64,000 bases of DNA, taken from assembly GCF_024666525.1 (NCBI RefSeq), contig NZ_CP088294.1:2232001-2296000 (forward strand), in the 5' to 3' direction. Every line of letters begins with the position of its first letter. Positions within the stretch are counted from its first letter, which is position 1. A program made the translations under genes and the position numbers. Source of the DNA: Pseudomonas sp. J452 (GTDB lineage: Bacteria; Pseudomonadota; Gammaproteobacteria; Pseudomonadales; Pseudomonadaceae). The notes beneath the pieces were generated by a model. The model saw only the letters and a program-made list of their open reading frames with translations. It ran no database searches and was not told where the DNA came from. Shown here in pieces: positions 1 to 64,000 of the stretch.

Positions 1-1231
1 GGCCGATGACGAGGCCGAGCCGCAGGGCTTCGTCGAAGGCGCAGGCCTGACCCTGACCAACCGCAACTTCTATATGAACAGCGATTTTCGTGACAACGGC
101 CCAGACGAGCAGAGCTACCAGGAGGAGTGGGCCCACGGCGTGTTGGCCGACTTCGCCTCGGGCTTCACCGAGGGCACGGTCGGCTTCGGTGTCGATGCCT
201 TTGGCTACTTCGGCATCAAGCTCGACAGCGGCCGCGGGCGTACCGGCACCGGTCTGCTGCCGGTGGGCGGCGATGGTCGCGCCGAGGACGAATACGGCGA
301 GGCCGGCGGCGCGCTGAAGCTGCGCCTGTCCAGCACGCAGCTGAAATACGGCGAGATGCAGGTGGAGACGCCGGTGTTCGACACCGCCCACCTGCGCCTG
401 CTGCCGGAAACCGCCACCGGCTTCCTGGTCGAGAGCAGCGAGATCGAGGGTCTGGATCTGACTGCCGGTCACTTCACCGCCTTCAACAACCGCGACTCGA
501 GCAACAGCGGCGACGAGTTCTACGGCTACGGCGGCGACACCTCGGCCGGCGGCATCGACTTCGTCGGCGGCTGGTACAGCTTCAACGACAACCTCAGTGC
601 CGGCCTGTTCGCCTCCGAGCTGGAAGACACCTGGCGCCAGTACTATGGCAACCTCAACTACTACCTGCAGATCGACGACGAGCAGGCAGTCACTTTCGAT
701 TTCAATATCTACCGCAGCAACGACCACGGCGACGCTCTGGCCGGCGCGATCGATACCACCAGCTACAGCCTGGCGCTGGCCTACAGCCTGGGCATCCACA
801 CCCTGACCCTGGCGCACCAGCGGGTCAACGGCGACACGCCGTTCGACTATGTCGGCGGCGACTCCATCTACCTGGCCAACTCGCTGCAGTACTCCGACTT
901 CAACGCGCCCAACGAGCGTTCCTGGCAGCTGCGCTACGACCTCGACCTGGGCAACTGGGTACCGGGCCTGGGCCTGATGACCCGCTACGTGCGTGGCGAC
1001 AACATCGACGGCAGCCATGCCGATCCGGATGGCGTCTACGTGGATTACTACGGCGAGGACGGCAAGCACTGGGAACGTGATGTCGAGATCAACTATGTGG
1101 TGCAGGAGGGGGCGGCCAAGGACCTCAGCATCGCCGTGCGCCAGGCCACCCACCGCGCCAACACCGACCAGGGCGAGGGTGATCTGGACGAGGTGCGGCT
1201 GATCCTCGAATATCCGCTGGAAGTGCTCTAG
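1..1231 (+). CDS. OprD-family outer-membrane porin, 5'-truncated by window
   Basis: The reading frame is open from base 2 to a TAG stop at 1229-1231, so the start lies upstream of the window; the ATG at 74 is internal. The first visible residues (GFVEGAGLTLTNRNFY) match the region just after the signal peptide in OprD-type porins, and the rest shows the alternating aromatic and acidic beta-strand pattern and GLG loops of that family, ending in a hydrophobic C-terminal strand (LILEYPLEVL). OprD porins form monomeric outer-membrane channels for amino acids, peptides or small organic acids. The substrate cannot be read from this sequence. About 410 residues are visible, so probably only the signal peptide and a few residues are missing. 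Confidence 0.9.
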   Translation, partial: ADDEAEPQGFVEGAGLTLTNRNFYMNSDFRDNGPDEQSYQEEWAHGVLADFASGFTEGTVGFGVDAFGYFGIKLDSGRGRTGTGLLPVGGDGRAEDEYGEAGGALKLRLSSTQLKYGEMQVETPVFDTAHLRLLPETATGFLVESSEIEGLDLTAGHFTAFNNRDSSNSGDEFYGYGGDTSAGGIDFVGGWYSFNDNLSAGLFASELEDTWRQYYGNLNYYLQIDDEQAVTFDFNIYRSNDHGDALAGAIDTTSYSLALAYSLGIHTLTLAHQRVNGDTPFDYVGGDSIYLANSLQYSDFNAPNERSWQLRYDLDLGNWVPGLGLMTRYVRGDNIDGSHADPDGVYVDYYGEDGKHWERDVEINYVVQEGAAKDLSIAVRQATHRANTDQGEGDLDEVRLILEYPLEVL

Positions 1232-1254
1232 AGCCTGTCGCGGATCTTGCTAGC

Positions 1255-1392
1255 TCCCCTCTCCCACGTGTGGGAGAGGGGCTGGGGGAGAGGGAGTTTT
1301 CCCGCTAACCCTCTCCCCAGCCCTCGGCTTTGGCTTCCTGCGCCACTCTACCTCCTGCATCCCTGTCGTCGTCTCCCACAAGTGGGAGAGAG
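1255..1392. repeat. CTCTCCC-type inverted repeat element, copy 1
   Basis: An inverted pair of CCCTCTCCCAC / GTGGGAGAGGG blocks is followed by GGCTGGGGGAGAGGG and then by a second, inverted set reading CCCTCTCCCC and CTCCCACAAGTGGGAG. The same composite occurs near 12440, 34870 and 38871. It sits between the porin stop and the convergent DUF3422 gene, where it may also help end transcription. Confidence 0.75.
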
Positions 1393-1434
1393 GAATTTCC
1401 GCGATCCTATACAGGTGCTAGGCGTGTGCTTTCG

Positions 1435-2664
1435 TCAGTGCTCCCGGGCCTGGCGGATACGCAGCATGATGGCGCACAGGATCAGCAACGCCAGCGGGCC
1501 CATGCCGAGCATCGCGCTTTTCACCGGGATCTCCAGGCTGAGGCCGTGCAGACCTTCATACAACAGCTTGAACAGGCTCAGCAGGTAGTAGCTGATGGCG
1601 ATGATCGAGAGCCCCTCGACCGCCTTCTGGATGCGGATCTGCGTATCGGCGCGGGCGTTCAGGCTGCGCAGGATGGCCGAGTTCTGTTCCTCCACTTCCA
1701 CCTGTACCCGTGCCTGCAGCAGGTCGCCGAGGTTGGCCACGCTCTGCCCGAGGCGCACCAGGCGCTGGTCGGTGGCGGCGCAGTAGCGCACCGTCGGACG
1801 GAAGCGTCGCTCGATGAATACGCCCAGGCGTTGGCAATCGTCGACATGGCTTTCGCGCAGTTCGGCGATGCGTTCGAAGACGATCTGCGCATAGGCCTCG
1901 GCGGCGCCGAAGCGCTGACGAGTGCGCGCGGTGCTGCGCACGATGCGTGCCGACAGCTGGGCGATGGCGGCGGAGAGCACCTTGGCGCTGTCGCGGCCCT
2001 CGGCATTGCGATCGGACAGGCTGGCCAGCTCGCGGTCGTAGTCTTTCAACTGCTGGCTGACCTGCTGCGCCACCGGCAGGGTCAGCGAAGCCATCATGCG
2101 GTAGGTCTCGATCTCCAGCAGGCGGCGGATCATGCGGCCCAGGCGATAGGCATTGAGCCGGCGGTTGACCAGCAGTAGGCGGTTGATGCCGTGCTCGTCG
2201 AGGCGAAAGTCCGACCAGGCGGTGGCGTCGCCGCTGCCCAGATGGGAGCCGGCCGGGTCCTTGAAACCGTACTGGGTGGCGTCGCCAGCCCAGTCCCGCT
2301 CGGCTTCCACCAGCACCTGCACGGCGCTGATCAGCGCGGGGCGATGGGGTTCGATCAGGCTGGCCAGTGGCGCGGGCAGTGGCGGCCAGGCTTCGCCCTG
2401 GGGCGGGCGAGGCACCACCAGGGTGAGGGTGAAGAACTCGCTGTGGCGTTCCCACTTGAGGGTGTCTTCACCCAGGCGCAACAGACCCTGCACGCCGTTG
2501 CTCGGCAGCACTTCGCTGGCCAGTTGGCCCAGTTGTTCGATCAGTGCGTCGCAGGCCAGTTCGGCATCGACGAAGGCCAGGTGATAGACATGCGACGGCT
2601 CGCGAAAATAGATCGAGGGTCGGGCGTGCAGTTCGTTGTGCAGGGTTTTGCGTAAAGGATGCAT
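1435..2664 (-). CDS. DUF3422 family membrane-anchored protein
   Basis: The 409-residue protein begins MHPLRKTLHNELHARP, the typical N-terminus of DUF3422 proteins. The ATG at 2664 is chosen because the upstream in-frame extension runs through the REP pair at 2798-2865 and looks non-coding. A long soluble region with heptad-like helices (residues about 180-340) is followed by two C-terminal membrane helices (IIAISYYLLSLFKLL and LGMGPLALLILCAIML). No catalytic motif is apparent. The function of the family is unknown; the tail layout suggests an inner-membrane protein with a large cytoplasmic domain. Upstream Shine-Dalgarno match is weak. Confidence 0.85.
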   Translation of the reverse strand: MHPLRKTLHNELHARPSIYFREPSHVYHLAFVDAELACDALIEQLGQLASEVLPSNGVQGLLRLGEDTLKWERHSEFFTLTLVVPRPPQGEAWPPLPAPLASLIEPHRPALISAVQVLVEAERDWAGDATQYGFKDPAGSHLGSGDATAWSDFRLDEHGINRLLLVNRRLNAYRLGRMIRRLLEIETYRMMASLTLPVAQQVSQQLKDYDRELASLSDRNAEGRDSAKVLSAAIAQLSARIVRSTARTRQRFGAAEAYAQIVFERIAELRESHVDDCQRLGVFIERRFRPTVRYCAATDQRLVRLGQSVANLGDLLQARVQVEVEEQNSAILRSLNARADTQIRIQKAVEGLSIIAISYYLLSLFKLLYEGLHGLSLEIPVKSAMLGMGPLALLILCAIMLRIRQAREH

Positions 2665-2797
2665 GGGGAAAGGGAGGGCCAGAAAGGGAGGTTTCTGGGT
2701 GACGTGGTTTTGTGACTGCCTGGTCACATTGGTTTGTCGAGAGCTGTGTGCCGGGACGGAGGGGCCCGTATGTAAGCGCAGGTTGCTTGATGCTCTT

Positions 2798-2865
2798 GTA
2801 GGAGCCAGCTTGCTGGCGATCCAGGCCCGTGCAGGCTGCCAGATCGCCAGCAAGCTGGCTCCTAC
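2798..2865. repeat. REP inverted pair (GTAGGAGCCAGC family)
   Basis: GTAGGAGCCAGCTTGCTGGC at the left end and its complement ending GGCTCCTAC at the right end face each other across about 20 bases. It lies upstream of the DUF3422 gene and downstream of the response regulator. It belongs to the most abundant repeat family in the window. Confidence 0.9.
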
Positions 2866-2893
2866 AAGGTTGGGTCAGGCTTGTGCGGGGCCT

Positions 2894-3592
2894 TCACGCC
2901 CGCTCTGTCATGGCCGATAGCGCGACCGAGGTGGCGGCGGTGCGGGTTTCCACGCCGAGTTTGACGTACACATGCTCCAGGTGTTTGTTCACCGTGCGCG
3001 GGCTGAGGCCGAGGATGTCGCCGATGTCGCGGTTGGTCTTGCCGCAGGCCACCCAGCGCAGCACTTCCACTTCCCGTTCGGTGAGCTGGAAGCGCGCCGA
3101 GAGCGTGGCATAGGCCGGCTCGTCGTTCAGTGTCAGCGGTTGCGCCTGGCTGGCGGCGCGCGCCGTTTGCAGGATGCGCGCGGTGCGCAGGTGCGAGGCC
3201 ACGCGGGCGAGCACTTCCTCGGTATTGATCGGCTTGGTTACGTAGTCGATGCCGCCGGCGGCGAAGCCTTTGACCACATGCTCGCTGTCGGTCAGGGCGG
3301 TCATGAACAACACCGGAATATCGGCGGTGGCCGGGTCGGCCTTGATCCGCTGGCAGGTCTCGAAGCCGTCCAGCCCCGGCATCATCGCGTCGAGCAGAAT
3401 CAGGTCCGGGCGCCGGCGCTGGATGCGGCTCAGCGCGCTCAGGCCATCCAGGGCCACCAACACCATATAGCCCACTTCATCGAGGGCGTCGGAGAGCAGG
3501 GCCAGGTTGTCCGGGGTGTCGTCGACGATCAGGATCACCCCGCGCTCGGCCGCGCGGGTGTGAGGCTCAGAGGGATGGGGCAGCACGTTCAT
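2894..3592 (-). CDS. REC-LuxR response regulator of the amide/urea cluster
   Basis: A 232-residue response regulator. The receiver domain (residues about 17-135) has the acidic pair DD at 24-25, phospho-acceptor D68 (LILLDAMMPG) and the KP switch (VTKPIN). The C-terminal LuxR/NarL-type helix-turn-helix is at about 165-225 (LTEREVEVLRWVACGKTNRDI). The ATG lies 26 bases upstream of the stop of the hybrid kinase gene, so the two are overlapped and probably translationally coupled. It is the natural candidate to bind the TACGTC-N4-GACGTA palindromes upstream of urtA and fmdA; that link is inference from position. Confidence 0.92.
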   Translation of the reverse strand: MNVLPHPSEPHTRAAERGVILIVDDTPDNLALLSDALDEVGYMVLVALDGLSALSRIQRRRPDLILLDAMMPGLDGFETCQRIKADPATADIPVLFMTALTDSEHVVKGFAAGGIDYVTKPINTEEVLARVASHLRTARILQTARAASQAQPLTLNDEPAYATLSARFQLTEREVEVLRWVACGKTNRDIGDILGLSPRTVNKHLEHVYVKLGVETRTAATSVALSAMTERA

Positions 3593-6500
3593 GCTCGGCC
3601 TCCTTGAGTTGGCGGTTGAATTCGTCCAGGCGGTAGCTTTTCACCAGGGCCCGCAGGGGCGCGGTGAAGCCGGTGCTGGCGGGTGTCAGCCGATCAATGG
3701 CGTCGAGTTTCTCCTGAATGCCGCGGATATAACCCATGGCCCCGAGCTCGCGCAGTGCATCCAGGTCACTGGCGCTGGGCAGCACCAGGGCTGCGCGTGT
3801 CGGCGCAGGCAATGGCGCGGTGCGCCGCAGCCAGTGCAAATCCAGTTGCTTGTGGATGCGTTCGAGCAGTTCCGGGGTGTGCACCGGCTTGGCCAGGTAG
3901 TCGTTGCAGTCGGCGCTGACGCTGCGCTCACGGTCATCGGCAAAGGCATTGGCGGAGATCACGATGATCGGCGCCTGACTCTGGGCGTTGCGGCGAATCA
4001 GCCGGCTGGTTTCCCAGCCATCCATCTGCGGCATCGACAGATCCATCAGGATCAGATCGGGGTGCAGCAAGGCTGCCTGACGGATGGCTTCCTGACCGCT
4101 GGCGGCTTGGGCGATGTTGAAACCCAGCGGTTCGAGCATGCCGGCCAATACGCGGCGATGTTCGATATGGTCGTCCACCACCAGGATCAGCCGGCGCGGG
4201 CCCTGATAACCGATGATGTCGTGCTCCACATGCACCACCGCCTGGGGCACGCGCACCTCGGAGAGGAACAGGCGCACCTGGAAGCTGGTGCCCTGCTCCA
4301 GCACGCTTTTCACCGACAGCTCGCCGCCCATCAAGGAGGTGAGCATGCGCGTGATGGTCAGGCCCAGGCCGACGCCGTTGTCCTGGCGCATCAGGTCGCC
4401 GCGCTCGAACGGCTGGAAGATTCGCTCGATCTGCTCCGGGTCGATGCCGATGCCGGTGTCGACGATCTCGAAGCTGGCGGTTTCGCGCAGATAGCTGACG
4501 CGCAGACAGACTTCGCCGCTGTCGGTAAAGCGCACTGCGTTGCCGAGCAGGTTGATCAGAATCTGCCGCACGCGTTTCTCGTCGCCGCGCACCACCGCCG
4601 GCATGCGCCCGCTGGTGTCCAGGCGAAAGCGCAGGCCCTTCTCTTCGGCCTGCGGGCTGAACATGCGTTCGAGCTGGTGGATAAATTCCGGGAAGGGGAT
4701 TTCCGAGAGTTCCAGGTTGAGCTTGCCGGCCTCGATCTTGGCCACGTCGAGCAGCCCGTCTATCAGCGACAGCAGGTGCGAGCCGCTGCGAAAGATGGTG
4801 GCTAGGGCGTCCTGGTGCTGCCCCGGCATGCCGGCGTCGCGCTGCAGGATCTGCGTATAGCCGAGGATGCTGTTGAGCGGCGTGCGCAGCTCGTGGGACA
4901 GGCCGGTGACGTAGCGACTCTTGGCCGCGTTGGCGGCTTCGCTGGCCTCCTTGGCTTTCTGCAGGGCTTCGTCGGTTTTGCGGTGGGCCTCGATTTCCTG
5001 CATCAGCAGCTGGGTCTGGCGGTCGGATTCCTCCTGGGCCACCCGGCGGCTTTCGCGGGTCAGCACTACCCACCAGGCGAGGATCGCGGCGAACAGCGAG
5101 AGCGTCATAAAGGCCTTGAGAAAGGCCAGGTAGAGGGTGTCCTGCGCCTGCGGCGATTGCGCCACCAGCCCCTGGGACACCTGGCTGTAAATCAGCGCCA
5201 GGGCGACGAACAGCAGCAGTACCAGCACCGTCAGCAGGCCCAGGTACTGGGCCAGGCGGCTGTGCAGGCGCGGGATCGAGACCTGCGGGAATAGCCAGTG
5301 AATGAAATCGTCGAGTTGCTCGGACAGCCGTGCCCTGGGTTTGCAGGCATCGCCGCAGCGGGCATCGAGCGAGCAACACAGCGAGCAAATGGGCGTGCTG
5401 TAGGCCGGGCAGAAGGCCATGTCTTCGCTTTCAAAGGCATTGCTGCACAGGCCGCACTGCGCGGTGGTGGTCACGCCGAGCGGGTAGAGCAGCAACGGGT
5501 CGCTGCTACGCGCCAGGTAGTAGCGGCCGTTGGTCAGCCAGGCAATCAACGGCGCGAGCAGCAGGGCCGAACCCAGCGCAACGATCGGCGAGGCGGCCTG
5601 GGCAAAGGCGCCGAACAAGCCGCCGTGGGCCAGCACCGAGAGCAGTGAGGCGATCAGCATGGCGCCCACCCCCACCGGGTTGATGTCGTACAGGTGCGCG
5701 CGCTTGAATTCGATGTGTTTGGGTGACAGGCCCAGCGGCTTGTTGATCACCAGGTCGGCGACCACCGCGCCAATCCAGGCGATGGCGATGTTGGCATACA
5801 GGCCGAGCACTTCCTCGATCGCCTGGAACACCCCCAGCTCCATCAGGATCAGGGCAATGGCCACGTTGAACACCAGCCACACCACGCGACCGGGATGGCT
5901 GTGGGTGACGCGGGCGAAGAAGTTCGACCAGGCCAGCGAGCCGGCGTAGGCGTTGGTCAGGTTGATCTTCACCTGGCTGACGATGACGAACAGCACCATG
6001 GCCGCCAGCGCCCACTCCGGTGAGCTGAACACATAGTTGAAGGCCACCAGGTACATCTGCGTCGGCTCGGCAGCGCGCTCCATGGGGATTTCATGCTGCA
6101 GGGCGAGAAAAGCCAGGAAGGCCCCAGCGAGCATTTTCAGCGCCCCGGGGATGATCCAGCCGGGCCCGGCCATCAGCAGGGCGGCCCACCAGCGGGTGCG
6201 ATTGCGCCGGGTTTTTTCCGGCAAGAAGCGCAGGTAGTCGACCTGTTCGCCAATCTGCGTGACCAGCGCCAGCGCCACGGTACAGGCCGCGCCAAAGTGC
6301 AGCAGGTTGAAGGCGCCACCATCGCCCTCACGCCCGGCGAAGCTGGTCCAGTCGCTGAACGCCTCGGGGTTCTTGGCGATGACGAAGACGTACGGCAAAA
6401 ACAGCAGGAACAGCCACAGCGGCTGGCTCCACATCTGCAATCGGTTGATCAGGGTGATGCCATAGGCCACCAGGGGGATGACGATCAGCGAACAGATCAC

Positions 6501-6965
6501 ATAGGCCAGCGCCAGCGGGATGTTGAAGTACAGCTCCAGGGCCAGGGCCATGATCGCCGCCTCGAGGGCGAAGAACAGGAAGGTGAAGCTGGCGTAGATC
6601 AGCGAGGTGATGGTCGAGCCGATGTAGCCGAAACCGGCGCCACGGGTCAGCAGGTCCATGTCCACGCCATAGCGCGCCGCGTAGTAGCTGATCGGCAGGC
6701 CGGTGAGGAAGATCACCAGGCTCACCGCGAGAATGGCCCACAGGGTGTTGGTAAAGCCGTAGCTCAGCGCCAGGGCGCCGCCGATGGCCTCCAGGGCGAG
6801 AAACGACACCGCACTCAGAGCGGTGTTGGCGATGCGCAGCTCCGACCATTTGCGAAACGACTTGGGGGTGAAACGCAGGGCGTAGTCTTCCATGGTCTCG
6901 TCGGCGACCCAGCTGTTGTAGTCGCGGCGGATCTTGACGATGCGCTGGGTGCCGGTCGGTTGCAC
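3567..6965 (-). CDS. NCS1-type permease fused to hybrid histidine kinase
   Basis: A protein of about 1132 residues. Residues about 1-470 form a 12-helix membrane domain resembling purine-cytosine permeases (nucleobase:cation symporter-1). A cysteine-rich stretch follows (about 500-543: CGLC, CSLCC and further Cys), then two more membrane helices, a short coiled coil, a HisKA domain with H691 (LSHELRTPL), a catalytic domain with N and G boxes (NLLGNAVRF, DTGIGID, GVGLGL), a receiver with D975 (LILMDLSMP) and a C-terminal helical region. The GTG at 6965 is chosen: AGGA lies 9 bases upstream and the longer frame reads through a REP. An ATG at 7019 is an alternative. Its position next to the importer and formamidase suggests it senses an amide, urea or related nitrogen compound. 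Confidence 0.9.
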   Translation of the reverse strand: MQPTGTQRIVKIRRDYNSWVADETMEDYALRFTPKSFRKWSELRIANTALSAVSFLALEAIGGALALSYGFTNTLWAILAVSLVIFLTGLPISYYAARYGVDMDLLTRGAGFGYIGSTITSLIYASFTFLFFALEAAIMALALELYFNIPLALAYVICSLIVIPLVAYGITLINRLQMWSQPLWLFLLFLPYVFVIAKNPEAFSDWTSFAGREGDGGAFNLLHFGAACTVALALVTQIGEQVDYLRFLPEKTRRNRTRWWAALLMAGPGWIIPGALKMLAGAFLAFLALQHEIPMERAAEPTQMYLVAFNYVFSSPEWALAAMVLFVIVSQVKINLTNAYAGSLAWSNFFARVTHSHPGRVVWLVFNVAIALILMELGVFQAIEEVLGLYANIAIAWIGAVVADLVINKPLGLSPKHIEFKRAHLYDINPVGVGAMLIASLLSVLAHGGLFGAFAQAASPIVALGSALLLAPLIAWLTNGRYYLARSSDPLLLYPLGVTTTAQCGLCSNAFESEDMAFCPAYSTPICSLCCSLDARCGDACKPRARLSEQLDDFIHWLFPQVSIPRLHSRLAQYLGLLTVLVLLLFVALALIYSQVSQGLVAQSPQAQDTLYLAFLKAFMTLSLFAAILAWWVVLTRESRRVAQEESDRQTQLLMQEIEAHRKTDEALQKAKEASEAANAAKSRYVTGLSHELRTPLNSILGYTQILQRDAGMPGQHQDALATIFRSGSHLLSLIDGLLDVAKIEAGKLNLELSEIPFPEFIHQLERMFSPQAEEKGLRFRLDTSGRMPAVVRGDEKRVRQILINLLGNAVRFTDSGEVCLRVSYLRETASFEIVDTGIGIDPEQIERIFQPFERGDLMRQDNGVGLGLTITRMLTSLMGGELSVKSVLEQGTSFQVRLFLSEVRVPQAVVHVEHDIIGYQGPRRLILVVDDHIEHRRVLAGMLEPLGFNIAQAASGQEAIRQAALLHPDLILMDLSMPQMDGWETSRLIRRNAQSQAPIIVISANAFADDRERSVSADCNDYLAKPVHTPELLERIHKQLDLHWLRRTAPLPAPTRAALVLPSASDLDALRELGAMGYIRGIQEKLDAIDRLTPASTGFTAPLRALVKSYRLDEFNRQLKEAEHERAAPSL

Positions 6966-7028
6966 AGCGGTGATTCCTGGGAGTCGGAGCAAGGGATACG
7001 ACGAAGTAGCAACAACCATGCCCCGACC

Positions 7029-7096
7029 GTAGGAGCCAGCTTGCTGGCGATCAGCGTTGCCTCTAGCCGCGTGATCGCCAGCAAGCTGGCTCCTAC
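7029..7096. repeat. REP inverted pair
   Basis: GTAGGAGCCAGCTTGCTGGC and its inverted partner GCCAGCAAGCTGGCTCCTAC face each other with about 28 bases between them, just upstream of the sensor kinase start. Confidence 0.9.
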
Positions 7097-7156
7097 GGTA
7101 AGCGCGAGCGGGCGGGTTGCGGGCGTGAGCTTGCACCAGGGTGGGGCGTTGGGCAG

Positions 7157-7194
7157 TACGTCAGATGACGTATGCCGTTACGTCAACCTGCGTA
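7157..7194. promoter_or_regulatory. Tandem palindromic operator candidate upstream of urtA
   Basis: A perfect inverted repeat TACGTC-AGAT-GACGTA occupies 7157-7172. A second, imperfect one, TACGTC-AACC-TGCGTA, occupies 7179-7194, so the two are spaced 22 bases apart, close to two helical turns. The perfect form recurs upstream of fmdA with a different spacer. This fits a dimeric helix-turn-helix regulator; the adjacent LuxR-type response regulator is the likely binder (inference). Confidence 0.6.
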
Positions 7195-7290
7195 TACCGT
7201 CCGCGCCGGTGGCAAACGCATGCTGGTGGCGAACCGAACTGACAGCCGCAGGGCTGGCCGGGGAGGAAAACCACCCAGAGGAGCATGACC

Positions 7291-8523
7291 ATGGATTCAC
7301 CGACTCGCTTTCTCCCTCGTCGGCTAGCGTTGGGTGCTGCGGCACTCTCGCTGCTGGCGGCCACCGTGTTCGGCCAGATGGCCGTGGCGGCTGAGGTCAA
7401 CACCACCGGGCTTGCTGTCACCGACACCGAAGTCACGGTCGGCCAGCTGCACTCGGCCACCGGCACCATGGCCATTTCCGAAACCGGTTCGATCCAGGCC
7501 GAGCGCCTGGCCATCGAGCAGATCAATGCCAGCGGCGGCATCCTCGGCCGGCAGATCAAGATCATCCAGGAAGACGGCGCCTCCGACTGGCCGACCTTCG
7601 CCGAAAAAGCCAAGAAGCTGCTGGTTGGCGACAAGGTCGCCGCCGTGTTCGGCTGCTGGACTTCGGCCTCGCGCAAGGCGGTGCTGCCGGTGTTCGAGAA
7701 GGAAAACGGCCTGCTCTACTACCCGACCTTCTATGAAGGCCTGGAGCAGTCGAAGAACGTCATCTACACCGGCCAGGAAGCCACCCAGCAGATCCTTGCC
7801 GGCCTCGACTGGATCGCCAAGGAGAAGGGCGCCAAGACCTACTACCTGATCGGCTCGGACTACATCTGGCCGCGCACCTCGATGAAGATCGCCCGCAAGC
7901 ACATCGAAAACGTGCTCGGCGGCAAGGTGGTGGGCGAGGAGTACTACCCGCTGGGCAACACCCAGTTCGGCTCGCTGATCAACAAGGTCAAGCTGAAGAA
8001 GCCCGATGTGGTCTTCACCGCGGTGGTCGGCGGCTCCAACGTGGCCTTCTACAAGCAGATGAAAGCCGCTGGCGTGACCAGCGCCAAGCAGAACCTGCTG
8101 ACCCTGTCGGTGACCGAGGATGAACTGCTCGGCATTGGCGGCGAGAACATGGACGGTTTCTACGCCTCCATGAAGTACTTCCAGAGCCTCGACAACCCGA
8201 ACAACACTGCCTTCGTTGAAGCCTTCAAGGCCAAGTACGGCAAGGATGCAGTGATCGGTGACGTGACCCAGGCCGCCTACCTCGGCCCATGGCTGTGGAA
8301 AGCCGCGGTCGAGAAGGCCGGCAGCTTCGATGTCGACAAGGTCGCCGCAGCCTCCCCGGGCATCGAACTGGCCACCGCGCCAGAGAGCTACGTCAAGGTG
8401 CATGACAACCATCACCTGTGGAGCAAGACCCGCATCGGCCAGGTGCAGGCTGACGGCCAGTTCAAGGTGGTGTTCGAGTCCGACCTGATCGAGCCGAATC
8501 CTTTCCCCAAGGGTTACCAGTAA
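7291..8523 (+). CDS. urtA: Urea/short-chain amide ABC transporter, periplasmic binding protein (UrtA/FmdD-like)
   Basis: A 410-residue periplasmic binding protein of the Leu/Ile/Val-type (type I) fold. A signal peptide of about 33 residues with a twin-Arg-like start (RRLALGAAALSLLA) ends near AVAA. The mature part carries UrtA-family hallmarks such as VGQLHSATGTMAISE, VFGCWTSASRK and LLYYPTFYEGLEQS. The ATG at 7291 is preferred over 7285 because AGAGGAG then lies 7 bases upstream instead of 1. First gene of a urtABCDE-type operon followed by formamidase, so the ligand may be urea, formamide or another short amide; sequence alone does not settle which. Confidence 0.92.
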   Translation: MDSPTRFLPRRLALGAAALSLLAATVFGQMAVAAEVNTTGLAVTDTEVTVGQLHSATGTMAISETGSIQAERLAIEQINASGGILGRQIKIIQEDGASDWPTFAEKAKKLLVGDKVAAVFGCWTSASRKAVLPVFEKENGLLYYPTFYEGLEQSKNVIYTGQEATQQILAGLDWIAKEKGAKTYYLIGSDYIWPRTSMKIARKHIENVLGGKVVGEEYYPLGNTQFGSLINKVKLKKPDVVFTAVVGGSNVAFYKQMKAAGVTSAKQNLLTLSVTEDELLGIGGENMDGFYASMKYFQSLDNPNNTAFVEAFKAKYGKDAVIGDVTQAAYLGPWLWKAAVEKAGSFDVDKVAAASPGIELATAPESYVKVHDNHHLWSKTRIGQVQADGQFKVVFESDLIEPNPFPKGYQ

Positions 8524-8539
8524 GCGCTGTCGACCACCT

Positions 8540-8591
8540 GTAGGAGCCAGCGTGCTGGCGATGAATGGATCGCCGGTACGCCGGCTCCTGC
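8540..8591. repeat. Degenerate REP pair between urtA and urtB
   Basis: GTAGGAGCCAGCGTGCTGGCGAT is followed by a diverged inverted partner (GATCGCCGGTACGCCGGCTCCTGC). It can form a hairpin in the urtA-urtB intergenic mRNA. Confidence 0.75.
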
Positions 8592-8624
8592 GGGGTTTTC
8601 TCTTCTCTTCTGGGGACCATCATC

Positions 8625-9542
8625 ATGGAATGGCTATCGGAATTTGGTGCCATCGCGGCCATGCAGGGCTTCAACGGTTTGTCCGTGTTCTGCGTGCTGC
8701 TGCTGATGGCCCTGGGGCTGGCGATCATCTTCGGCCAGATGGGCGTGATCAACATGGCCCACGGTGAGTTCCTCACCATCGGCGCCTACACCACCTTTGT
8801 GGTTTCGGTGCTGACCGAGCAATACGCGCCGTTCTTCGGCCCGTACTACTTTTTTCTCGCCATCGTGCTGTCGTTTTTTATCGCCGGCGCGATTGGCTGG
8901 CTGGTGGAGTGGGCGATGATCAGCAAGCTCTATCAGCGCCCGCTGGATACCCTGCTGGCCACCTGGGGCCTGTCGCTGGTGATGCAGCAGGCCTTCCGCT
9001 CGATCTTCGGCGCCCGCGAAGTCAGCGCCACCCTGCCCGAGTGGCTGATGGGCTCGTGGAACCCCACCGAGGCCATCGACATTCCGCGTAACGGCCTGTT
9101 CGTCATGGGCCTGACGGTGCTGATCACCGGCATGATCTTCCTCATGCTCTACCGCTCGCGCTGGGGCCTGCAGGTGCGCGCCACGGTGCAGAACCGGGTG
9201 ATGAGCCGCGCGGTGGGGATCAATACCAAGAAGGTCGACCGCATGACCTTTGCCCTTGGCTGCGGCGTGGCCGGGGTGGCGGGCGCGGCCTTCACCACCA
9301 TCGGCTCGACCGGCCCGACTGCCGGTTCCCTGTACATCGTCGACACCTTCCTGGTGGTGGTGTTCGGCGGCGCGTCGAGCCTGCTCGGCACCATCGCCTC
9401 GGCCTTCAGCATTGCCCAGGCACAGTCATTGATGGAGTTCTTCATGAGCGGTTCGATGGCCAAGGTGTTCACCCTGTCGGCGGTGATCCTGATTCTGATG
9501 ATGCGCCCGCAGGGGTTGTTCTCGATCAAGGTGCGCAAGTGA
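8625..9542 (+). CDS. urtB: Urea/amide ABC transporter permease UrtB-like
   Basis: A 305-residue inner-membrane permease of the LivH/BPD_transp_2 family, with about eight hydrophobic helices and the family signature GQMGVINMAHGEFLTIGAY. The ATG at 8625 gives the expected N-terminus (MEWLSEFGAIA); the longer in-frame start at 8565 reads through the REP. The upstream GGGGACC is only a weak ribosome site. It should pair with UrtC as a heterodimeric channel powered by UrtD and UrtE. Confidence 0.92.
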   Translation: MEWLSEFGAIAAMQGFNGLSVFCVLLLMALGLAIIFGQMGVINMAHGEFLTIGAYTTFVVSVLTEQYAPFFGPYYFFLAIVLSFFIAGAIGWLVEWAMISKLYQRPLDTLLATWGLSLVMQQAFRSIFGAREVSATLPEWLMGSWNPTEAIDIPRNGLFVMGLTVLITGMIFLMLYRSRWGLQVRATVQNRVMSRAVGINTKKVDRMTFALGCGVAGVAGAAFTTIGSTGPTAGSLYIVDTFLVVVFGGASSLLGTIASAFSIAQAQSLMEFFMSGSMAKVFTLSAVILILMMRPQGLFSIKVRK

Positions 9543-9559
9543 TGCAGAAGTCGCTGTTT

Positions 9560-9617
9560 GGAGGCGCCAGCGTGCTGGCGATGACTCCCGCAGGATCGCC
9601 AGCAAGCTGGCTCCTAC
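9560..9617. repeat. REP pair between urtB and urtC
   Basis: GGAGGCGCCAGCGTGCTGGCGAT is opposed to GATCGCCAGCAAGCTGGCTCC across about 10 bases. This is the second REP inside the urt operon and may affect mRNA stability between cistrons. Confidence 0.85.
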
Positions 9618-9648
9618 AGGGTGTGTTGTGCAATCAGGGGGCCCGGAC

Positions 9649-10821
9649 ATGAACCCGACACTCGATAAGTTTCTTGGCGGCAAGCAGGGTGCGATTGGCC
9701 TGGCGGTGCTGGCCACATTGATCCTGGTGGTGTTCCCGCTGGCGCTGGACGCCTTTCGCCTGAACATGGTCGGCAAGTACCTGACCTACGCCTTTGTCGC
9801 CGTGGGCCTGGTGCTGTGCTGGGGCTATGGCGGCATTCTCAGCCTCGGCCAGGGCGTGTTCTTCGGCCTCGGCGGCTACTGCATGGCGATGTTTCTCAAG
9901 CTCGAAGCCAGCGACCCGGAAAGCACCAAGATCCAGTCCACCCCCGGTATTCCGGACTTCATGGACTGGAACCAGATCACCGAACTGCCGCTGCTCTGGC
10001 AGCCGTTCCACAGCTTTGGCTTCACCCTGCTGGCGGTGATCGCGGTGCCGGTGATCCTGGCGCTGGTGATCGGCGTAGCGATGTTCAAGCGCCGCGTCGG
10101 TGACGTGTACTTCTCCATCGTCACCCAGGCGATTGCGCTGATCCTCACCGTACTGATCATCGGCCAGCAGGGCCTGACCGGCGGGGTCAACGGCATCACC
10201 GACCTGAAAACCCTGATGGGCTGGGATATCCGCGACGACAGCTCGAAGATGATCCTCTACTTCATCAATGCCTTCCTGTTGTTTGGCTGCATCCTGATCG
10301 GCCGTTTCATCCTCGCCTCCAAGCTCGGCCGGTTGCTGATGGCGATGCGCGACAAGGAAGAGCGGGTGCGTTTCTCCGGCTACGACGTGGCCAGCTTCAA
10401 GATCTTCGTGTTCTGCGTGGCGGCAGCGTTCTCCGCTATCGGCGGGGCGATGTTCGCCTTGCAGGTGGGCTTCATGTCGCCAAGCTTCGTCGGCATCGTG
10501 CCGTCGATCGAGATGGTGATCTTCGCCGCCGTCGGCGGGCGCATGTCGCTGCTCGGCGCGGTGTACGGCGCGCTGCTGGTCAACTACGGCAAGACCTACT
10601 TTTCCGAAACCTTCCCCGAGTTGTGGCTGTACCTGATGGGCGGGTTGTTTATCGCCGTGGTCATGTACTTCCCCAACGGCCTCGCCGGCCTGTGGGAAAG
10701 CCACGGGCGCAAATGGCTGGGCAAGCTCAGCCGCAAACCCGCAGCGGCCAGGACTCCCTCGCCAGCCGCAGAAACCCCGGCGGCCACTAGCCAACCCCGT
10801 GAACTGGAGACCACCCCATGA
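9649..10821 (+). CDS. urtC: Urea/amide ABC transporter permease UrtC-like
   Basis: A 390-residue LivM/BPD_transp_2 permease with about nine membrane helices and the family motif CWGYGGILSLGQGVFFGLGGY. The ATG at 9649 follows an AGGGGG ribosome site and gives MNPTLDKFLGG; the upstream in-frame start at 9628 has no advantage. The C-terminus is a basic, Pro/Ala-rich cytoplasmic tail. The stop overlaps the start of urtD (ATGA), so translation is probably coupled. Confidence 0.92.
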   Translation: MNPTLDKFLGGKQGAIGLAVLATLILVVFPLALDAFRLNMVGKYLTYAFVAVGLVLCWGYGGILSLGQGVFFGLGGYCMAMFLKLEASDPESTKIQSTPGIPDFMDWNQITELPLLWQPFHSFGFTLLAVIAVPVILALVIGVAMFKRRVGDVYFSIVTQAIALILTVLIIGQQGLTGGVNGITDLKTLMGWDIRDDSSKMILYFINAFLLFGCILIGRFILASKLGRLLMAMRDKEERVRFSGYDVASFKIFVFCVAAAFSAIGGAMFALQVGFMSPSFVGIVPSIEMVIFAAVGGRMSLLGAVYGALLVNYGKTYFSETFPELWLYLMGGLFIAVVMYFPNGLAGLWESHGRKWLGKLSRKPAAARTPSPAAETPAATSQPRELETTP

Positions 10822-11579
10822 GCCAGCCAAGCGGATTTCAGATGCCCAAACCGGTGCTGGCCATCGAAGGCCTGAGCGTGTCGTTCGATGGCTTCAAGGC
10901 GGTGGACGACCTCAATCTGTACATCGACCGCAACGAAGTACGGGTGGTGATCGGCCCCAACGGCGCCGGCAAGACCACGGTACTGGACCTGATCTGCGGC
11001 AAGACCAAAGCCACCGCCGGCAGCATCCAGTTCGAGAACCGCGAGCTGACCAAGATGCGCGAGTTCGACATCGTCCGTGCCGGGGTTGGGCGCAAGTTCC
11101 AGAACCCCTCGATCTACGAAAACCTCACGGTGTTCGAGAACCTGGAAATGTCCTACCCCAAGGGCCGCAAGGTATTCGGCGCGCTGTTCTTCAAACGCAG
11201 TGCCGAGGTGATGGCGCGGGTCGAGGAGGTGGCCGCGGAAATCCTCTTGGCCGAGCAGCTGTATATGCAGGCCGACCTGCTCTCGCACGGGCAGAAGCAG
11301 TGGCTGGAAATCGGCATGCTGCTGATGCAGGACCCGGCGCTGCTGATGCTCGACGAGCCGGTAGCGGGCATGAGCGTCAACGAACGCCTGCAGACCGCCG
11401 AGCTGCTCAAGCGCATCAGCAAAGGCCGTTCGGTGCTGGTCATCGAGCACGACATGGAGTTCGTCAAAAGCATCGCGCACAAGGTCACCGTGCTGCACCA
11501 GGGCAAGGTACTGGCCGAGGGCAGCATGGAATCGGTGCAGAGCAATCCCAAAGTCATCGAGGTGTATCTGGGCCATTGA
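10818..11579 (+). CDS. urtD: Urea/amide ABC transporter ATP-binding protein UrtD-like
   Basis: A 253-residue ATPase of the LivG type. It has Walker A GPNGAGKTT, signature LSHGQKQWLEIG (an atypical SHGQ, as in UrtD proteins), Walker B LLMLDEPVAG and the switch His in VIEHDMEF. The start overlaps the urtC stop by 4 bases. It energises UrtBC together with UrtE on the cytoplasmic face. Confidence 0.93.
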   Translation: MSQPSGFQMPKPVLAIEGLSVSFDGFKAVDDLNLYIDRNEVRVVIGPNGAGKTTVLDLICGKTKATAGSIQFENRELTKMREFDIVRAGVGRKFQNPSIYENLTVFENLEMSYPKGRKVFGALFFKRSAEVMARVEEVAAEILLAEQLYMQADLLSHGQKQWLEIGMLLMQDPALLMLDEPVAGMSVNERLQTAELLKRISKGRSVLVIEHDMEFVKSIAHKVTVLHQGKVLAEGSMESVQSNPKVIEVYLGH

Positions 11580-11628
11580 GGTGCCCTTCTTCCTTTGGGG
11601 GAGAGGGCGATCGGTACTGGAGCTTTTC

Positions 11629-11695
11629 GTAGGAGCCAGCTTGCTGGCGATCAATGCGCTGTCGATCCGCTGATCGCCAGCAAGCTGGCTCCTAC
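11629..11695. repeat. REP inverted pair between urtD and urtE
   Basis: GTAGGAGCCAGCTTGCTGGC and its inverted partner flank about 24 bases. It is the third REP within the urt operon; a short CTCTCCC-family fragment (GGGGGAGAGGGCGA) precedes it near 11597. Confidence 0.9.
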
Positions 11696-11742
11696 AGAGT
11701 CATTCTTCGCTGGCCTCAGGCCTTGAGTGCAAGGAGTCAAAC

Positions 11743-12432
11743 ATGTTCAAGATCAGCAACCTCGCTTCCGGTTACGGCCAGAGCCAGATCCTCCATGACC
11801 TCAACCTGAACGTGGAAAAGCGCGAAATCGTCGCGGTCATGGGCCGCAACGGCATGGGCAAGACCACCCTGTTCAAGAGCCTGATGGGCGTACTGCCGCA
11901 ATGGGGTGGGCAGATCAGCGTGGACGGTCGCGACATCTCCAAACTGGAAACCCACCAGCGGGTGGAGAGCGGCATCGCCTACGTGCCCCAGGGGCGGATG
12001 ATCTTCCCCAGCATGAGCGTGCTGGAGAACATCCAGACCGGCCTGCCGGCCGCCGCCAAGGGCAAGGTGCCGGAAGACCTCTATGCGCTGTTCCCGGTGC
12101 TGTTTGATATGCGCTCGCGCAAGGGCGGCAACCTCTCTGGCGGCCAGCAGCAACAGCTGGCTATCGCCCGCGCGCTGGCCACCAATCCCAAGGTGCTACT
12201 GCTCGATGAGCCAACCGAGGGCATTCAGCCGTCGATCATCAAGGACATCGCCCGCACCCTGAAGGAGATCCGCAACCTGCGTGACCTGACCATCGTGGTC
12301 TCCGAGCAGGTGCTGTCCTTCACCCTGGAAATCGCCGACCGCTTCCTGGTCATCGAGAAGGGCAAGTTCGTGGTCGAGGAAACCCGCGACAGGGTCGACG
12401 AGGCGACCATCAGCCGCTACCTGTCGGTGTGA
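11743..12432 (+). CDS. urtE: Urea/amide ABC transporter ATP-binding protein UrtE-like
   Basis: A 229-residue ATPase of the LivF type with Walker A GRNGMGKTT, signature LSGGQQQQLAIARAL, Walker B LLLDEPTEGIQPSI and a final switch region. The ATG at 11743 follows AAGGAG with 7-base spacing. It completes the five-gene importer and is followed, after 326 bases with an operator-like site, by the formamidase gene. Confidence 0.93.
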   Translation: MFKISNLASGYGQSQILHDLNLNVEKREIVAVMGRNGMGKTTLFKSLMGVLPQWGGQISVDGRDISKLETHQRVESGIAYVPQGRMIFPSMSVLENIQTGLPAAAKGKVPEDLYALFPVLFDMRSRKGGNLSGGQQQQLAIARALATNPKVLLLDEPTEGIQPSIIKDIARTLKEIRNLRDLTIVVSEQVLSFTLEIADRFLVIEKGKFVVEETRDRVDEATISRYLSV

Positions 12433-12439
12433 GTACTTT

Positions 12440-12555
12440 TCCCTCTCCCTAACCCTCTCCCGCAAGCGGGAGAGGGGACTGTTCGGCGTGAGGGTCATGT
12501 CTGACTGCGCTTTGCTCCCCTCTCCCATTTATGGGAGAGGGGCTGGGGGAGAGGG
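12440..12555. repeat. CTCTCCC-type inverted repeat element, copy 2
   Basis: CCCTCTCCCGCAAGCGGGAGAGGG is followed by CCCTCTCCCATTTATGGGAGAGGG and GCTGGGGGAGAGGG, the same composite as near 1255. The two hairpins just after the urtE stop may act as a transcript end or processing site. Confidence 0.8.
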
Positions 12556-12654
12556 CAAAATTTCCTGTTTTACGGCTGGCGTGTTCTTTATGCGCTGGCC
12601 GCTTTTTCGTGCCTTTCAAAAAGCTGCAAGCCACGTCATCGCTGGCGCGGCGCA

Positions 12655-12670
12655 TACGTCATCCGACGTA
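12655..12670. promoter_or_regulatory. Palindromic operator candidate upstream of fmdA
   Basis: The perfect inverted repeat TACGTC-ATCC-GACGTA has the same half-sites and 4-base spacer length as the site upstream of urtA, with a different spacer sequence. A weaker CACGTC half-site lies 23 bases upstream (12632). Its centre is about 96 bases before the fmdA ATG. Likely target of the cluster's response regulator (inference). Confidence 0.6.
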
Positions 12671-12758
12671 TTTGCTGAATTCCCCGCCCGTTCAAGACTA
12701 GCTCCGTACCCCGGCGCAGTGGCGCCAAGTCCCCATCAATGGCCCCAGGAGCTCTGTC

Positions 12759-13988
12759 ATGACCGAAACGCTGATCAAGGTCAATCTCAACCAGCCCGCC
12801 ACCGAGAACGAGCAGATCCACAACCGCTGGCATCCGGATATTCCGATGGCCTGCTGGGTCAAGCCGGGTGACGATTTCATCCTCGAAACCTACGACTGGA
12901 CCGCTGGCGCGATCAAAAACAACGACGACGCCAGCGACGTGCGTGATGTGGATCTGTCCACCGTGCATTACCTGTCGGGCCCGGTGGGCGTACACGGCGC
13001 CGAGCCGGGTGACCTGCTGGTGGTCGACCTGCTCGACATCGGCGCCATGGCCGACTCGCAGTGGGGCTTCAACGGCTTCTTCTCCAAGCAGAACGGCGGT
13101 GGTTTTCTGACCGACCACTTCCCGATGGCGCAGAAGGCCATCTGGGACTTCAAGGGCATGTTCACCAGCAGCCGGCACATTCCGGGGGTTAACTTCGCCG
13201 GCCTGATCCATCCCGGCCTGATCGGCTGCCTGCCGGACCACAAGATGCTCGCCGACTGGAACAAGCGCGAGCAGGAACTGATCGACAGCGACCCGCACCG
13301 CGTGCCGGCCCTGGCCAACCCGCCGATGGCGCCGACCGCGCACATGGGCAAGATGAAGGGCGAGGCCCGCGACCTGGCGGCACTGACCGGCGCACGCACC
13401 GTGCCGCCGCGCGAGCATGGCGGCAACTGCGATATCAAGGACCTGTCGCGCGGCTCGAAGATCTTCTTCCCGGTCTATGTTGCCGGCGCGGGCCTCTCGG
13501 TGGGCGACCTGCACTTCAGCCAGGGCGACGGCGAAATCACCTTCTGCGGCGCCATCGAAATGGCCGGCTGGGTGCACATGAAGGTCGAGCTGATCAAGGG
13601 CGGCATGGCCAAGTACGGAATCAAGAACCCGGTGTTCAAGCCGAGCCCGATCACCCCGCACTACAACAACTACCTGATCTTCGAAGGCATCTCGGTGGAC
13701 GAGGCCGGCAAGCAGCACTACCTGGACGTCAACATCGCCTACAAGCAGGCCTGCCTGAATGCCATCAACTACCTGACCAAGTTCGGCTACTCGCCGGCCC
13801 AGGGCTATGCGCTGCTCGGCTCGGCGCCGGTGCAGGGGCATATCAGCGGCATCGTCGACGTGCCCAACGCCTGCGCCACGCTATGGCTGCCGACCGACAT
13901 CTTCGACTTCGACATCAACCCCAATGCCTCCGGCCCGATCAAGCACCTCGACGGCAGCATCGACCTGCCCATCGCGCCGGACAAATGA
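12759..13988 (+). CDS. fmdA: Formamidase (acetamidase/formamidase family)
   Basis: A 409-residue member of the FmdA_AmdA family, which hydrolyses formamide (and weakly other short amides) to ammonium and formate in the cytoplasm. The N-terminus (MTETLIKVNLNQPATENEQIHNRWHP) and segments such as GPVGVHGAEPGDLLVVD, REHGGNCDIKDL and SQGDGEITFCGAIE are family hallmarks, including the Asp/His/Glu residues expected to bind the metal. The ATG follows AGGAG with 7-base spacing. Length is full. It lies downstream of the amide/urea importer and upstream of fmdB. Confidence 0.95.
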   Translation: MTETLIKVNLNQPATENEQIHNRWHPDIPMACWVKPGDDFILETYDWTAGAIKNNDDASDVRDVDLSTVHYLSGPVGVHGAEPGDLLVVDLLDIGAMADSQWGFNGFFSKQNGGGFLTDHFPMAQKAIWDFKGMFTSSRHIPGVNFAGLIHPGLIGCLPDHKMLADWNKREQELIDSDPHRVPALANPPMAPTAHMGKMKGEARDLAALTGARTVPPREHGGNCDIKDLSRGSKIFFPVYVAGAGLSVGDLHFSQGDGEITFCGAIEMAGWVHMKVELIKGGMAKYGIKNPVFKPSPITPHYNNYLIFEGISVDEAGKQHYLDVNIAYKQACLNAINYLTKFGYSPAQGYALLGSAPVQGHISGIVDVPNACATLWLPTDIFDFDINPNASGPIKHLDGSIDLPIAPDK

Positions 13989-14121
13989 GTTCCCTACCCG
14001 GGCGGGGATGGGGCTTTGGACGGCGTTCATCCCGGCCCGGGTGGCGAACACTCGGGACCTGTCACACCGCACTACCGGCTTGGCGGCCACGCGCCGCCGA
14101 ACCGCTGCCCAGGAGTCCGTT

Positions 14122-14469
14122 ATGCCGATCTATGAATACGACTGTGCCGACTGTGGCGACTTCACCCGCTTGCGGCCGATGGCCGAGCGCGACCAGCCCT
14201 GCGATTGCCCGTCCTGCGGCATGCAGAGTGGCCGGGTGATTCTTTCCGCACCGTGCCTGGCGACCATGCCTGGCAGCCAGCGCCGCGCCATCGCGGCCAA
14301 CGAGCGCAGCGCCAACGCGCCGCAGACGCTCGACGAATACCAGCAGACGCGCAAGCACCCCAAGGGCTGCGGCTGCTGCACGCCGAACAAACCCCTGGCG
14401 CCAACCAAGGCCAACCCGCATGCCATAAAAGGCAAACCGGCCGGCCGGCCGTGGATGATCAGTCACTGA
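14122..14469 (+). CDS. fmdB: FmdB-family zinc-ribbon protein
   Basis: A 115-residue protein. The N-terminal zinc ribbon has C8 and C11 (CADC) paired with CPSC, the FmdB/CxxC_CXXC_SSSS fold. A basic, Ala-rich middle and a Cys cluster near the C-terminus (GCGCC) follow. The ATG at 14122 is preceded by AGGAG at 6 bases. FmdB is linked to regulation of formamidase in methylotrophs, but its biochemical role is not established. The pairing with fmdA supports the name. Confidence 0.88.
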   Translation: MPIYEYDCADCGDFTRLRPMAERDQPCDCPSCGMQSGRVILSAPCLATMPGSQRRAIAANERSANAPQTLDEYQQTRKHPKGCGCCTPNKPLAPTKANPHAIKGKPAGRPWMISH

Positions 14470-14496
14470 CGCGACGTGCCAACCCATCCCATCCCT

Positions 14497-14520
14497 GTAG
14501 GAGCCAGCTTGCTGGCGATC
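14497..14520 (+). repeat. REP monomer
   Basis: GTAGGAGCCAGCTTGCTGGC followed by GATC. First of three REP copies on the 3' side of the REP-associated transposase gene. Confidence 0.9.
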
Positions 14521-14607
14521 TGAGTGGTTATCGTCTGGGCAATACCGCACCCAGAATGCACGGCGTTATTGCTACAGATGCACTGAGATAAAGAGGTTTA
14601 GCGCGTT

Positions 14608-14631
14608 GATCGCCAGCAAGCTGGCTCCTAC
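14608..14631 (-). repeat. REP monomer, inverted
   Basis: The inverse complement of the copy at 14497, about 87 bases away, giving a widely spaced inverted pair. Confidence 0.9.
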
Positions 14632-14655
14632 ACCGGCAGCACCGTGCCGTTCTTT

Positions 14656-14679
14656 GTAGGAGCCAGCTTGCTGGCGATC
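14656..14679 (+). repeat. REP monomer
   Basis: A third copy in the same orientation as 14497, ending 18 bases before the transposase stop codon. Confidence 0.9.
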
Positions 14680-14697
14680 CGGCCTATCAGGTCACAA

Positions 14698-15162
14698 TCA
14701 GATGGCATCCCACAGCGGATAATCGCCCAGCCGCTGAACTAACCCGGCACGCAATGGATTGGCGACGACGTAACGTGCGACTGCTTGCAAGTCTTCTTCT
14801 GCGCGCAAGGCGTGATCATGAAAACCCTTCAGCCAGACCTTCTCGCCTGTCCTGCCCGAGACCCTGTTGATGGTAATCGCGCTGCGTGATTTGGTGTTCT
14901 GCATAAGCTGCGACAGCGGCATCGCCCCCAGACCGACCAACCAATGCAGATGGTCCGGCATCACCACCCAGGCCAGTGATTCGACTCCACCTGCGTCATG
15001 CAGGTAGCGCATTTCCTTCACCAGCAAGCGGGCTAGCTGCCAATTCTGGAAAACGGCTTTGCGCTCATGGGTAATGGCGGTCAGCAGATAGATTCTGCCG
15101 GGTTCGCAGATACGCCCGCGTCGCAGCGCATGACCGCGATGGGCGAAGAGGCTGGAATCCAT
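14698..15162 (-). mobile_element. REP-associated tyrosine transposase (RAYT, Y1/HUH type)
   Basis: A 154-residue single-domain HUH transposase. H71 and H73 (VMPDHLHWL) form the metal-binding HUH motif and Y131 (ARYVVANPLRAG) is the nicking tyrosine; the start (GRIYLLTAITHERKAVF) fits the family. RAYTs nick and rejoin single-stranded REP/BIME DNA and are thought to spread REP elements. This gene is bracketed by REP copies on both sides (three at 14497-14679, an inverted pair at 15187-15255) belonging to the dominant REP family of the window. All catalytic residues are present, so it looks intact. Confidence 0.9.
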
Positions 15163-15186
15163 TCCAGAAGCTCCCTGAGTTCAGTT

Positions 15187-15255
15187 GTAGGAGCCAGCTT
15201 GCTGGCGATCAGCGTGCATATAAGCAGCTCGGATCGCCAGCAAGCTGGCTCCTAC
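15187..15255. repeat. REP inverted pair upstream of the RAYT gene
   Basis: GTAGGAGCCAGCTTGCTGGC faces its complement GCCAGCAAGCTGGCTCCTAC across about 29 bases, between the transposase start and the prfC stop. It completes the bracket of REPs around the RAYT gene. Confidence 0.9.
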
Positions 15256-15263
15256 AGGGTAGG

Positions 15264-16847
<1,584 letters not shown>

Positions 16848-16867
16848 GGTGTGGGAACCCGTCGACA

Positions 16868-16920
16868 CGTAGTCGGTTGTTAAAGGTAAGTCGGTTGTCA
16901 AAAGTAGTCGGTTTGTCAAA
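16868..16920 (-). repeat. Three tandem ~17-base repeats in the prfC leader
   Basis: Read on the minus strand, three near-identical units TTTTGACAAACCGACTA, TTTTGACAACCGACTTA and CTTTAACAACCGACTAC follow each other directly, each with a TTGACA-like core. They lie between the TATAAT box and the prfC start. Confidence 0.7.
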
Positions 16921-16930
16921 AAAGGCGGCG

Positions 16931-16936
16931 ATTATA
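16931..16936 (-). promoter_or_regulatory. -10 box candidate for prfC
   Basis: A perfect TATAAT on the minus strand about 85 bases upstream of the prfC ATG. No good -35 is found 16-18 bases further upstream, so the promoter may depend on an activator or the match may be chance. Confidence 0.35.
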
Positions 16937-17303
16937 GCGGGAAACGTGGGCCGCGCGGCGCCCGGCTGGCGCTCAGGCGTGCCGGGGTTTTGTGCAGCAT
17001 TCCGGACGTTTTGTTGAGGATTAAAAACAGTCAATCAGGCAGGCGACAACCGGGTGCAAAACAGCGGCAATTTTTGATTGATCTCAGGCCCCCATGGTCC
17101 TAAAGTTCGCGCCCGAACGTCCATGCTGGAAACGATCCATCCGGCTCAAGTACTGACGACGAGAGGCCCGCAGGGTTCTCGGCGACATGCCTTGGGAAGT
17201 AGGCGAACCAAAGTGGGGAAACGGATTAGGCGTTCGCGGCTCTTTATCCAGAGCCATCCCTGTTAAGCACCCATTGCTTGCTTTTACCCATTTGGAGTCC
17301 CGC

Positions 17304-18467
17304 ATGCCGATCGCGATCGAAGACTACTACCCGCGCGCTACCTTCCAGAAGATGAAGGACTTCGCCGACACCCAGGAAACCCCCTTCGTGGTGATCGACA
17401 CCGCGATCATCAGCCAGGCCTACGATGACCTGCGCGCCGGTTTCGAATTCGCCAAGGTGTACTACGCAGTCAAGGCCAACCCGGCCACCGAGATCATCGA
17501 GCTGCTGCGCGACAAAGGTTCGAACTTCGACATCGCTTCTATTTATGAGCTGGACAAGGTGCTGGCCACCGGCGTCGGCCCGGAGCGCATCAGCTACGGC
17601 AACACCATCAAGAAATCCAAGGACATCCGCTACTTCTATGAGAAGGGCGTGCGTCTGTATGCCACCGACTCGGAAGCCGACCTGCGCAACATCGCCAAGG
17701 CCGCGCCGGGCGCGAAAGTCTATGTGCGCATCCTCACCGAAGGCTCGACCACGGCCGACTGGCCGCTGTCGCGCAAGTTCGGCTGCCAGACCGACATGGC
17801 CATGGACCTGCTGATCCTCGCCCGCGACCTGGGCCTGGTGCCCTACGGCCTGTCCTTCCACGTTGGCTCGCAGCAGCGCGACATCTCCGTGTGGGATGCG
17901 GCGATTGCCAAGGTCAAGGTGATCTTCGAGCGCCTGAAAGAAGAAGACGGCATCGAGCTCAAGCTGATCAACATGGGTGGCGGCTTCCCGGCCAACTACA
18001 TCACCCGTACCAACAGCCTGGAAACTTACGCCGAGGAAATCATCCGTTTCCTCAAGGAAGACTTCGGCGACGACCTGCCGGAAATCATCCTCGAGCCGGG
18101 CCGCTCCTTGATCGCCAACGCCGGCATCCTGGTCAGCGAAGTGGTGCTGGTCGCGCGCAAGTCGCGTACCGCCGTCGAGCGTTGGGTGTATGTCGACGTG
18201 GGCAAGTTCAGCGGCCTGATCGAAACCATGGACGAATCCATCAAGTTCCCGATCTGGACCGAGAAGAAAGGCGAGATGGAAGAAGTAGTGATCGCCGGCC
18301 CGACCTGCGACAGCGCCGACATCATGTACGAGAACTACAAGTACGGCCTGCCGCTCAACCTGTCGATCGGTGACCGCCTGTACTGGCTGTCCACCGGCGC
18401 TTACACCACCAGCTACAGCGCGGTGGAGTTCAACGGCTTCCCGCCGCTGAAGGCCTTCTACCTGTAA
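17304..18467 (+). CDS. speC: Ornithine decarboxylase (type III PLP, alanine-racemase fold)
   Basis: A 387-residue PLP enzyme that makes putrescine from ornithine; lysine may also be accepted in this family. K57 (YYAVKANP) is the PLP Schiff-base lysine, HVGSQ and EPGR bind the cofactor, and GPTCDSAD supplies the catalytic Cys/Asp from the partner subunit. The length and start (MPIAIEDYYPRATFQKMKDFAD) match Pseudomonas SpeC as remembered. GGAGTCCCGC precedes the ATG at 17304. An in-frame extension to 17187 is not supported by a ribosome site. A strong terminator follows. Confidence 0.94.
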   Translation: MPIAIEDYYPRATFQKMKDFADTQETPFVVIDTAIISQAYDDLRAGFEFAKVYYAVKANPATEIIELLRDKGSNFDIASIYELDKVLATGVGPERISYGNTIKKSKDIRYFYEKGVRLYATDSEADLRNIAKAAPGAKVYVRILTEGSTTADWPLSRKFGCQTDMAMDLLILARDLGLVPYGLSFHVGSQQRDISVWDAAIAKVKVIFERLKEEDGIELKLINMGGGFPANYITRTNSLETYAEEIIRFLKEDFGDDLPEIILEPGRSLIANAGILVSEVVLVARKSRTAVERWVYVDVGKFSGLIETMDESIKFPIWTEKKGEMEEVVIAGPTCDSADIMYENYKYGLPLNLSIGDRLYWLSTGAYTTSYSAVEFNGFPPLKAFYL

Positions 18468-18488
18468 GGTTTTCGTCAGCTGCATACA

Positions 18489-18515
18489 AGCCCCGCCCCA
18501 TGGCGGGGCTTTTTA
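18489..18515 (+). terminator. Rho-independent terminator of speC
   Basis: AGCCCCGCC-CCAT-GGCGGGGCT, a perfect 9-bp stem with a 4-base loop, followed by TTTTTATT. Confidence 0.93.
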
Positions 18516-18597
18516 TTGGGCCTTATATTCCGGGGCTTGTACGTTAGTTCCAGATTGAATGTAAAGAAATTGTAAAGAATGCATGTTTATCTTGTTT

Positions 18598-18616
18598 GAT
18601 AATAATTCCTAAATAA
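18598..18616 (+). promoter_or_regulatory. Possible Fur box upstream of piuA
   Basis: GATAATAATTCCTAAATAA carries one good Fur half-site (GATAAT) about 50 bases before the piuA ATG, in an AT-rich stretch unlike its surroundings. The right half is poor, so only the position, one half-site and the gene's role support it. Confidence 0.35.
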
Positions 18617-18650
18617 AATCACGCCTCATTTTGAACGGGGAGTGATTCTT

Positions 18651-20864
18651 ATGCACAAGAAAGTCGCCGCATCCGCCTTGCCGCAGCGTCGCCTGCTGGC
18701 CTCTGCCATCGGTTTTGCCATTGCTTCTTCTGCCGGTCTGAGCCTGGCTGCCGAACAGTCTGACGGCACCCTGCAGCTCGACAAGGTGAGCATCGAGGGC
18801 AAGCAGGAGCAGTCCTACAAGGTCGATCAGGTGTCCTCCCCGAAATACACCGCGCCGCTGCTGGACACTCCGCAGACCGTCACCGTGGTCCCGGCCGAAG
18901 TGATCAAGGAGCAGAACGCCCTGAGCTTGCGCCAGGTGCTGTCCAATGTCTCCGGCATCACCTTCGGTGCCGGCGAGGGTGGCAACTACGGCGACAGCAT
19001 CAACATCCGCGGTTTCAGCGCCACCAACAACCTGATGGTCGATGGCCTGCGCGACAGCGCCAACATGACCCGTTCCGACATGTTCAACCTGGAAATGGTT
19101 GAAGTGGTCAAAGGCCCGAGCTCGGTGTATGCCGGTGCCGGCGCCACTGCCGGTTCGATCAACATGGTCAGCAAGACCCCGAGCCTGCGCGAGTCGAACA
19201 ACCTGCAGGCCGGTCTGGGCACCGACGGCTATCATCGCCTGGCTGCCGACATCAATCAGCCGCTGGACGGCATCGAAGGCGCGGCCTTCCGTCTCAACCT
19301 GATGGCCCACGAGAACGACGTGGCCGGCCGCGAGCAGATCAACTACGAGCGCTGGGGTATTGCCCCGTCCGTGGCCTTCGGCCTGGGCACGCCGACCCGC
19401 CTGACCCTCAGCTACCTGCACCAGTCCGACGAGAACCTGCCGGAATACGGCCTGCCCGCCATCGCCGGCAAGGTGCTGGATGGCGTCGACCGTGACGACT
19501 ACTTCGGCTTCCGCAATATCGATACCGAAGAAGTCGACGTCGACTCCTTCACCGCCAAGATCGAACACGACTTCAACGATCTGGTCAGCCTGAACAGCAT
19601 CACCCGCTACAGCGAGACCGATAACCGCACCGTCACCACCCGCAGCTACGTGGAGACGCTGGGTAACGGCCAGTACCAGTACCGTTCGGGTAGCGGCAAT
19701 GGTCGCGATACCACCAGCAAGCTGGCGATCAACCAGACCAACCTGGTGTGGAACTTCGCCACCGGCTTCATCGACCACTCGCTGGTCACTGGTATGGAAG
19801 TCTCCCGCGAGACCGTCGACAAGACCAACTTCAGCAACAACCTGGATCTGGATCTGGTCTACGACCTGGACAACCCGCCTGGCTACTACAACGGCCCACG
19901 GCACAAGACCAACACCTCCACGGTGGACGCCGAGCTGACCGATCAGGCGTTGTACGTGTTTGACACCCTGGCCCTGAATGACCAGTGGGATCTGACCCTG
20001 GGCGCCCGTTGGGAGCGCTATGAAGGCGAGAACGACGAGAAGGATTTCGAAGACGATACGCGTACCCAGCTGGAGTCCACCGACGAGATGCTCAGTGGTC
20101 GCGTCGGCCTGGCCTACAAACCAGTGGAAAACGGCACCATCTATGTGGCCTGGGGCAACTCCTACAACCCCTCGGCGCAAGGCCTGGCTACCACCGGTAC
20201 CGGCTTGAACGAAGGCAACGAAAATCTCGATCCGGAAAAGAACGAGACCTGGGAACTGGGCACCAAGTGGGAGCTGCTGGATCAGCGCCTGGCACTCAAT
20301 GCCGCGATCTTCCGTGTCGACAAGACCAATGGCCGCGTCGAGCTGGATGACGGCTCGTTCGAGCTGCAGGGCGAGCAACGCGTGGAAGGCTTCGAGCTGG
20401 GCGCCTCGGGCAAGCTCACCGACAAGTGGCAGGCCTTCGCCTCCTACACCCAGCTGAGCAGCGAAGTGCTCAAGGCTGCGCCGGGCGAGGATCAGGTGCA
20501 GGAAGGCCAGGCCTTGGCCAACACGCCGCCACGCTCGTTCAGCCTGTGGACCAGCTACCAGCTGCCGGCTGATTTCGAGGTGGGTTACGGCGCGCAGTTC
20601 GTCGACGAGCGTAATGTGGCGGTGGCCACCCGTGATACGCCGCCGCAGGCCAGCCGCGCCAAGATCGATTCCTACTGGGTACATGGCGCCATGCTCGGCT
20701 ACCAGGCCAGCGAGGAGCTGCGCCTGCAGCTGAACGTCAACAACCTGTTCGACGAGGAGTACTACGATCGCGTACGGACCAGCGCCGGTAGTGCCGACAA
20801 CACCGGTGGCCTGGTGCCGGGCGATGGTCGTTCGGCCGTGCTGAGCGCCAACTACTCGTTCTAA
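18651..20864 (+). CDS. piuA: TonB-dependent siderophore receptor (PiuA-like)
   Basis: A 737-residue outer-membrane receptor. Signal peptide of about 34 residues ending LSLAA; plug domain at about 65-175 ([47 protein letters not shown]); 22-strand barrel ending with the aromatic terminal strand (VLSANYSF). The ATG at 18651 follows GGGGAG at 8 bases. PiuA takes up iron-catecholate siderophores and is an entry route for catechol beta-lactams in P. aeruginosa; the order speC-piuA-piuC-piuB supports the assignment. Likely Fur-controlled. Confidence 0.88.
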
Positions 20865-20884
20865 CGCTTGGCTGTTTTACCCGG

Positions 20885-20906
20885 AGCCCCGCTTGTGCGG
20901 GGCTTT
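20885..20906 (+). terminator. Hairpin terminator between piuA and piuC
   Basis: AGCCCCGC-TTGT-GCGGGGCT, an 8-bp stem followed by only TTT, 21 bases after the piuA stop and 9 before the piuC ribosome site. It may be a weak terminator or attenuator lowering piuC relative to piuA. Confidence 0.7.
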
Positions 20907-20928
20907 GGCTTATCAGGAGAAACGCCAG

Positions 20929-21612
20929 ATGATGGTGCATATTCCCCGGGTGCTGAGCCCGGAGCAGGTCGCCGAATGCCGCCAGTTGCTGCAGCAGGCA
21001 CAGTGGATCGATGGCAAGGCCACCGCCGGTTTCCAGTCGGCCATGGCCAAGGACAACCTGCAGTTGCCGCAGGACTCAGCGCAGGCCCGGCAGATGGGCG
21101 AGCTGATCCTCCAGGCCCTTAGCCGCAATCCGCTGTTCATCTCGGCGGCCTTGCCGAGCAAGGTGTTCCCGCCGCTGTTCAACTGCTACCAGGGCGGCCA
21201 GTCCTTTGGCCTGCATGTGGATAACGCGGTGCGCGAAGTGCCGGCAACGGGCGAGCGCATCCGCACCGACCTGTCGGCCACCCTGTTCTTCACCAATCCG
21301 GACGAGTACGACGGTGGCGAGCTGCTGGTCGAAGACACCTACGGTGCGCACAGCGTCAAGCTGCCGGCCGGCGACATGATTCTCTACCCGTCCACCAGCC
21401 TGCACCGGGTCAGCCCGGTGACTCGCGGGGCGCGGGTCTGCTCGTTCTTATGGCTGCAGAGCATGGTGCGCGACGACGGCCAGCGCAGCCTGCTGTTCGA
21501 TCTCGATTCGAGCATCCAGCAGCTCAACCGCGAACTGGGGGCAGGGCATGCCAGCAGCGTGCAGCTGACCGGGGTGTATCACAACCTGCTGCGGCGCTGG
21601 GCAGATGTATGA
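20929..21612 (+). CDS. piuC: PKHD-type 2-oxoglutarate/Fe(II) hydroxylase PiuC
   Basis: A 227-residue Fe(II)/2-oxoglutarate dioxygenase of the PKHX/YbiX family. Metal ligands H96 and D98 (GLHVDN) and H159 (STSLHRV), with R169 for 2-oxoglutarate, are all present. The start is one of two adjacent ATGs (20929, 20932) after AGGAGA. The gene is genetically tied to siderophore receptor piuA and is iron-regulated in P. aeruginosa; the substrate is unknown. Confidence 0.93.
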
Positions 21613-21720
21613 AGCCTGTCGGCGCAGGGTAAAGACTAGGTAAAAGATCTCAGGTGCAACTAATTCGCAACTAGAATCGCCGCCCATTGGCTCCGGCTGT
21701 CGTTGTGCAAGGTGTCCGTC

Positions 21721-24093
21721 GTGTTGAAGAAAGTCCTGTTTCAGTTGCACTGGTTCTTCGGTATCACTGCCGGCCTGGTCCTGGCCCTGATGGGCATTAC
21801 CGGTGCGCTGTATGCCTTCGAAGGCGAGATCCTGCGCGCGCTCAATCCTGAGGTGTTGCGTGTCGAGGTGCGCGAAGCCGGGCCGCTGGCGCCAGCCGAG
21901 TTGGTCGGCAAGATCGAGGCGGCTACCGACAAGAAGGTGGTAGGACTGTGGGTCGATACCCGTGCCGACAGCGCCGCGCGGGTGTTCTTCACCCCGCCGC
22001 CGGGCGAGCGGCGCGGGCCGATGCGCTTCTTCGACCCCTACACTGGCGAGCTGCTCGGCCAGCCCGCTGGCGAGCCGTTTTTCCGCCTGATGCTGCAGTT
22101 GCACCGCTTCCTCGCCATGGGCGACAGCGGCAAGCAGATCACCGCGGCCAGCACCCTGGCGCTGGTGTTCTTCTGCCTCTCCGGGCTGTACCTGCGCTGG
22201 CCGCGCCAGGCGCTGAGCTGGCGCACCTGGCTGACCCTCGACTGGGCGAAGAGGGGCCGTGCCTTCAACTGGGACCTGCACGCGGTGTTCGGCACCTGGG
22301 CGCTGTTGTTCTACCTTTGCGCGGCGCTGACCGGCTTGTACTGGTCCTATGACTGGTACAAGGATGGCCTGACCCGCCTGCTCTCTGACAGCCCGGTGGG
22401 TCAGCACGAGGGCAAATCGGCTGAGCGTCGTGGTGGACGCGGCGAGGCGCCGTCCGGGCCGTCGCCGGTGGTCGACTACCACGCTGTGTGGCAGAGCGTG
22501 CAGCAGGCCGCCGGCCCGCAACTGGTGGCCTGGAACCTGCGCCTGCCGCCAGTGGCCGGTGAACCTGCGACGGTGTTCTATCTGCTGCAGGATGCCGACC
22601 ACCCACGCGCGCTCAACCAGCTCAGCCTCGATCCGCTCAGCGGCCAGGTCAAGCAGCATGAGCGCTACAGCGACAAGAGCTTCAAGGCGCAGCTGCTGGC
22701 CAGCGTCTATGCCCTGCATGTTGGCGAGTACTTCGGCATGCCTGGGCGCATCCTGATGGCGCTGGCCAGTGGGGCCATGCCGCTGTTCTTCATCACCGGC
22801 TGGCTGCTCTACCTCGATCGCCGGCGCAAGAAGCGCGCAGCCCAGGCTGCCCGTGGTGCAGTGGCGACCCAGGGCGGCGCCGAGAGCTGGCTGATCGGCT
22901 TCGCCAGCCAGAGCGGCCTGGCCGAACAATTGGCCTGGCGCACGGCCGGGCAGCTACAGGCCGCCGGCCTGCCGGTGCAGGTGCAGCCGCTGTCCCGCGT
23001 GGATGAGCAGGCCTTGCAGCAGGCCAATCGCGCGCTGTTCGTGGTCAGCACTTTTGGCGACGGCGAAGCGCCGGACACTGCCCGAGGCTTCGAACGCAAG
23101 CTGCTCGGCAGCCAGCTGGCCCTGGGCGAGCTGAGCTATGCCGTGCTGGCCTTGGGTGATCGGCAGTACCAGCAGTTCTGTGGTTTCGCCCGCCGCCTGC
23201 ACGACTGGCTGGATCGCCAGGGTGCGCGCAGTCTGTTCGCCCCGGTGGAAGTCGACAATGGTGACCAGGCCGCCCTGGCCAGCTGGCAGCAGCAGCTCGG
23301 CGAACTGACCGGCGCGGCCGTGCTGGCGCCGGTCGAGCAGCCGTTTGGCGAGTGGCGCCTGCTTGGCCGCGAATGCCTGAACCCCGGCAGCAGTGGTGCG
23401 CCGACCTTCCTGGTGCGCCTGCAGATTCCGACGGGCGTGCACTGGCAGGCCGGTGACCTGCTGGAAGTGCTGCCTAATAACGACGCGGCCCTGGGCGCGC
23501 GCGACTATTCGATTGCCTCACTGCCGCGCGATGGCGCGCTGGAGCTGATCGTGCGCCTGGAGCGGCGCAGCGACGGCAGCCTCGGTCTCGGTTCCGGCTG
23601 GCTGTGCGACGAGGCGCGCATCGATCAGCCGTTGCTGGCGCGGGTACGCCGGCACACCGGCTTCCATGCGCCGCAAGGCGACTGCCCGCTGTTGCTGATC
23701 GGCAACGGCAGCGGCCTGGCCGGTCTGCGCAGCCTGCTCAAGGAGCGCATCGCTGCGGGCCGGCAACGCAACTGGCTGCTGTTCGGCGAGCGCAACGCGG
23801 CCCACGACTTCTACTGCCGCGACGAGCTGCAGGGCTGGCTGGCCCAGGGCGAGCTGGCGCGCCTCGATCTGGCCTTCTCGCGTGACCAGGCGGCCAAGGT
23901 CTATGTGCAGGATCGGCTGCGCGAGGCGGCCGACGAGCTGCTGCGCTGGGTCGAGGCGGGCGCCGCCATCTATGTGTGCGGCAGCCAGCAAGGCATGGCT
24001 GGTGGAGTCGATCAGGTGCTGCGCGAGGTACTGGGGGATACTCGGGTCGAGCAGTTGCTGGAGAGTGGGCGCTATCGCCGCGACGTGTACTAG
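21721..24093 (+). CDS. piuB: PepSY membrane / flavodoxin / FNR-type oxidoreductase (PiuB-like)
   Basis: A 790-residue multidomain reductase. The N-terminal PepSY-associated membrane part (about 1-370) has four or more helices and conserved His ([25 protein letters not shown]). A flavodoxin-like domain (about 385-525) has [10 protein letters not shown] and [11 protein letters not shown]; an FAD/NAD(P)H ferredoxin-reductase domain runs to the end ([31 protein letters not shown]). The GTG at 21721 is chosen for AAGGTG 7 bases upstream and for opening directly on the first helix. It probably passes electrons across the inner membrane for ferric-siderophore reduction (inference from family and neighbours). 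Confidence 0.88.
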
Positions 24094-24096
24094 GTC

Positions 24097-24186
24097 GTAG
24101 CCTGGATGTAATCCGGGGGGCGCGTCGGTTACTTGGATTGCATCTGGGGCTAACGACTGGCCGCCCCCGGATTGCATCCGGGCTAC
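24097..24186. repeat. GTAGCCCGGATGCAATCCGGG-family repeat, three-part copy
   Basis: GTAGCCTGGATGTAATCCGGGG (24097) is followed by a middle copy TGGATTGCATCTGGGGCTA (24134) and the inverted end CCCGGATTGCATCCGGGCTAC (to 24186). Four other copies of this second repeat family occur in the window. Confidence 0.85.
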
Positions 24187-24222
24187 TGGTGTCGTTCCGG
24201 CAGCCACTCTAAGCTTGTCGGC

Positions 24223-24966
24223 ATGAAAAGAATCCTTCTGAACTGCGACATGGGCGAAAGCTTCGGCGCCTGGCGCATGGGCGACGACGAGCACGCCATG
24301 CCGCTGATCGACCAGGCCAACCTGGCCTGCGGCTTCCATGCCGGCGACCCGCTGATCATGCAGCGCAGCGTGGCCCTGGCCGTGCGCCACGATGTGAGCA
24401 TCGGCGCCCATCCGTCCTATCCCGATCTGCAGGGCTTCGGCCGGCGCCACCTGGCCTGCTCGGCGGAGGAAGTCACGGCGCTGGTGCTGTATCAGCTCGG
24501 TGCGCTGGATGCCTTCTGCCGCGCGGCGGGCACCCAGGTCGCCTACGTCAAGCCGCATGGTGCGTTGTACAACGACCTGGTGCGTGACGACGCCTTGTTC
24601 GTCGCCGTGCTCGAAGCTTGCGCCAGCTACCGCAAGGGCCTGCCGCTGATGGTCCTGGCCCTGGCCGACAACCGTCGCGAGCTGGAGCTGGCCGATGCCG
24701 CCGATGTGCCGCTGCGCTTCGAGGCCTTTGCCGACCGCGCCTACCTGGCCGATGGTCAATTGGCGCCGCGCCGCCTGGCCGGCGCGGTGCACCAGGATGC
24801 CGAGCGCATTCTCCTGCAGGCCCTGGCCATCGCCCGTGGCGAGCCGTTCGCCGATATCGATGGCCGGCCGTTGCAGTTGCGCGCCGACAGCCTCTGCGTG
24901 CATGGCGACAACGCCGAGTCGCTGGCCGTGTTGCGGCGTTTGCGGGCGCAGCTGGACGCCGCATGA
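24223..24966 (+). CDS. pxpA: 5-oxoprolinase subunit A (LamB/YcsF family)
   Basis: A 247-residue member of the LamB/YcsF family, subunit A of the ATP-dependent 5-oxoprolinase PxpABC that converts 5-oxoproline to glutamate. Hallmarks are [46 protein letters not shown] and the C-terminal LCVHGDN. The ATG at 24223 directly opens the conserved core; the longer frame reads into the repeat. The stop overlaps pxpB by 4 bases. Confidence 0.94.
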
Positions 24967-25640
24967 TCCGCCTCGAACCGGCCGGTGCCGAAGCGCTGTT
25001 GCTGGTGCTGGCCGATCGCCCGGACGCACAGTTGCCGCAGCGTCTGGCCATGCTTGCCGAGGCTATTCGGGCAGAGCTGGGCGAGCTGCTGACCGACCTG
25101 GTGCCGGGCTGGACCAGCCTGTTGCTGCACTTCGACCTGTGCCGCACCGATCACCTTGAGCTGGCCGCCCGGCTCACGCCGTTGCTGGAACGCTGGCTGG
25201 CCGAGCCGCTGAACGTGCCGCCTGGCCGCCTGCATGAGATCCCGGTCTGGTATGCCGGGGTGGATCTGCCGGAGGTTGCTGCGGCCTGTGGTCTGAGCGT
25301 GGCGCAGGTGATCGAGCTGCACAGCAGCACCGAGTACCGGATCGGCGCCATAGGTTTCGCCCCGGGCTTTGCCTATCTTGGCGAGCTGCACGAGCGCCTG
25401 GCTCTGCCGCGCCGAGCCACCCCGCGTACCCATGTGCCGGCGGGCAGCCTGGCCATCGCCGAGCGGCAGACGGCGGTCTATCCGCAGGCTTCGCCGGGCG
25501 GCTGGCACCTGCTCGGTTTGTGTCCCTGGTCGTTTTTCGATGTCCGGCGTACACCGCCATGCCCGCTGTTGCTCGGTGATCGGGTGCGTTTCCTGCCCAT
25601 CGACGAGGCGGCCTTTCGCGCGGCTGGCGGCTGTTCATGA
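24963..25640 (+). CDS. pxpB: 5-oxoprolinase subunit B (KipI-like)
   Basis: A 225-residue protein of the PxpB/KipI carboxyltransferase-domain family (Caiman C/D type). Motifs include [64 protein letters not shown] and PWSFFDV. The ATG lies in an ATGA overlap with pxpA and the stop overlaps the start of pxpC, so the three are translationally coupled. Confidence 0.93.
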
Positions 25641-26558
25641 GAGGCCTGCGCGTGCTCAAGCCCGGGCCGCTCAGCCTGTTGCAGGACGCCGGACGACGCG
25701 GCTGGCAGCACCTCGGGGTGTCGCCGAGCGGCGCGCTGGATGGGCATGCCGCAGCCTGGGCTAATCACCTGCTGGGCAATCCTTGGGGCACGCCGCTGCT
25801 GGAAATTGCCCTGGGTGATGTAGAGCTGCGCAGCGAGGTGGACACCTGGCTGGCGCTGACCGGCGCGGACCTGCCGGCCAGCGTCGAGGGCCAGCCACTG
25901 CCGGGCTGGTCGCGTTTCCCGCTGCGTGCCGGGCAATGCCTGCGACTGGGCTTTGCCCGCAGTGGCCAGCGTGCCTACCTGGCGGCAGCTGGTGGTTTTC
26001 AGGCGGCGGCGGTGCTGGGCAGTGTCAGCGCGCAGAGCCGTGAAGGCCTCGGTGGCCTGGATGGGCAGGGTGGCAAACTGCTGGCCGGCGATCTGCTGCC
26101 TTGTGCGGCCGCGCATTTTTCCCGTGCGGCGAGTGTGCCCTGGCCCTATCAGCCGAATTACCGGGGTACGCCGTTGCTACGGGTGATCACCGGCGGCGAT
26201 GCCGTGGAGTTTGCCGAGGAACAGTTGCAGGCGTTCTTCGAACAGGGCTGGCAGCTCAGTCCGCAATCCGACCGCATGGGCGCGCGTTTGCAGGGCGAGC
26301 CGTTGCAGGCGCCGTCGCGGCAATGGTCGCTGGGGGTGAACCGTGGGGCGATTCAGGTGCCGCCGGACGGTCAGCCGATCATCCTGCAGGCCGATCACCA
26401 GACCATGGGGGGGTTACCCCATTCTCGGCTGGCTGCATCCGCTGGATCTCTGGCGCCTGGCTCAGAGTCCGGCCCAGCAGGCCGTACGTTTCACGCCGGT
26501 GAGTGTCAGCGATGCCCAGGCGGAGCTGCGCGAGTTCTATCGCTTCTTCGGCCGTTGA
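25637..26558 (+). pseudogene. pxpC: 5-oxoprolinase subunit C (KipA-like), frameshifted near the 3' end
   Basis: The frame from ATG 25637 encodes a PxpC/KipA protein (biotin-dependent carboxylase-like domain: LQDAGRRGWQHLGVSPSGALD, LTGADLPA, LRVITGGDA). At a run of seven G (26407-26413) the frame changes: the original frame continues as unrelated sequence to 26632, while the frame shifted by one base continues the family C-terminus (GGYPILGWLHPLDLW ... REFYRFFGR) to a stop at 26558. Six G would restore one protein of about 306 residues. This is either a true mutation, phase-variable slippage or a sequencing error. Confidence 0.85.
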
Positions 26559-26619
26559 GCGCTGTCGATCACTGGCGTTGCGATGGTTGCAGGCCGCGAG
26601 TGCTCTGCCCAGAAATAGC

Positions 26620-26642
26620 GAAGGCGCCATAGAGGCGCCTTC
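26620..26642. terminator. Hairpin between convergent pxpC and repeat-protein gene
   Basis: GAAGGCGCC-ATAGA-GGCGCCTTC, a perfect 9-bp stem with a 5-base loop. Neither side has a long T run, but the position between two converging genes suits a bidirectional transcript end. Confidence 0.6.
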
Positions 26643-26703
26643 AGCCGGTCGAGGTATGCAGACATCTTCGCTTGCCAGCCTCTGGTTGCGAGTAGCTCCG
26701 GTC

Positions 26704-27006
26704 TCAGCTGATGCGAGCGGTTGCGCTGCGCTCGGCGCCATCGGCAGCGATGTGCTTGCCACCGATACGCTCTGCACCATCGGCGGCGATGCGCTTGCTG
26801 CCAGTGCGCTCGGCGCCGTCAGCGGCGATGCGCTTGCTGCCGGTACGCTCGGCACCGTCGGCGGCGATGTGCTTGCTGCCAGTACGCTCGGCACCATCGG
26901 CGGCGATGTGCTTGCTACCAGTACGCTCGGCACCATCTGCAGCGAAGCTGAAAGCGCTGATGCTGAGGGTGGAAAGGAACAGGGCGGCGAGGATTTGCTT
27001 TTTCAT
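26704..27006 (-). CDS. Small exported protein of six 13-residue repeats
   Basis: A 100-residue protein. Residues 1-21 form a signal peptide (MKKQILAALFLSTLSISAFS). Residues 22-99 are exactly six tandem copies of AADGAERTGSK(H/R)I; copies 1-4 differ only at H/R, copy 5 reads AADGAERIGGKHI and copy 6 AADGAERSATARI. GGAG lies 7 bases before the ATG. The repeat is hydrophilic, with Asp, Glu, Arg and Lys at fixed places and no Cys. No known domain is recognised. Short exported AADGAER-type repeat proteins are, as far as I recall, found as uncharacterised proteins in pseudomonads. It is convergent with pxpC and divergent from the next binding-protein gene. Confidence 0.85.
   Translation of the reverse strand: MKKQILAALFLSTLSISAFSFAADGAERTGSKHIAADGAERTGSKHIAADGAERTGSKRIAADGAERTGSKRIAADGAERIGGKHIAADGAERSATARIS
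26710..26943 (-). repeat. Six tandem 39-bp coding repeats
   Basis: Six in-frame 39-bp units fill codons 22-99 of the small exported protein. The four N-terminal units (higher coordinates) are nearly identical at DNA level, indicating recent expansion or gene conversion; the C-terminal unit is degenerate. Confidence 0.88.
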
Positions 27007-27434
27007 GTTGGGGCTCCGTTTTCGGGCTGGAAGATGAGTACGGGGCCCATGTTACGGATAAGAATTCGATATAAAACTTGATGCTGCCGATGGTCGCTAT
27101 CGATCAGCGTGATAGTGCTAGAAGGCCGCTCTGGGTCAGGGTTTGTAGTTGTTTTTACGGGTTTCAGGGCGGGCCTGGAGTGGGGCTGAAGATCTACTGT
27201 TTCGATGGTTTTGTGGGGGCGACCACCTCGCTGCAGGCGGCACGGATTTTATCCGCACAGTGACTGTGGTATTGCTTGCGCCAGGTGGGTTCCGTCGAAA
27301 TCGGGATATGGGCCGGCAGAACGATTGGTTATTCTGGGGCAGCTGGCGCCCGCATAACTGCTTCAATAAAGGAATGGATCGCGGTGCCGTGCACCTGCAG
27401 TGAGAGTCCAAACGCAATCGATAATGGAGTTTCG
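27007..27434. other. Divergent intergenic region without recognisable gene
   Basis: A 428-base gap between the repeat-protein gene (minus) and the binding-protein gene (plus). It should hold both promoters. A small palindrome CACAG-TGA-CTGTG lies at 27256-27268. Open frames here lack ribosome sites and codon bias. I see no RNA gene or repeat family in it. Confidence 0.5.
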
Positions 27435-28580
27435 ATGACGTTCCGCACGCTGTTCTGCGTATTGATCACGATGGTCTGGGGTTTTTCGCCCGTGGCTGCC
27501 GTCAAGGCCGAGCCCGGCATCAGTGCGCAGGAAGTGCGGGTGGGCATGGTCAATGCCCTGAGCGGCCCCGCTGCAGGGCTGGGTACGGGCATGAAGGCCG
27601 GCGCCGAAGCTTATTTCACCCGGGTCAATGCGGCTGGTGGCGTCAATGGCCGGCGCATAGTTCTGGTCAGCCGGGACGATGGTTACGAGCCGGCGCGAAC
27701 CGCGGCCATGACCCGTGAGCTGAGCGAGTCGGGCAATGTCTTCGCATTGCTCGGGTATGTTGGCACCCCCACCTCAAGGGCGGCCATGCCCATCGCCTTG
27801 CGGGCCGAGATTCCTTATCTGTTCCCCTTTACCGGCGCTGAGGTGTTGCGCGCGCCGGTACACAAATGGGTGTTCAATGTGCGCGCCTCCTATTTCGACG
27901 AAACCGAGGAAATGGTCGAACGCATGACCGCTGATCTGGGCATCACCAACGTCGCGCTGCTGATGCAGGACGACTCCTTCGGTGAGACGGTCAAGAGCGG
28001 GCTGGTCGGGGCCTTGTCCAAGCGCGCCCTGCGGATCCAGGCCGAGGCGCGGATCCAGCGCAATTCCCTGGAGGTTGCTGCGGCTGTCGAGTCGCTGCGC
28101 CGGGCCGAACCCGATGCCATCTTCTTTGTCGGTACCTACAAGCAGCTGGCTGCGGCCATCAAGCAGGCCAAGGCCCTGGGTATCAAGGCGCGTTTTTTCA
28201 CGGTGTCCTTCATCGGCACCGAGAACTTCATCGCCGAGGCCGGCGCGGATGGCGACGGGGTCTATATCAGCCAGGTCATGCCCTCGCCGCACGATGCCGC
28301 GCAGGCCCTGGTCAGGGATTATCGGGCGGACATCGCGCCCGCCGCTGTTGGTTACACCTCGCTGGAGGGCTATGTCGGCGCCGCCGTGTTCGTCGAGGCC
28401 CTGCGCCTGGCCGGCAGCGAGCCGACGCGGGCGAACCTGAGCAATGCCCTGGAGTTCCTCCGTGCCGACGTCGGTGGCTTCAAGGTCGAGTTCTCCCCGA
28501 CCGACCATCAGGGTTCCGATGCGGTCTTTCTGACCCGTATCCAGGGCGGCAAGGCCATTCCGGTCGAACGCATGCAATAG
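27435..28580 (+). CDS. Orphan Leu/Ile/Val-type periplasmic binding protein
   Basis: A 381-residue type I periplasmic binding protein (Peripla_BP_6). A signal peptide of about 25 residues ends AAVKA. The mature part follows the LivK pattern: VRVGMVNALSGPAAGLGTGMKAGAEAYFTRVNAAGGVNGRRIVLVSRDDGYEP, FALLGYVGTPTS, and VFNVRASYFDETEEMV. The ATG follows GGAG at 5 bases. No permease or ATPase is adjacent, so it may serve a transporter elsewhere or act as a periplasmic ligand sensor. The ligand cannot be told from sequence. Confidence 0.88.
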   Translation: MTFRTLFCVLITMVWGFSPVAAVKAEPGISAQEVRVGMVNALSGPAAGLGTGMKAGAEAYFTRVNAAGGVNGRRIVLVSRDDGYEPARTAAMTRELSESGNVFALLGYVGTPTSRAAMPIALRAEIPYLFPFTGAEVLRAPVHKWVFNVRASYFDETEEMVERMTADLGITNVALLMQDDSFGETVKSGLVGALSKRALRIQAEARIQRNSLEVAAAVESLRRAEPDAIFFVGTYKQLAAAIKQAKALGIKARFFTVSFIGTENFIAEAGADGDGVYISQVMPSPHDAAQALVRDYRADIAPAAVGYTSLEGYVGAAVFVEALRLAGSEPTRANLSNALEFLRADVGGFKVEFSPTDHQGSDAVFLTRIQGGKAIPVERMQ

Positions 28581-28619
28581 CCGGGCAGGCCGGGCAGTTG
28601 AGTGCCTGGCCTGCCCGGC
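28580..28619. terminator. Bidirectional hairpin between binding-protein gene and dppF
   Basis: GCCGGGCAGGCC (28580-28591) and GGCCTGCCCGGC (28608-28619) form a perfect 12-bp stem; the loop can pair further (GGCA/TGCC). It starts at the last base of the upstream stop codon and ends 3 bases before the dppF stop. No T run, so it may work with Rho or as a 3' stabiliser. Confidence 0.7.
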
Positions 28620-28622
28620 GAC

Positions 28623-29594
28623 TCAGCTGTTGATCGCTTCCGCGTGGTGACAGGCCACCTGCCGCGCCTCGAGCAGGCGTAGCTGTGGCACTTCCTGTTG
28701 GCAGCGTGCGCTGGCGTGCGGGCAGCGCTGGTGAAAGGCGCAGCCGGACGGCGGATCGAGCGGGTTGGGCAACTCGCCGACTATCTTGATCTTCGGCTTG
28801 CTTGGGTCCGGGTGCAGGGTCGGCGTGGCCGACAGCAGCGCCTGGGTGTAAGGGTGCAGCGGGCGCGCATAGATCTCCGCGCTGGGGCCCATCTCCACTG
28901 GGCGGCCGAGGTACATCACCAGTACATCGTCGGCGACATGGCGCACCACCGAGAGGTTGTGCGAGATGAACACATAGCCGGTGTTGAACTCTTCCTGCAG
29001 GTCCATAAACAGGTTGAGCACCTGGGCCTGGATCGACACGTCCAGCGCCGAGGTCGGCTCGTCCGCCACCAGCACCTTGGGGTTGAGCATCATCGCCCGG
29101 GTCAGGGCGATGCGCTGGCGCTGGCCGCCGGAGAACATGTGCGGATAGCGCTGGTAATGCTCGGGGCGCAGGCCGACCTGCTGCATCATCGCCTGCACCC
29201 GCTCGCGGCGCTCGGCGCGGCTCAGTTTGGTATTGATCTGCAGCGGTTCGGCCAGCTGGTCGCCGATCTTCTGCCGTGGATTGAGCGAGGCGTAGGGGTT
29301 CTGGAACACCATCTGCACGTCGCGGCGCAGCTGCTGGCGCTGGTGCTTGTCGGCGCCGGCCACCTCCTGCCCGGCGATCTGCAGCGAACCGGAGCTGGGC
29401 TGCTCGATCAGGGTCAGGGCACGCGCCAGGGTCGACTTGCCGCAGCCGGACTCGCCGACCACCGCCAGGGTCTTGCCGGCGGCGAGGTCGAAGGACACAC
29501 CATTCAGGGCCCGCACCAGGGCGGCAGGCTTGAACAGGCCGCGGGAAATTTCGTAGTGGCGGGTGAGATCACGGGCCGTCAGCACAATGCTCAT
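28623..29594 (-). CDS. dppF: Dipeptide ABC transporter ATP-binding protein DppF
   Basis: A 323-residue oligopeptide-type ATPase with Walker A VGESGCGKSTLAR, signature FSGGQRQRIALTRA, Walker B VLVADEPTSALD and the C-terminal oligo_HPY extension (GELPNPLDPPSGCAFHQRCPHA) with its Cys residues that are typical of Dpp/Opp ATPases and may hold an iron-sulfur cluster. Last gene of dppABCDF; its ATG overlaps the dppD stop by one base. Confidence 0.94.
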   Translation of the reverse strand: MSIVLTARDLTRHYEISRGLFKPAALVRALNGVSFDLAAGKTLAVVGESGCGKSTLARALTLIEQPSSGSLQIAGQEVAGADKHQRQQLRRDVQMVFQNPYASLNPRQKIGDQLAEPLQINTKLSRAERRERVQAMMQQVGLRPEHYQRYPHMFSGGQRQRIALTRAMMLNPKVLVADEPTSALDVSIQAQVLNLFMDLQEEFNTGYVFISHNLSVVRHVADDVLVMYLGRPVEMGPSAEIYARPLHPYTQALLSATPTLHPDPSKPKIKIVGELPNPLDPPSGCAFHQRCPHASARCQQEVPQLRLLEARQVACHHAEAINS

Positions 29595-30580
29595 CAGGCC
29601 ACCTCCGGGCTCATATCGAGAGACAGGTTGAGGGGGTAGAAGCAGCGCACCGCGCCACGCTCATGCGGCTCCAGGGCCGGGCGTTGCACGCTGCAGTTCG
29701 GCTGGGCGTACGGGCAGCGTGGTGACAGCAGGCAGCCGGCGGGGCGGTCATAGCGGCCGGGCACGATTCCCGGCAGGGTGGCCAGGCGGCTGGCGCCCAG
29801 GCTGTGTTCGGGAATCGCCTTGAGCAGCGCCTCGGTGTAGGGGTGGGTCGGCGCATCGAACAGGGTCGGCACGCTGCCGATTTCCACGGCCTGGCCGGCG
29901 TACATCACGCAGACTCGGTCGGCGGTCTCGGCGACCACCGCCAGGTCGTGGGTGATCAGCACCAGGCCCATACCTTCGTCACGCTGCAGGTCGAGCAGCA
30001 GGTCCATGATTTGCGCCTGGATGGTCACGTCGAGCGCGGTGGTCGGTTCGTCGGCGATCAGCAGCTTGGGCTCGGCGGCGATCGCCATGGCAATCGCCAC
30101 GCGCTGACTCATGCCACCGGAGAGCTGGTGCGGGTAGGCGTCCAGGCGGCTGGCGGCGCCGGGAATCTCCACCCGCTCCAGCAGCTGCAGGGCGCGGGCG
30201 CGAGCGGTCTTGCCCTTGAGGCCGAGGTGCTGGCGCAACACTTCCTCGATCTGGAAGCCCACCGTGTAGCTGGGGTTGAGGGCGGTCATGGGGTCCTGGA
30301 AGACCATCGCCAGATCCTTGCCGACGACAGTCCGGCGCTGCTTGCCCTTGAGCTTGAGCATGTCGTGGCCGTCGAAAATCAGGCTGTCGGCGTGGACTAT
30401 GCCGGGGGCGTCGATCAGACCCATCAGGGCCATCATGGTCACCGATTTGCCGGAGCCGGACTCGCCGACGATGGCCAGCACTTCGCCCTTGTCCACGGAC
30501 AGGTCGAGACCGTCGACCACCGGAATGGCGTTGGCGTCGCCGAAGCGAACGGACAGATTGCGGATGTTGAGCAGGCTCAT
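29594..30580 (-). CDS. dppD: Dipeptide ABC transporter ATP-binding protein DppD
   Basis: A 328-residue ATPase partner of DppF. Walker [10 protein letters not shown], signature [14 protein letters not shown], Walker [13 protein letters not shown] and a C-terminal oligo_HPY region ([22 protein letters not shown]). The ATG at 30580 ([14 protein letters not shown]) is preferred to the longer start at 30610, which has no conserved sequence. Separated from dppC by a 61-base palindromic repeat. Confidence 0.94.
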
Positions 30581-30629
30581 GGGCGGCGCTCTTGTCGCGG
30601 TGCGTTGCACGAGGTGGCTGGCGGCAGTT

Positions 30630-30690
30630 GTAGCCCGGACTTCAGTCCGGGAGCGCTTGGCGGGTTGTCCCGGACTGAAGTCCGGGCTAC
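30630..30690. repeat. GTAGCCCGGA-family inverted repeat between dppC and dppD
   Basis: GTAGCCCGGACTTCAGTCCGGG is inverted as CCCGGACTGAAGTCCGGGCTAC. It has the same frame as the GTAGCCCGGATGCAATCCGGG family with a different core (ACTTCAGT), so it is a sequence variant of that family. Confidence 0.85.
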
Positions 30691-30712
30691 TGGGTTTCGC
30701 ATGCTGGGCTCC

Positions 30713-31624
30713 TTACTGCGCATTCTTCAGTTTCGGGTCGAGCGCATCGCGCAGCCCGTCGCCCATCAGGTTGATTGCCAGCACGCTAAGCAGGATGGTC
30801 AGGCCCGGCAGCGACACCACCCACCAGGCCCGTTCGATGTAGTCGCGTGCCGAGGCCAGCATGGTGCCCCACTCAGGGGTGGGCGGTTGTACGCCGAGGC
30901 CGAGGAAGCCCAGCGCTGCGGCATCGAGGATGGCCGAGGAAAAGCTCAGGGTGGCCTGCACGATCAGCGGCGCCATGCAGTTGGGCAACACGGTGACGAA
31001 CATCAGGCGCAGGGTGCCGGCGCCGGCCAATTGCGCGGCGGTAACATAGTCGCGACCCAGCTCGCCCATCACCGCGGCGCGGGTCAGGCGTACATAGGAC
31101 GGCAGCGAGACCACGGCGATGGCGATCACCGTGTTGAGCAGGCCAGGGCCAAGGATGGCGACGATGGCCACGGCCAGCAGCAGCGAGGGCAGGGCCAGCA
31201 TCACGTCCATCAAACGCATGATCGAGGGCCCGAGCAGACGCGGGAAAAAGCCGGCGGTGAGGCCCAGCAGCACACCGGGCAGCAGCGATAGCAGCACCGA
31301 GGTCAGGCCGATCAGCAGCGACAGGCGCGCACCAAAGATCAGTCGCGAGAGCAGGTCGCGGCCCAGCTCGTCGGTGCCGAGGAGGAATTGCGCCTGGCCG
31401 CCTTCCAGCCACACCGGCGGCGTGAGCAGGAAGTCGCGGAACTGCTCGCTGGGGTCATGCGGTGCGACCCAGGGCGCGAACAGCGCGCAGAACACGATCA
31501 GCAGCATGAACAGCAGGCCGCCGACGGCGCCCTTGTTGTGGGCGAAGGCCTGCCAGAACTCCTTCAGTGGCGAGGGGTAGAGCAGGGCCTGGTCGGCACC
31601 CGGCAGGGTCGTGGTTTGAGTCAT
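30713..31624 (-). CDS. dppC: Dipeptide ABC transporter permease DppC
   Basis: A 303-residue inner-membrane permease with six helices, an N-terminal OppC_N segment (EFWQAFAHNKGAVGGLLFMLLIVFCALFAPW) and the EAA-like loop preceding AAALGFLGLGVQPPTPEWG. It pairs with DppB. The start lies 12 bases after the dppB stop. Confidence 0.94.
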   Translation of the reverse strand: MTQTTTLPGADQALLYPSPLKEFWQAFAHNKGAVGGLLFMLLIVFCALFAPWVAPHDPSEQFRDFLLTPPVWLEGGQAQFLLGTDELGRDLLSRLIFGARLSLLIGLTSVLLSLLPGVLLGLTAGFFPRLLGPSIMRLMDVMLALPSLLLAVAIVAILGPGLLNTVIAIAVVSLPSYVRLTRAAVMGELGRDYVTAAQLAGAGTLRLMFVTVLPNCMAPLIVQATLSFSSAILDAAALGFLGLGVQPPTPEWGTMLASARDYIERAWWVVSLPGLTILLSVLAINLMGDGLRDALDPKLKNAQ

Positions 31625-31636
31625 GTCCGGGCCTCC

Positions 31637-32647
31637 TTATTTCTGATGGCGAATGCGTGGGTTGACCAGACCGTAGAGCACATCCACGACGAAGTTGACC
31701 AGGATCACCAGGCAGGCGATCAGCAGGATGCCGTTCTGCACCACCGGGTAGTCACGGGCGCCGATGGCCTCGATCAGCCACTTGCCGATGCCCGGCCAGG
31801 AGAAGATGGTCTCGGTCAGCACCGCGCCGGCCAGCAGGGCGCCGACCTGCAGGCCGAACACCGTGAGCACCGGGATCAGCGCGTTGCGCAGGCCATGCAC
31901 GAACACCACGCGCGCCGGCGACAGGCCCTTGGCGCGGGCTGTGCGCACGTAGTCCTCGCGCAGCACTTCGAGCATGGCCGAACGGGTCATCCGCGCGATC
32001 ACCGCCAGGGGGATGGTGCCGAGCACGATGGCCGGCAGGATCAGGTGCTTGAGGGCGTCGACGAAGGCGCCTTCTTCGTCGCTGAGCAGGGTGTCGATCA
32101 GCATGAAGCCGGTGACCGGGGTGATGTCGTAGAGCAGGTCGATGCGTCCGGACACCGGCGTCCAGCCCAGGTACACGGAGAAGAACATGATCAGCAGCAG
32201 GCCCCACCAGAAGATCGGCATGGAGTAACCGGCCAGGGAAATGCCCATCACCCCATGGTCGAACAGCGAGCCACGCTTGAGCGCGGCGATCACCCCGGCG
32301 ATCAGGCCCAGGGTGCCAGCGAACAGCAGGGCGGCCAGGGATAGCTCCAGGGTCGCCGGGAACAGGGTTAGGAACTCGTCCCACACCCCTTCGCGGGTGC
32401 GCAGCGACTGGCCCAGATCGCCCTGGGCCAGCTGACTGATGTAGTCCAGGTACTGCGCCGGAAGGGGCTTGTCCAGGCCCAGGCGGTGCATGGCTTCGGC
32501 GTGCATCTCGGGATCGACCCGGCGCTCGCCCATCATCACCTCCACCGGATCGCCGGGGATCAGGCGGATCAGGGCGAAGGTCAGCAGGGTGACGCCGAAG
32601 AAGGTGGGGATCAGCAGCCCCAGGCGTCTGGCTATGAAGGACAGCAT
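31637..32647 (-). CDS. dppB: Dipeptide ABC transporter permease DppB
   Basis: A 336-residue permease with six helices. The N-terminus MLSFIARRLGLLIPTFFGVTLLTFALIRLIPGDP is the standard DppB/OppB start, which fixes the ATG at 32647; the longer frame to 32731 runs into intergenic sequence. The EAA loop (ARAKGLSPARVVFVHGLRNALIP) is present. GGAG lies about 12 bases upstream, a loose spacing. Confidence 0.93.
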   Translation of the reverse strand: MLSFIARRLGLLIPTFFGVTLLTFALIRLIPGDPVEVMMGERRVDPEMHAEAMHRLGLDKPLPAQYLDYISQLAQGDLGQSLRTREGVWDEFLTLFPATLELSLAALLFAGTLGLIAGVIAALKRGSLFDHGVMGISLAGYSMPIFWWGLLLIMFFSVYLGWTPVSGRIDLLYDITPVTGFMLIDTLLSDEEGAFVDALKHLILPAIVLGTIPLAVIARMTRSAMLEVLREDYVRTARAKGLSPARVVFVHGLRNALIPVLTVFGLQVGALLAGAVLTETIFSWPGIGKWLIEAIGARDYPVVQNGILLIACLVILVNFVVDVLYGLVNPRIRHQK

Positions 32648-32717
32648 TGCGTTGGGGTACTCCGCATCATCAGGGTTTGCCCTTGTGGGGCGTTGCTTAT
32701 GGCCAGGATCATGCTCT

Positions 32718-32784
32718 GTAGGAGCGAGCATCGCGAGCGAAGCTTTTCATAGGCCAACGTTCGCGAGCAGAGCTCACTCCTACG
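32718..32784. repeat. GTAGGAGCGAGC-type inverted repeat (third palindrome family)
   Basis: GTAGGAGCGAGCATCGCGAGCG is opposed to TTCGCGAGCAGAGCTCACTCCTAC across about 22 bases. The ends resemble the dominant REP family (GTAGGAGC...) but the core is CATCGCGAGC, so it is a distinct REP class. Confidence 0.8.
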
Positions 32785-32800
32785 CTGTTCGAATAGCCGG

Positions 32801-32862
32801 TAGCCCGGATGGAATCCGGGGCTTTGTGGGCGCTGTGCCCCCCGGATTGCATCCGGGCTACC
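32801..32862. repeat. GTAGCCCGGA-family inverted repeat between dppA and dppB
   Basis: GTAGCCCGGATGGAATCCGGGG faces CCCCGGATTGCATCCGGGCTAC. It lies 16 bases from the preceding repeat, so two different palindrome families stand side by side in the dppA-dppB gap. Confidence 0.88.
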
Positions 32863-32908
32863 GGCTGCAGAATGAGTCCGGACGGCGCGTGGCCGCCCGG
32901 TAAGTGGC

Positions 32909-34510
32909 TTACTTGCCGACGCCCACACCGTAGAAGGAGTTGAGCGCGAACGGGCTGATCTTGAAGTCCTGCACGCTCTTGCGCATCGGTTGGTACACGG
33001 TGGAGTGGGCGATCGGGGTGATCGGCACCTGGGCCTTGAGGATGTGCTGGGCCTGCTTGTACAGGGCGGTGCGCTCGGCCACGTCGGTGGTGCGCTTGGC
33101 CGCCTGGACCAGCTTGTCGTAGGAGGCGTCGCACCACTTGGAGAAGTTGTTGCCGTCCACCGCGTCGCAGCCGTAGAGGGTGCCCAGCCAGTTGTCCGGA
33201 TCACCGTTGTCGCCGCTCCAGCCGATCAGCATGGCGTCATGCTCGCCGCCCTTGGCGCGCTTGAGGTACTCGCCCCACTCGTAGCTGACGATCTTCGCCT
33301 TGATGCCGACCTTGGCCCAGTCGGCCTGCAGCATTTCGGCCATCAGCTTGGCGTTGGGGTTGTACGGGCGCTGCACCGGCATGGCCCACAGGGTGATCTC
33401 GGTGCCCTCGGCGACGCCGGCCGCCTTGAGCAGGGCCTTGGCCTTCTCCGGGTCGAAGGCCGGGTCCTTGACGGTTTCGTCGTAGGACCACTGGGTCGGC
33501 GGCATGCCGTTCACCGCCAGCTGGCCGGCGCCCTGGTACACGGCATCGATGATCGCCTGCTTGTTCACCGCCATGTCCAGCGCCTGGCGCACTTCCAGCT
33601 GGTCGAACGGCTTGTGGGTGACGTTGTAGGCGATGTAACCGAGGTTGAAGCCGGCCTGTTCAGGCATGGCCAGGTTCGGGTCTTTCTTCAGCGACTCGAG
33701 GTCAGCCGGGCGCGGGAACAGGGTGATCTGGCATTCGCCGGCCTTGAGCTTCTGCATGCGCACCGAGGCGTCGGTGTTGATGGCGAAGATCAGGTTGTCG
33801 ATCTTCACGTCTTCCGGCAGCCAGTAGTCCTGGTTGCCGGTGAAGCGGATCTGCGCATCCTTCTGGTAACGCTTGAACACGAACGGCCCGGTGCCGATCG
33901 GCTTCTGGTTGATGTCGGCGGCCTGGCCGGCCTTGAGCAGCTGGTCGGCGTACTCGGCGGACTGGATCGAGGCGAAGCTCATCGCCAGGTTCTGGATAAA
34001 GGCCGCGTCGACATTGTTCAGGCTGAACTTGACCGTCATGTCGTCGAGCTTTTCCAGCTTGGCGATATTGGCGTCCATGCCCATGTCGGTGAAATAGGGG
34101 AATTCGGCGGGGTAGGCCTTACGGAACGGGTGTTCCTTGTCGAGCATGCGCTGGAAGGTGAACAGCACGTCGTCGGCGTTGAACTCGCGAGTCGGCTTGA
34201 AGTACTCGGTGCTGTGGAACTTTACGCCGGGGCGCAGGTGGAAGGTGTAGCTGAGGCCGTCGGCGCCGATATCCCACTTCTCGGCCAGGCCGGGGACGAC
34301 GGCGGTGCCGCCACGCTCGAACTGGGTCAGGCGGTTGAACATGGTTTCCGCAGCGGCATCGAAGTCGGTGCCGGTGGTGTACTGACCGGGGTCGAAGCCG
34401 GCAGGGCTGCCTTCGGAGCAGAACACCAGGTTGCTGGCGGCGCTGGCGAGCGGAGCGCTGGCGATCAGCCCAGCGGCGAGAAGTGTATGGATGACGGCGT
34501 TTTTACGCAT
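32909..34510 (-). CDS. dppA: Dipeptide ABC transporter periplasmic binding protein DppA
   Basis: A 533-residue type II periplasmic binding protein (SBP_bac_5). The signal peptide is MRKNAVIHTLLAAGLIASAP...ASA. The mature protein starts SNLVFCSEGSPAGFDPGQYTTGTDFDAA and carries DppA segments such as RPGVKFHSTEYFKPTREFNADDVLFTFQRM and WSGDNGDPDNWLGTLYGCDAV. First gene of dppABCDF. A 261-base gap with two palindromes separates it from dppB and probably allows a higher level of the binding protein. Confidence 0.95.
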   Translation of the reverse strand: MRKNAVIHTLLAAGLIASAPLASAASNLVFCSEGSPAGFDPGQYTTGTDFDAAAETMFNRLTQFERGGTAVVPGLAEKWDIGADGLSYTFHLRPGVKFHSTEYFKPTREFNADDVLFTFQRMLDKEHPFRKAYPAEFPYFTDMGMDANIAKLEKLDDMTVKFSLNNVDAAFIQNLAMSFASIQSAEYADQLLKAGQAADINQKPIGTGPFVFKRYQKDAQIRFTGNQDYWLPEDVKIDNLIFAINTDASVRMQKLKAGECQITLFPRPADLESLKKDPNLAMPEQAGFNLGYIAYNVTHKPFDQLEVRQALDMAVNKQAIIDAVYQGAGQLAVNGMPPTQWSYDETVKDPAFDPEKAKALLKAAGVAEGTEITLWAMPVQRPYNPNAKLMAEMLQADWAKVGIKAKIVSYEWGEYLKRAKGGEHDAMLIGWSGDNGDPDNWLGTLYGCDAVDGNNFSKWCDASYDKLVQAAKRTTDVAERTALYKQAQHILKAQVPITPIAHSTVYQPMRKSVQDFKISPFALNSFYGVGVGK

Positions 34511-34732
34511 GTTGACCTCAGGTTTGTGGTTGTTGTCATCGTGAGGGGCGCTTTGTGAGCACCTTGCGCGAAACTATGCACGGCATATGCCGGGCAACAA
34601 CGTTAAGCCGAGATCAGTGTAGAAGACGGGGGGAAGCTGTAAGTCGGTGTCGCATTTGTACAAATCGGGCGGTGGTTGCCCTGGCTGGCCGTTACCCATG
34701 GAGTCACCGCAGGTAACGGCGCATGCACAAAG

Positions 34733-34806
34733 TGAGAGCCTGTTTGGGGTCTTTTGAGCTAGAGCCAGGCAAGGCCGGCGATCAAGTGATCGTGAACAAG
34801 CTCTCA
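34733..34806. mobile_element. Short MITE-like element, internally deleted copy
   Basis: The ends TGAGAGCCTGTTTGGG and (inverted) TGAGAGCTTGTTCACGATC match the termini of the longer element at 41781-41926, and the inner GAGCTAGAGCCAGGCAAGGC matches its left interior. At 74 bases it is half the length of the other copy, which suggests an internal deletion. Confidence 0.6.
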
Positions 34807-34869
34807 GAACCTCGTTACGATTTTTTGCATCGCTACAGCAGTGTGTAGGGCAGGTGCGGTGCGCTTTTG

Positions 34870-35010
34870 CCCCCTCTCCCATTCACGGGAGAGGGCTGCA
34901 TGGATGTAGGACGTAGAGTGACGCAGGAAGCCAAAGCCGAGGACTGGGGGAGAGGGCGAGTGGGCCAATACCCTCTCCCCCAGCCCCTCTCCCACAAGTG
35001 TGAGAGGGGA
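34870..35010. repeat. CTCTCCC-type inverted repeat element, copy 3
   Basis: CCCCTCTCCCATTCACGGGAGAGGG is followed by GGGGGAGAGGG, then CCCTCTCCCCCAGCCCCTCTCCCAC and a final GTGAGAGGGG. The middle section (TGATGTAGGACGTAGAGTGACGCAGGAAGCC-like) resembles the middle of copy 1 in inverse orientation. Confidence 0.75.
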
Positions 35011-35024
35011 GTTTTCAAGCGTTC

Positions 35025-35738
35025 TCAGGGCATCTGTATCTCGATTACCCCATCAGCCGCCATGCTCACCTTGCTGCTGCCCGCCTCGATCTGCGGTGCC
35101 GGGGCGCTTTTGCTGAAGCTGCCGCTGTCCATCGCCATGGCGCGCATCGGCATCACCGGCTGGAAGCCGCCGCTGTTTAGGTTGAGGCTGACCAGCTTGT
35201 AGCCCGAACCGCCGAGTGCTTCGGTGGCCAGCTGGGCGCGGGCCTTGAAGGCGGCGACGGCTTCCTTGATCAGCGCGTCTTCGCTCTGCTGGCGAGTGGC
35301 GTCGGCCACGGCGAAGTTCATTTCGGCCATCTTCAGCTCGCCGAGCAGATCGGCACTGAGTTGCGCCAGGCTGGCGAAGTCGGCGCTTTCCAGACGCACT
35401 TCGGCGCGCTCGCGCCAGGCGCTGATCTTGCTGCCTTCATCTTCATACACCGGGTAGCTGTTGCGGTTGCCCAGGCTGACGCTAACGCCCTTGACCTTGC
35501 GCGCCTGCTCGACAGCCTTGTTCAGGGTGGTAGTGATGGCCGCGGCCAGTTTGCCCGGGTCCTTGTCTTGCGCCTCGCTGTAGAGGGTCACGTACATGCG
35601 GTCGTGGGCCACTTCCTGGCCGACTTCGGCGCGCAAGGCGATCTGGTTGTAGCGGGCCTCGTCAGCCAGGCTCGACAGGCTGGTCAGGGCGATGACACCG
35701 AATACGACGGTGGCGGCGAGGCGGTTGAGCGTGTGCAT
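35025..35738 (-). CDS. SIMPL-domain (DUF541) periplasmic protein
   Basis: A 237-residue protein with a signal peptide (about 25 residues, ending SSLADE) and one SIMPL domain: VGQEVAHDRMYVTLYSEAQDKDP, VKGVSVSLGNRNSYPVYED and ALIKEAVAAFKARAQLATEALGGSGYKLV. The family resembles a mammalian signalling adaptor fold; bacterial members are periplasmic and have no settled function. It stands alone on the minus strand, divergent from roxS. Confidence 0.9.
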   Translation of the reverse strand: MHTLNRLAATVVFGVIALTSLSSLADEARYNQIALRAEVGQEVAHDRMYVTLYSEAQDKDPGKLAAAITTTLNKAVEQARKVKGVSVSLGNRNSYPVYEDEGSKISAWRERAEVRLESADFASLAQLSADLLGELKMAEMNFAVADATRQQSEDALIKEAVAAFKARAQLATEALGGSGYKLVSLNLNSGGFQPVMPMRAMAMDSGSFSKSAPAPQIEAGSSKVSMAADGVIEIQMP

Positions 35739-35895
35739 AGAGACTCCTTGCGAGTAATTGTCCTAGGGGTAGACGCGCATATCTGACCAGGCGGGTTAGG
35801 CTCTGTTCCCGTTTTTTCGGGCTGCGGCGAGTTGCCGCAGGCAGGCGGCCGGCACAGGCCTCTGGTTATACTCGCCGCAGTCTGCCGGAGCCACC

Positions 35896-37173
35896 ATGTA
35901 CGCACCCGTTCAACTGCTGTCCGCCAGTCGTCAGAATCTCTGGCGCCTGACCCTGATCCGCATGCTGGTGCTGTCTGCCCAGGCCGGCTCGGTGGGCATC
36001 GCCTACCTGTCCGACCTGCTGCCGCTGCCCTGGTTGCCGCTGAGCATCGTCCTCGGTATTTCCCTCTGCCTGTGCCTGTTCACCGCTCTGCGTTTGCGCG
36101 GGCCGTGGCCGGTCACCGAGCTGGAGTACGCCACCCAGTTGGCTTGCGACCTGGTCGTGCACAGCTTGCTGTTGTATTTCTCCGGTGGCTCGACCAACCC
36201 CTTCGTCTCCTATTACCTGGTGCCGCTGACCATCGCCGCGGCGACCCTGCCGTGGTTCTACTCCATGGTCCTCAGTGGCCTGGCCCTGAGCGGCTACACC
36301 GCGCTGCTGATCTGGTACCACCCGCTGCACCTGAACAATGTGCAGCACGAGGCGATGCTGATCAGCCTGCACCTGTTCGGCATGTGGATGAACTTCGCCC
36401 TGTCGGCGGCCTTCATCACCTTCTTCGTGGTCAAGATGGCCGGCGCCCTGCGCAGCCAGGACGAGTTGCAGGCCCTGCGCCGCGAGGAGGGCATGCGCGA
36501 TCAGCAGTTGCTCGCCGTGGCCACCCAGGCCGCCGGCGCCGCCCACGAGCTGGGTACGCCGTTGGCGACCATGAGCGTGCTGATCAAGGAACTGCGCCAG
36601 GAATACCGCGACAAGCCGGCCCTGCAGGACGACCTGGCGCTGCTTCAGGAGCAGGTCAAGCTGTGCAAGGAAACTCTGCAGCAGTTGGTGCGTGCCGCCG
36701 AGGCGGATCGTCGCCAGGCGGTGTTCGAGCAGACCGCCGTGCAGTGGCTGGAAGCCACCCTCAACCGCTGGCACCTGATGCGTCCGGAAGCCACCTACCG
36801 CTTCCAGCCCCTCGGTTTCGGCGCCGTGCCACGCCTGGCGCCGCCGGCCGACCTGACCCAGGCGCTGCTCAACCTGCTCAACAATGCCGCCGATGCCTGT
36901 CCGGACAAGCTGGATATCCGCCTCGACTGGGATCACCAGTGGATCGTCCTGAGCATTCTCGATCACGGTGCTGGCGTGCCGCTGGCCATCGCCGAGCAGA
37001 TCGGCAAACCTTTCTTTACCACCAAGGGCAAGGGCTTCGGTCTCGGCCTGTTCCTCAGCCAGGCCAGCGTGACGCGGGCCGGCGGGTCGGTAAAACTCTA
37101 CAACCATGAAGATGGCGGTACGCTGACGGAACTGCGCCTGCCCAGACTGGCCCCCGGAGATGAACATGAGTGA
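35896..37173 (+). CDS. roxS: Redox-sensing histidine kinase RoxS (RegB/PrrB family)
   Basis: A 425-residue kinase with six N-terminal helices (about 18-182). It has the conserved GGSTNPF (97-103) that lines the quinone site in RegB, the H-box AAGAAHELGTPLATM with H217, a Cys (C257, VKLCKET) at the place of the redox-active cysteine of RegB, and N/G boxes (NLLNNAADA, DHGAGVP, GFGLGLF). In Pseudomonas RoxSR controls the terminal oxidases and the cyanide-insensitive oxidase. A TATACT -10-like box lies at about 35868. Overlaps roxR by 8 bases. Confidence 0.93.
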   Translation: MYAPVQLLSASRQNLWRLTLIRMLVLSAQAGSVGIAYLSDLLPLPWLPLSIVLGISLCLCLFTALRLRGPWPVTELEYATQLACDLVVHSLLLYFSGGSTNPFVSYYLVPLTIAAATLPWFYSMVLSGLALSGYTALLIWYHPLHLNNVQHEAMLISLHLFGMWMNFALSAAFITFFVVKMAGALRSQDELQALRREEGMRDQQLLAVATQAAGAAHELGTPLATMSVLIKELRQEYRDKPALQDDLALLQEQVKLCKETLQQLVRAAEADRRQAVFEQTAVQWLEATLNRWHLMRPEATYRFQPLGFGAVPRLAPPADLTQALLNLLNNAADACPDKLDIRLDWDHQWIVLSILDHGAGVPLAIAEQIGKPFFTTKGKGFGLGLFLSQASVTRAGGSVKLYNHEDGGTLTELRLPRLAPGDEHE

Positions 37174-37726
37174 CGAGCAACTGATCGACGGCGAAGAGCA
37201 GCCGCACCTGCTGCTGGTGGACGACGACGCCACCTTCACCCGCGTCATGGCGCGGGCCATGGACCGGCGCGGCTTGCGCGTCAGTGTGGCCAACTCGGCC
37301 GAGGAGGGCCTGGCCCTGGCCAAGGAAGACCTGCCCGACTACGCGGTGGTCGACCTGAAGATGGAAGGCGACTCCGGCCTGGTGCTGCTACCGAAGCTGC
37401 TGGAGCTGGACCCGGAGATGCGCGTGGTGATTCTCACCGGTTACTCGAGCATCGCCACCGCCGTGGAAGCGATCAAGCGCGGCGCCACCAACTACCTGTG
37501 CAAGCCGGCCGACGCCGACGACGTGCTGACCGCGCTGCTGTCCAAGCATGCCGACCTGGACACCCTGGTGCCGGAAAACCCGATGTCGGTGGACCGCCTG
37601 CAGTGGGAGCACATCCAGCGCGTGCTGGCCGAGCACGAGGGCAATATCTCCGCCACCGCCCGCGCCCTGGGCATGCACCGACGCACCCTGCAGCGCAAGT
37701 TGCAGAAGCGCCCGGTACGCCGCTGA
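37166..37726 (+). CDS. roxR: Response regulator RoxR (RegA/PrrA family)
   Basis: A 186-residue regulator: receiver with D63 (YAVVDLKMEGDSG) and KP at the CKPAD switch, a short linker, and a Fis-type helix-turn-helix (NISATARALGMHRRTLQRKL) at the C-terminus. The ATG at 37166 is chosen because GGAG lies 6 bases upstream, while the ATG at 37160 abuts it. The start overlaps the roxS stop. Confidence 0.94.
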   Translation: MSDEQLIDGEEQPHLLLVDDDATFTRVMARAMDRRGLRVSVANSAEEGLALAKEDLPDYAVVDLKMEGDSGLVLLPKLLELDPEMRVVILTGYSSIATAVEAIKRGATNYLCKPADADDVLTALLSKHADLDTLVPENPMSVDRLQWEHIQRVLAEHEGNISATARALGMHRRTLQRKLQKRPVRR

Positions 37727-37745
37727 GCGAGTCGCGCCCGGGTTT

Positions 37746-37815
37746 GTAGGAGCCAGCTTGCTGGCGATCAGCGCTGCGCCTTGTGTGCACAGATCGCCAG
37801 CAAGCTGGCTCCTAC
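37746..37815. repeat. REP inverted pair downstream of roxR
   Basis: GTAGGAGCCAGCTTGCTGGC faces its complement across about 30 bases, 20 bases after the roxR stop, and may protect the transcript's 3' end. Confidence 0.9.
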
Positions 37816-37906
37816 GGGTTTCTGCCTGGTTGAAAGCCTGGTGAAAGCCTTTTTCCTGTCCGCTCGGTTATCATTAGCGCCCTAAGCAGTTACTCGGGCG
37901 CCCGCC

Positions 37907-38848
37907 ATGCTCGCCGTTGTCCAGCAGACCCTCGCCGTCACCGCCCCGGTGTTTGCCATGCTGTTCCTCGGCGTGGGCCTCAAGCGCCTGGGCTGGATCG
38001 ACGCGCGTTTCATCGATACCGCTTCGGCCCTGGTGTTCAAGGGCACCATGCCGGTCATGCTGTTCCTCGCCATTCTGCATGCCGACCTCAACACCGCACT
38101 GCAGCCGGCGCTGCTCGGCTATTTCCTGCTGGCCACGCTGCTGGGCTTTCTGCTGGTCTGGGGCTGGGCGATCCTGCGCATCCCGCGCGAGGAGCGCGGC
38201 GTGTACACCCAGGGCGCCTTTCGCGGCAACAACGGCATCGTCGGCCTGGCCCTGGCCACCAGCCTGTATGGCGACTATGGCCTGTCGCTGGGCGGCATCC
38301 TCGGCGGCGTGGTGATCCTTTCCTACAACAGCCTGTCGGCCATCGTCCTGGCGATCTACAGCCCGCAGGCCAAGGCCGACGTGTGGAGCATCAGCAAGAG
38401 CATCCTGCGCAATCCGCTGATCCTCGGTGTGCTGGCGGCAATACCGTTCGCCTACTGGCAGGTCAAACTGCCGGCCTGGCTGCTCACCTCCGGCGACTAC
38501 TTCGCCAGCATGACCCTGCCACTGGCGCTGATCTGCATCGGCGGTACCCTGTCGCTGGCCTCGCTGCGCCAGGGCAGCGGCCTGGCCCTCAGCGCCAGCC
38601 TGTGGAAGATGCTCTGGCTGCCGCTACTGGCGACCTTCGGCGCGTTCCTCTGCGGCTTTCGCAATGCCGAACTGGGCATCCTCTTCCTGTACTTCGCCAG
38701 CCCCACGGCGGCGGCCAGTTTCGTCATGGCCAAGGCCAGTGGCGGCAACCACGAACTGGCGGCGTCGATCATCGTCATCACCACCCTGGCGGCGGTGCTG
38801 AGCACCAATATTGGTTTGTTTGTGCTGCAGTGGGGCGGCTGGATATAG
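37907..38848 (+). CDS. AEC-family (auxin efflux carrier-like) permease
   Basis: A 313-residue inner-membrane protein with ten helices in two five-helix halves, as in the AEC/MdcF family (VTAPVFAMLFLGVGLKRLGWID, FKGTMPVMLFLAI, GAFRGNNGIVGLALA, YFASPTAAASFVMAKASGGN). The polar break motif and GxRGNxG are typical. Bacterial members move malonate, malate or similar acids; the substrate here is unknown. It stands as a single gene. Confidence 0.9.
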   Translation: MLAVVQQTLAVTAPVFAMLFLGVGLKRLGWIDARFIDTASALVFKGTMPVMLFLAILHADLNTALQPALLGYFLLATLLGFLLVWGWAILRIPREERGVYTQGAFRGNNGIVGLALATSLYGDYGLSLGGILGGVVILSYNSLSAIVLAIYSPQAKADVWSISKSILRNPLILGVLAAIPFAYWQVKLPAWLLTSGDYFASMTLPLALICIGGTLSLASLRQGSGLALSASLWKMLWLPLLATFGAFLCGFRNAELGILFLYFASPTAAASFVMAKASGGNHELAASIIVITTLAAVLSTNIGLFVLQWGGWI

Positions 38849-38870
38849 GTTCTGCCGCGGAGTGCGGTAA

Positions 38871-38963
38871 CTCCCCTCTCACACTTGTGGGAGAGGGGCC
38901 GGGGGAGAGGGCGGGGGTCCACTAACCCTCTCCCCAGCCCTCTCCCGTAAACGGGAGAGGGGG
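38871..38963. repeat. CTCTCCC-type inverted repeat element, copy 4
   Basis: CCCCTCTCACACTTGTGGGAGAGGGG, CGGGGGAGAGGG, CCCTCTCCCCAG and CCCTCTCCCGTAAACGGGAGAGGG follow each other, the most compact copy in the window, just after the AEC permease. Confidence 0.82.
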
Positions 38964-39037
38964 CAAAAGCGATCCGCGCCGCCTTACACGCCCTCATGTC
39001 GCTACATGGCTGTGCTCAACCCAATTCATAGCAGGCC

Positions 39038-39104
39038 GTAGCCCGGATGCAATCCGGGGACGAGCCATCGGCATACCTCCCTTCCCGGATTGCATCCGGG
39101 CTAC
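39038..39104. repeat. GTAGCCCGGATGCAATCCGGG-family inverted repeat
   Basis: GTAGCCCGGATGCAATCCGGGG faces CCCGGATTGCATCCGGGCTAC across about 24 bases, 7 bases beyond the pbpC stop (minus strand), where it can act as a 3' hairpin of the pbpC transcript. Confidence 0.9.
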
Positions 39105-39110
39105 TAACTG

Positions 39111-41435
39111 TCAGGGCAGGAACTCCACGCGCAAGGCGCGGCTGGCGCTGCGGCCCTGGTCGTCGCTGACGCGGATCTGGTACTGCCCGGAACGCTCGGG
39201 GCGCCACTGCAGGGCATTCTGTGGCGTGCCCTGGCCGAGCAATGTGTGGTCGGCGAACCAGTACAGCCGACGCGCGTCGCTGGCGGCGTTGGCGCTCAGG
39301 GCGATGCTCTCCTGCGGTTGCGACAGGCGCAGGCTGTAGGTCACCTGGGTCAGCGGCGAGGTGATGCGCGGCACCTCCTGCAGATTGACCGCCGCCTGCA
39401 CCTGGCAGTCGCGCTGGGCGTCCGGCGGGGTGCGCCGCGGCAGGCCGGCGGCGGCGAACAGGCGCTGCAGCTCGGACGGCCAGAATTCGAAGACCTGCAG
39501 TTCACTGGTCGCCGGGTCGAACGGTGGACAGGCGGCCTTGCCGGTCAGTCGGTCGACCATCACCGGACGATGCAGGTCGGACACGCGAATCGGCGAGACG
39601 CCGGGGATGTACCAGGTCTTGCGGGTCTGCGGACACCAGCGGTTGGGCAGCTCGCCGGAGGCGGCGCAGACCTCGACCCGGGTCAGTCCCGGCGGTGGCC
39701 GGTCGACGGCCGCCTGGACCTCGGGCAGGGCCAGTGGCAGGGCATCGGCGATGCGGAAGAACAGCGGCGCAGCGGTCTTGATGCCGACGAAGGCCGGGTT
39801 GGCCGTGGCGTCGAAGTTGCCGACCCACACCACCAGCACGTAGGGGCCGACCAGGCCGGCGCTCCAGGCATCGTGGAAACCCCAGGAGGTGCCGGTCTTC
39901 CAGGCCACCGGCCAGTTGCGCCCGCGGGCATCGGCGGGCAGGCCGTCCGGGCGCGGGTTATGCCGGAGCATGTCGCGGACCATGAAGCTGGCCTGCGGCG
40001 ACAGCAGTTGCGCGCCCGGTTCGCCGCGGTCTTCGCGGGTCCAGCGCAGTGGACGCAGGCGGCCATCGCCGGCCAGCAGCAGGTACAGCTTGGCCAACTC
40101 GGCCGGGGTCATCTCGCCGCCGCCGAGGGCCAGAGCCAGGCCGTAGAACTCCTCCTCGCGCAGGCGCTGGATGCCGGCCCGTTGCAGCAGGCCGTGCAGC
40201 GATGGTTTATCCAGCTGGCTGGCCAGCCACACGGCCGGCACGTTGCGGCTGCGGATCAGTGCGTCCTGGGCAGTCAGCGGGCCGGCAAACTTGCCGTCGA
40301 AGTTCTCCGGCTGGAAGGCGCCGAAGGCGCTGGGCGCGTCCTTGATGATGCTCATCGGCTGGATCAGGCCCTGGTCCAGGGCCAGGGCATAGAGCAGCGG
40401 TTTCAGCGTCGAGCCCGGCGAGCGCCGCGACTGCACGCCGTTGACCTGACCGTGGATGCCCGCATCGAAGTAGTCGGCCGAACCGACCAGCGCCTTCACC
40501 GCCTGGTCGCGGCTGTCCACCAGGATCGCCGTTGCGTTGCGCACGCCCTGGCGGCGGTGGTCGCTGACGAACTGCTCGATAAGCTTTTCCAGACGGGTCT
40601 GCAGGCGCAGGTCGAGGGTGCTGTGCAGCTCGGCAGCGCTGTGACTGGCCAGCAACTGTTCGCTTAGGTGCGGGGCGCGGAACGGCAGCTGTTGGCGCGT
40701 GCGGGCCTGCAGCGGCAGTTCGAGCAGGCCGTCATTGCGTGGGTCGTCGGCGTGCTCGCTGCGCCACTGCGCCATCAGTTGCAGGCGGGCCTTCTGCAGC
40801 GACGGGCCGAACTGGCCGCGCCCCGGCTGCTGGGGAATCACCGCCAGGGCCAGGGCCTCGCTGAGCGACAGCTGCTCGGCGGACTTGGCGAAGTAGATGC
40901 GGCTGGCCGCCTCGACCCCTTCGATATTGCCGCCCATGGGCGCCAGGTTGAGGTAGGCCTCGAGGATGTCGTGCTTGCTGTGTCGTGCTTCCAGCCACAG
41001 GGCCAGGGCGATCTGCTGCAGCTTGCCGGGAATCTGCCGCGAGTTGAGGCCATACAGCCGGCGCGCCAGCTGCATGCTCAGGGTCGAGCCGCCCTGGCGC
41101 ATGCCACCGCCGTAGGTGGCCAAGGTGGCGCGCAGCAGCGCCGTCGGGTCGACGCCGGGGTGACGGTAGAAATTGCGGTCTTCCTTGAGCAGCAGGGCAT
41201 CGATCATCGCCGGGGCGATGCGCTCCAGCGGCAGCCACAGGCGGTACTGGCCGTCGCTGGCCAGGGTCATGCGCAGCAGCTCGCCATTTTCCGCCAGCAC
41301 CAGGCGCGACAGCGGCGCCGCTTCGCGCAGCGGCGCATGCGGCCACAGGCGCAGGATCAGCAACAGCAGGCCGGCAGCCAGTAGCCAGCAGGCGATGCGT
41401 TGCCAGCGACGTGGGGCTAGGGTGGTGGGAGTCAT
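39111..41435 (-). CDS. pbpC: Penicillin-binding protein 1C
   Basis: A 774-residue bifunctional peptidoglycan synthase. One N-terminal membrane helix (about 12-30); a glycosyltransferase-51 domain with catalytic E85 (LLLKEDRNFYRHPGV) and RQGGSTLSMQLARRL; a transpeptidase domain with S342-T-L-K345, SRN and KTG (near 513); and the C-terminal BiPBP_C domain specific to PBP1C. It lies 5 bases after a small gene and downstream of the alpha-2-macroglobulin region; the pairing of pbpC with a thioester macroglobulin is known in enterobacteria, where it is read as repair and defence of the envelope. Confidence 0.95.
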   Translation of the reverse strand: MTPTTLAPRRWQRIACWLLAAGLLLLILRLWPHAPLREAAPLSRLVLAENGELLRMTLASDGQYRLWLPLERIAPAMIDALLLKEDRNFYRHPGVDPTALLRATLATYGGGMRQGGSTLSMQLARRLYGLNSRQIPGKLQQIALALWLEARHSKHDILEAYLNLAPMGGNIEGVEAASRIYFAKSAEQLSLSEALALAVIPQQPGRGQFGPSLQKARLQLMAQWRSEHADDPRNDGLLELPLQARTRQQLPFRAPHLSEQLLASHSAAELHSTLDLRLQTRLEKLIEQFVSDHRRQGVRNATAILVDSRDQAVKALVGSADYFDAGIHGQVNGVQSRRSPGSTLKPLLYALALDQGLIQPMSIIKDAPSAFGAFQPENFDGKFAGPLTAQDALIRSRNVPAVWLASQLDKPSLHGLLQRAGIQRLREEEFYGLALALGGGEMTPAELAKLYLLLAGDGRLRPLRWTREDRGEPGAQLLSPQASFMVRDMLRHNPRPDGLPADARGRNWPVAWKTGTSWGFHDAWSAGLVGPYVLVVWVGNFDATANPAFVGIKTAAPLFFRIADALPLALPEVQAAVDRPPPGLTRVEVCAASGELPNRWCPQTRKTWYIPGVSPIRVSDLHRPVMVDRLTGKAACPPFDPATSELQVFEFWPSELQRLFAAAGLPRRTPPDAQRDCQVQAAVNLQEVPRITSPLTQVTYSLRLSQPQESIALSANAASDARRLYWFADHTLLGQGTPQNALQWRPERSGQYQIRVSDDQGRSASRALRVEFLP

Positions 41436-41440
41436 GGGGT

Positions 41441-41722
41441 TCAGAGCGGCGGGTGGTCGTGCAGGTGCTGCAACAGCTCAGCTTGCCCGGCATACCGCTG
41501 GCTCAGGACGCTGCGCTGGGCTTCCAGGCCGGTGCAGGATTGCTCGATCTGCTCGTTGAGAAAGGCGCGCCGCTCTGCGTCGTAGGGTTCCTCGCCGCTG
41601 AAATGCTCGCAGCTCTCATAGTCCTGGATAAAGGCCGCGAGATCCTCGGGCAGAGGCTGGGATGAGCCCGCGGCGGCGGGCAGGGTCAGAGCGAGCAGCA
41701 GATAAGGCATGAGTCTGCGCAT
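41441..41722 (-). CDS. Small exported protein, unknown function
   Basis: A 93-residue protein with a short signal peptide (MRRLMPYLLLALTLPAAAG). The mature part has two Cys (ESCEHFSGEEPYDAERR and EQIEQSC) that could form a disulfide, and is rich in Glu and Gln. The ATG at 41722 is preceded by AGGA at 7 bases; a longer frame to 41776 starts without a ribosome site. It lies directly before pbpC (5-base gap), so it is co-transcribed and may act with PBP1C. I do not recognise a domain. Confidence 0.75.
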   Translation of the reverse strand: MRRLMPYLLLALTLPAAAGSSQPLPEDLAAFIQDYESCEHFSGEEPYDAERRAFLNEQIEQSCTGLEAQRSVLSQRYAGQAELLQHLHDHPPL

Positions 41723-41780
41723 GAGGCGTTCCTGGCAGAGGTGAAGGAAGCCCCGCCGCACCAGGCGGCGGGGCATGCCA

Positions 41781-41926
41781 TGAGAGTCTGTTTACGATCT
41801 CGCGAGCTAGAGCCAGACAAGGCGAAGATGGCCAAGGGAGCGGAATTTACTGGTTGTAAATGAGCATCCCGAGGCCATCTTTAACGCGGTATGGCCGACG
41901 CGCAGCAGATCGTAAGCAGGTTCTCA
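41781..41926. mobile_element. MITE-like element with 20-base terminal inverted repeats
   Basis: The left end TGAGAGTCTGTTTACGATCT and the right end, read inverted, TGAGAACCTGCTTACGATCT match at 17 of 20 positions. The 146-base interior has no frame. The last three bases of the right end (41924-41926) are the stop codon of the macroglobulin gene. A shorter relative occurs at 34733-34806. No transposase of this family is in the window. Confidence 0.7.
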
Positions 41927-44900
41927 GGGTTTGACGATGGTCAGCTTGCCCGCCTTGCCACGCGCCTGCTGGCTGGTGTCGTACATGCCTTCGGCGTAGG
42001 CCGGCGGCGTGCCGAAGGTGCCGGCGTTGGTGGCGCGCACGCGGTAGACGAAGGTGGCGGCGTCGCGGTAGACGGTGCCGTAGAGCACCACGCGGTCGTC
42101 GCGCACGTCGGCGAAGTCCGGGTTCCAGTCGCTCAGCGCACTTTCACCGACCGGCGGCTGCCAGCTCGGCTCTGCGTACTCGCCTTCCTCGCTGTATTCC
42201 TCCTCGGACGACTCCTCGTCGGTACTGGCGGTCACCACGGCAGGCTGGTTGTACACCGGCTCGGTGCCGCCCGGCAGCAGGTCGACCACGGCCACCTGCT
42301 GCACCTGGTCGAAGTCCTTGGCGCGCAGGCGCAGGCGCACGAAGAACTCGTCGCCGACCTTGACCTGGTCCACCGGTTCGCCATCCAGATCGGTGTACTC
42401 GTGGGTCACTTCCAGGCCGTCGGCAATCACCTTGTTCGGCGCGCCGCGGTCGTAGCCGGCTTCGCTGAGCATGTAGAACACCGGCGCGTCGCTGTCCTTG
42501 CGCAGCAGGAGCATCTTCGCCGCGATCGGCACCTCGCTGATCGGCGGCTTGCCGCTCAGCTGCAGCGGCTGCTCGCCCTGCTTGCCCAGCCAGGCGCTGA
42601 CCTTGAGGTTGAGGCCGACTTCGGCGCGCTCGCCGTAGCTGTCCAGGGCACGCAGCAGCAGGGCGGCGGACAGCGAGTTGTAGCGCTGTTCGCTGAGGCG
42701 CTCGCCGAGGCTGTCGAGCAGTTTCACCGGCACTTCGTCCAGCTCGCCGGGGAAGTGCTTGCTGAGCAGGCGCAGGTGCTCGGCGTCATGCACCAGCGGG
42801 TCGTAGTACAGGCCGTAGCTGCTCCAGTTCTGCTCCAGGGTACGCCACTGCTGCTCGCCGAACAGCTTGTCGGCCTGCTTGTCCTGCTTGAGCAGCTTGT
42901 AGCTGGCGGCCAGGTACGCGGCGCCGATGTCCTGTTGCCAGTTCTTACTGTGGTAGGTCTCGTAGCGTTCGCGGATATCGGCCAGGGCGCCGCTGGTGAC
43001 CACGCCCTGGCGCGTCAGCAGGTAGGCGGCGTAGGCGCGGTCGCGCAGTTCGCTGAGGCCTTCGCTGGGGCCGTTGGCCACTTGCGACAGGTAGGCGTTG
43101 GCGCGGTTGAGCAGGTCGCCCGGTACCGGGTAGTTGCGTTCCTTGGCTTCGATCAGGAAGTCGCTGGCATACAGGCTGGCGAACGGCACTACCTGCGGGT
43201 TGGCCGCCCACAGGCCGAAGCCGCCTTCCAGGTTCTGCCGCGAACGCAGGATGCGCACCGCGTTGTCGAAGGCCGGCAGGGCGGCCTGGTCGACGCCGGC
43301 CGCCGAGCTGCCCCAGACCAGCGCCGGCATGGCCTTGGACACCAGTTGCTCGGTGCAGCTGTAGCCGTAGTCGGCCAGGTAGCTCTGCAGGCCGTCGGCC
43401 CACACCAGCGGCGAGCCGGCGGCGCCGAAGCGTACGTTGCGCAGCTGCGGGTACAGATCGCGGCTGATCTGCACTTCTCCGCTGGAGTCCTCAGTGCGGC
43501 CCAGGGTCAGCGCCACGCGGCGCTCGACCAGCGGACGCACCGAGGTGGTTTCGCCGATCTGCACGCGCTTGCCGTCCGGCAGGGTGGCGACGAAATTGAG
43601 ATCGGCCGAGCCGAGGGCTCCCAGGGCCAGCAGGTCGATCTCCACCACGCCTTCCTTGCGCGGCGCCAGCTGCAGTTCGACCTGGTTGATGGCCTGCACC
43701 TTGAGGCCGGCGCTGGTCTCCACGCTGACCTTGACCGTGGCCGGCTGTTCCAGGTTGCTGAACACCCCGGCGCTGACCTTGAACACATCGCCCGGGGCGA
43801 CGAAGGCCGGCACGTTGGGGGTGATCACCAGCGGCCCGCGCACTGCCGTGGCGCCTTCGATCACACCTATGCGGGCATCGTCGACGGCCACGGCGAACAG
43901 GTGCAGCTTGCCGTTGAAGTAGTCCGGCACCGGGTAGCTGAAGTGGTTGTCGCCGGGCTGCAGGTCGACCAGGCCGGACCAGTAGGCTACCGGCGGCTTA
44001 CGCTTGCGCTTGAACGGGTTGAGGTGGGCGCCGAGCAGGTCTTCGCCGTCACCGCCGACCGCCGCAGCCTGCAACAGGCGGCTGAACTCGGGCAGCAGCA
44101 GGTCGAGGATCTGGCTGGTTTCCACTTCCAGGGCGCGTTTCTGGAAGAACTGCGCCAGCGGGTCGGGCGCCTTGTAGCGCGCAACCTGCAGAATGCCTTC
44201 GTCCACCGCGTAGATCACCGCGCGGCCTGGGCGGTCGCTGCGCACATTGATGTCGAGGGTCTGCCCCGGCTCGATATGCTCGGCGGCCTCCAGTTGCAGT
44301 GGGATGCGCCGGGCGTCGAGGTCGATGCGGAAGGCCGCGGCGCCATAGGACAGCGGGCTCATGTAGACCTCGGGCGAGGCGCTGTCGCGGACGAACTGCA
44401 CGTTGACGTAGGCGTTGCCTTCCAGCTCGGCGGGCAGACGGATGCGCTGCACGCTGCTGGTGCTGTCGGCCTTGAACCACTGGTGGGCGTAGACCTTGTC
44501 ACGCTCGATGGTGATCAGCCCGGCGCCGGTGTAAGGCGCGCGAATGCTGATCTCGATCTCACCGCCCTGGGCGTAGCTGTCCTGGTCCAGGCGCAGCTGC
44601 AGTTCGGCGTTGCGTTCCAGTGAGCGGCTGGCGTTGCCCTGGCCGGCGACGCTGTAGTCGACCTGGTTCAGCGGCGTGCCATCGGCGGCCTTGAGGGTCA
44701 GGGTGTAGTCGCCGGGTTCGCTGGTGTTCAGCGTCTGCTTGCTGCCGGCGGCGGCAATCGCCAGCGGCTGGCTACCCAGCGGGATGTTCTTGATCCGAGA
44801 CTGGTACTTGTAGGTGCCGTTGGACTGCTTGACCAATACCGAGACGTAGCGGTGCTCGACCAGCTCGGTGGACAGGCCGTCCACCGCCAGCGGCTTGAGA

Positions 44901-47773
44901 TCCGGGCCGATGGCCAGCCACTCGATCTCGCGCTTGGCGGCCTTGCTCACGTAGCTCAGCGAATCGACGCTCTTGACCCCGACCAGCCAGGGCGCGGAAG
45001 ACACCATCAGACTGCTCTGCGCGGCGACGTTGCGTCCGCCCTCGGCCTCGAACACCCGCGCCAGCAGGCTGAGGCGGTAGGTGCTGGCGGCGTAGCGCTC
45101 CAGCTTGAGGTCGAGCAGGGTTTCGCCGTTGTCGTCGGTCTGCGCTTCCGGCAGTTCCTCCGTGCTGCTTTCGTTCAGCGAGTTGTTCAGGCGGAAGCGG
45201 TAGTCGGCATAGCCGTCGAAGGCGGCATAGGCCGGCGACAGGGTCATCTCGGCGGTGACCCGACGCGCCGAGGCCGGCGCGCCGAACAGGTGCATGGCCT
45301 TGACCTTGGCCTCGACCTGTTCGGGGGCGATCCAGCCCTTGACCGGCGTCTTGGCCAGGGTGGTGGTGACCTTCATGCGGTCCGGCTCGAAGTCGCGCAC
45401 CTTGAAGTCGACGCTGCCCAGTTCGGTACGCCGCTCTTCTTCATCGATCAGGCTCAGGCTGGCGGTGTAGGTACCGGCCGGCGCTGCTTCGCTGCTGTGG
45501 AAGTCGAGGCTCTCGAAGCCGCTGCTGGACAGCTTCAGCTGCTGGCGCAGCACGCTCTGGCCACGCGGGTCGCGCACGTCCAGTTCGACCGGCAGGCCTT
45601 GCAGCTGGCCGCTCCAGTTGGCGGTGCGGACGATCATGCCTAGGTGGGCGGTCTCGCCCGGACGGTACAGGCCGCGGTCGCTGAACAGGTAGGCGCCGAG
45701 GCGATCCGGCTCGCCGGCCTCGTACTGGCCGCCGATATCGAAACGCGACAGATCGAGGCGATGCTGGCTGCGCGCTACCGGCAGGAACGACTGGTCGTTG
45801 CCATGGTTGACCACGTACATCAGCGGGGTCTTCTCGCGGCGCAGCTCGTCGAGCTTGGCGAAGTGCGCCTGGCCGTTGAGGTCGGTGTAGGCGGTTGCCA
45901 CCGGCAGGCCGTTGCGGCCGATGATCTCGACTTCGGCACCGGCCACCGCGCCGCCCTGGCTGAGCGACTGGACGAAGATGTCGTGGCTACCATCGCTGCT
46001 GCGCTTGGCGATGATACCCAGGTCGGTGACCACCACGAAGCGCAGGTCGCGGGTCGGGTTGTCGTCGTAGTAATAGTCGAAGGTGTCCTGGCTCGGATCG
46101 TCCTCGGAGCTGAGCTTGATCACGAAGATGCCGCGCCGGCCGCCGTCGGCATTCAGGTAGGGCGCCAGGTCGACATGGCTGTACTGGGTCTTGGCCGGGT
46201 CGCCGGCATCCAGCGGCAGCTTGACCGCCATGCGTTCGACCATGCGGTCGAAGTAACTGTTGCTGATCTCCGGGCGGGCGAAGCTGCCGTAGTTCTGGTC
46301 GACCAGGTGGTGCAGCTGATTGGGCAGCAGGCGCGAGATTTCCACCTGGGCGCCGGGCACGCCGCGACCGAGGATGCCCAGCTGCTTCTCGCCATTCAGG
46401 CTGAGCAGGGCGCCTTCGGAAAGGAAGGCCAGAGCGCGCGGGTACTTGGGCATCTGCAGCAGGCTGTAGGTCGGGTCCTTGGCCAGGTAGCCACCGACCG
46501 CCTCGACCTTGGCCGCCACCTTTACATAAAGGAAACGCCCCGGCGCGGCCTTGAACTTGAAGGCGTGCAGGCTGTTCAGCGGCTCGATGCTGGGGATATG
46601 GGTCAGCTGCAGGCGTTCGGCCTTGGCCAGGGTCTTTTCGTCGACCTGGTAATCGTCCCAGTACTCGCTGCCTTGTGGCGTGCGCTCGGGCAGCAGCCAG
46701 GCCTGCACCTGCTTGGCGATGGCCTCGTCGGCCACGGCGCTGGAGCTGCTGAACATCAGCACCGGCTCCGGCTCGCCGCGGTCGTTGTCGACGAACTGAA
46801 CGTTGCTGGAGCTGAAGGTCAGGCGGTAGCGACCGGGTATGGTGGCCGAGGTGTGCAGTTGCTGGCTGGTGGCGTTGCCGCCGTCGCGCGCCTTGATGCC
46901 CTTGTCCACCACCAGGCTCACGCTGCTGCTTTCCAGCGGGGTGGCCAGCGGCGCGGAGTGCACATAGGCCTGCAGGCCGTTCTTGCTGAAGCTGATTTCC
47001 GGGTTCGGCGGCACATCCTTGTCGCGGTATTCCAGCCCACGGTCGAGGTTGATGGCGACCCGCTCGCGGAAGGATTGCTGATCCACTGGGTGGGTGAAGC
47101 GGATGGTGCTGACCAGTTTCTTCAGGCTCGGCACTACCGGGTCCTGGTACAGCTCGCGGCTGCTGACTTCTGCGTCGAAGGCCTGGGTGTGCAGGCGTTG
47201 CTCGTATTGCTCAAGCAATACGCCGTCGGCCAGCAGGCCTTCCTCGGCCATGACCACTTTGTAGCCTTGGGCAATCGGCCAATCGCCGGCCGGGGTGAAC
47301 ACCAGGGCTCGATCGCTCGCCCAGTGCCAAGCGCCCTTGATCGCCGGCTGCAGTTCGATGCCCTGCTGCACCGGTTTGCCGATGGCTTCCAGCGGCGCTG
47401 CCGAGTCGAGGAAGTCGATGCGCAGGGGGGCGATGACGGGCGTTTCCTGGGTGTAATCGGTCAGCGCCGGGGCTTCCACCGAGTAAGCCACGCTGTAGGG
47501 CACCGGCAGGTTCTGGTACCAGTGCCAGGCATAGGCGCCAGCCCCGCCGAGCAGGGCCAGCAGCGCCAGAGCTACGGCCGTCTGCTTGGGCCGCGCGCGC
47601 AGCCAGCGGCCGCAGGCGCACAGGCCCTGCCACAGCTTGCGCAGCCACAACGGCGGCTGCCAACTGCCCACCAGGGCGCCCAGCAGCCAGCGCACCAGGC
47701 GCAGGATGCCGAGGATGACCAAAGCGAAAATAGCGAAAATGCGGCGGCAAGCCGACTTGATCGAAGCGAGCAT
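41924..47773 (-). CDS. Alpha-2-macroglobulin family protein with thioester
   Basis: About 1949 residues, longer than the enterobacterial YfhM. Two hydrophobic segments at the N-terminus (about 12-35 and 66-84) anchor it in the inner membrane with a periplasmic body. Macroglobulin domains (MG1-MG2: FTPAGDWPIAQGYK; LFSDRGLYRPGETAHLG) are followed by the A2M core (DFEPDRMKV), and the thioester motif CTEQ with Cys at about 1473 sits in the alpha-hexagon domain. Near the C-terminus is a very acidic stretch (DEESSEEEYSEEGEY). The ATG at 47773 is chosen for AGGG 6 bases upstream; 47779 is an alternative. Such proteins trap proteases by covalent linkage. It lies near pbpC, as in other species. Confidence 0.92.
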   Translation of the reverse strand: MLASIKSACRRIFAIFALVILGILRLVRWLLGALVGSWQPPLWLRKLWQGLCACGRWLRARPKQTAVALALLALLGGAGAYAWHWYQNLPVPYSVAYSVEAPALTDYTQETPVIAPLRIDFLDSAAPLEAIGKPVQQGIELQPAIKGAWHWASDRALVFTPAGDWPIAQGYKVVMAEEGLLADGVLLEQYEQRLHTQAFDAEVSSRELYQDPVVPSLKKLVSTIRFTHPVDQQSFRERVAINLDRGLEYRDKDVPPNPEISFSKNGLQAYVHSAPLATPLESSSVSLVVDKGIKARDGGNATSQQLHTSATIPGRYRLTFSSSNVQFVDNDRGEPEPVLMFSSSSAVADEAIAKQVQAWLLPERTPQGSEYWDDYQVDEKTLAKAERLQLTHIPSIEPLNSLHAFKFKAAPGRFLYVKVAAKVEAVGGYLAKDPTYSLLQMPKYPRALAFLSEGALLSLNGEKQLGILGRGVPGAQVEISRLLPNQLHHLVDQNYGSFARPEISNSYFDRMVERMAVKLPLDAGDPAKTQYSHVDLAPYLNADGGRRGIFVIKLSSEDDPSQDTFDYYYDDNPTRDLRFVVVTDLGIIAKRSSDGSHDIFVQSLSQGGAVAGAEVEIIGRNGLPVATAYTDLNGQAHFAKLDELRREKTPLMYVVNHGNDQSFLPVARSQHRLDLSRFDIGGQYEAGEPDRLGAYLFSDRGLYRPGETAHLGMIVRTANWSGQLQGLPVELDVRDPRGQSVLRQQLKLSSSGFESLDFHSSEAAPAGTYTASLSLIDEEERRTELGSVDFKVRDFEPDRMKVTTTLAKTPVKGWIAPEQVEAKVKAMHLFGAPASARRVTAEMTLSPAYAAFDGYADYRFRLNNSLNESSTEELPEAQTDDNGETLLDLKLERYAASTYRLSLLARVFEAEGGRNVAAQSSLMVSSAPWLVGVKSVDSLSYVSKAAKREIEWLAIGPDLKPLAVDGLSTELVEHRYVSVLVKQSNGTYKYQSRIKNIPLGSQPLAIAAAGSKQTLNTSEPGDYTLTLKAADGTPLNQVDYSVAGQGNASRSLERNAELQLRLDQDSYAQGGEIEISIRAPYTGAGLITIERDKVYAHQWFKADSTSSVQRIRLPAELEGNAYVNVQFVRDSASPEVYMSPLSYGAAAFRIDLDARRIPLQLEAAEHIEPGQTLDINVRSDRPGRAVIYAVDEGILQVARYKAPDPLAQFFQKRALEVETSQILDLLLPEFSRLLQAAAVGGDGEDLLGAHLNPFKRKRKPPVAYWSGLVDLQPGDNHFSYPVPDYFNGKLHLFAVAVDDARIGVIEGATAVRGPLVITPNVPAFVAPGDVFKVSAGVFSNLEQPATVKVSVETSAGLKVQAINQVELQLAPRKEGVVEIDLLALGALGSADLNFVATLPDGKRVQIGETTSVRPLVERRVALTLGRTEDSSGEVQISRDLYPQLRNVRFGAAGSPLVWADGLQSYLADYGYSCTEQLVSKAMPALVWGSSAAGVDQAALPAFDNAVRILRSRQNLEGGFGLWAANPQVVPFASLYASDFLIEAKERNYPVPGDLLNRANAYLSQVANGPSEGLSELRDRAYAAYLLTRQGVVTSGALADIRERYETYHSKNWQQDIGAAYLAASYKLLKQDKQADKLFGEQQWRTLEQNWSSYGLYYDPLVHDAEHLRLLSKHFPGELDEVPVKLLDSLGERLSEQRYNSLSAALLLRALDSYGERAEVGLNLKVSAWLGKQGEQPLQLSGKPPISEVPIAAKMLLLRKDSDAPVFYMLSEAGYDRGAPNKVIADGLEVTHEYTDLDGEPVDQVKVGDEFFVRLRLRAKDFDQVQQVAVVDLLPGGTEPVYNQPAVVTASTDEESSEEEYSEEGEYAEPSWQPPVGESALSDWNPDFADVRDDRVVLYGTVYRDAATFVYRVRATNAGTFGTPPAYAEGMYDTSQQARGKAGKLTIVKP

Positions 47774-47975
47774 ATGCATCCCTGCAACATGGAGGTGCGG
47801 ACCTTGCGTCCGCGGGAGCGACGCCGGTGGCAATCGCGGTGCGGATTATGCGCTCGCCGGCCCTCCTGGCGGCGGGGCGCCGATGACGAAATTCGAAGAG
47901 TTTGTGCGCTGCGTCACGCTTGACTGAGTCGTCAGGTTGCGTGGTTGTGCGGCTGGCTGCGCGGGTGGTGCGCCG

Positions 47976-48824
47976 TCACTCCGCCGGCAGTTGGGCAAGC
48001 TGGCTGTGGTAATGCTCCAGCAGGTACTCGGGTAGCCAGCGCTCGTAACTGACCTGGAACACCGCCTGATGTCCTTCGCCATCAAGGAGCTGGCTGAGAT
48101 CGGCAAAGGCCCGGTCGGTTTGCGTGCTGCGTGTGCAACTGAGGCGGCCAGGCAGCAACTGGTTACTGCCGGCGATGGGGTAAAAGCGCAGGAGCTGGTG
48201 GCTGGCGGCGAAATAGACCATCTCGTTGGGATAACTGAAGGTGTAGTCAATGCGCCGGTGGTCGAGCATGTTGAACAGGGCGCTGGTGGATTCGCCCTGG
48301 TGAACCCGGGCCAAACCGTTGTGCGCTGTGTCATGGCTGGTCTTCAGCAGGTCGTCGATCAGGCTGCCATAACTGCGGCCACTGGCAATGCCAGGGCGCA
48401 TCTGCGGGTCTTGGAGCAGGCGTTCGAGTTGCACATGCCCGGCCGGGTCGAGATAGGGTTTCACGCGCTCGATCTGTTCCTGGCGGATCACCAGGCCCAG
48501 AGGCAGCACATGGCCGTAGGGCTTGCTGAAGCGCAGAAAGGCCTCGCGCTCCGGGGTCTTGAAGGCGGCCAGCAGGCAGTAAGGGCCACCCTGTTCGGCC
48601 ATGTGCATGGCACGCGGCCAGGGTACGACCGACTCGGAGAAACTGTGCTGGGGCAGCGCCTGCTGCAGGTAACCGAACAGGCTGTTTATGTAACCTTGAT
48701 TGGCATGGGGCCCCTGGGTCATGGACATGGGCGGAAATTCCGCGCTGAGCCAGACGATGCTGTCGGCCTGGGCCGCCGCAGTGATACAGATCAGGCTAAG
48801 CAACAGCACTTTCAGTCGTTTCAT
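47976..48824 (-). CDS. Periplasmic solute-binding-like protein (SBP_bac_3-type fold)
   Basis: A 282-residue exported protein. A signal peptide (MKRLKVLLLSLICITAAAQA) is followed by a domain resembling polar amino acid binding proteins of an uncharacterised subgroup: IVWLSAEFPPMSMTQGP, VPWPRAMHMAEQGGPYCLLAAFKTPEREAFLRFSKPY and IDYTFSYPNEMVYFA. The ATG at 48824 opens the signal peptide. No transporter genes are adjacent, so a sensory or accessory role is possible. Ligand unknown. Confidence 0.83.
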   Translation of the reverse strand: MKRLKVLLLSLICITAAAQADSIVWLSAEFPPMSMTQGPHANQGYINSLFGYLQQALPQHSFSESVVPWPRAMHMAEQGGPYCLLAAFKTPEREAFLRFSKPYGHVLPLGLVIRQEQIERVKPYLDPAGHVQLERLLQDPQMRPGIASGRSYGSLIDDLLKTSHDTAHNGLARVHQGESTSALFNMLDHRRIDYTFSYPNEMVYFAASHQLLRFYPIAGSNQLLPGRLSCTRSTQTDRAFADLSQLLDGEGHQAVFQVSYERWLPEYLLEHYHSQLAQLPAE

Positions 48825-48908
48825 CTCGCGCTCATGTCGGCATGCAGGCCGCATCCATGGCCGGGGTTTACCCTGATCAGTCTAGGCAACGGCTTGCGCG
48901 AGCACTGC

Positions 48909-49286
48909 TCAGGGTTTGCCGTGTTCGTCGATCACTTCCTGCGCCGCGCGGAAGGCGTCGATAGCCGCCGGCACCCCGGCGTAGACCGCACAGTGCAGCA
49001 GCGCTTCGCGGATTTCCTCGACCGTGCAGCCGTTGTTCAGGGCGCCGCGCACGTGGCCTTTGAGTTCCTGCGGGCATTTCAGTGCGGTCAGCGCGGCTAG
49101 GGTGATCAGGCTGCGGGTCCTGCGATCCAGGCCTTCGCGGTTCCATACGCCGCCCCAGGCATGCTGGTTGACGAAGTCCTGCAGCGGTTGGCTGAAGTCG
49201 GTGGCATTGCCGAGGGCGCGGTCGACGAAAGCGTCGCCCATCACTTCGCGGCGCACCTGCAGGCCGCTTTTCTTCTCTTCAGTCAT
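48909..49286 (-). CDS. Carboxymuconolactone decarboxylase family protein
   Basis: A 125-residue small helical protein: GLQVRREVMGDAFVDRAL, VNQHAWGGVWNREGLDRRTRSLITLAALTALKCPQELKGHVRGALNNGCTVEEIREALLHCAVYAGVPAAIDAF. This is close to PcaC-type gamma-carboxymuconolactone decarboxylases, but no other protocatechuate-pathway gene is nearby, so the true role may differ. Ends 18 bases before the next minus-strand gene's downstream end; the order rlpA-like, CMD-like suggests a two-gene unit. Confidence 0.88.
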   Translation of the reverse strand: MTEEKKSGLQVRREVMGDAFVDRALGNATDFSQPLQDFVNQHAWGGVWNREGLDRRTRSLITLAALTALKCPQELKGHVRGALNNGCTVEEIREALLHCAVYAGVPAAIDAFRAAQEVIDEHGKP

Positions 49287-49304
49287 GGCAGTTCTCCTTG
49301 GAGG

Positions 49305-49673
49305 TTACTCGAGGGCTTCGACGCGCACCGGCGCCACGCCGGCGCGCAGCATGTCGAGCTGCTTGGCGGCCTGTTGCGACAGGTCGATCAGACGGTTGCG
49401 GGTGTGCGGCCCGCGGTCGTTGATGCGCACTATCACGCGTTTGTCGTTGCTCAGGTTGGTCACCTGCACGCGGGTGCCGAATGGTAGTTCGCGGTGGGCG
49501 GCGGTCAGCGCGTGCTGGTCGAAGCGCTCGCCGCTGGCGGTCTTGCGCCCGTGGTGCTTGGCGCCATACCAGGAAGCCTGGCCTTCGGCGCGGTAACCCT
49601 GCGGGTCGACCACGCCCTGGCTGGTGCAGCCGACAAGCAGCAGGGCGGCGAACAGGGCGAAAGCTATGCGCAT
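49305..49673 (-). CDS. RlpA-like septal lipoprotein (double-psi barrel)
   Basis: A 122-residue lipoprotein. The lipobox LLVGC places the acylated Cys at about residue 16. The double-psi beta-barrel domain has the RlpA hallmarks [20 protein letters not shown] and [21 protein letters not shown]. It lacks the SPOR domain of full RlpA, which is about three times longer. The ATG at 49673 has GGAG 5 bases upstream; the longer frame reads into a repeat. Family members are lytic transglycosylases acting on naked glycan strands; activity here is inferred. Confidence 0.9.
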
Positions 49674-49690
49674 GGCGGCTCCGTTAGCCT

Positions 49691-49744
49691 GTAGCCCGGA
49701 TGCAATCCGGGAATGCCCAACACCCCGGACTGCATCCGGGCTAC
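49691..49744. repeat. GTAGCCCGGATGCAATCCGGG-family inverted repeat
   Basis: GTAGCCCGGATGCAATCCGGGA faces CCCCGGACTGCATCCGGGCTAC, between the rlpA-like start and the gatB terminator. Confidence 0.9.
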
Positions 49745-49768
49745 GGATATTCATCTTGGCTGTTCCCA

Positions 49769-49795
49769 TAAAAAACGCCGGGCTAACCCGGCGTC
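49769..49795 (-). terminator. Rho-independent terminator of gatB
   Basis: On the minus strand, GACGCCGGGTTAGCCCGGCGT followed by TTTTTT: stem ACGCCGGG/CCCGGCGT with a TTAG loop, about 30 bases after the gatB stop. Confidence 0.93.
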
Positions 49796-49826
49796 GTTAT
49801 CGCTAGCGTAGGCGAGCCGCTTCGGC

Positions 49827-51275
49827 TCACCCTTCCAGCTTTTTCTTCAGCAGTTCATTGACCTGGCCCGGGTTGGCCTTGCCTTTCGAGGCTTTCATGG
49901 CCTGGCCGACGAAAAAGCCGAACATCTTGCCGCGCTTGGCTTCGTCGCTGGCGCGGTACTGTTCGACCTGTTCGGCGTTGGCCGCCAGCACGTCATCCAA
50001 CATCGACTCGATGGCGCCGGAGTCGGTGACCTGCTTGAGGCCTTTCTTCTCGATCACCTCGTCAGCTGTGGCGCCTTCACCGGCGGCCAGGGCCTCGAAC
50101 ACCATCTTGGCGATCTTGCCGCTGATGGTGTTGTCCTTGATGCGCAGGATCATGCCGCCCAGCTGTTCGGCCGATACTGGCGACTGCTCGATCTCCAGGT
50201 TGTCCTTGTTGAGCAGGCTGGACAGCTCGCCCATCACCCAGTTGGCGGCCAGCTTGGCATCGCCGCAGACGGCGTTGACCGCCTCAAAGTAGTCGGCCAG
50301 TTCGCGACTGGCGGCCAGCACGTCGGCGTCGTAGGCGGACAGACCGAACTGCGCCTCGAAACGCTCGCGCTTCTGCACCGGCAGTTCCGGCAGGCTGGCG
50401 CGGATCTCGTCGAGGAAGCTCTGTTCGATCACCACCGGCAGCAGGTCCGGACAGGGGAAGTAACGGTAGTCGTTGGCTTCTTCCTTGCTGCGCATGGAGC
50501 GCGTCTGGTCCTTGTTCGGGTCGTACAGGCGGGTTTCCTGCACCACCTTGCCGCCGTCCTCGATCAGTTCGATCTGGCGCTGTACTTCGTGGTTGATCGC
50601 CTTCTCGATGAAGCGGAACGAGTTGACGTTCTTGATCTCTGCGCGGGTGCCGAATTCGGCCTGGCCTTTGGGCCGTACCGAGACGTTGCAGTCGCAGCGC
50701 AGCGAGCCTTCGGCCATGTTGCCGTCGCAGATGCCCAGATAGCGCACCAGGGCGTGGATGGCCTTGACGTAGGCCACCGCTTCCTTGGCTGAACGGATGT
50801 CCGGCTCGGAGACGATTTCCAGCAACGGCGTGCCGGCACGGTTGAGGTCGATGCCGCTCATGCCGTGGAAGTCTTCGTGCAGGCTCTTGCCGGCGTCTTC
50901 TTCCAGGTGCGCGCGGGTGATGCCGATGCGCTTCTGCGTGCCGTCTTCCAGGGTGATGTCGAGGAAGCCCTTGCCGACGATGGGGTCATCCATCTGGCTG
51001 GTCTGGTAGCCCTTGGGCAGGTCCGGGTAGAAGTAGTTCTTGCGCGCAAAGATGTTCTTGCCGGCGATCTCGGCGTCGATCGCCAGGCCAAACTTGCAGG
51101 CCATGCGCACGGCTTCGGCGTTGAGCACCGGCAGGGTGCCGGGCATGCCGAGGTCAACCAGGCTGGCCTGGGTGTTGGGCTCGGCGCCGAAGGTGGTGGC
51201 GCTGGCCGAGAAGATCTTCGACTGGGTGCTGAGCTGGGCGTGGATTTCCAGCCCGATCACGGTTTCCCATTGCAT
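49827..51275 (-). CDS. gatB: Asp/Glu-tRNA amidotransferase subunit B
   Basis: A 482-residue kinase subunit of GatCAB, which phosphorylates and amidates misacylated Asp-tRNA(Asn) or Glu-tRNA(Gln). The N-terminus [23 protein letters not shown], the PDLPKGYQ loop, and [23 protein letters not shown] are GatB signatures; the C-terminal YqeY-like tail ends the protein. Third gene of gatC-gatA-gatB; a REP pair separates it from gatA. Confidence 0.96.
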
Positions 51276-51332
51276 CTTGCGTATTCCTCGAATGCGTTGC
51301 GGGCGGCCGCTTCGTCATCGTGCATGTCTTCT

Positions 51333-51393
51333 GTAGGAGCCAGCTTGCTGGCGATGCTTTTGCCTTATTGATCGCCAGCAAGCTGGCTCCTAC
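51333..51393. repeat. REP inverted pair between gatA and gatB
   Basis: GTAGGAGCCAGCTTGCTGGC faces its complement across about 13 bases in the 149-base gap between gatA and gatB. Confidence 0.9.
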
Positions 51394-51424
51394 AGGTGTG
51401 CGCGAGAGCTGTGCGGGCTATGCC

Positions 51425-52876
51425 TCAGAAGCCTTTGGGTGTCTGTTTGTGCCAGTCGCTGACCTGTTGGTACTGGTGGGCGACATTCAGCAGGCGACCT
51501 TCCTGGAAGTAGGGCGCAAGCAGTTGCACGCCAACCGGCAGACCGTCGACAAAGCCGGCGGGCATGGACAGGCCGGGGATGCCGGCCAGGTTGGCGGTGA
51601 TGGTGTAGATGTCTTCCAGGTATTCGGCGACCGGGTCGTTGTTCTTCGCGCCGATCTTCCAGGCCAGGTTCGGCGTGGTTGGGCCGAGGATCACGTCGAC
51701 ATCGTTGAAGGCTTTGATGAAGTCGTTCTTGATCAGGCGGCGGATCTTCTGCGCCTTCAGGTAGTAGGCGTCGTAGTAGCCGGCGGACAGCGCGTAGGTG
51801 CCGACCATGATGCGCCGCTTCACTTCCGCACCGAAGCCTTCGCCGCGCGAGCGCTTGTACAGGTCTTCGAGGTTGACCGGGTTCTCGCAGCGATAGCCGA
51901 AGCGCACGCCGTCGAAACGCGACAGGTTGGAGCTGGCTTCTGCAGGTGCGATCACGTAGTAGGCCGGGATGGCGTGCTGCATGTTCGGCAGGCTGATCTC
52001 TTTGACGGTGGCGCCGAGCTTTTTCAGCTCTTCCACCATGGCCAGCACTTTATCGGCGATGCGGCTGTCTAGGCCGGCGCCGAAGTATTCCTTCGGCAGG
52101 CCGATGCGCAGGCCGGCGAGCGGCTGGTTCAAAGCGGCCAGGTAGTCGTCCACCGGCTGATCGACGCAGGTGCTGTCCTTGGCGTCGAAACCGGCCATGC
52201 CGCTGAGCATCAGCGCGCAGTCCTCGGCGGTGCGGGCCAGTGGGCCGCCCTGGTCGAGGCTGGAGGCGTAGGCGATCATGCCCCAGCGGGAGACGCGACC
52301 GTAGGTCGGCTTGATCCCGGTAAGGTTGGTCAGCGCGGCCGGCTGGCGGATCGATCCGCCGGTATCGGTGCCGGTGGCGGCCGGCAGCAGGCGGGCGGCC
52401 ACGGCAGCGGCGGAGCCGCCGGAGGAGCCGCCCGGTACGCGGGTCAGGTCCCAGGGGTTCTTTACCGGGCCGTAGTGGCTGGATTCGTTGGCTGAGCCCA
52501 TGGCGAACTCGTCCATGTTCAGCTTGCCCAGGGTCACAGTGCCGGCGGCGGCGAGTTTCTCGACCACGGTGGCGTTGTACGGGGCCTTGAAGCCGCTGAG
52601 GATCTTCGAGCCGCAGCTGGTGAGGATGTCCTGGGTGCAGAACAGGTCCTTGTGGGCGATCGGCGCGCCGAGCAGGGCGCCGTTCTCGCCGGCGGCGCGG
52701 CGGGCGTCGGCGGCCTTGGCTTGCTCAAGCGCAAGCTCCTCGGTGACGCTGATAAAGCTGTTTAGCTGCGGATCGAGCTGCTGGATGCGCGCCAGCAGCG
52801 AGCGGGTCAGCTCTTCGGAAGAGAACTGCTTGCCGGCGAGGCCTTGGGCGATCTCGGCGAGGGTCAGTTGATGCAT
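51425..52876 (-). CDS. gatA: Asp/Glu-tRNA amidotransferase subunit A
   Basis: A 483-residue amidase-signature enzyme that releases ammonia from glutamine for GatB. The catalytic triad is complete: K76 (IAHKDLF), S151 (GGSSGGS) and S175 ([10 protein letters not shown]). [13 protein letters not shown] is the family start. It follows gatC by 16 bases. Confidence 0.96.
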
Positions 52877-52892
52877 GGGGAACCCTTTCCTT

Positions 52893-54438
<1,546 letters not shown>

Positions 54439-54456
54439 TCCTGACGACGTGAGCCG

Positions 54457-54490
54457 AAGCCGGAAGCCTGTTCTTCCGGCTTTCGATTTT
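54457..54490 (+). terminator. Terminator/attenuator after mreB
   Basis: AAGCCGGAAG-CCTGTT-CTTCCGGCTT, a perfect 10-bp stem, followed by TCGATTTT. It would end most mreB transcripts before mreC. Confidence 0.85.
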
Positions 54491-54608
54491 GTGCGGTATG
54501 GGTGTGCTCCGCGTCTGCCCTGTCGGGGCGCTAGACTGCGCAGCAGGCTGTATCCATGCGGGGTGATCGACGCGATGTCGGTCATCAACAGGTTCTAGGG
54601 GATTCGCC

Positions 54609-55628
54609 ATCAAACCGCTTTTTGCCAAAGGTCCATCGCTGGGCGTACGACTGCTTGTGCTGGTCGTGCTGTCGGCTGTGCTGATGGTGGTGGATGCGCG
54701 CTTCACTGTACTCAAGCCGCTGCGTGCGCAGATGGGCTTGCTGGTCGAGCCGGTGTTCTGGATCGGCCGCCTGCCGGTGACCCTGTGGGAAGCCGCGACC
54801 CAGGAACTCAGCAGTCGCAATGAGCTGGCTGCCGAGAACGAGAAGCTCAAGGCGGAAATGCTCCTGCTGCAGCGTCGCGTGCAGAAGCTCGCCGCGCTGA
54901 CCGAGCAGAACGTGCGCCTGCGTGAGCTGCTTAACTCTTCCGCACTGGTGGAGGAGAAGGTGATTGCCACCGAGCTGATCGGCATCGACCCCAACCCCTT
55001 CACCCACCGCATCCTGATCGACAAGGGCGAGCAGGACGGCGTGTTTCTCGGCCAGCCGGTGCTCGATGCCCGTGGCCTGATGGGCCAGGTGGTCGAGGTC
55101 ATGCCTTACGCGGCGCGGGTGCTGCTGCTCACCGATACCAGTCACAGCATTCCGGTGCAGGTCAATCGCAACGGTTTGCGCGCCATCGCCGCCGGCACCG
55201 GTAATCCGGAGCGTCTGGAGTTGCGCCATGTGGCCGATACCGCCGATATCAAGGTGGGCGATCTGCTGGTCAGCTCCGGCATGGGTCAGCGTTTTCCGGC
55301 CGGTTACCCAGTAGCCATGGTCAGTGAAGTGATTCACGACTCCGGCCAGCCATTCGCCATCGTGCGGGCCGTGCCGACTGCCGCGCTGAACCGCAGTCGC
55401 CACATGCTGCTGGTGGATGTTGATCGGCGCAGCGCGGAAGAACGCGCCACTGCTGCCGCCGAGGCCCAGCAGCAAGCCGATAGCCAGGCGCCGGCCGTGC
55501 CTGAGGCGGCAACGCCTATGCCTGCGCCGGCAGCACCGGGCGCGCCAGCGCTGACGCCAGCTCCGGCGCTGCCTGCGGTGGAAGCCGCGCCGGCCTTACC
55601 GCCAGCCGATAGTCAGGAGGCCCACTGA
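54609..55628 (+). CDS. mreC: Rod-shape protein MreC, apparent non-standard start
   Basis: A protein of about 339 residues from codon 54609. One membrane helix near the N-terminus (LLVLVVLSAVLMVVDARF), a coiled coil (about 65-100), the MreC beta-domain (IGIDPNPFTHRILIDKGEQDGVFLGQPV) and an Ala/Pro-rich tail. Between an in-frame stop at 54564 and a GTG at 54657 there is no ATG, GTG or TTG. AGGGGA lies 6 bases before an ATC at 54609, and the peptide from there (IKPLFAKGPSLGVRLL) resembles the usual MreC N-terminus. If only standard codons are allowed, the start is GTG 54657, lacking a ribosome site. Confidence 0.9.
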   Translation: MKPLFAKGPSLGVRLLVLVVLSAVLMVVDARFTVLKPLRAQMGLLVEPVFWIGRLPVTLWEAATQELSSRNELAAENEKLKAEMLLLQRRVQKLAALTEQNVRLRELLNSSALVEEKVIATELIGIDPNPFTHRILIDKGEQDGVFLGQPVLDARGLMGQVVEVMPYAARVLLLTDTSHSIPVQVNRNGLRAIAAGTGNPERLELRHVADTADIKVGDLLVSSGMGQRFPAGYPVAMVSEVIHDSGQPFAIVRAVPTAALNRSRHMLLVDVDRRSAEERATAAAEAQQQADSQAPAVPEAATPMPAPAAPGAPALTPAPALPAVEAAPALPPADSQEAH

Positions 55629-56116
55629 TGGTGGTGACACGTTCCGCTCACGGCTGGGTAATCTGGGCCAGCCTGGCGTTTGCCTTGTTGCTCAGCGTGG
55701 CGCCCATGCCGGACTTTATGGCCATCGGCCGCCCGCTGTGGCTGGCGCTGTTCCTTTCCTACTGGGCGCTGTCCGTGCCGCACCGCCTGGGCATGGTCTC
55801 GGCCTGGGTGTTCGGCCTGCTGGCGGATGTGCTGAATGGCTCGCTGCTGGGCCTGAATGCCCTGATCCTGACCCTGATCGTGTTCCTCGTGCTGTCGCTG
55901 CAGCGGCGTTTGCGCATGTTCCCCATGTGGCAGCAGAGCCTGGTGCTGCTGGTGGTGTTCGGCCTGGCCCAGCTGGTGCATCTGTGGCTGAATGCCCTGA
56001 CCGGTAATCGCCAGCCGACCCTCGAATTCGTCTTCCCGGCGCTGGTCAGCGCCTTGCTCTGGCCCTGGGTGTTCGCCATCCTGCGTGGGCTGCAACAGCG
56101 CTTCGGCGTTCACTGA
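55628..56116 (+). CDS. mreD: Rod-shape protein MreD
   Basis: A 162-residue inner-membrane protein with five helices, typical of Mre[32 protein letters not shown]. The ATG overlaps the mreC stop by one base, so the genes are coupled. It links MreC and MreB to the elongation machinery. Confidence 0.94.
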
Positions 56117-56171
56117 ATCGGCGTCGGCCGCCGTGCCGGCGACTGCCATTTCACGACAGGGAGATGTCTGC

Positions 56172-56771
56172 ATGGCCACCCTCTACCTGGCCTCAGGTTC
56201 CCCGCGCCGCCGCGAACTGCTGGCGCAGATCGGTGTGCCCTTCGTCACGTTAAGCGCCTCTATCGATGAAACCGCCTTGCCGGGCGAGACTGCGCCTGGC
56301 TATGTAGAGCGCCTGGCGCTGGATAAAGCGCGCGCCGGACTGGCCAGCCTGGGCGATTGCGGCGATGCTGTGGTGCTGGGGGCAGATACCGCCGTGGTGC
56401 TCGACGGGCAGATTCTCGGCAAGCCGCAGGATCGCGCCGAGGCGCTGGGCATGCTGGCGGCGCTGTCCGGGCGCGAGCATCAGGTGCTGACGGCGGTGGC
56501 GCTGGTCAGCCACTCGCGCAGTGCCGTGCAGGTGGTGACCAGTCGGGTCGGTTTCCGTGCCCTGCAGCCCGGCGAGGCCGAGGCCTACTGGGCCACCGGG
56601 GAGCCCTGCGACAAGGCAGGCAGCTATGGTATTCAAGGGCTGGCGGCGGTGTTCGTCAGCCAGTTACAGGGCAGTTACTCGGCGGTGGTCGGTTTGCCCT
56701 TGTGCGAGACCGCACAGCTACTCAACGAATTCGCAATTCCGTGCTGGCAGCCATTGCCGGTCAACAGTTAA
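56172..56771 (+). CDS. maf: Maf-family nucleotide pyrophosphatase (YhdE type)
   Basis: A 199-residue house-cleaning pyrophosphatase. Maf motifs are present: [30 protein letters not shown] and [14 protein letters not shown]. The position between mreD and rng matches yhdE of E. coli, a dTTP/UTP pyrophosphatase. GGGAG precedes the ATG at about 8 bases. Confidence 0.94.
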
Positions 56772-56831
56772 GAAGCCGCCGGTTCGGCATGCGGCCCATG
56801 GCCGGCAGCTTCATCGCGCAGAGTGGGATGC

Positions 56832-58289
56832 ATGAGCGAAGAGATCCTGATCAACATCACGCCGATGGAGTCGCGCGTGGCGGTGGTGGAAAACGGTGTG
56901 CTGCAGGAGGTGCATGTCGAGCGCACCCAGCGCCGCGGCATTGTCGGCAACATCTATAAGGGCAAGGTGGTGCGCGTGCTGCCAGGCATGCAGGCGGCCT
57001 TTATCGACATCGGCCTGGATCGCGCGGCCTTCATTCACGCGGCCGAGATCTCCACCCGCGAAGGCAGCGCGGTGGAAAGCATCAGCGCCCTGGTCCACGA
57101 AGGCCAGAGCCTGGTGGTGCAGGTGACCAAGGACCCGATCGGCACCAAGGGCGCGCGGCTGACCACCCATCTGTCGATTCCTTCGCGCTACCTGGTGTAC
57201 ATGCCGCGTACGGCGCATGTCGGCATCTCGCTGAAGATCGAGGAAGAGGCCGAACGCGAGCGCCTCAAGCAGGTGGTCACCGACTGCGTGGCCGCCGAGG
57301 GCATCGAAGAGGCCGGCGGTTTTATTCTGCGCACTGCCGCCGAGGGTGCCAGTGCCGATGAAATCCTCGCCGATATCCGCTACCTGCGCCGCTTGTGGGA
57401 GCAGGTCGCCGGGCAGATGCAGAGCGCCAAGACGCCTTCGGTGATCTACGAGGACCTGTCCCTGGCCCTGCGTACCCTGCGCGATCTGGTCAACCCGAAG
57501 ATCGAGAAGATCCGCATCGACTCGCGCGAGACCTTCCAGAAGATCACCCAGTTCGTCGACGAACTGATGCCGGAGATCTCCGATCGCCTGGAACACTACC
57601 CCGGCGAGCGCCCGATCTTCGACCTGTACGGCGTCGAGGACGAGATCCAGCGCGCCCTGGAGCGCAAGGTGCCGCTCAAGTCCGGTGGCTATCTGGTGGT
57701 CGACCCGGCCGAAGCGATGACCACCATCGACGTCAACACCGGCGCCTTCGTCGGTCATCGCACCCTCGAAGAGACCATCTTCAAGACCAACCTCGAAGCC
57801 GCCACCGCGATTGCCCGCCAGCTGCGCCTGCGCAATATCGGAGGCATCATCATCATCGACTTCATCGACATGGAAGATGAAGAGCACCAGCGCCAGGTGC
57901 TGCGTACCCTGGAAAAGCAGCTGGAGCGCGACCACGCCAAGACCAACATCATCGGCATCACCGAGCTGGGCCTGGTGCAGATGACCCGCAAGCGCACCCG
58001 CGAGAGCCTCGAGCAGGTGCTGTGCGAGTCCTGCAGCAGCTGCCAGGGCCGTGGCAAGCTGAAGACCCCGGAAACCATCTGCTACGAGATCTTCCGCGAG
58101 ATCCTCCGCGAGGCACGCGCCTATCAGGCCGAGGGCTACCGGGTACTGGCCAACCAGAAGGTGGTCGACTGCCTGCTCGACGAGGAGTCGGGCAATGTCG
58201 CCGATCTCGAAGCCTTTATCGGCCGCACCATCAAGTTCCAGGTGGAAAGCATGTACTCCCAGGAGCAATACGATGTGGTGCTGCTCTGA
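56832..58289 (+). CDS. rng: Ribonuclease G
   Basis: A 485-residue endoribonuclease that processes 16S rRNA and decays mRNA. An S1 domain (about 37-125: GNIYKGKVVRVLPGMQAAFIDIGLDRAAFIH), the RNase E/G catalytic core with the metal-binding Asp (VVDPAEAMTTIDVNTGAFVG and IIIIDFIDMEDEEHQ) and the zinc-link cysteines (ESCSSCQGRG) are all present. It lacks the long RNase E tail. Start MSEEILINITPMESRVAVVENG is standard. Confidence 0.96.
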   Translation: MSEEILINITPMESRVAVVENGVLQEVHVERTQRRGIVGNIYKGKVVRVLPGMQAAFIDIGLDRAAFIHAAEISTREGSAVESISALVHEGQSLVVQVTKDPIGTKGARLTTHLSIPSRYLVYMPRTAHVGISLKIEEEAERERLKQVVTDCVAAEGIEEAGGFILRTAAEGASADEILADIRYLRRLWEQVAGQMQSAKTPSVIYEDLSLALRTLRDLVNPKIEKIRIDSRETFQKITQFVDELMPEISDRLEHYPGERPIFDLYGVEDEIQRALERKVPLKSGGYLVVDPAEAMTTIDVNTGAFVGHRTLEETIFKTNLEAATAIARQLRLRNIGGIIIIDFIDMEDEEHQRQVLRTLEKQLERDHAKTNIIGITELGLVQMTRKRTRESLEQVLCESCSSCQGRGKLKTPETICYEIFREILREARAYQAEGYRVLANQKVVDCLLDEESGNVADLEAFIGRTIKFQVESMYSQEQYDVVLL

Positions 58290-58319
58290 GATGACCCGAA
58301 TCCGCCTGGATAGCCCTGC

Positions 58320-61300
58320 ATGAGTCGGCTGGCGCGCCTGCTTGTCTCCCTGTTGCGCATTGCCCTCGGGCTCTGCGCTATGGGCCTGGTGCTGGCGGCG
58401 CTGTATGCCAGCCTCGGCCGCGAACTGATACCGCTGGTGGCGGAGTACCGCGACGAGGTGCAGAGCAAGGCCCAGACCGCGCTCGGCATGCCGCTGAGCA
58501 TCGGCAGCCTGGAAGGGCGCTGGAGTGGCCTGGCGCCGCTGCTGTTTGCCCATGATGTGCAACTGGGCAGTGGCGCCAGCAGCATTCGCCTGGATCAGGT
58601 GCGGGTGGTGCCCGATGTGCTGCAGAGTCTGCTGAGCCGGCAGTTGCACATCGCCAATCTGGAACTGGATGGCCTGCAGCTCAGTCTGCGCGAGGATGAA
58701 CAGGGTGCCTGGAGTGTCGAGGGCCTGCCGGTGCGTGCCGCGGGCGCGCAGAAAGCCGATCCGCAACAGCTCCTGCAGGGACTGCAGCGCATCAGCACCT
58801 TGTCACTGCTGGACAGCCAACTGACTCTCGAACCCTTCGAACAGCCCCCTCTGAGCTTCACCTACGCCAACCTGACTCTGCGCAGCGGCCCCCAGCGCCA
58901 GCGTATCGACGCCCGACTGTTGCTGCCCGATGGTCAGCCGCTGGCCCTGCGCCTGCGGACCCGCCTGCAGCCCAAGGATTGGCTGAGCAGCCAGGCCGAG
59001 CTGTACCTCAGCCTGCCGCAGAGTGACTGGGCGCGCTGGTTGCCGAAAGGCCTGACGCAGGCCTGGCGCTTGGAAAAGCTGCAGGCCGGTGGCGAATTCT
59101 GGCTGGACTGGCATGACGGCCAGGTACAGCGTGCAGTGGCCCGCCTGCATGCCCCCGAACTGAGTGGCGGCTATGCCCAGCGCAAGGCGGTTAAGGTGCA
59201 GGATCTGGCGCTGAGCGCCTTCTTCACCCGCACGGACACTGGCTTCGACCTGCTACTCGACTCCCTGGCCCTGAGCCTGGGTGAGACGCGCTGGGGCGAG
59301 GTGCAACTGGCGCTGCGCCAGCAGAGCGCGGCAGAGGGGCGCGAGGAGCAATGGACGCTGAGCGCTGACCGTCTCGATCTGGCCCCGCTCGGCCCGGTGG
59401 TGAGTGCCCTGGCGCCGCTGCCTGAGCAGGCGGCCGAGGCCTTGCAGGCCCTGCGCCCGCAGGGGCTGCTGAGCAATATCCAGCTGACCTATCGTCCGCA
59501 ACTGACCAGTGCCGACCGTCTGCAGTATTCGCTGAACCTGGCGCAGGTCGGCATCAGCCCCTGGCATGGCATTCCTGCGGTGGAGAATGCCAGCGGCAGT
59601 GTCAGCGGCAATCTCAGCGATGGCGACGGCCGCCTGGCCAGCGAGAACTTCGGCCTGCATTTCGATCAGCTGTTTCCGGCGATGTGGCACTACCGCACAG
59701 CCGGCGCGCAGTTGCTCTGGCATTTCGATAGCGCCGGGCTGACCCTGCGCAGCCCCTATCTGCAAGTGGTCGGCGAGGAGGGCGCAGTGGCTGGCGACTT
59801 CCTCGTGCGCCTGCGCAAGGACCCGGCCGAAGAAGACTACATGGACCTGCGCGTGGGCATTCGCAATGGCGATGCGCAGTTCACCGGCAAGTACCTGCCG
59901 ACCCGCTCCCCGGGCATGAGCCCCAAGCTCAGCGAGTGGCTGAACAGCGCCATTCGTGCTGGCAAGGTTGATGAGGGCTATTTCCAGTACCAGGGCTCGT
60001 TGCTCAAGGGCGCCGATGCCGCGGCGCGCAGCCTCAGCCTGTATTTCCGCGTGCAGGATGCCGAACTGGCCTTCCAGCCGGGCTGGCCAGTGCTGCGCGA
60101 GGCACGTGGCGAGGTGCTGATCGAGGACAGTGGCGTGCGGGTGCGTGTCCCGCAAGGGCGCCTGCTGGATAGCCGACTCACGGCGGTCAGCGTCGATATT
60201 CCGCAGGTCGGGCCGGGGCGGGTGCCGCGCCTGAACGTGCAGGGGCAGGTGCAGAGCAGTGTGGTGGATGCCCTGAAGATTCTTCAGGAAGCTCCGCTGG
60301 GTACCGCAGACACTTTTGCTGGCTGGCGTGGTGAGGGGCCGTTGAGCGGCAAGCTCAACCTCGACATTCCCCTGGCTCAGGGGCAGCCGCCTCGGGTGCA
60401 GGTGGATTTCGCCACCGAGGGCGCGCGCCTGCAACTGAGCACGCCGGCGCTGGAGCTGAGCCAGATCAAAGGCGCCTTCCGTTTCGATACGGCTACCGGC
60501 CTGAGTGCCCCGGACATTCGTGCCCAGGCGCTGGGTCATGCCCTGCGCGGGCGGGCGATTGCCGGCGGCGCACGGGGCAAGGCGCGTACGCGGATCGAGG
60601 CCAACGGTCAGGTGCCGCTAACGACCCTGAGCAGCTGGCTGGGCGTGACCCAGGCACTGCCGCTGAGTGGCCAGTTGCCCTATGCCCTGAGCCTGAGCCT
60701 GGACGGCGCCGACAGCCAGTTGCGCATCAGCTCCGACCTCAAGGGCCTGGCCATCGATCTACCGGCGCCTTTCGGCAAGGTCGCCGGCGATAGTCGCGAA
60801 GCCGTCTGGCGCATGACCCTGCAGGGCAATGAGCGGCGTTATTGGCTGGATTACGCCGGACAGGCCAGCCTGGCCTTTGCTGCGGCGCCGGGGCAGGTGT
60901 TGCAGGGGCGCGGCGAGCTGCGTCTGGGCGGTGCCTCGGCCAGCCTGCCCGGTGCCCCGGGCCTGGGCATTGCTGGGCGCCTCAGCGAGCTGGACTGGTC
61001 CGCCTGGCAGGCGCTGGGCAAGCAATATGGCGGTACGCCGGGCGCCACCGGCAACCTGCAATTCCTGCGTGGCGCCGACTTGCAGATCGATCGCTTCAGT
61101 GGCTTCGGTACCCAGGTCGACAACCTGGCGGCCAAGCTGGCTCGCAGCAGCCACGGCTGGCAGCTTGACCTGGCCAGCGCGCTGCTGGAGGGGCGGATCA
61201 ATCTGCCGGATGCTGCTGGTGCGCCAATCGAAGTTGACCTGGCACGCCTGAGTTTCCCGCCGGCCGAGCCACCGAGTCCGGCTGACAAGGATAAGCCGGA

Positions 61301-62153
61301 TGCCCTGGCTGCAGTCGATCCACGGCAGTTCCCGGCCCTGGATCTGCGCATCGCCCGCGTATTGCAGGGCGATCAACTGCTCGGCGCTTGGTCGCTTAAG
61401 GCGCGCCCGACGGCCGAGGGGGTGCGTTTCAATGAGCTGTCGTTGCAGCTCAAGGGCTTGCAGGTCAAGGGGGCTGCGGGTTGGGAGGGCGCGCCTGGCG
61501 CTAGCAGTAGTTGGTACAAGGGGCGGCTCGAAGGCGCCAACCTGGGTGACGTGCTGCTGGCCTGGAACTTTGCCCCGACAGTCACCAGCGAGCGCTTCCG
61601 TCTGGATGTCGATGGCCGCTGGCCCGGCTCGCCGGCCTGGCTCAGTCTCAAGCGTTTCAGCGGCCGCATGGACGCCAGTTTGCGCAAGGGGCAGATGGTC
61701 GAGGTCAAGGGCTCGGCGTCGGCGCTGCGGGTGTTCGGTTTGCTCAACTTCAACTCGATCAGTCGACGCCTGCGCCTGGATTTCTCTGATTTGCTCGGCA
61801 AGGGCCTCAGTTATGACAAGGTCAAGGGCCTGCTGATAGCCAGCGACGGGGTGTTCGTCACCCGCGAGCCGATCAAGATGGAGGGGCCGTCCAGCGGCCT
61901 GGAACTTAATGGCACCCTGGACATGGCGCGCGACCAGATCGACGCCAAGCTGCTGGTGACCCTGCCAGTGACCAACAACCTGCCACTGGCCGCGCTGATT
62001 GTCGGCGCACCGGCGGTGGGTGGTGCGCTGTTCGTGGTCGACAAGCTGCTGGGTGATCGCGTGGCGCGTTTCGCCAGCGTGCAATACAGCGTCAAGGGGC
62101 CCTGGCAGAACCCGGCCATCACCTTCGACAAACCTTTTGAAAAACCCCGATGA
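58320..62153 (+). CDS. yhdP: YhdP-family AsmA-like envelope protein
   Basis: A 1277-residue protein with one N-terminal helix (LLVSLLRIALGLCAMGLVLAALYASLGRELIP), a DUF3971 region and an AsmA-type C-terminal region (LDFSDLLGKGLSYDKVKG, then PLAALIVGAPAVGGALFVVDKLLGDRVARFASVQYSVKGPW). AsmA-like proteins bridge the periplasm as long beta-taco structures and move phospholipid to the outer membrane. The position after rng matches E. coli. Confidence 0.93.
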   Translation: MSRLARLLVSLLRIALGLCAMGLVLAALYASLGRELIPLVAEYRDEVQSKAQTALGMPLSIGSLEGRWSGLAPLLFAHDVQLGSGASSIRLDQVRVVPDVLQSLLSRQLHIANLELDGLQLSLREDEQGAWSVEGLPVRAAGAQKADPQQLLQGLQRISTLSLLDSQLTLEPFEQPPLSFTYANLTLRSGPQRQRIDARLLLPDGQPLALRLRTRLQPKDWLSSQAELYLSLPQSDWARWLPKGLTQAWRLEKLQAGGEFWLDWHDGQVQRAVARLHAPELSGGYAQRKAVKVQDLALSAFFTRTDTGFDLLLDSLALSLGETRWGEVQLALRQQSAAEGREEQWTLSADRLDLAPLGPVVSALAPLPEQAAEALQALRPQGLLSNIQLTYRPQLTSADRLQYSLNLAQVGISPWHGIPAVENASGSVSGNLSDGDGRLASENFGLHFDQLFPAMWHYRTAGAQLLWHFDSAGLTLRSPYLQVVGEEGAVAGDFLVRLRKDPAEEDYMDLRVGIRNGDAQFTGKYLPTRSPGMSPKLSEWLNSAIRAGKVDEGYFQYQGSLLKGADAAARSLSLYFRVQDAELAFQPGWPVLREARGEVLIEDSGVRVRVPQGRLLDSRLTAVSVDIPQVGPGRVPRLNVQGQVQSSVVDALKILQEAPLGTADTFAGWRGEGPLSGKLNLDIPLAQGQPPRVQVDFATEGARLQLSTPALELSQIKGAFRFDTATGLSAPDIRAQALGHALRGRAIAGGARGKARTRIEANGQVPLTTLSSWLGVTQALPLSGQLPYALSLSLDGADSQLRISSDLKGLAIDLPAPFGKVAGDSREAVWRMTLQGNERRYWLDYAGQASLAFAAAPGQVLQGRGELRLGGASASLPGAPGLGIAGRLSELDWSAWQALGKQYGGTPGATGNLQFLRGADLQIDRFSGFGTQVDNLAAKLARSSHGWQLDLASALLEGRINLPDAAGAPIEVDLARLSFPPAEPPSPADKDKPDALAAVDPRQFPALDLRIARVLQGDQLLGAWSLKARPTAEGVRFNELSLQLKGLQVKGAAGWEGAPGASSSWYKGRLEGANLGDVLLAWNFAPTVTSERFRLDVDGRWPGSPAWLSLKRFSGRMDASLRKGQMVEVKGSASALRVFGLLNFNSISRRLRLDFSDLLGKGLSYDKVKGLLIASDGVFVTREPIKMEGPSSGLELNGTLDMARDQIDAKLLVTLPVTNNLPLAALIVGAPAVGGALFVVDKLLGDRVARFASVQYSVKGPWQNPAITFDKPFEKPR

Positions 62154-62208
62154 AGTCCGCTGCCCGTACTTGGAGTAGCATGCAGTCATCACCCCGTCGG
62201 TAGTCTTC

Positions 62209-63063
62209 ATGTCGCTTGCCGTGATTCAGATGGTCAGCCAGGACGATGTGCTGGCCAACCTCGCCGCCGCCCGCCGCCTGCTCGAACAGGCCGCCGCTGG
62301 CGGTGCGCGCCTCGCCGTGCTGCCGGAGAATTTCGCCGCCATGGGCCGGCGTGACCTGGCCGCCCTCGGGCGTACCGAGGCCGAGGGCAGCGGGCCGATC
62401 CTGCCCTGGTTGCAGCAGACCGCCCGCGACCTGCAGTTGTGGATAGTCGCCGGTACCATTCCCTTGCCGCCCGATGGCCAGCCGAATGCCAAGGCGCATG
62501 CCTGTTCGTTGCTGCTCGATGCCCAGGGCCAGCGGGTGGCGCGCTACGACAAGCTGCACCTGTTCGATGTCGATGTGGCCGACAGCCGTGGCCGCTATCG
62601 CGAGTCGGACGACTATGCCTTTGGCAGCCAGGTAGTAGTGGCCGATACCCCGGTGGGTCGCCTCGGCCTGACGGTCTGCTACGACCTGCGTTTTCCCGAG
62701 CTGTACAGCCTGTTGCGGCAAGCGGGTGCCGAGCTGATCAGCGCGCCAGCTGCATTTACGGCGGTGACGGGCGCGGCGCATTGGCAGGTGCTGCTGCGCG
62801 CCCGGGCCATCGAGACCCAGTGCTATGTGCTGGCGGCCGGGCAGGGTGGCAGCCATCCGGGCGGCCGCGAGACGTTCGGCCATTCGGCCATCATCGACCC
62901 CTGGGGCCGGCCGCTGGCCGAGCAGCCCACAGGCGAGGCCGTCTTGCTGGCCACCCCGGATGTTGCCGAGCAGGCGCAGATCCGCCAGCGCATGCCAGTG
63001 GCCAGCCACCGACGATTTTTTGCCCCGGCCGTTCCAGGGCCGGCGCCTACGGAGAAGTTATGA
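62209..63063 (+). CDS. Carbon-nitrogen hydrolase (Nit1-like, deaminated glutathione amidase type)
   Basis: A 284-residue nitrilase-superfamily amidase. The catalytic triad is visible: E40 (AVLPENFA), K115 (RYDKLHLFDVDV) and C157 (LTVCYDLRFPELY). The sequence DKLHLFDVDVAD is typical of the Nit1/YafV-like group that removes deaminated glutathione. The substrate is inferred from family only. The stop overlaps tldD by 4 bases (ATGA). Confidence 0.9.
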   Translation: MSLAVIQMVSQDDVLANLAAARRLLEQAAAGGARLAVLPENFAAMGRRDLAALGRTEAEGSGPILPWLQQTARDLQLWIVAGTIPLPPDGQPNAKAHACSLLLDAQGQRVARYDKLHLFDVDVADSRGRYRESDDYAFGSQVVVADTPVGRLGLTVCYDLRFPELYSLLRQAGAELISAPAAFTAVTGAAHWQVLLRARAIETQCYVLAAGQGGSHPGGRETFGHSAIIDPWGRPLAEQPTGEAVLLATPDVAEQAQIRQRMPVASHRRFFAPAVPGPAPTEKL

Positions 63064-64000
63064 GCGAGACATTGCTATCGGTCAGCGCGCACCTGCTGAC
63101 CCCCGGTGGCCTGAGCATCGAGCAGTTGCCGAATATCCTCGGCGAGCTGGCCGGCCCCGGCATTGATGCCGCCGACCTGTATTTCCAGAGCCAGATATCC
63201 GAGAGCTGGGTGCTGGAGGACGGCATCGTCAAGGAAGGCAGTTTCAACCTCGACCAGGGCGTCGGCGTGCGCGCCCAGTCCGGCGAGAAAACCGGCTTTG
63301 CCTACAGCAATGCGATCACCGCCGATGCCCTCAGCCAGGCCGCACGGGCAGCCCGCTCGATCTCGCGGGCCGGTCAGCAGGGCAGCGTGCAAGCCTTCAG
63401 CAGCCCGCAGGTGACCGCGCTGTATGCGCCGGGCAATCCGCTGGATGTGCTGGGTCGGGCGGAAAAGGTCGAACTGCTCAAGCGTATCGACCAGGCCACT
63501 CGCGCCCTTGATCCACGTATCCAGCAGGTCACCGTCAGCCTCTCCGGCGTCTGGGACCGCATTCTGGTCGCGGCCAGCGATGGCAGCCTGGGCGCGGATA
63601 TCCGTCCACTGGTGCGCTTCAATGTCAGCGTGATCGTCGAGCAGAACGGCCGCCGCGAGCGTGGCGGCCATGGCGGTGGTGGGCGTACCGACTACCGCTA
63701 TTTCTTGGAGGAGGACCGCGCCATGGGCTATGCCCGCGAGGCCTTGCGCCAGGCGCTGGTCAACCTCGAAGCGCAGCCCGCTCCGGCCGGTACCTTCCCG
63801 GTGGTGATGGGCGCCGGCTGGTCGGGCGTGCTGCTGCACGAGGCCGTGGGCCACGGCCTGGAGGGCGATTTCAACCGCAAGGGCAGTTCGGCCTACAGCG
63901 GCAAGATCGGCGAAAAGGTCGCCTCCAGCCTGTGCACCATCGTCGATGACGGCACCCTGGCCGGCCGTCGCGGCTCGCTCAGCGTCGATGACGAAGGCAC
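63060..64000 (+). CDS. tldD: Metalloprotease TldD, 3'-truncated by window
   Basis: The frame is open from ATG 63060 to the window end (313 codons of about 480). The zinc motif HEXXXH is present (LLHEAVGHGLEGDFNRKG), preceded by VVMGAGWSGV. MSETLLSVSAHLLTPGGLS and LEDGIVKEGSFNLDQGVGVRAQSG are TldD signatures. TldD works with TldE/PmbA in a heterodimeric periplasm-independent protease used for peptide maturation, for example of microcin B17 and antitoxin CcdA. The partner is not in the window. Confidence 0.94.
   Translation, partial: MSETLLSVSAHLLTPGGLSIEQLPNILGELAGPGIDAADLYFQSQISESWVLEDGIVKEGSFNLDQGVGVRAQSGEKTGFAYSNAITADALSQAARAARSISRAGQQGSVQAFSSPQVTALYAPGNPLDVLGRAEKVELLKRIDQATRALDPRIQQVTVSLSGVWDRILVAASDGSLGADIRPLVRFNVSVIVEQNGRRERGGHGGGGRTDYRYFLEEDRAMGYAREALRQALVNLEAQPAPAGTFPVVMGAGWSGVLLHEAVGHGLEGDFNRKGSSAYSGKIGEKVASSLCTIVDDGTLAGRRGSLSVDDEG

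Follow-up and report, generated by a model that had tools for sequence, protein, structure and literature searches.

The window analysed here, i.e. the whole stretch of 64,000 nucleotides from Pseudomonas sp. J452 (NZ_CP088294.1, positions 2,232,001 to 2,296,000), carries two overlapping genes on the reverse strand. The larger (3567..6965, GTG start at 6965, 1132 amino acids) encodes a hybrid sensor histidine kinase whose N-terminal half appears to be a permease, and its open frame is real; its coordinates equal those of the 1132-residue gene models of close homologues (among the best 120 of 8000 scored). From the N-terminus, a divergent NCS1-type permease domain with twelve predicted transmembrane helices (5508..6902; residues 22–486, with GTG as residue 1) is followed by a Cys module, a predicted zinc finger (5340..5456; residues 504–542), by two further predicted transmembrane helices that run on into the coiled coil of the kinase (5046..5261) and by HisKA (4725..4925; PF00512, E 7.8e-18), HATPase_c (4263..4586; PF02518, E 3.2e-26) and receiver domains (3855..4187; PF00072, E 5.7e-27), all encoded on the reverse strand. 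The second gene (2894..3592, reverse strand), which has 26 bases in common with the kinase gene, encodes a LuxR/NarL-type response regulator with a receiver (PF00072) and a GerE helix–turn–helix domain (PF00196). The first-pass annotation was thus right about the hybrid kinase with its receiver, the regulator paired with it by overlap and the two helices beyond the permease, which in an AlphaFold2 model appear as two long helices between the Cys stretch and the kinase.

Divergently from the kinase gene, the forward strand carries an amide/urea importer cluster, as had also been proposed: all of urtABCDE–fmdA scores above the NCBIfam cut-offs. It comprises an fmd-type substrate-binding protein gene, urtA (7285..8523; TIGR03407, 530.9 bits at a cut-off of 492.75), urtB (8565..9542; TIGR03409), urtC (9628..10821; TIGR03408), urtD (10818..11579; TIGR03411), urtE (11743..12432; TIGR03410) and the formamidase gene fmdA (12759..13988; NF045496, 757.9 bits), followed on the same strand, within an open reading frame at 13807–14469, by a gene for a small Cys-rich protein (14122..14469), which we take to be FmdB-like. 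A perfect palindrome, TACGTCAGATGACGTA (7157..7172), a predicted regulator site, lies between the kinase gene and urtA, with a second, imperfect site, TACGTCAACCTGCGTA (7179..7194), 22 bp from it; another perfect palindrome, TACGTCATCCGACGTA (12655..12670), is found upstream of fmdA.

An important question is whether the N-terminal half indeed belongs to the NCS1 family. In Pfam it does not: there is no match to Transp_cyt_pur (PF02133) in this half even at E<=10, and a scan of the genome with PF02133 at the same threshold matched two other loci and not the kinase locus. Neither the permease nor the Cys module has a convincing match in Pfam or among PDB sequences, and a search of the PDB sequences with the family profile found none of the family. 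The lack of an NCS1 hit, which the first-pass annotation had named as counting against its own proposal, is overturned, however, by profile–profile and fold comparison. The family profile aligns with that of 30 PF02133 members over 416 columns (hhalign probability 99.6, E 1e-24), versus a probability of only 1.4 with 27 SSS symporters, and with no Pfam match to SSF either the domain does not qualify as SLC5. The AlphaFold2 model (mean pLDDT 83) has a 12-helix LeuT-type fold that is nearest to Mhp1 and CodB, both in Foldseek (1.3e-9 and 3.6e-9; next other family 1.2e-5) and by VIA-align Z scores (CodB 33.7, Mhp1 28.3, then AgcS 23.1). We therefore take the N-terminal half to be a divergent NCS1-type permease domain, as judged from profiles and a predicted structure.

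Residues were mapped onto CodB and Mhp1 by profile alignment and counted over 66 aligned relatives and 30 NCS1 proteins. The CodB Asp213/Arg216 pair in TM6 is kept in 66/66 (28/30 and 30/30, respectively, in NCS1). Asn280 in TM8 is kept as well. At the positions of the Na2 hydroxyl ligands (CodB T278 and T279), all 66 relatives have Lys and Ile; the Lys occurs in none of the 30 NCS1 proteins, and the Ile is also found in 11 of them. The invariant Lys predicts that the permease domain is not sodium-coupled. The pocket residues are identical across kinases linked to urt–fmd, kinases linked to urease and kinase-free permeases.

Among 80 kinase loci, an fmd-type urtA is present at 43, fmdA at 32 and the gene for the FmdB-like small protein at 31, urease or a urease-type urtA at 28 further ones, and none of these neighbours at 9; four loci (L177, L180, L181 and L182) have amidase genes. 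The linkage to urt–fmd expected from the first reading thus holds for the 43 loci and is elsewhere mostly replaced by linkage to urease, with the amide/urea theme being retained. The groups in a tree based on alignment A2, which includes 53 of the 80 loci, are not without exceptions: the urt–fmd locus L160 is placed inside the urease clade, and L101 branches off at the base of that clade. Overall, of 398 Pseudomonadota genomes sampled, 52 carry the kinase. Fmd-type urt clusters have been argued to be importers of formamide or acetamide (PMC3098086).

The perfect palindrome occurs only twice in the 4.86 Mb genome, i.e. at the kinase/urtA and fmdA promoters, and control of urtA and fmdA by the kinase and its regulator, as initially suggested, is therefore likely. 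When one mismatch was allowed, the genome yielded three sites, one of them a further one at genome position 262899, versus six for a control. Upstream of the kinase gene, the palindrome is present at 37 of 42 urt–fmd loci (the exceptions being L137, L141, L147, L157 and L160) and in none of the shuffles, and it is missing from 28 of 29 other scannable loci, with 9 of the 80 loci left out of these counts for want of a recognised kinase start. The urease branch would therefore use another site; dyad counting upstream of its kinases gave only stretches shared among related loci and revealed no palindrome. In kinase-bearing genomes, 25 of 29 matches in the phylum sample and 16 of 16 in the relatives are no more than 15 kb away from the kinase. 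The presence of the palindrome in a genome by itself means little, with 16 of 57 relatives matching the pattern versus 15 for a reversed control.

Taken together, we consider it probable that this permease-headed hybrid kinase senses short-chain amides—or urea in the urease-linked relatives—and activates urtABCDE and fmdA via the LuxR-type regulator. An amide or urea ligand is also suggested by kinase-free permeases that take the position of urtABCDE in three genomes, as detailed below, and by the pocket residues common to both kinds of kinase and the kinase-free permeases. A ligand in the central pocket would shift the permease between conformations, the putative zinc finger and the two extra helices would relay this shift to the kinase, and the kinase would phosphorylate the overlapping regulator, which could then bind TACGTYRNNYRACGTA and switch on the importer and the formamidase.

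Transporter-type N-terminal domains fused to (mostly hybrid) histidine kinases are known from the SLC5/STAC kinases CbrA, CrbS and RpuS. As described for CrbS and RpuS, these pair with a LuxR-type regulator, as does the J452 kinase, and CrbR acts on an inverted repeat (the ACTU motif) at target promoters, which is reminiscent of the palindromes reported here (PMC13022988, PMC5715377, PMC9100948). The J452 kinase differs from them in its NCS1-type domain, in the Cys module and two transmembrane helices that occupy the place of STAC and PAS, in its amide/urea target genes and in the palindrome itself. In the stretch that would correspond to STAC, a four-helix domain reportedly described in 2015, Pfam gives no match at E<=10 and the model has the Cys module and two long helices. 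CodB and Mhp1, as described in PMC9379551, are nearest in fold and profile and share the TM6 Asp/Arg pair and TM8 Asn280, but the J452 domain is missed by PF02133, has a changed aromatic pair and Lys for the Na2 Thr278, and is fused to a Cys module and a kinase. The Amt-type ammonium sensor kinase of Kuenenia likewise uses a nitrogen-compound transporter domain as kinase input, although from an unrelated transporter family and for another ligand (PMC5764959). The Bradyrhizobium fmd-type urt clusters adjoining formamidase or amidase genes contain the same importer and enzyme genes, but what is presented of them in PMC3098086 concerns the transporter and not a regulator.

Rather than being a static receptor, the protein could also be a working amide/urea importer that signals by transport flux, i.e. 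a true transceptor, a reading that we regard as possible but not the favoured one. Histidine is transported by the SLC5-headed sensor CbrA, whose Na2 site, like that of the J452 domain, contains a Lys (PMC13022988). Kinase-free relatives, of which 12 from the best 120 of 5987 scored were used here, moreover seem to stand in for the ABC importer: in three genomes such a permease, with 53–54% identity to the permease domain of the resident kinase, occupies the position of urtABCDE, after the palindrome and before fmdA and an amidase gene. Against transport by the kinase itself, kinases and kinase-free permeases are set apart by fixed differences at 15 positions, including Leu58 in the kinases for Asp58 in TM1, which could mean that proton coupling has been lost.

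The Cys-rich stretch noticed earlier between permease and kinase is well borne out: its eight cysteines, spaced C-x2-C-x11-C-x7-C-x2-C-C-x5-C-x3-C, are invariant in 66 aligned relatives. Its proposed role as a separate second input is not supported, since kinase-free permeases end in the same module, which therefore seems to be part of the permease unit. It is improbable, for the same reason, that the permease is a mere anchor and that it is the module which senses the signal, switching with metal or redox state, with the operon answering zinc or oxidation and not amides: in kinase-free permeases there is no kinase to inform. Invariant columns are indeed concentrated in the module (16/39, versus 0/26 in the linker and 2/72 in the two extra helices), but the permease is equally conserved (mean majority 0.76 vs 0.78) and the neighbours are amide or urea genes. 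A widespread independent Cys domain was also considered and rejected. Of 369 genomes of the class, 17 gave a total of 20 matches at E<=1.5e-9 (the next only at E 0.0036), and of these 18 are in frames of at least 1007 residues, one in a 661-residue frame on an 8-kb contig and one in a kinase-free permease. Zinc-finger matches to the module were discarded as resting on repeated CxxC fragments, and a fold search with the module gave nothing significant. Treble-clef and cross-brace zinc fingers (RING, FYVE, PHD), for which a pair of zinc knuckles and a corresponding fold would be expected, were considered as possible classes for it.

The substrate-sandwiching aromatic pair of CodB (W108 and F204) is not retained, with Phe at the TM3 Trp column in 63/66 and Ile or Val at the TM6 column in 65/66, and the Mhp1 Gln121 column holds an invariant Glu. 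True NCS1 proteins also vary in their aromatics at the W108 and F204 columns. Recognition of a nucleobase, hydantoin or allantoin as a report on purine breakdown, whose nitrogen ends as urea, would suit the NCS1-type fold and the purine-cytosine permease-like source names among the homologue matches listed, but is very unlikely given the invariant Glu, the changed pair—a point tempered by the NCS1 variation—and formamidase and amidase, which to our knowledge have no role in purine breakdown. Of the ligands first suggested, the amide/urea theme is supported, and a hydantoin-like one is less likely because of the formamidase, amidase or urease neighbours and the changed aromatic pair.

Transporter-headed kinases described so far in the open-licence literature are few and have SLC5 or Amt domains. 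The NCS1-type version points to a regulator of amide and urea use in the sampled Pseudomonadota genomes that carry it. It is also possible, if somewhat less likely than not, that a kinase captured an ancestral sodium-independent amide/urea permease that already had a C-terminal zinc finger, which would have given rise to a widespread, undescribed transceptor family that senses amides for urt–fmd and urea for urease use in many Pseudomonadota, with the kinase-free sister still being an importer in acidophiles that have no recognised urea transporter. For Acidihalobacter species, in which urease has been described without a urea transporter being recognised (PMC9062700), the kinase-free permease is a candidate importer. 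With an NCS1-type kinase, a Cys module linked to it, a regulon of two sites in the J452 genome and kinase-free sisters in the same operon position, this system would make it possible to test directly how a transporter of the LeuT type turns into a receptor.

The window kinase, encoded on the minus strand at 3567-6965 from a GTG start, has 1132 amino acids, i.e. the length of its closest homologues' gene models, and Pfam finds its HisKA, HATPase_c and receiver domains. Its pairing by overlap with a LuxR-type regulator (2894-3592, receiver plus GerE), proposed in the first-pass annotation, is borne out by an overlap of 26 bases, and so is the divergent amide/urea importer, as urtA, urtB, urtC, urtD, urtE and the formamidase gene fmdA all pass NCBIfam cut-offs (urtA at exception level). 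By eye, REP-like inverted repeats with nearly identical arms (GTAGGAGCCAGCTTGCTGGCGATC) were noted in the leader of the kinase gene (7028-7098) and directly 3' of the regulator gene (about 2797-2868). The kinase family is matched at E<=1e-5 in 57 of 398 Pseudomonadota genomes, strongly in 52, and at one cyanobacterial locus, L161 (Phormidium, 9962-12928), where a kinase that, by eye, is of a different type and lacks a receiver carries permease and Cys module beside none of the tested neighbours. A close homologue in a eukaryote protein set (P0094) is likely bacterial contamination.

Eight cysteines at fixed spacing are invariant in all 66 aligned relatives (54 kinases and 12 kinase-free permeases), and their order pattern matches 70 of 71 kinases. 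Among the 54 kinases, this module has 16 invariant columns of 39, against 0 of 26 in the linker following it and 2 of 72 across both extra helices. Modelled separately (core pLDDT near 89), the module forms hairpins and then a short helix beginning at the second CxxC, an arrangement that in the model resembles treble-clef zinc fingers. Fold searches with this model gave no significant match, the weak ones being mostly RING, PHD, FYVE and other zinc folds; zinc is the predicted ligand.

Pocket residues were mapped by profile alignment of the 66 relatives, with CodB numbering taken via a near-identical homologue and the available text of the CodB paper (PMC9379551). CodB Asp213/Arg216 and Asn280 correspond to Asp243/Arg246 and Asn335 in 66/66, and Glu135 occupies the Mhp1 Gln121 position in all; Trp108 is replaced by Phe in 63/66 and Phe204 by Ile or Val in 65/66. 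At the Na2 site, Thr279 has become Ile in 66/66 (also in 11 of 30 NCS1 members) and Thr278 has become Lys333 in 66/66, with Lys in 0/30 NCS1 members. CbrA, described in the text available as a proton-coupled SLC5-type transceptor, likewise fills its Na2 site with a lysine, Lys196 (PMC13022988), and the permease domain would therefore be sodium-independent.

Allowing one mismatch within 430 bases upstream of the kinase, the palindrome TACGTYRNNYRACGTA, the predicted regulator site, occurs in 37 of 42 urt-fmd loci versus 1 of 29 others and is absent from the urease branch; 50 rounds of shuffling gave none. Perfect copies lie between kinase and urtA (7157-7172) and before fmdA (12655-12670), with no third in the whole genome. 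An imperfect second site stands exactly 22 bp off in the window, L085, L086, L087, L090 and L091. Within 15 kb of the kinase fall 25 of 29 matches in the 52 kinase-bearing genomes of the phylum sample (18 with a near match) and 16 of 16 in 11 such relatives (9 with a near match). Kinase-free genomes, however, have stray matches (23/346 and 7/46, respectively), the reversed control matches 15/57 relatives, and in the own genome, at one mismatch, it finds 6 sites versus 3 for TACGTYRNNYRACGTA; the evidence is the palindrome's place, not its presence. At L168 (G687), two permease-bearing family matches lie 8 kb apart, one adjoining urtABCDE with the palindrome.

In the best 80 of 592 confirmed loci (tblastn, flanks up to 10 kb; class-2 neighbours checked with NCBIfam for family identity), 43 have fmd-type UrtA, 32 of these also FmdA; 20 lack fmd-type UrtA but have urease genes, 8 further loci have urease-type UrtA and 9 have none of these, and the regulator is present at at least 40% identity in 67. 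On a tree of the 66 permease parts these labels need 7 changes versus 29.7 in shuffles, and the parts fall into a urt-fmd group (including the window), a urease group and a group of kinase-free permeases; L160 and L101 depart from this grouping. Both kinds of kinase occur together in G379 (L172, L173) and G246 (L174, L175). Up to residue 545 they show only 7 nearly fixed, mostly conservative differences, and therefore likely bind a similar ligand. For fmd-type urt clusters, formamide or acetamide import has been argued in the text available (PMC3098086).

P0122 (G700, named Acidihalobacter prosperus by its source) is a 559-residue permease with a C-terminal Cys module and no kinase. Here and in two congeneric genomes (G800, G801) it is divergent from a kinase-regulator pair, with the palindrome in between and with fmdA and an amidase gene 3' of it, i.e. 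it occupies the position of urtABCDE elsewhere. Fifteen fixed differences separate kinases from kinase-free permeases, including Leu58 versus Asp58 in TM1. For A. prosperus and two other Acidihalobacter, the available text reports urease but not a urea transporter (PMC9062700); the P0122 type is a candidate for this role, although it adjoins amidases here. Other permease-type frames were seen: a second one in G801 (L268 8899-10512; 582 residues, sharing 51-53% identity with the kinase-free permease), which is not close to any fmd, urt or urease gene, and the distant L176 7997-9346 (G193; 552 residues, 26-29% identity), adjoining weak matches to amidase and UrtA. At L165, a VWA-domain protein (14278-16158) lies 3' of permease, formamidase and amidase genes.

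We propose that occupancy of the central pocket by an amide or by urea would shift the permease half, that Cys module and two helices would relay this shift to the kinase, and that the phosphorylated regulator would activate kinase-regulator, urtABCDE and fmdA. The nearest tested parallel is CrbS/CrbR, where, in the text available, an inverted repeat is required for activation (PMC5715377). Source names already label these proteins both as a kinase and as purine-cytosine permease-like, but in the open-access literature searched no study was found that deals with the fusion, the Cys module or the palindromic site. Among transporter-headed kinases, the window kinase is a new variant.
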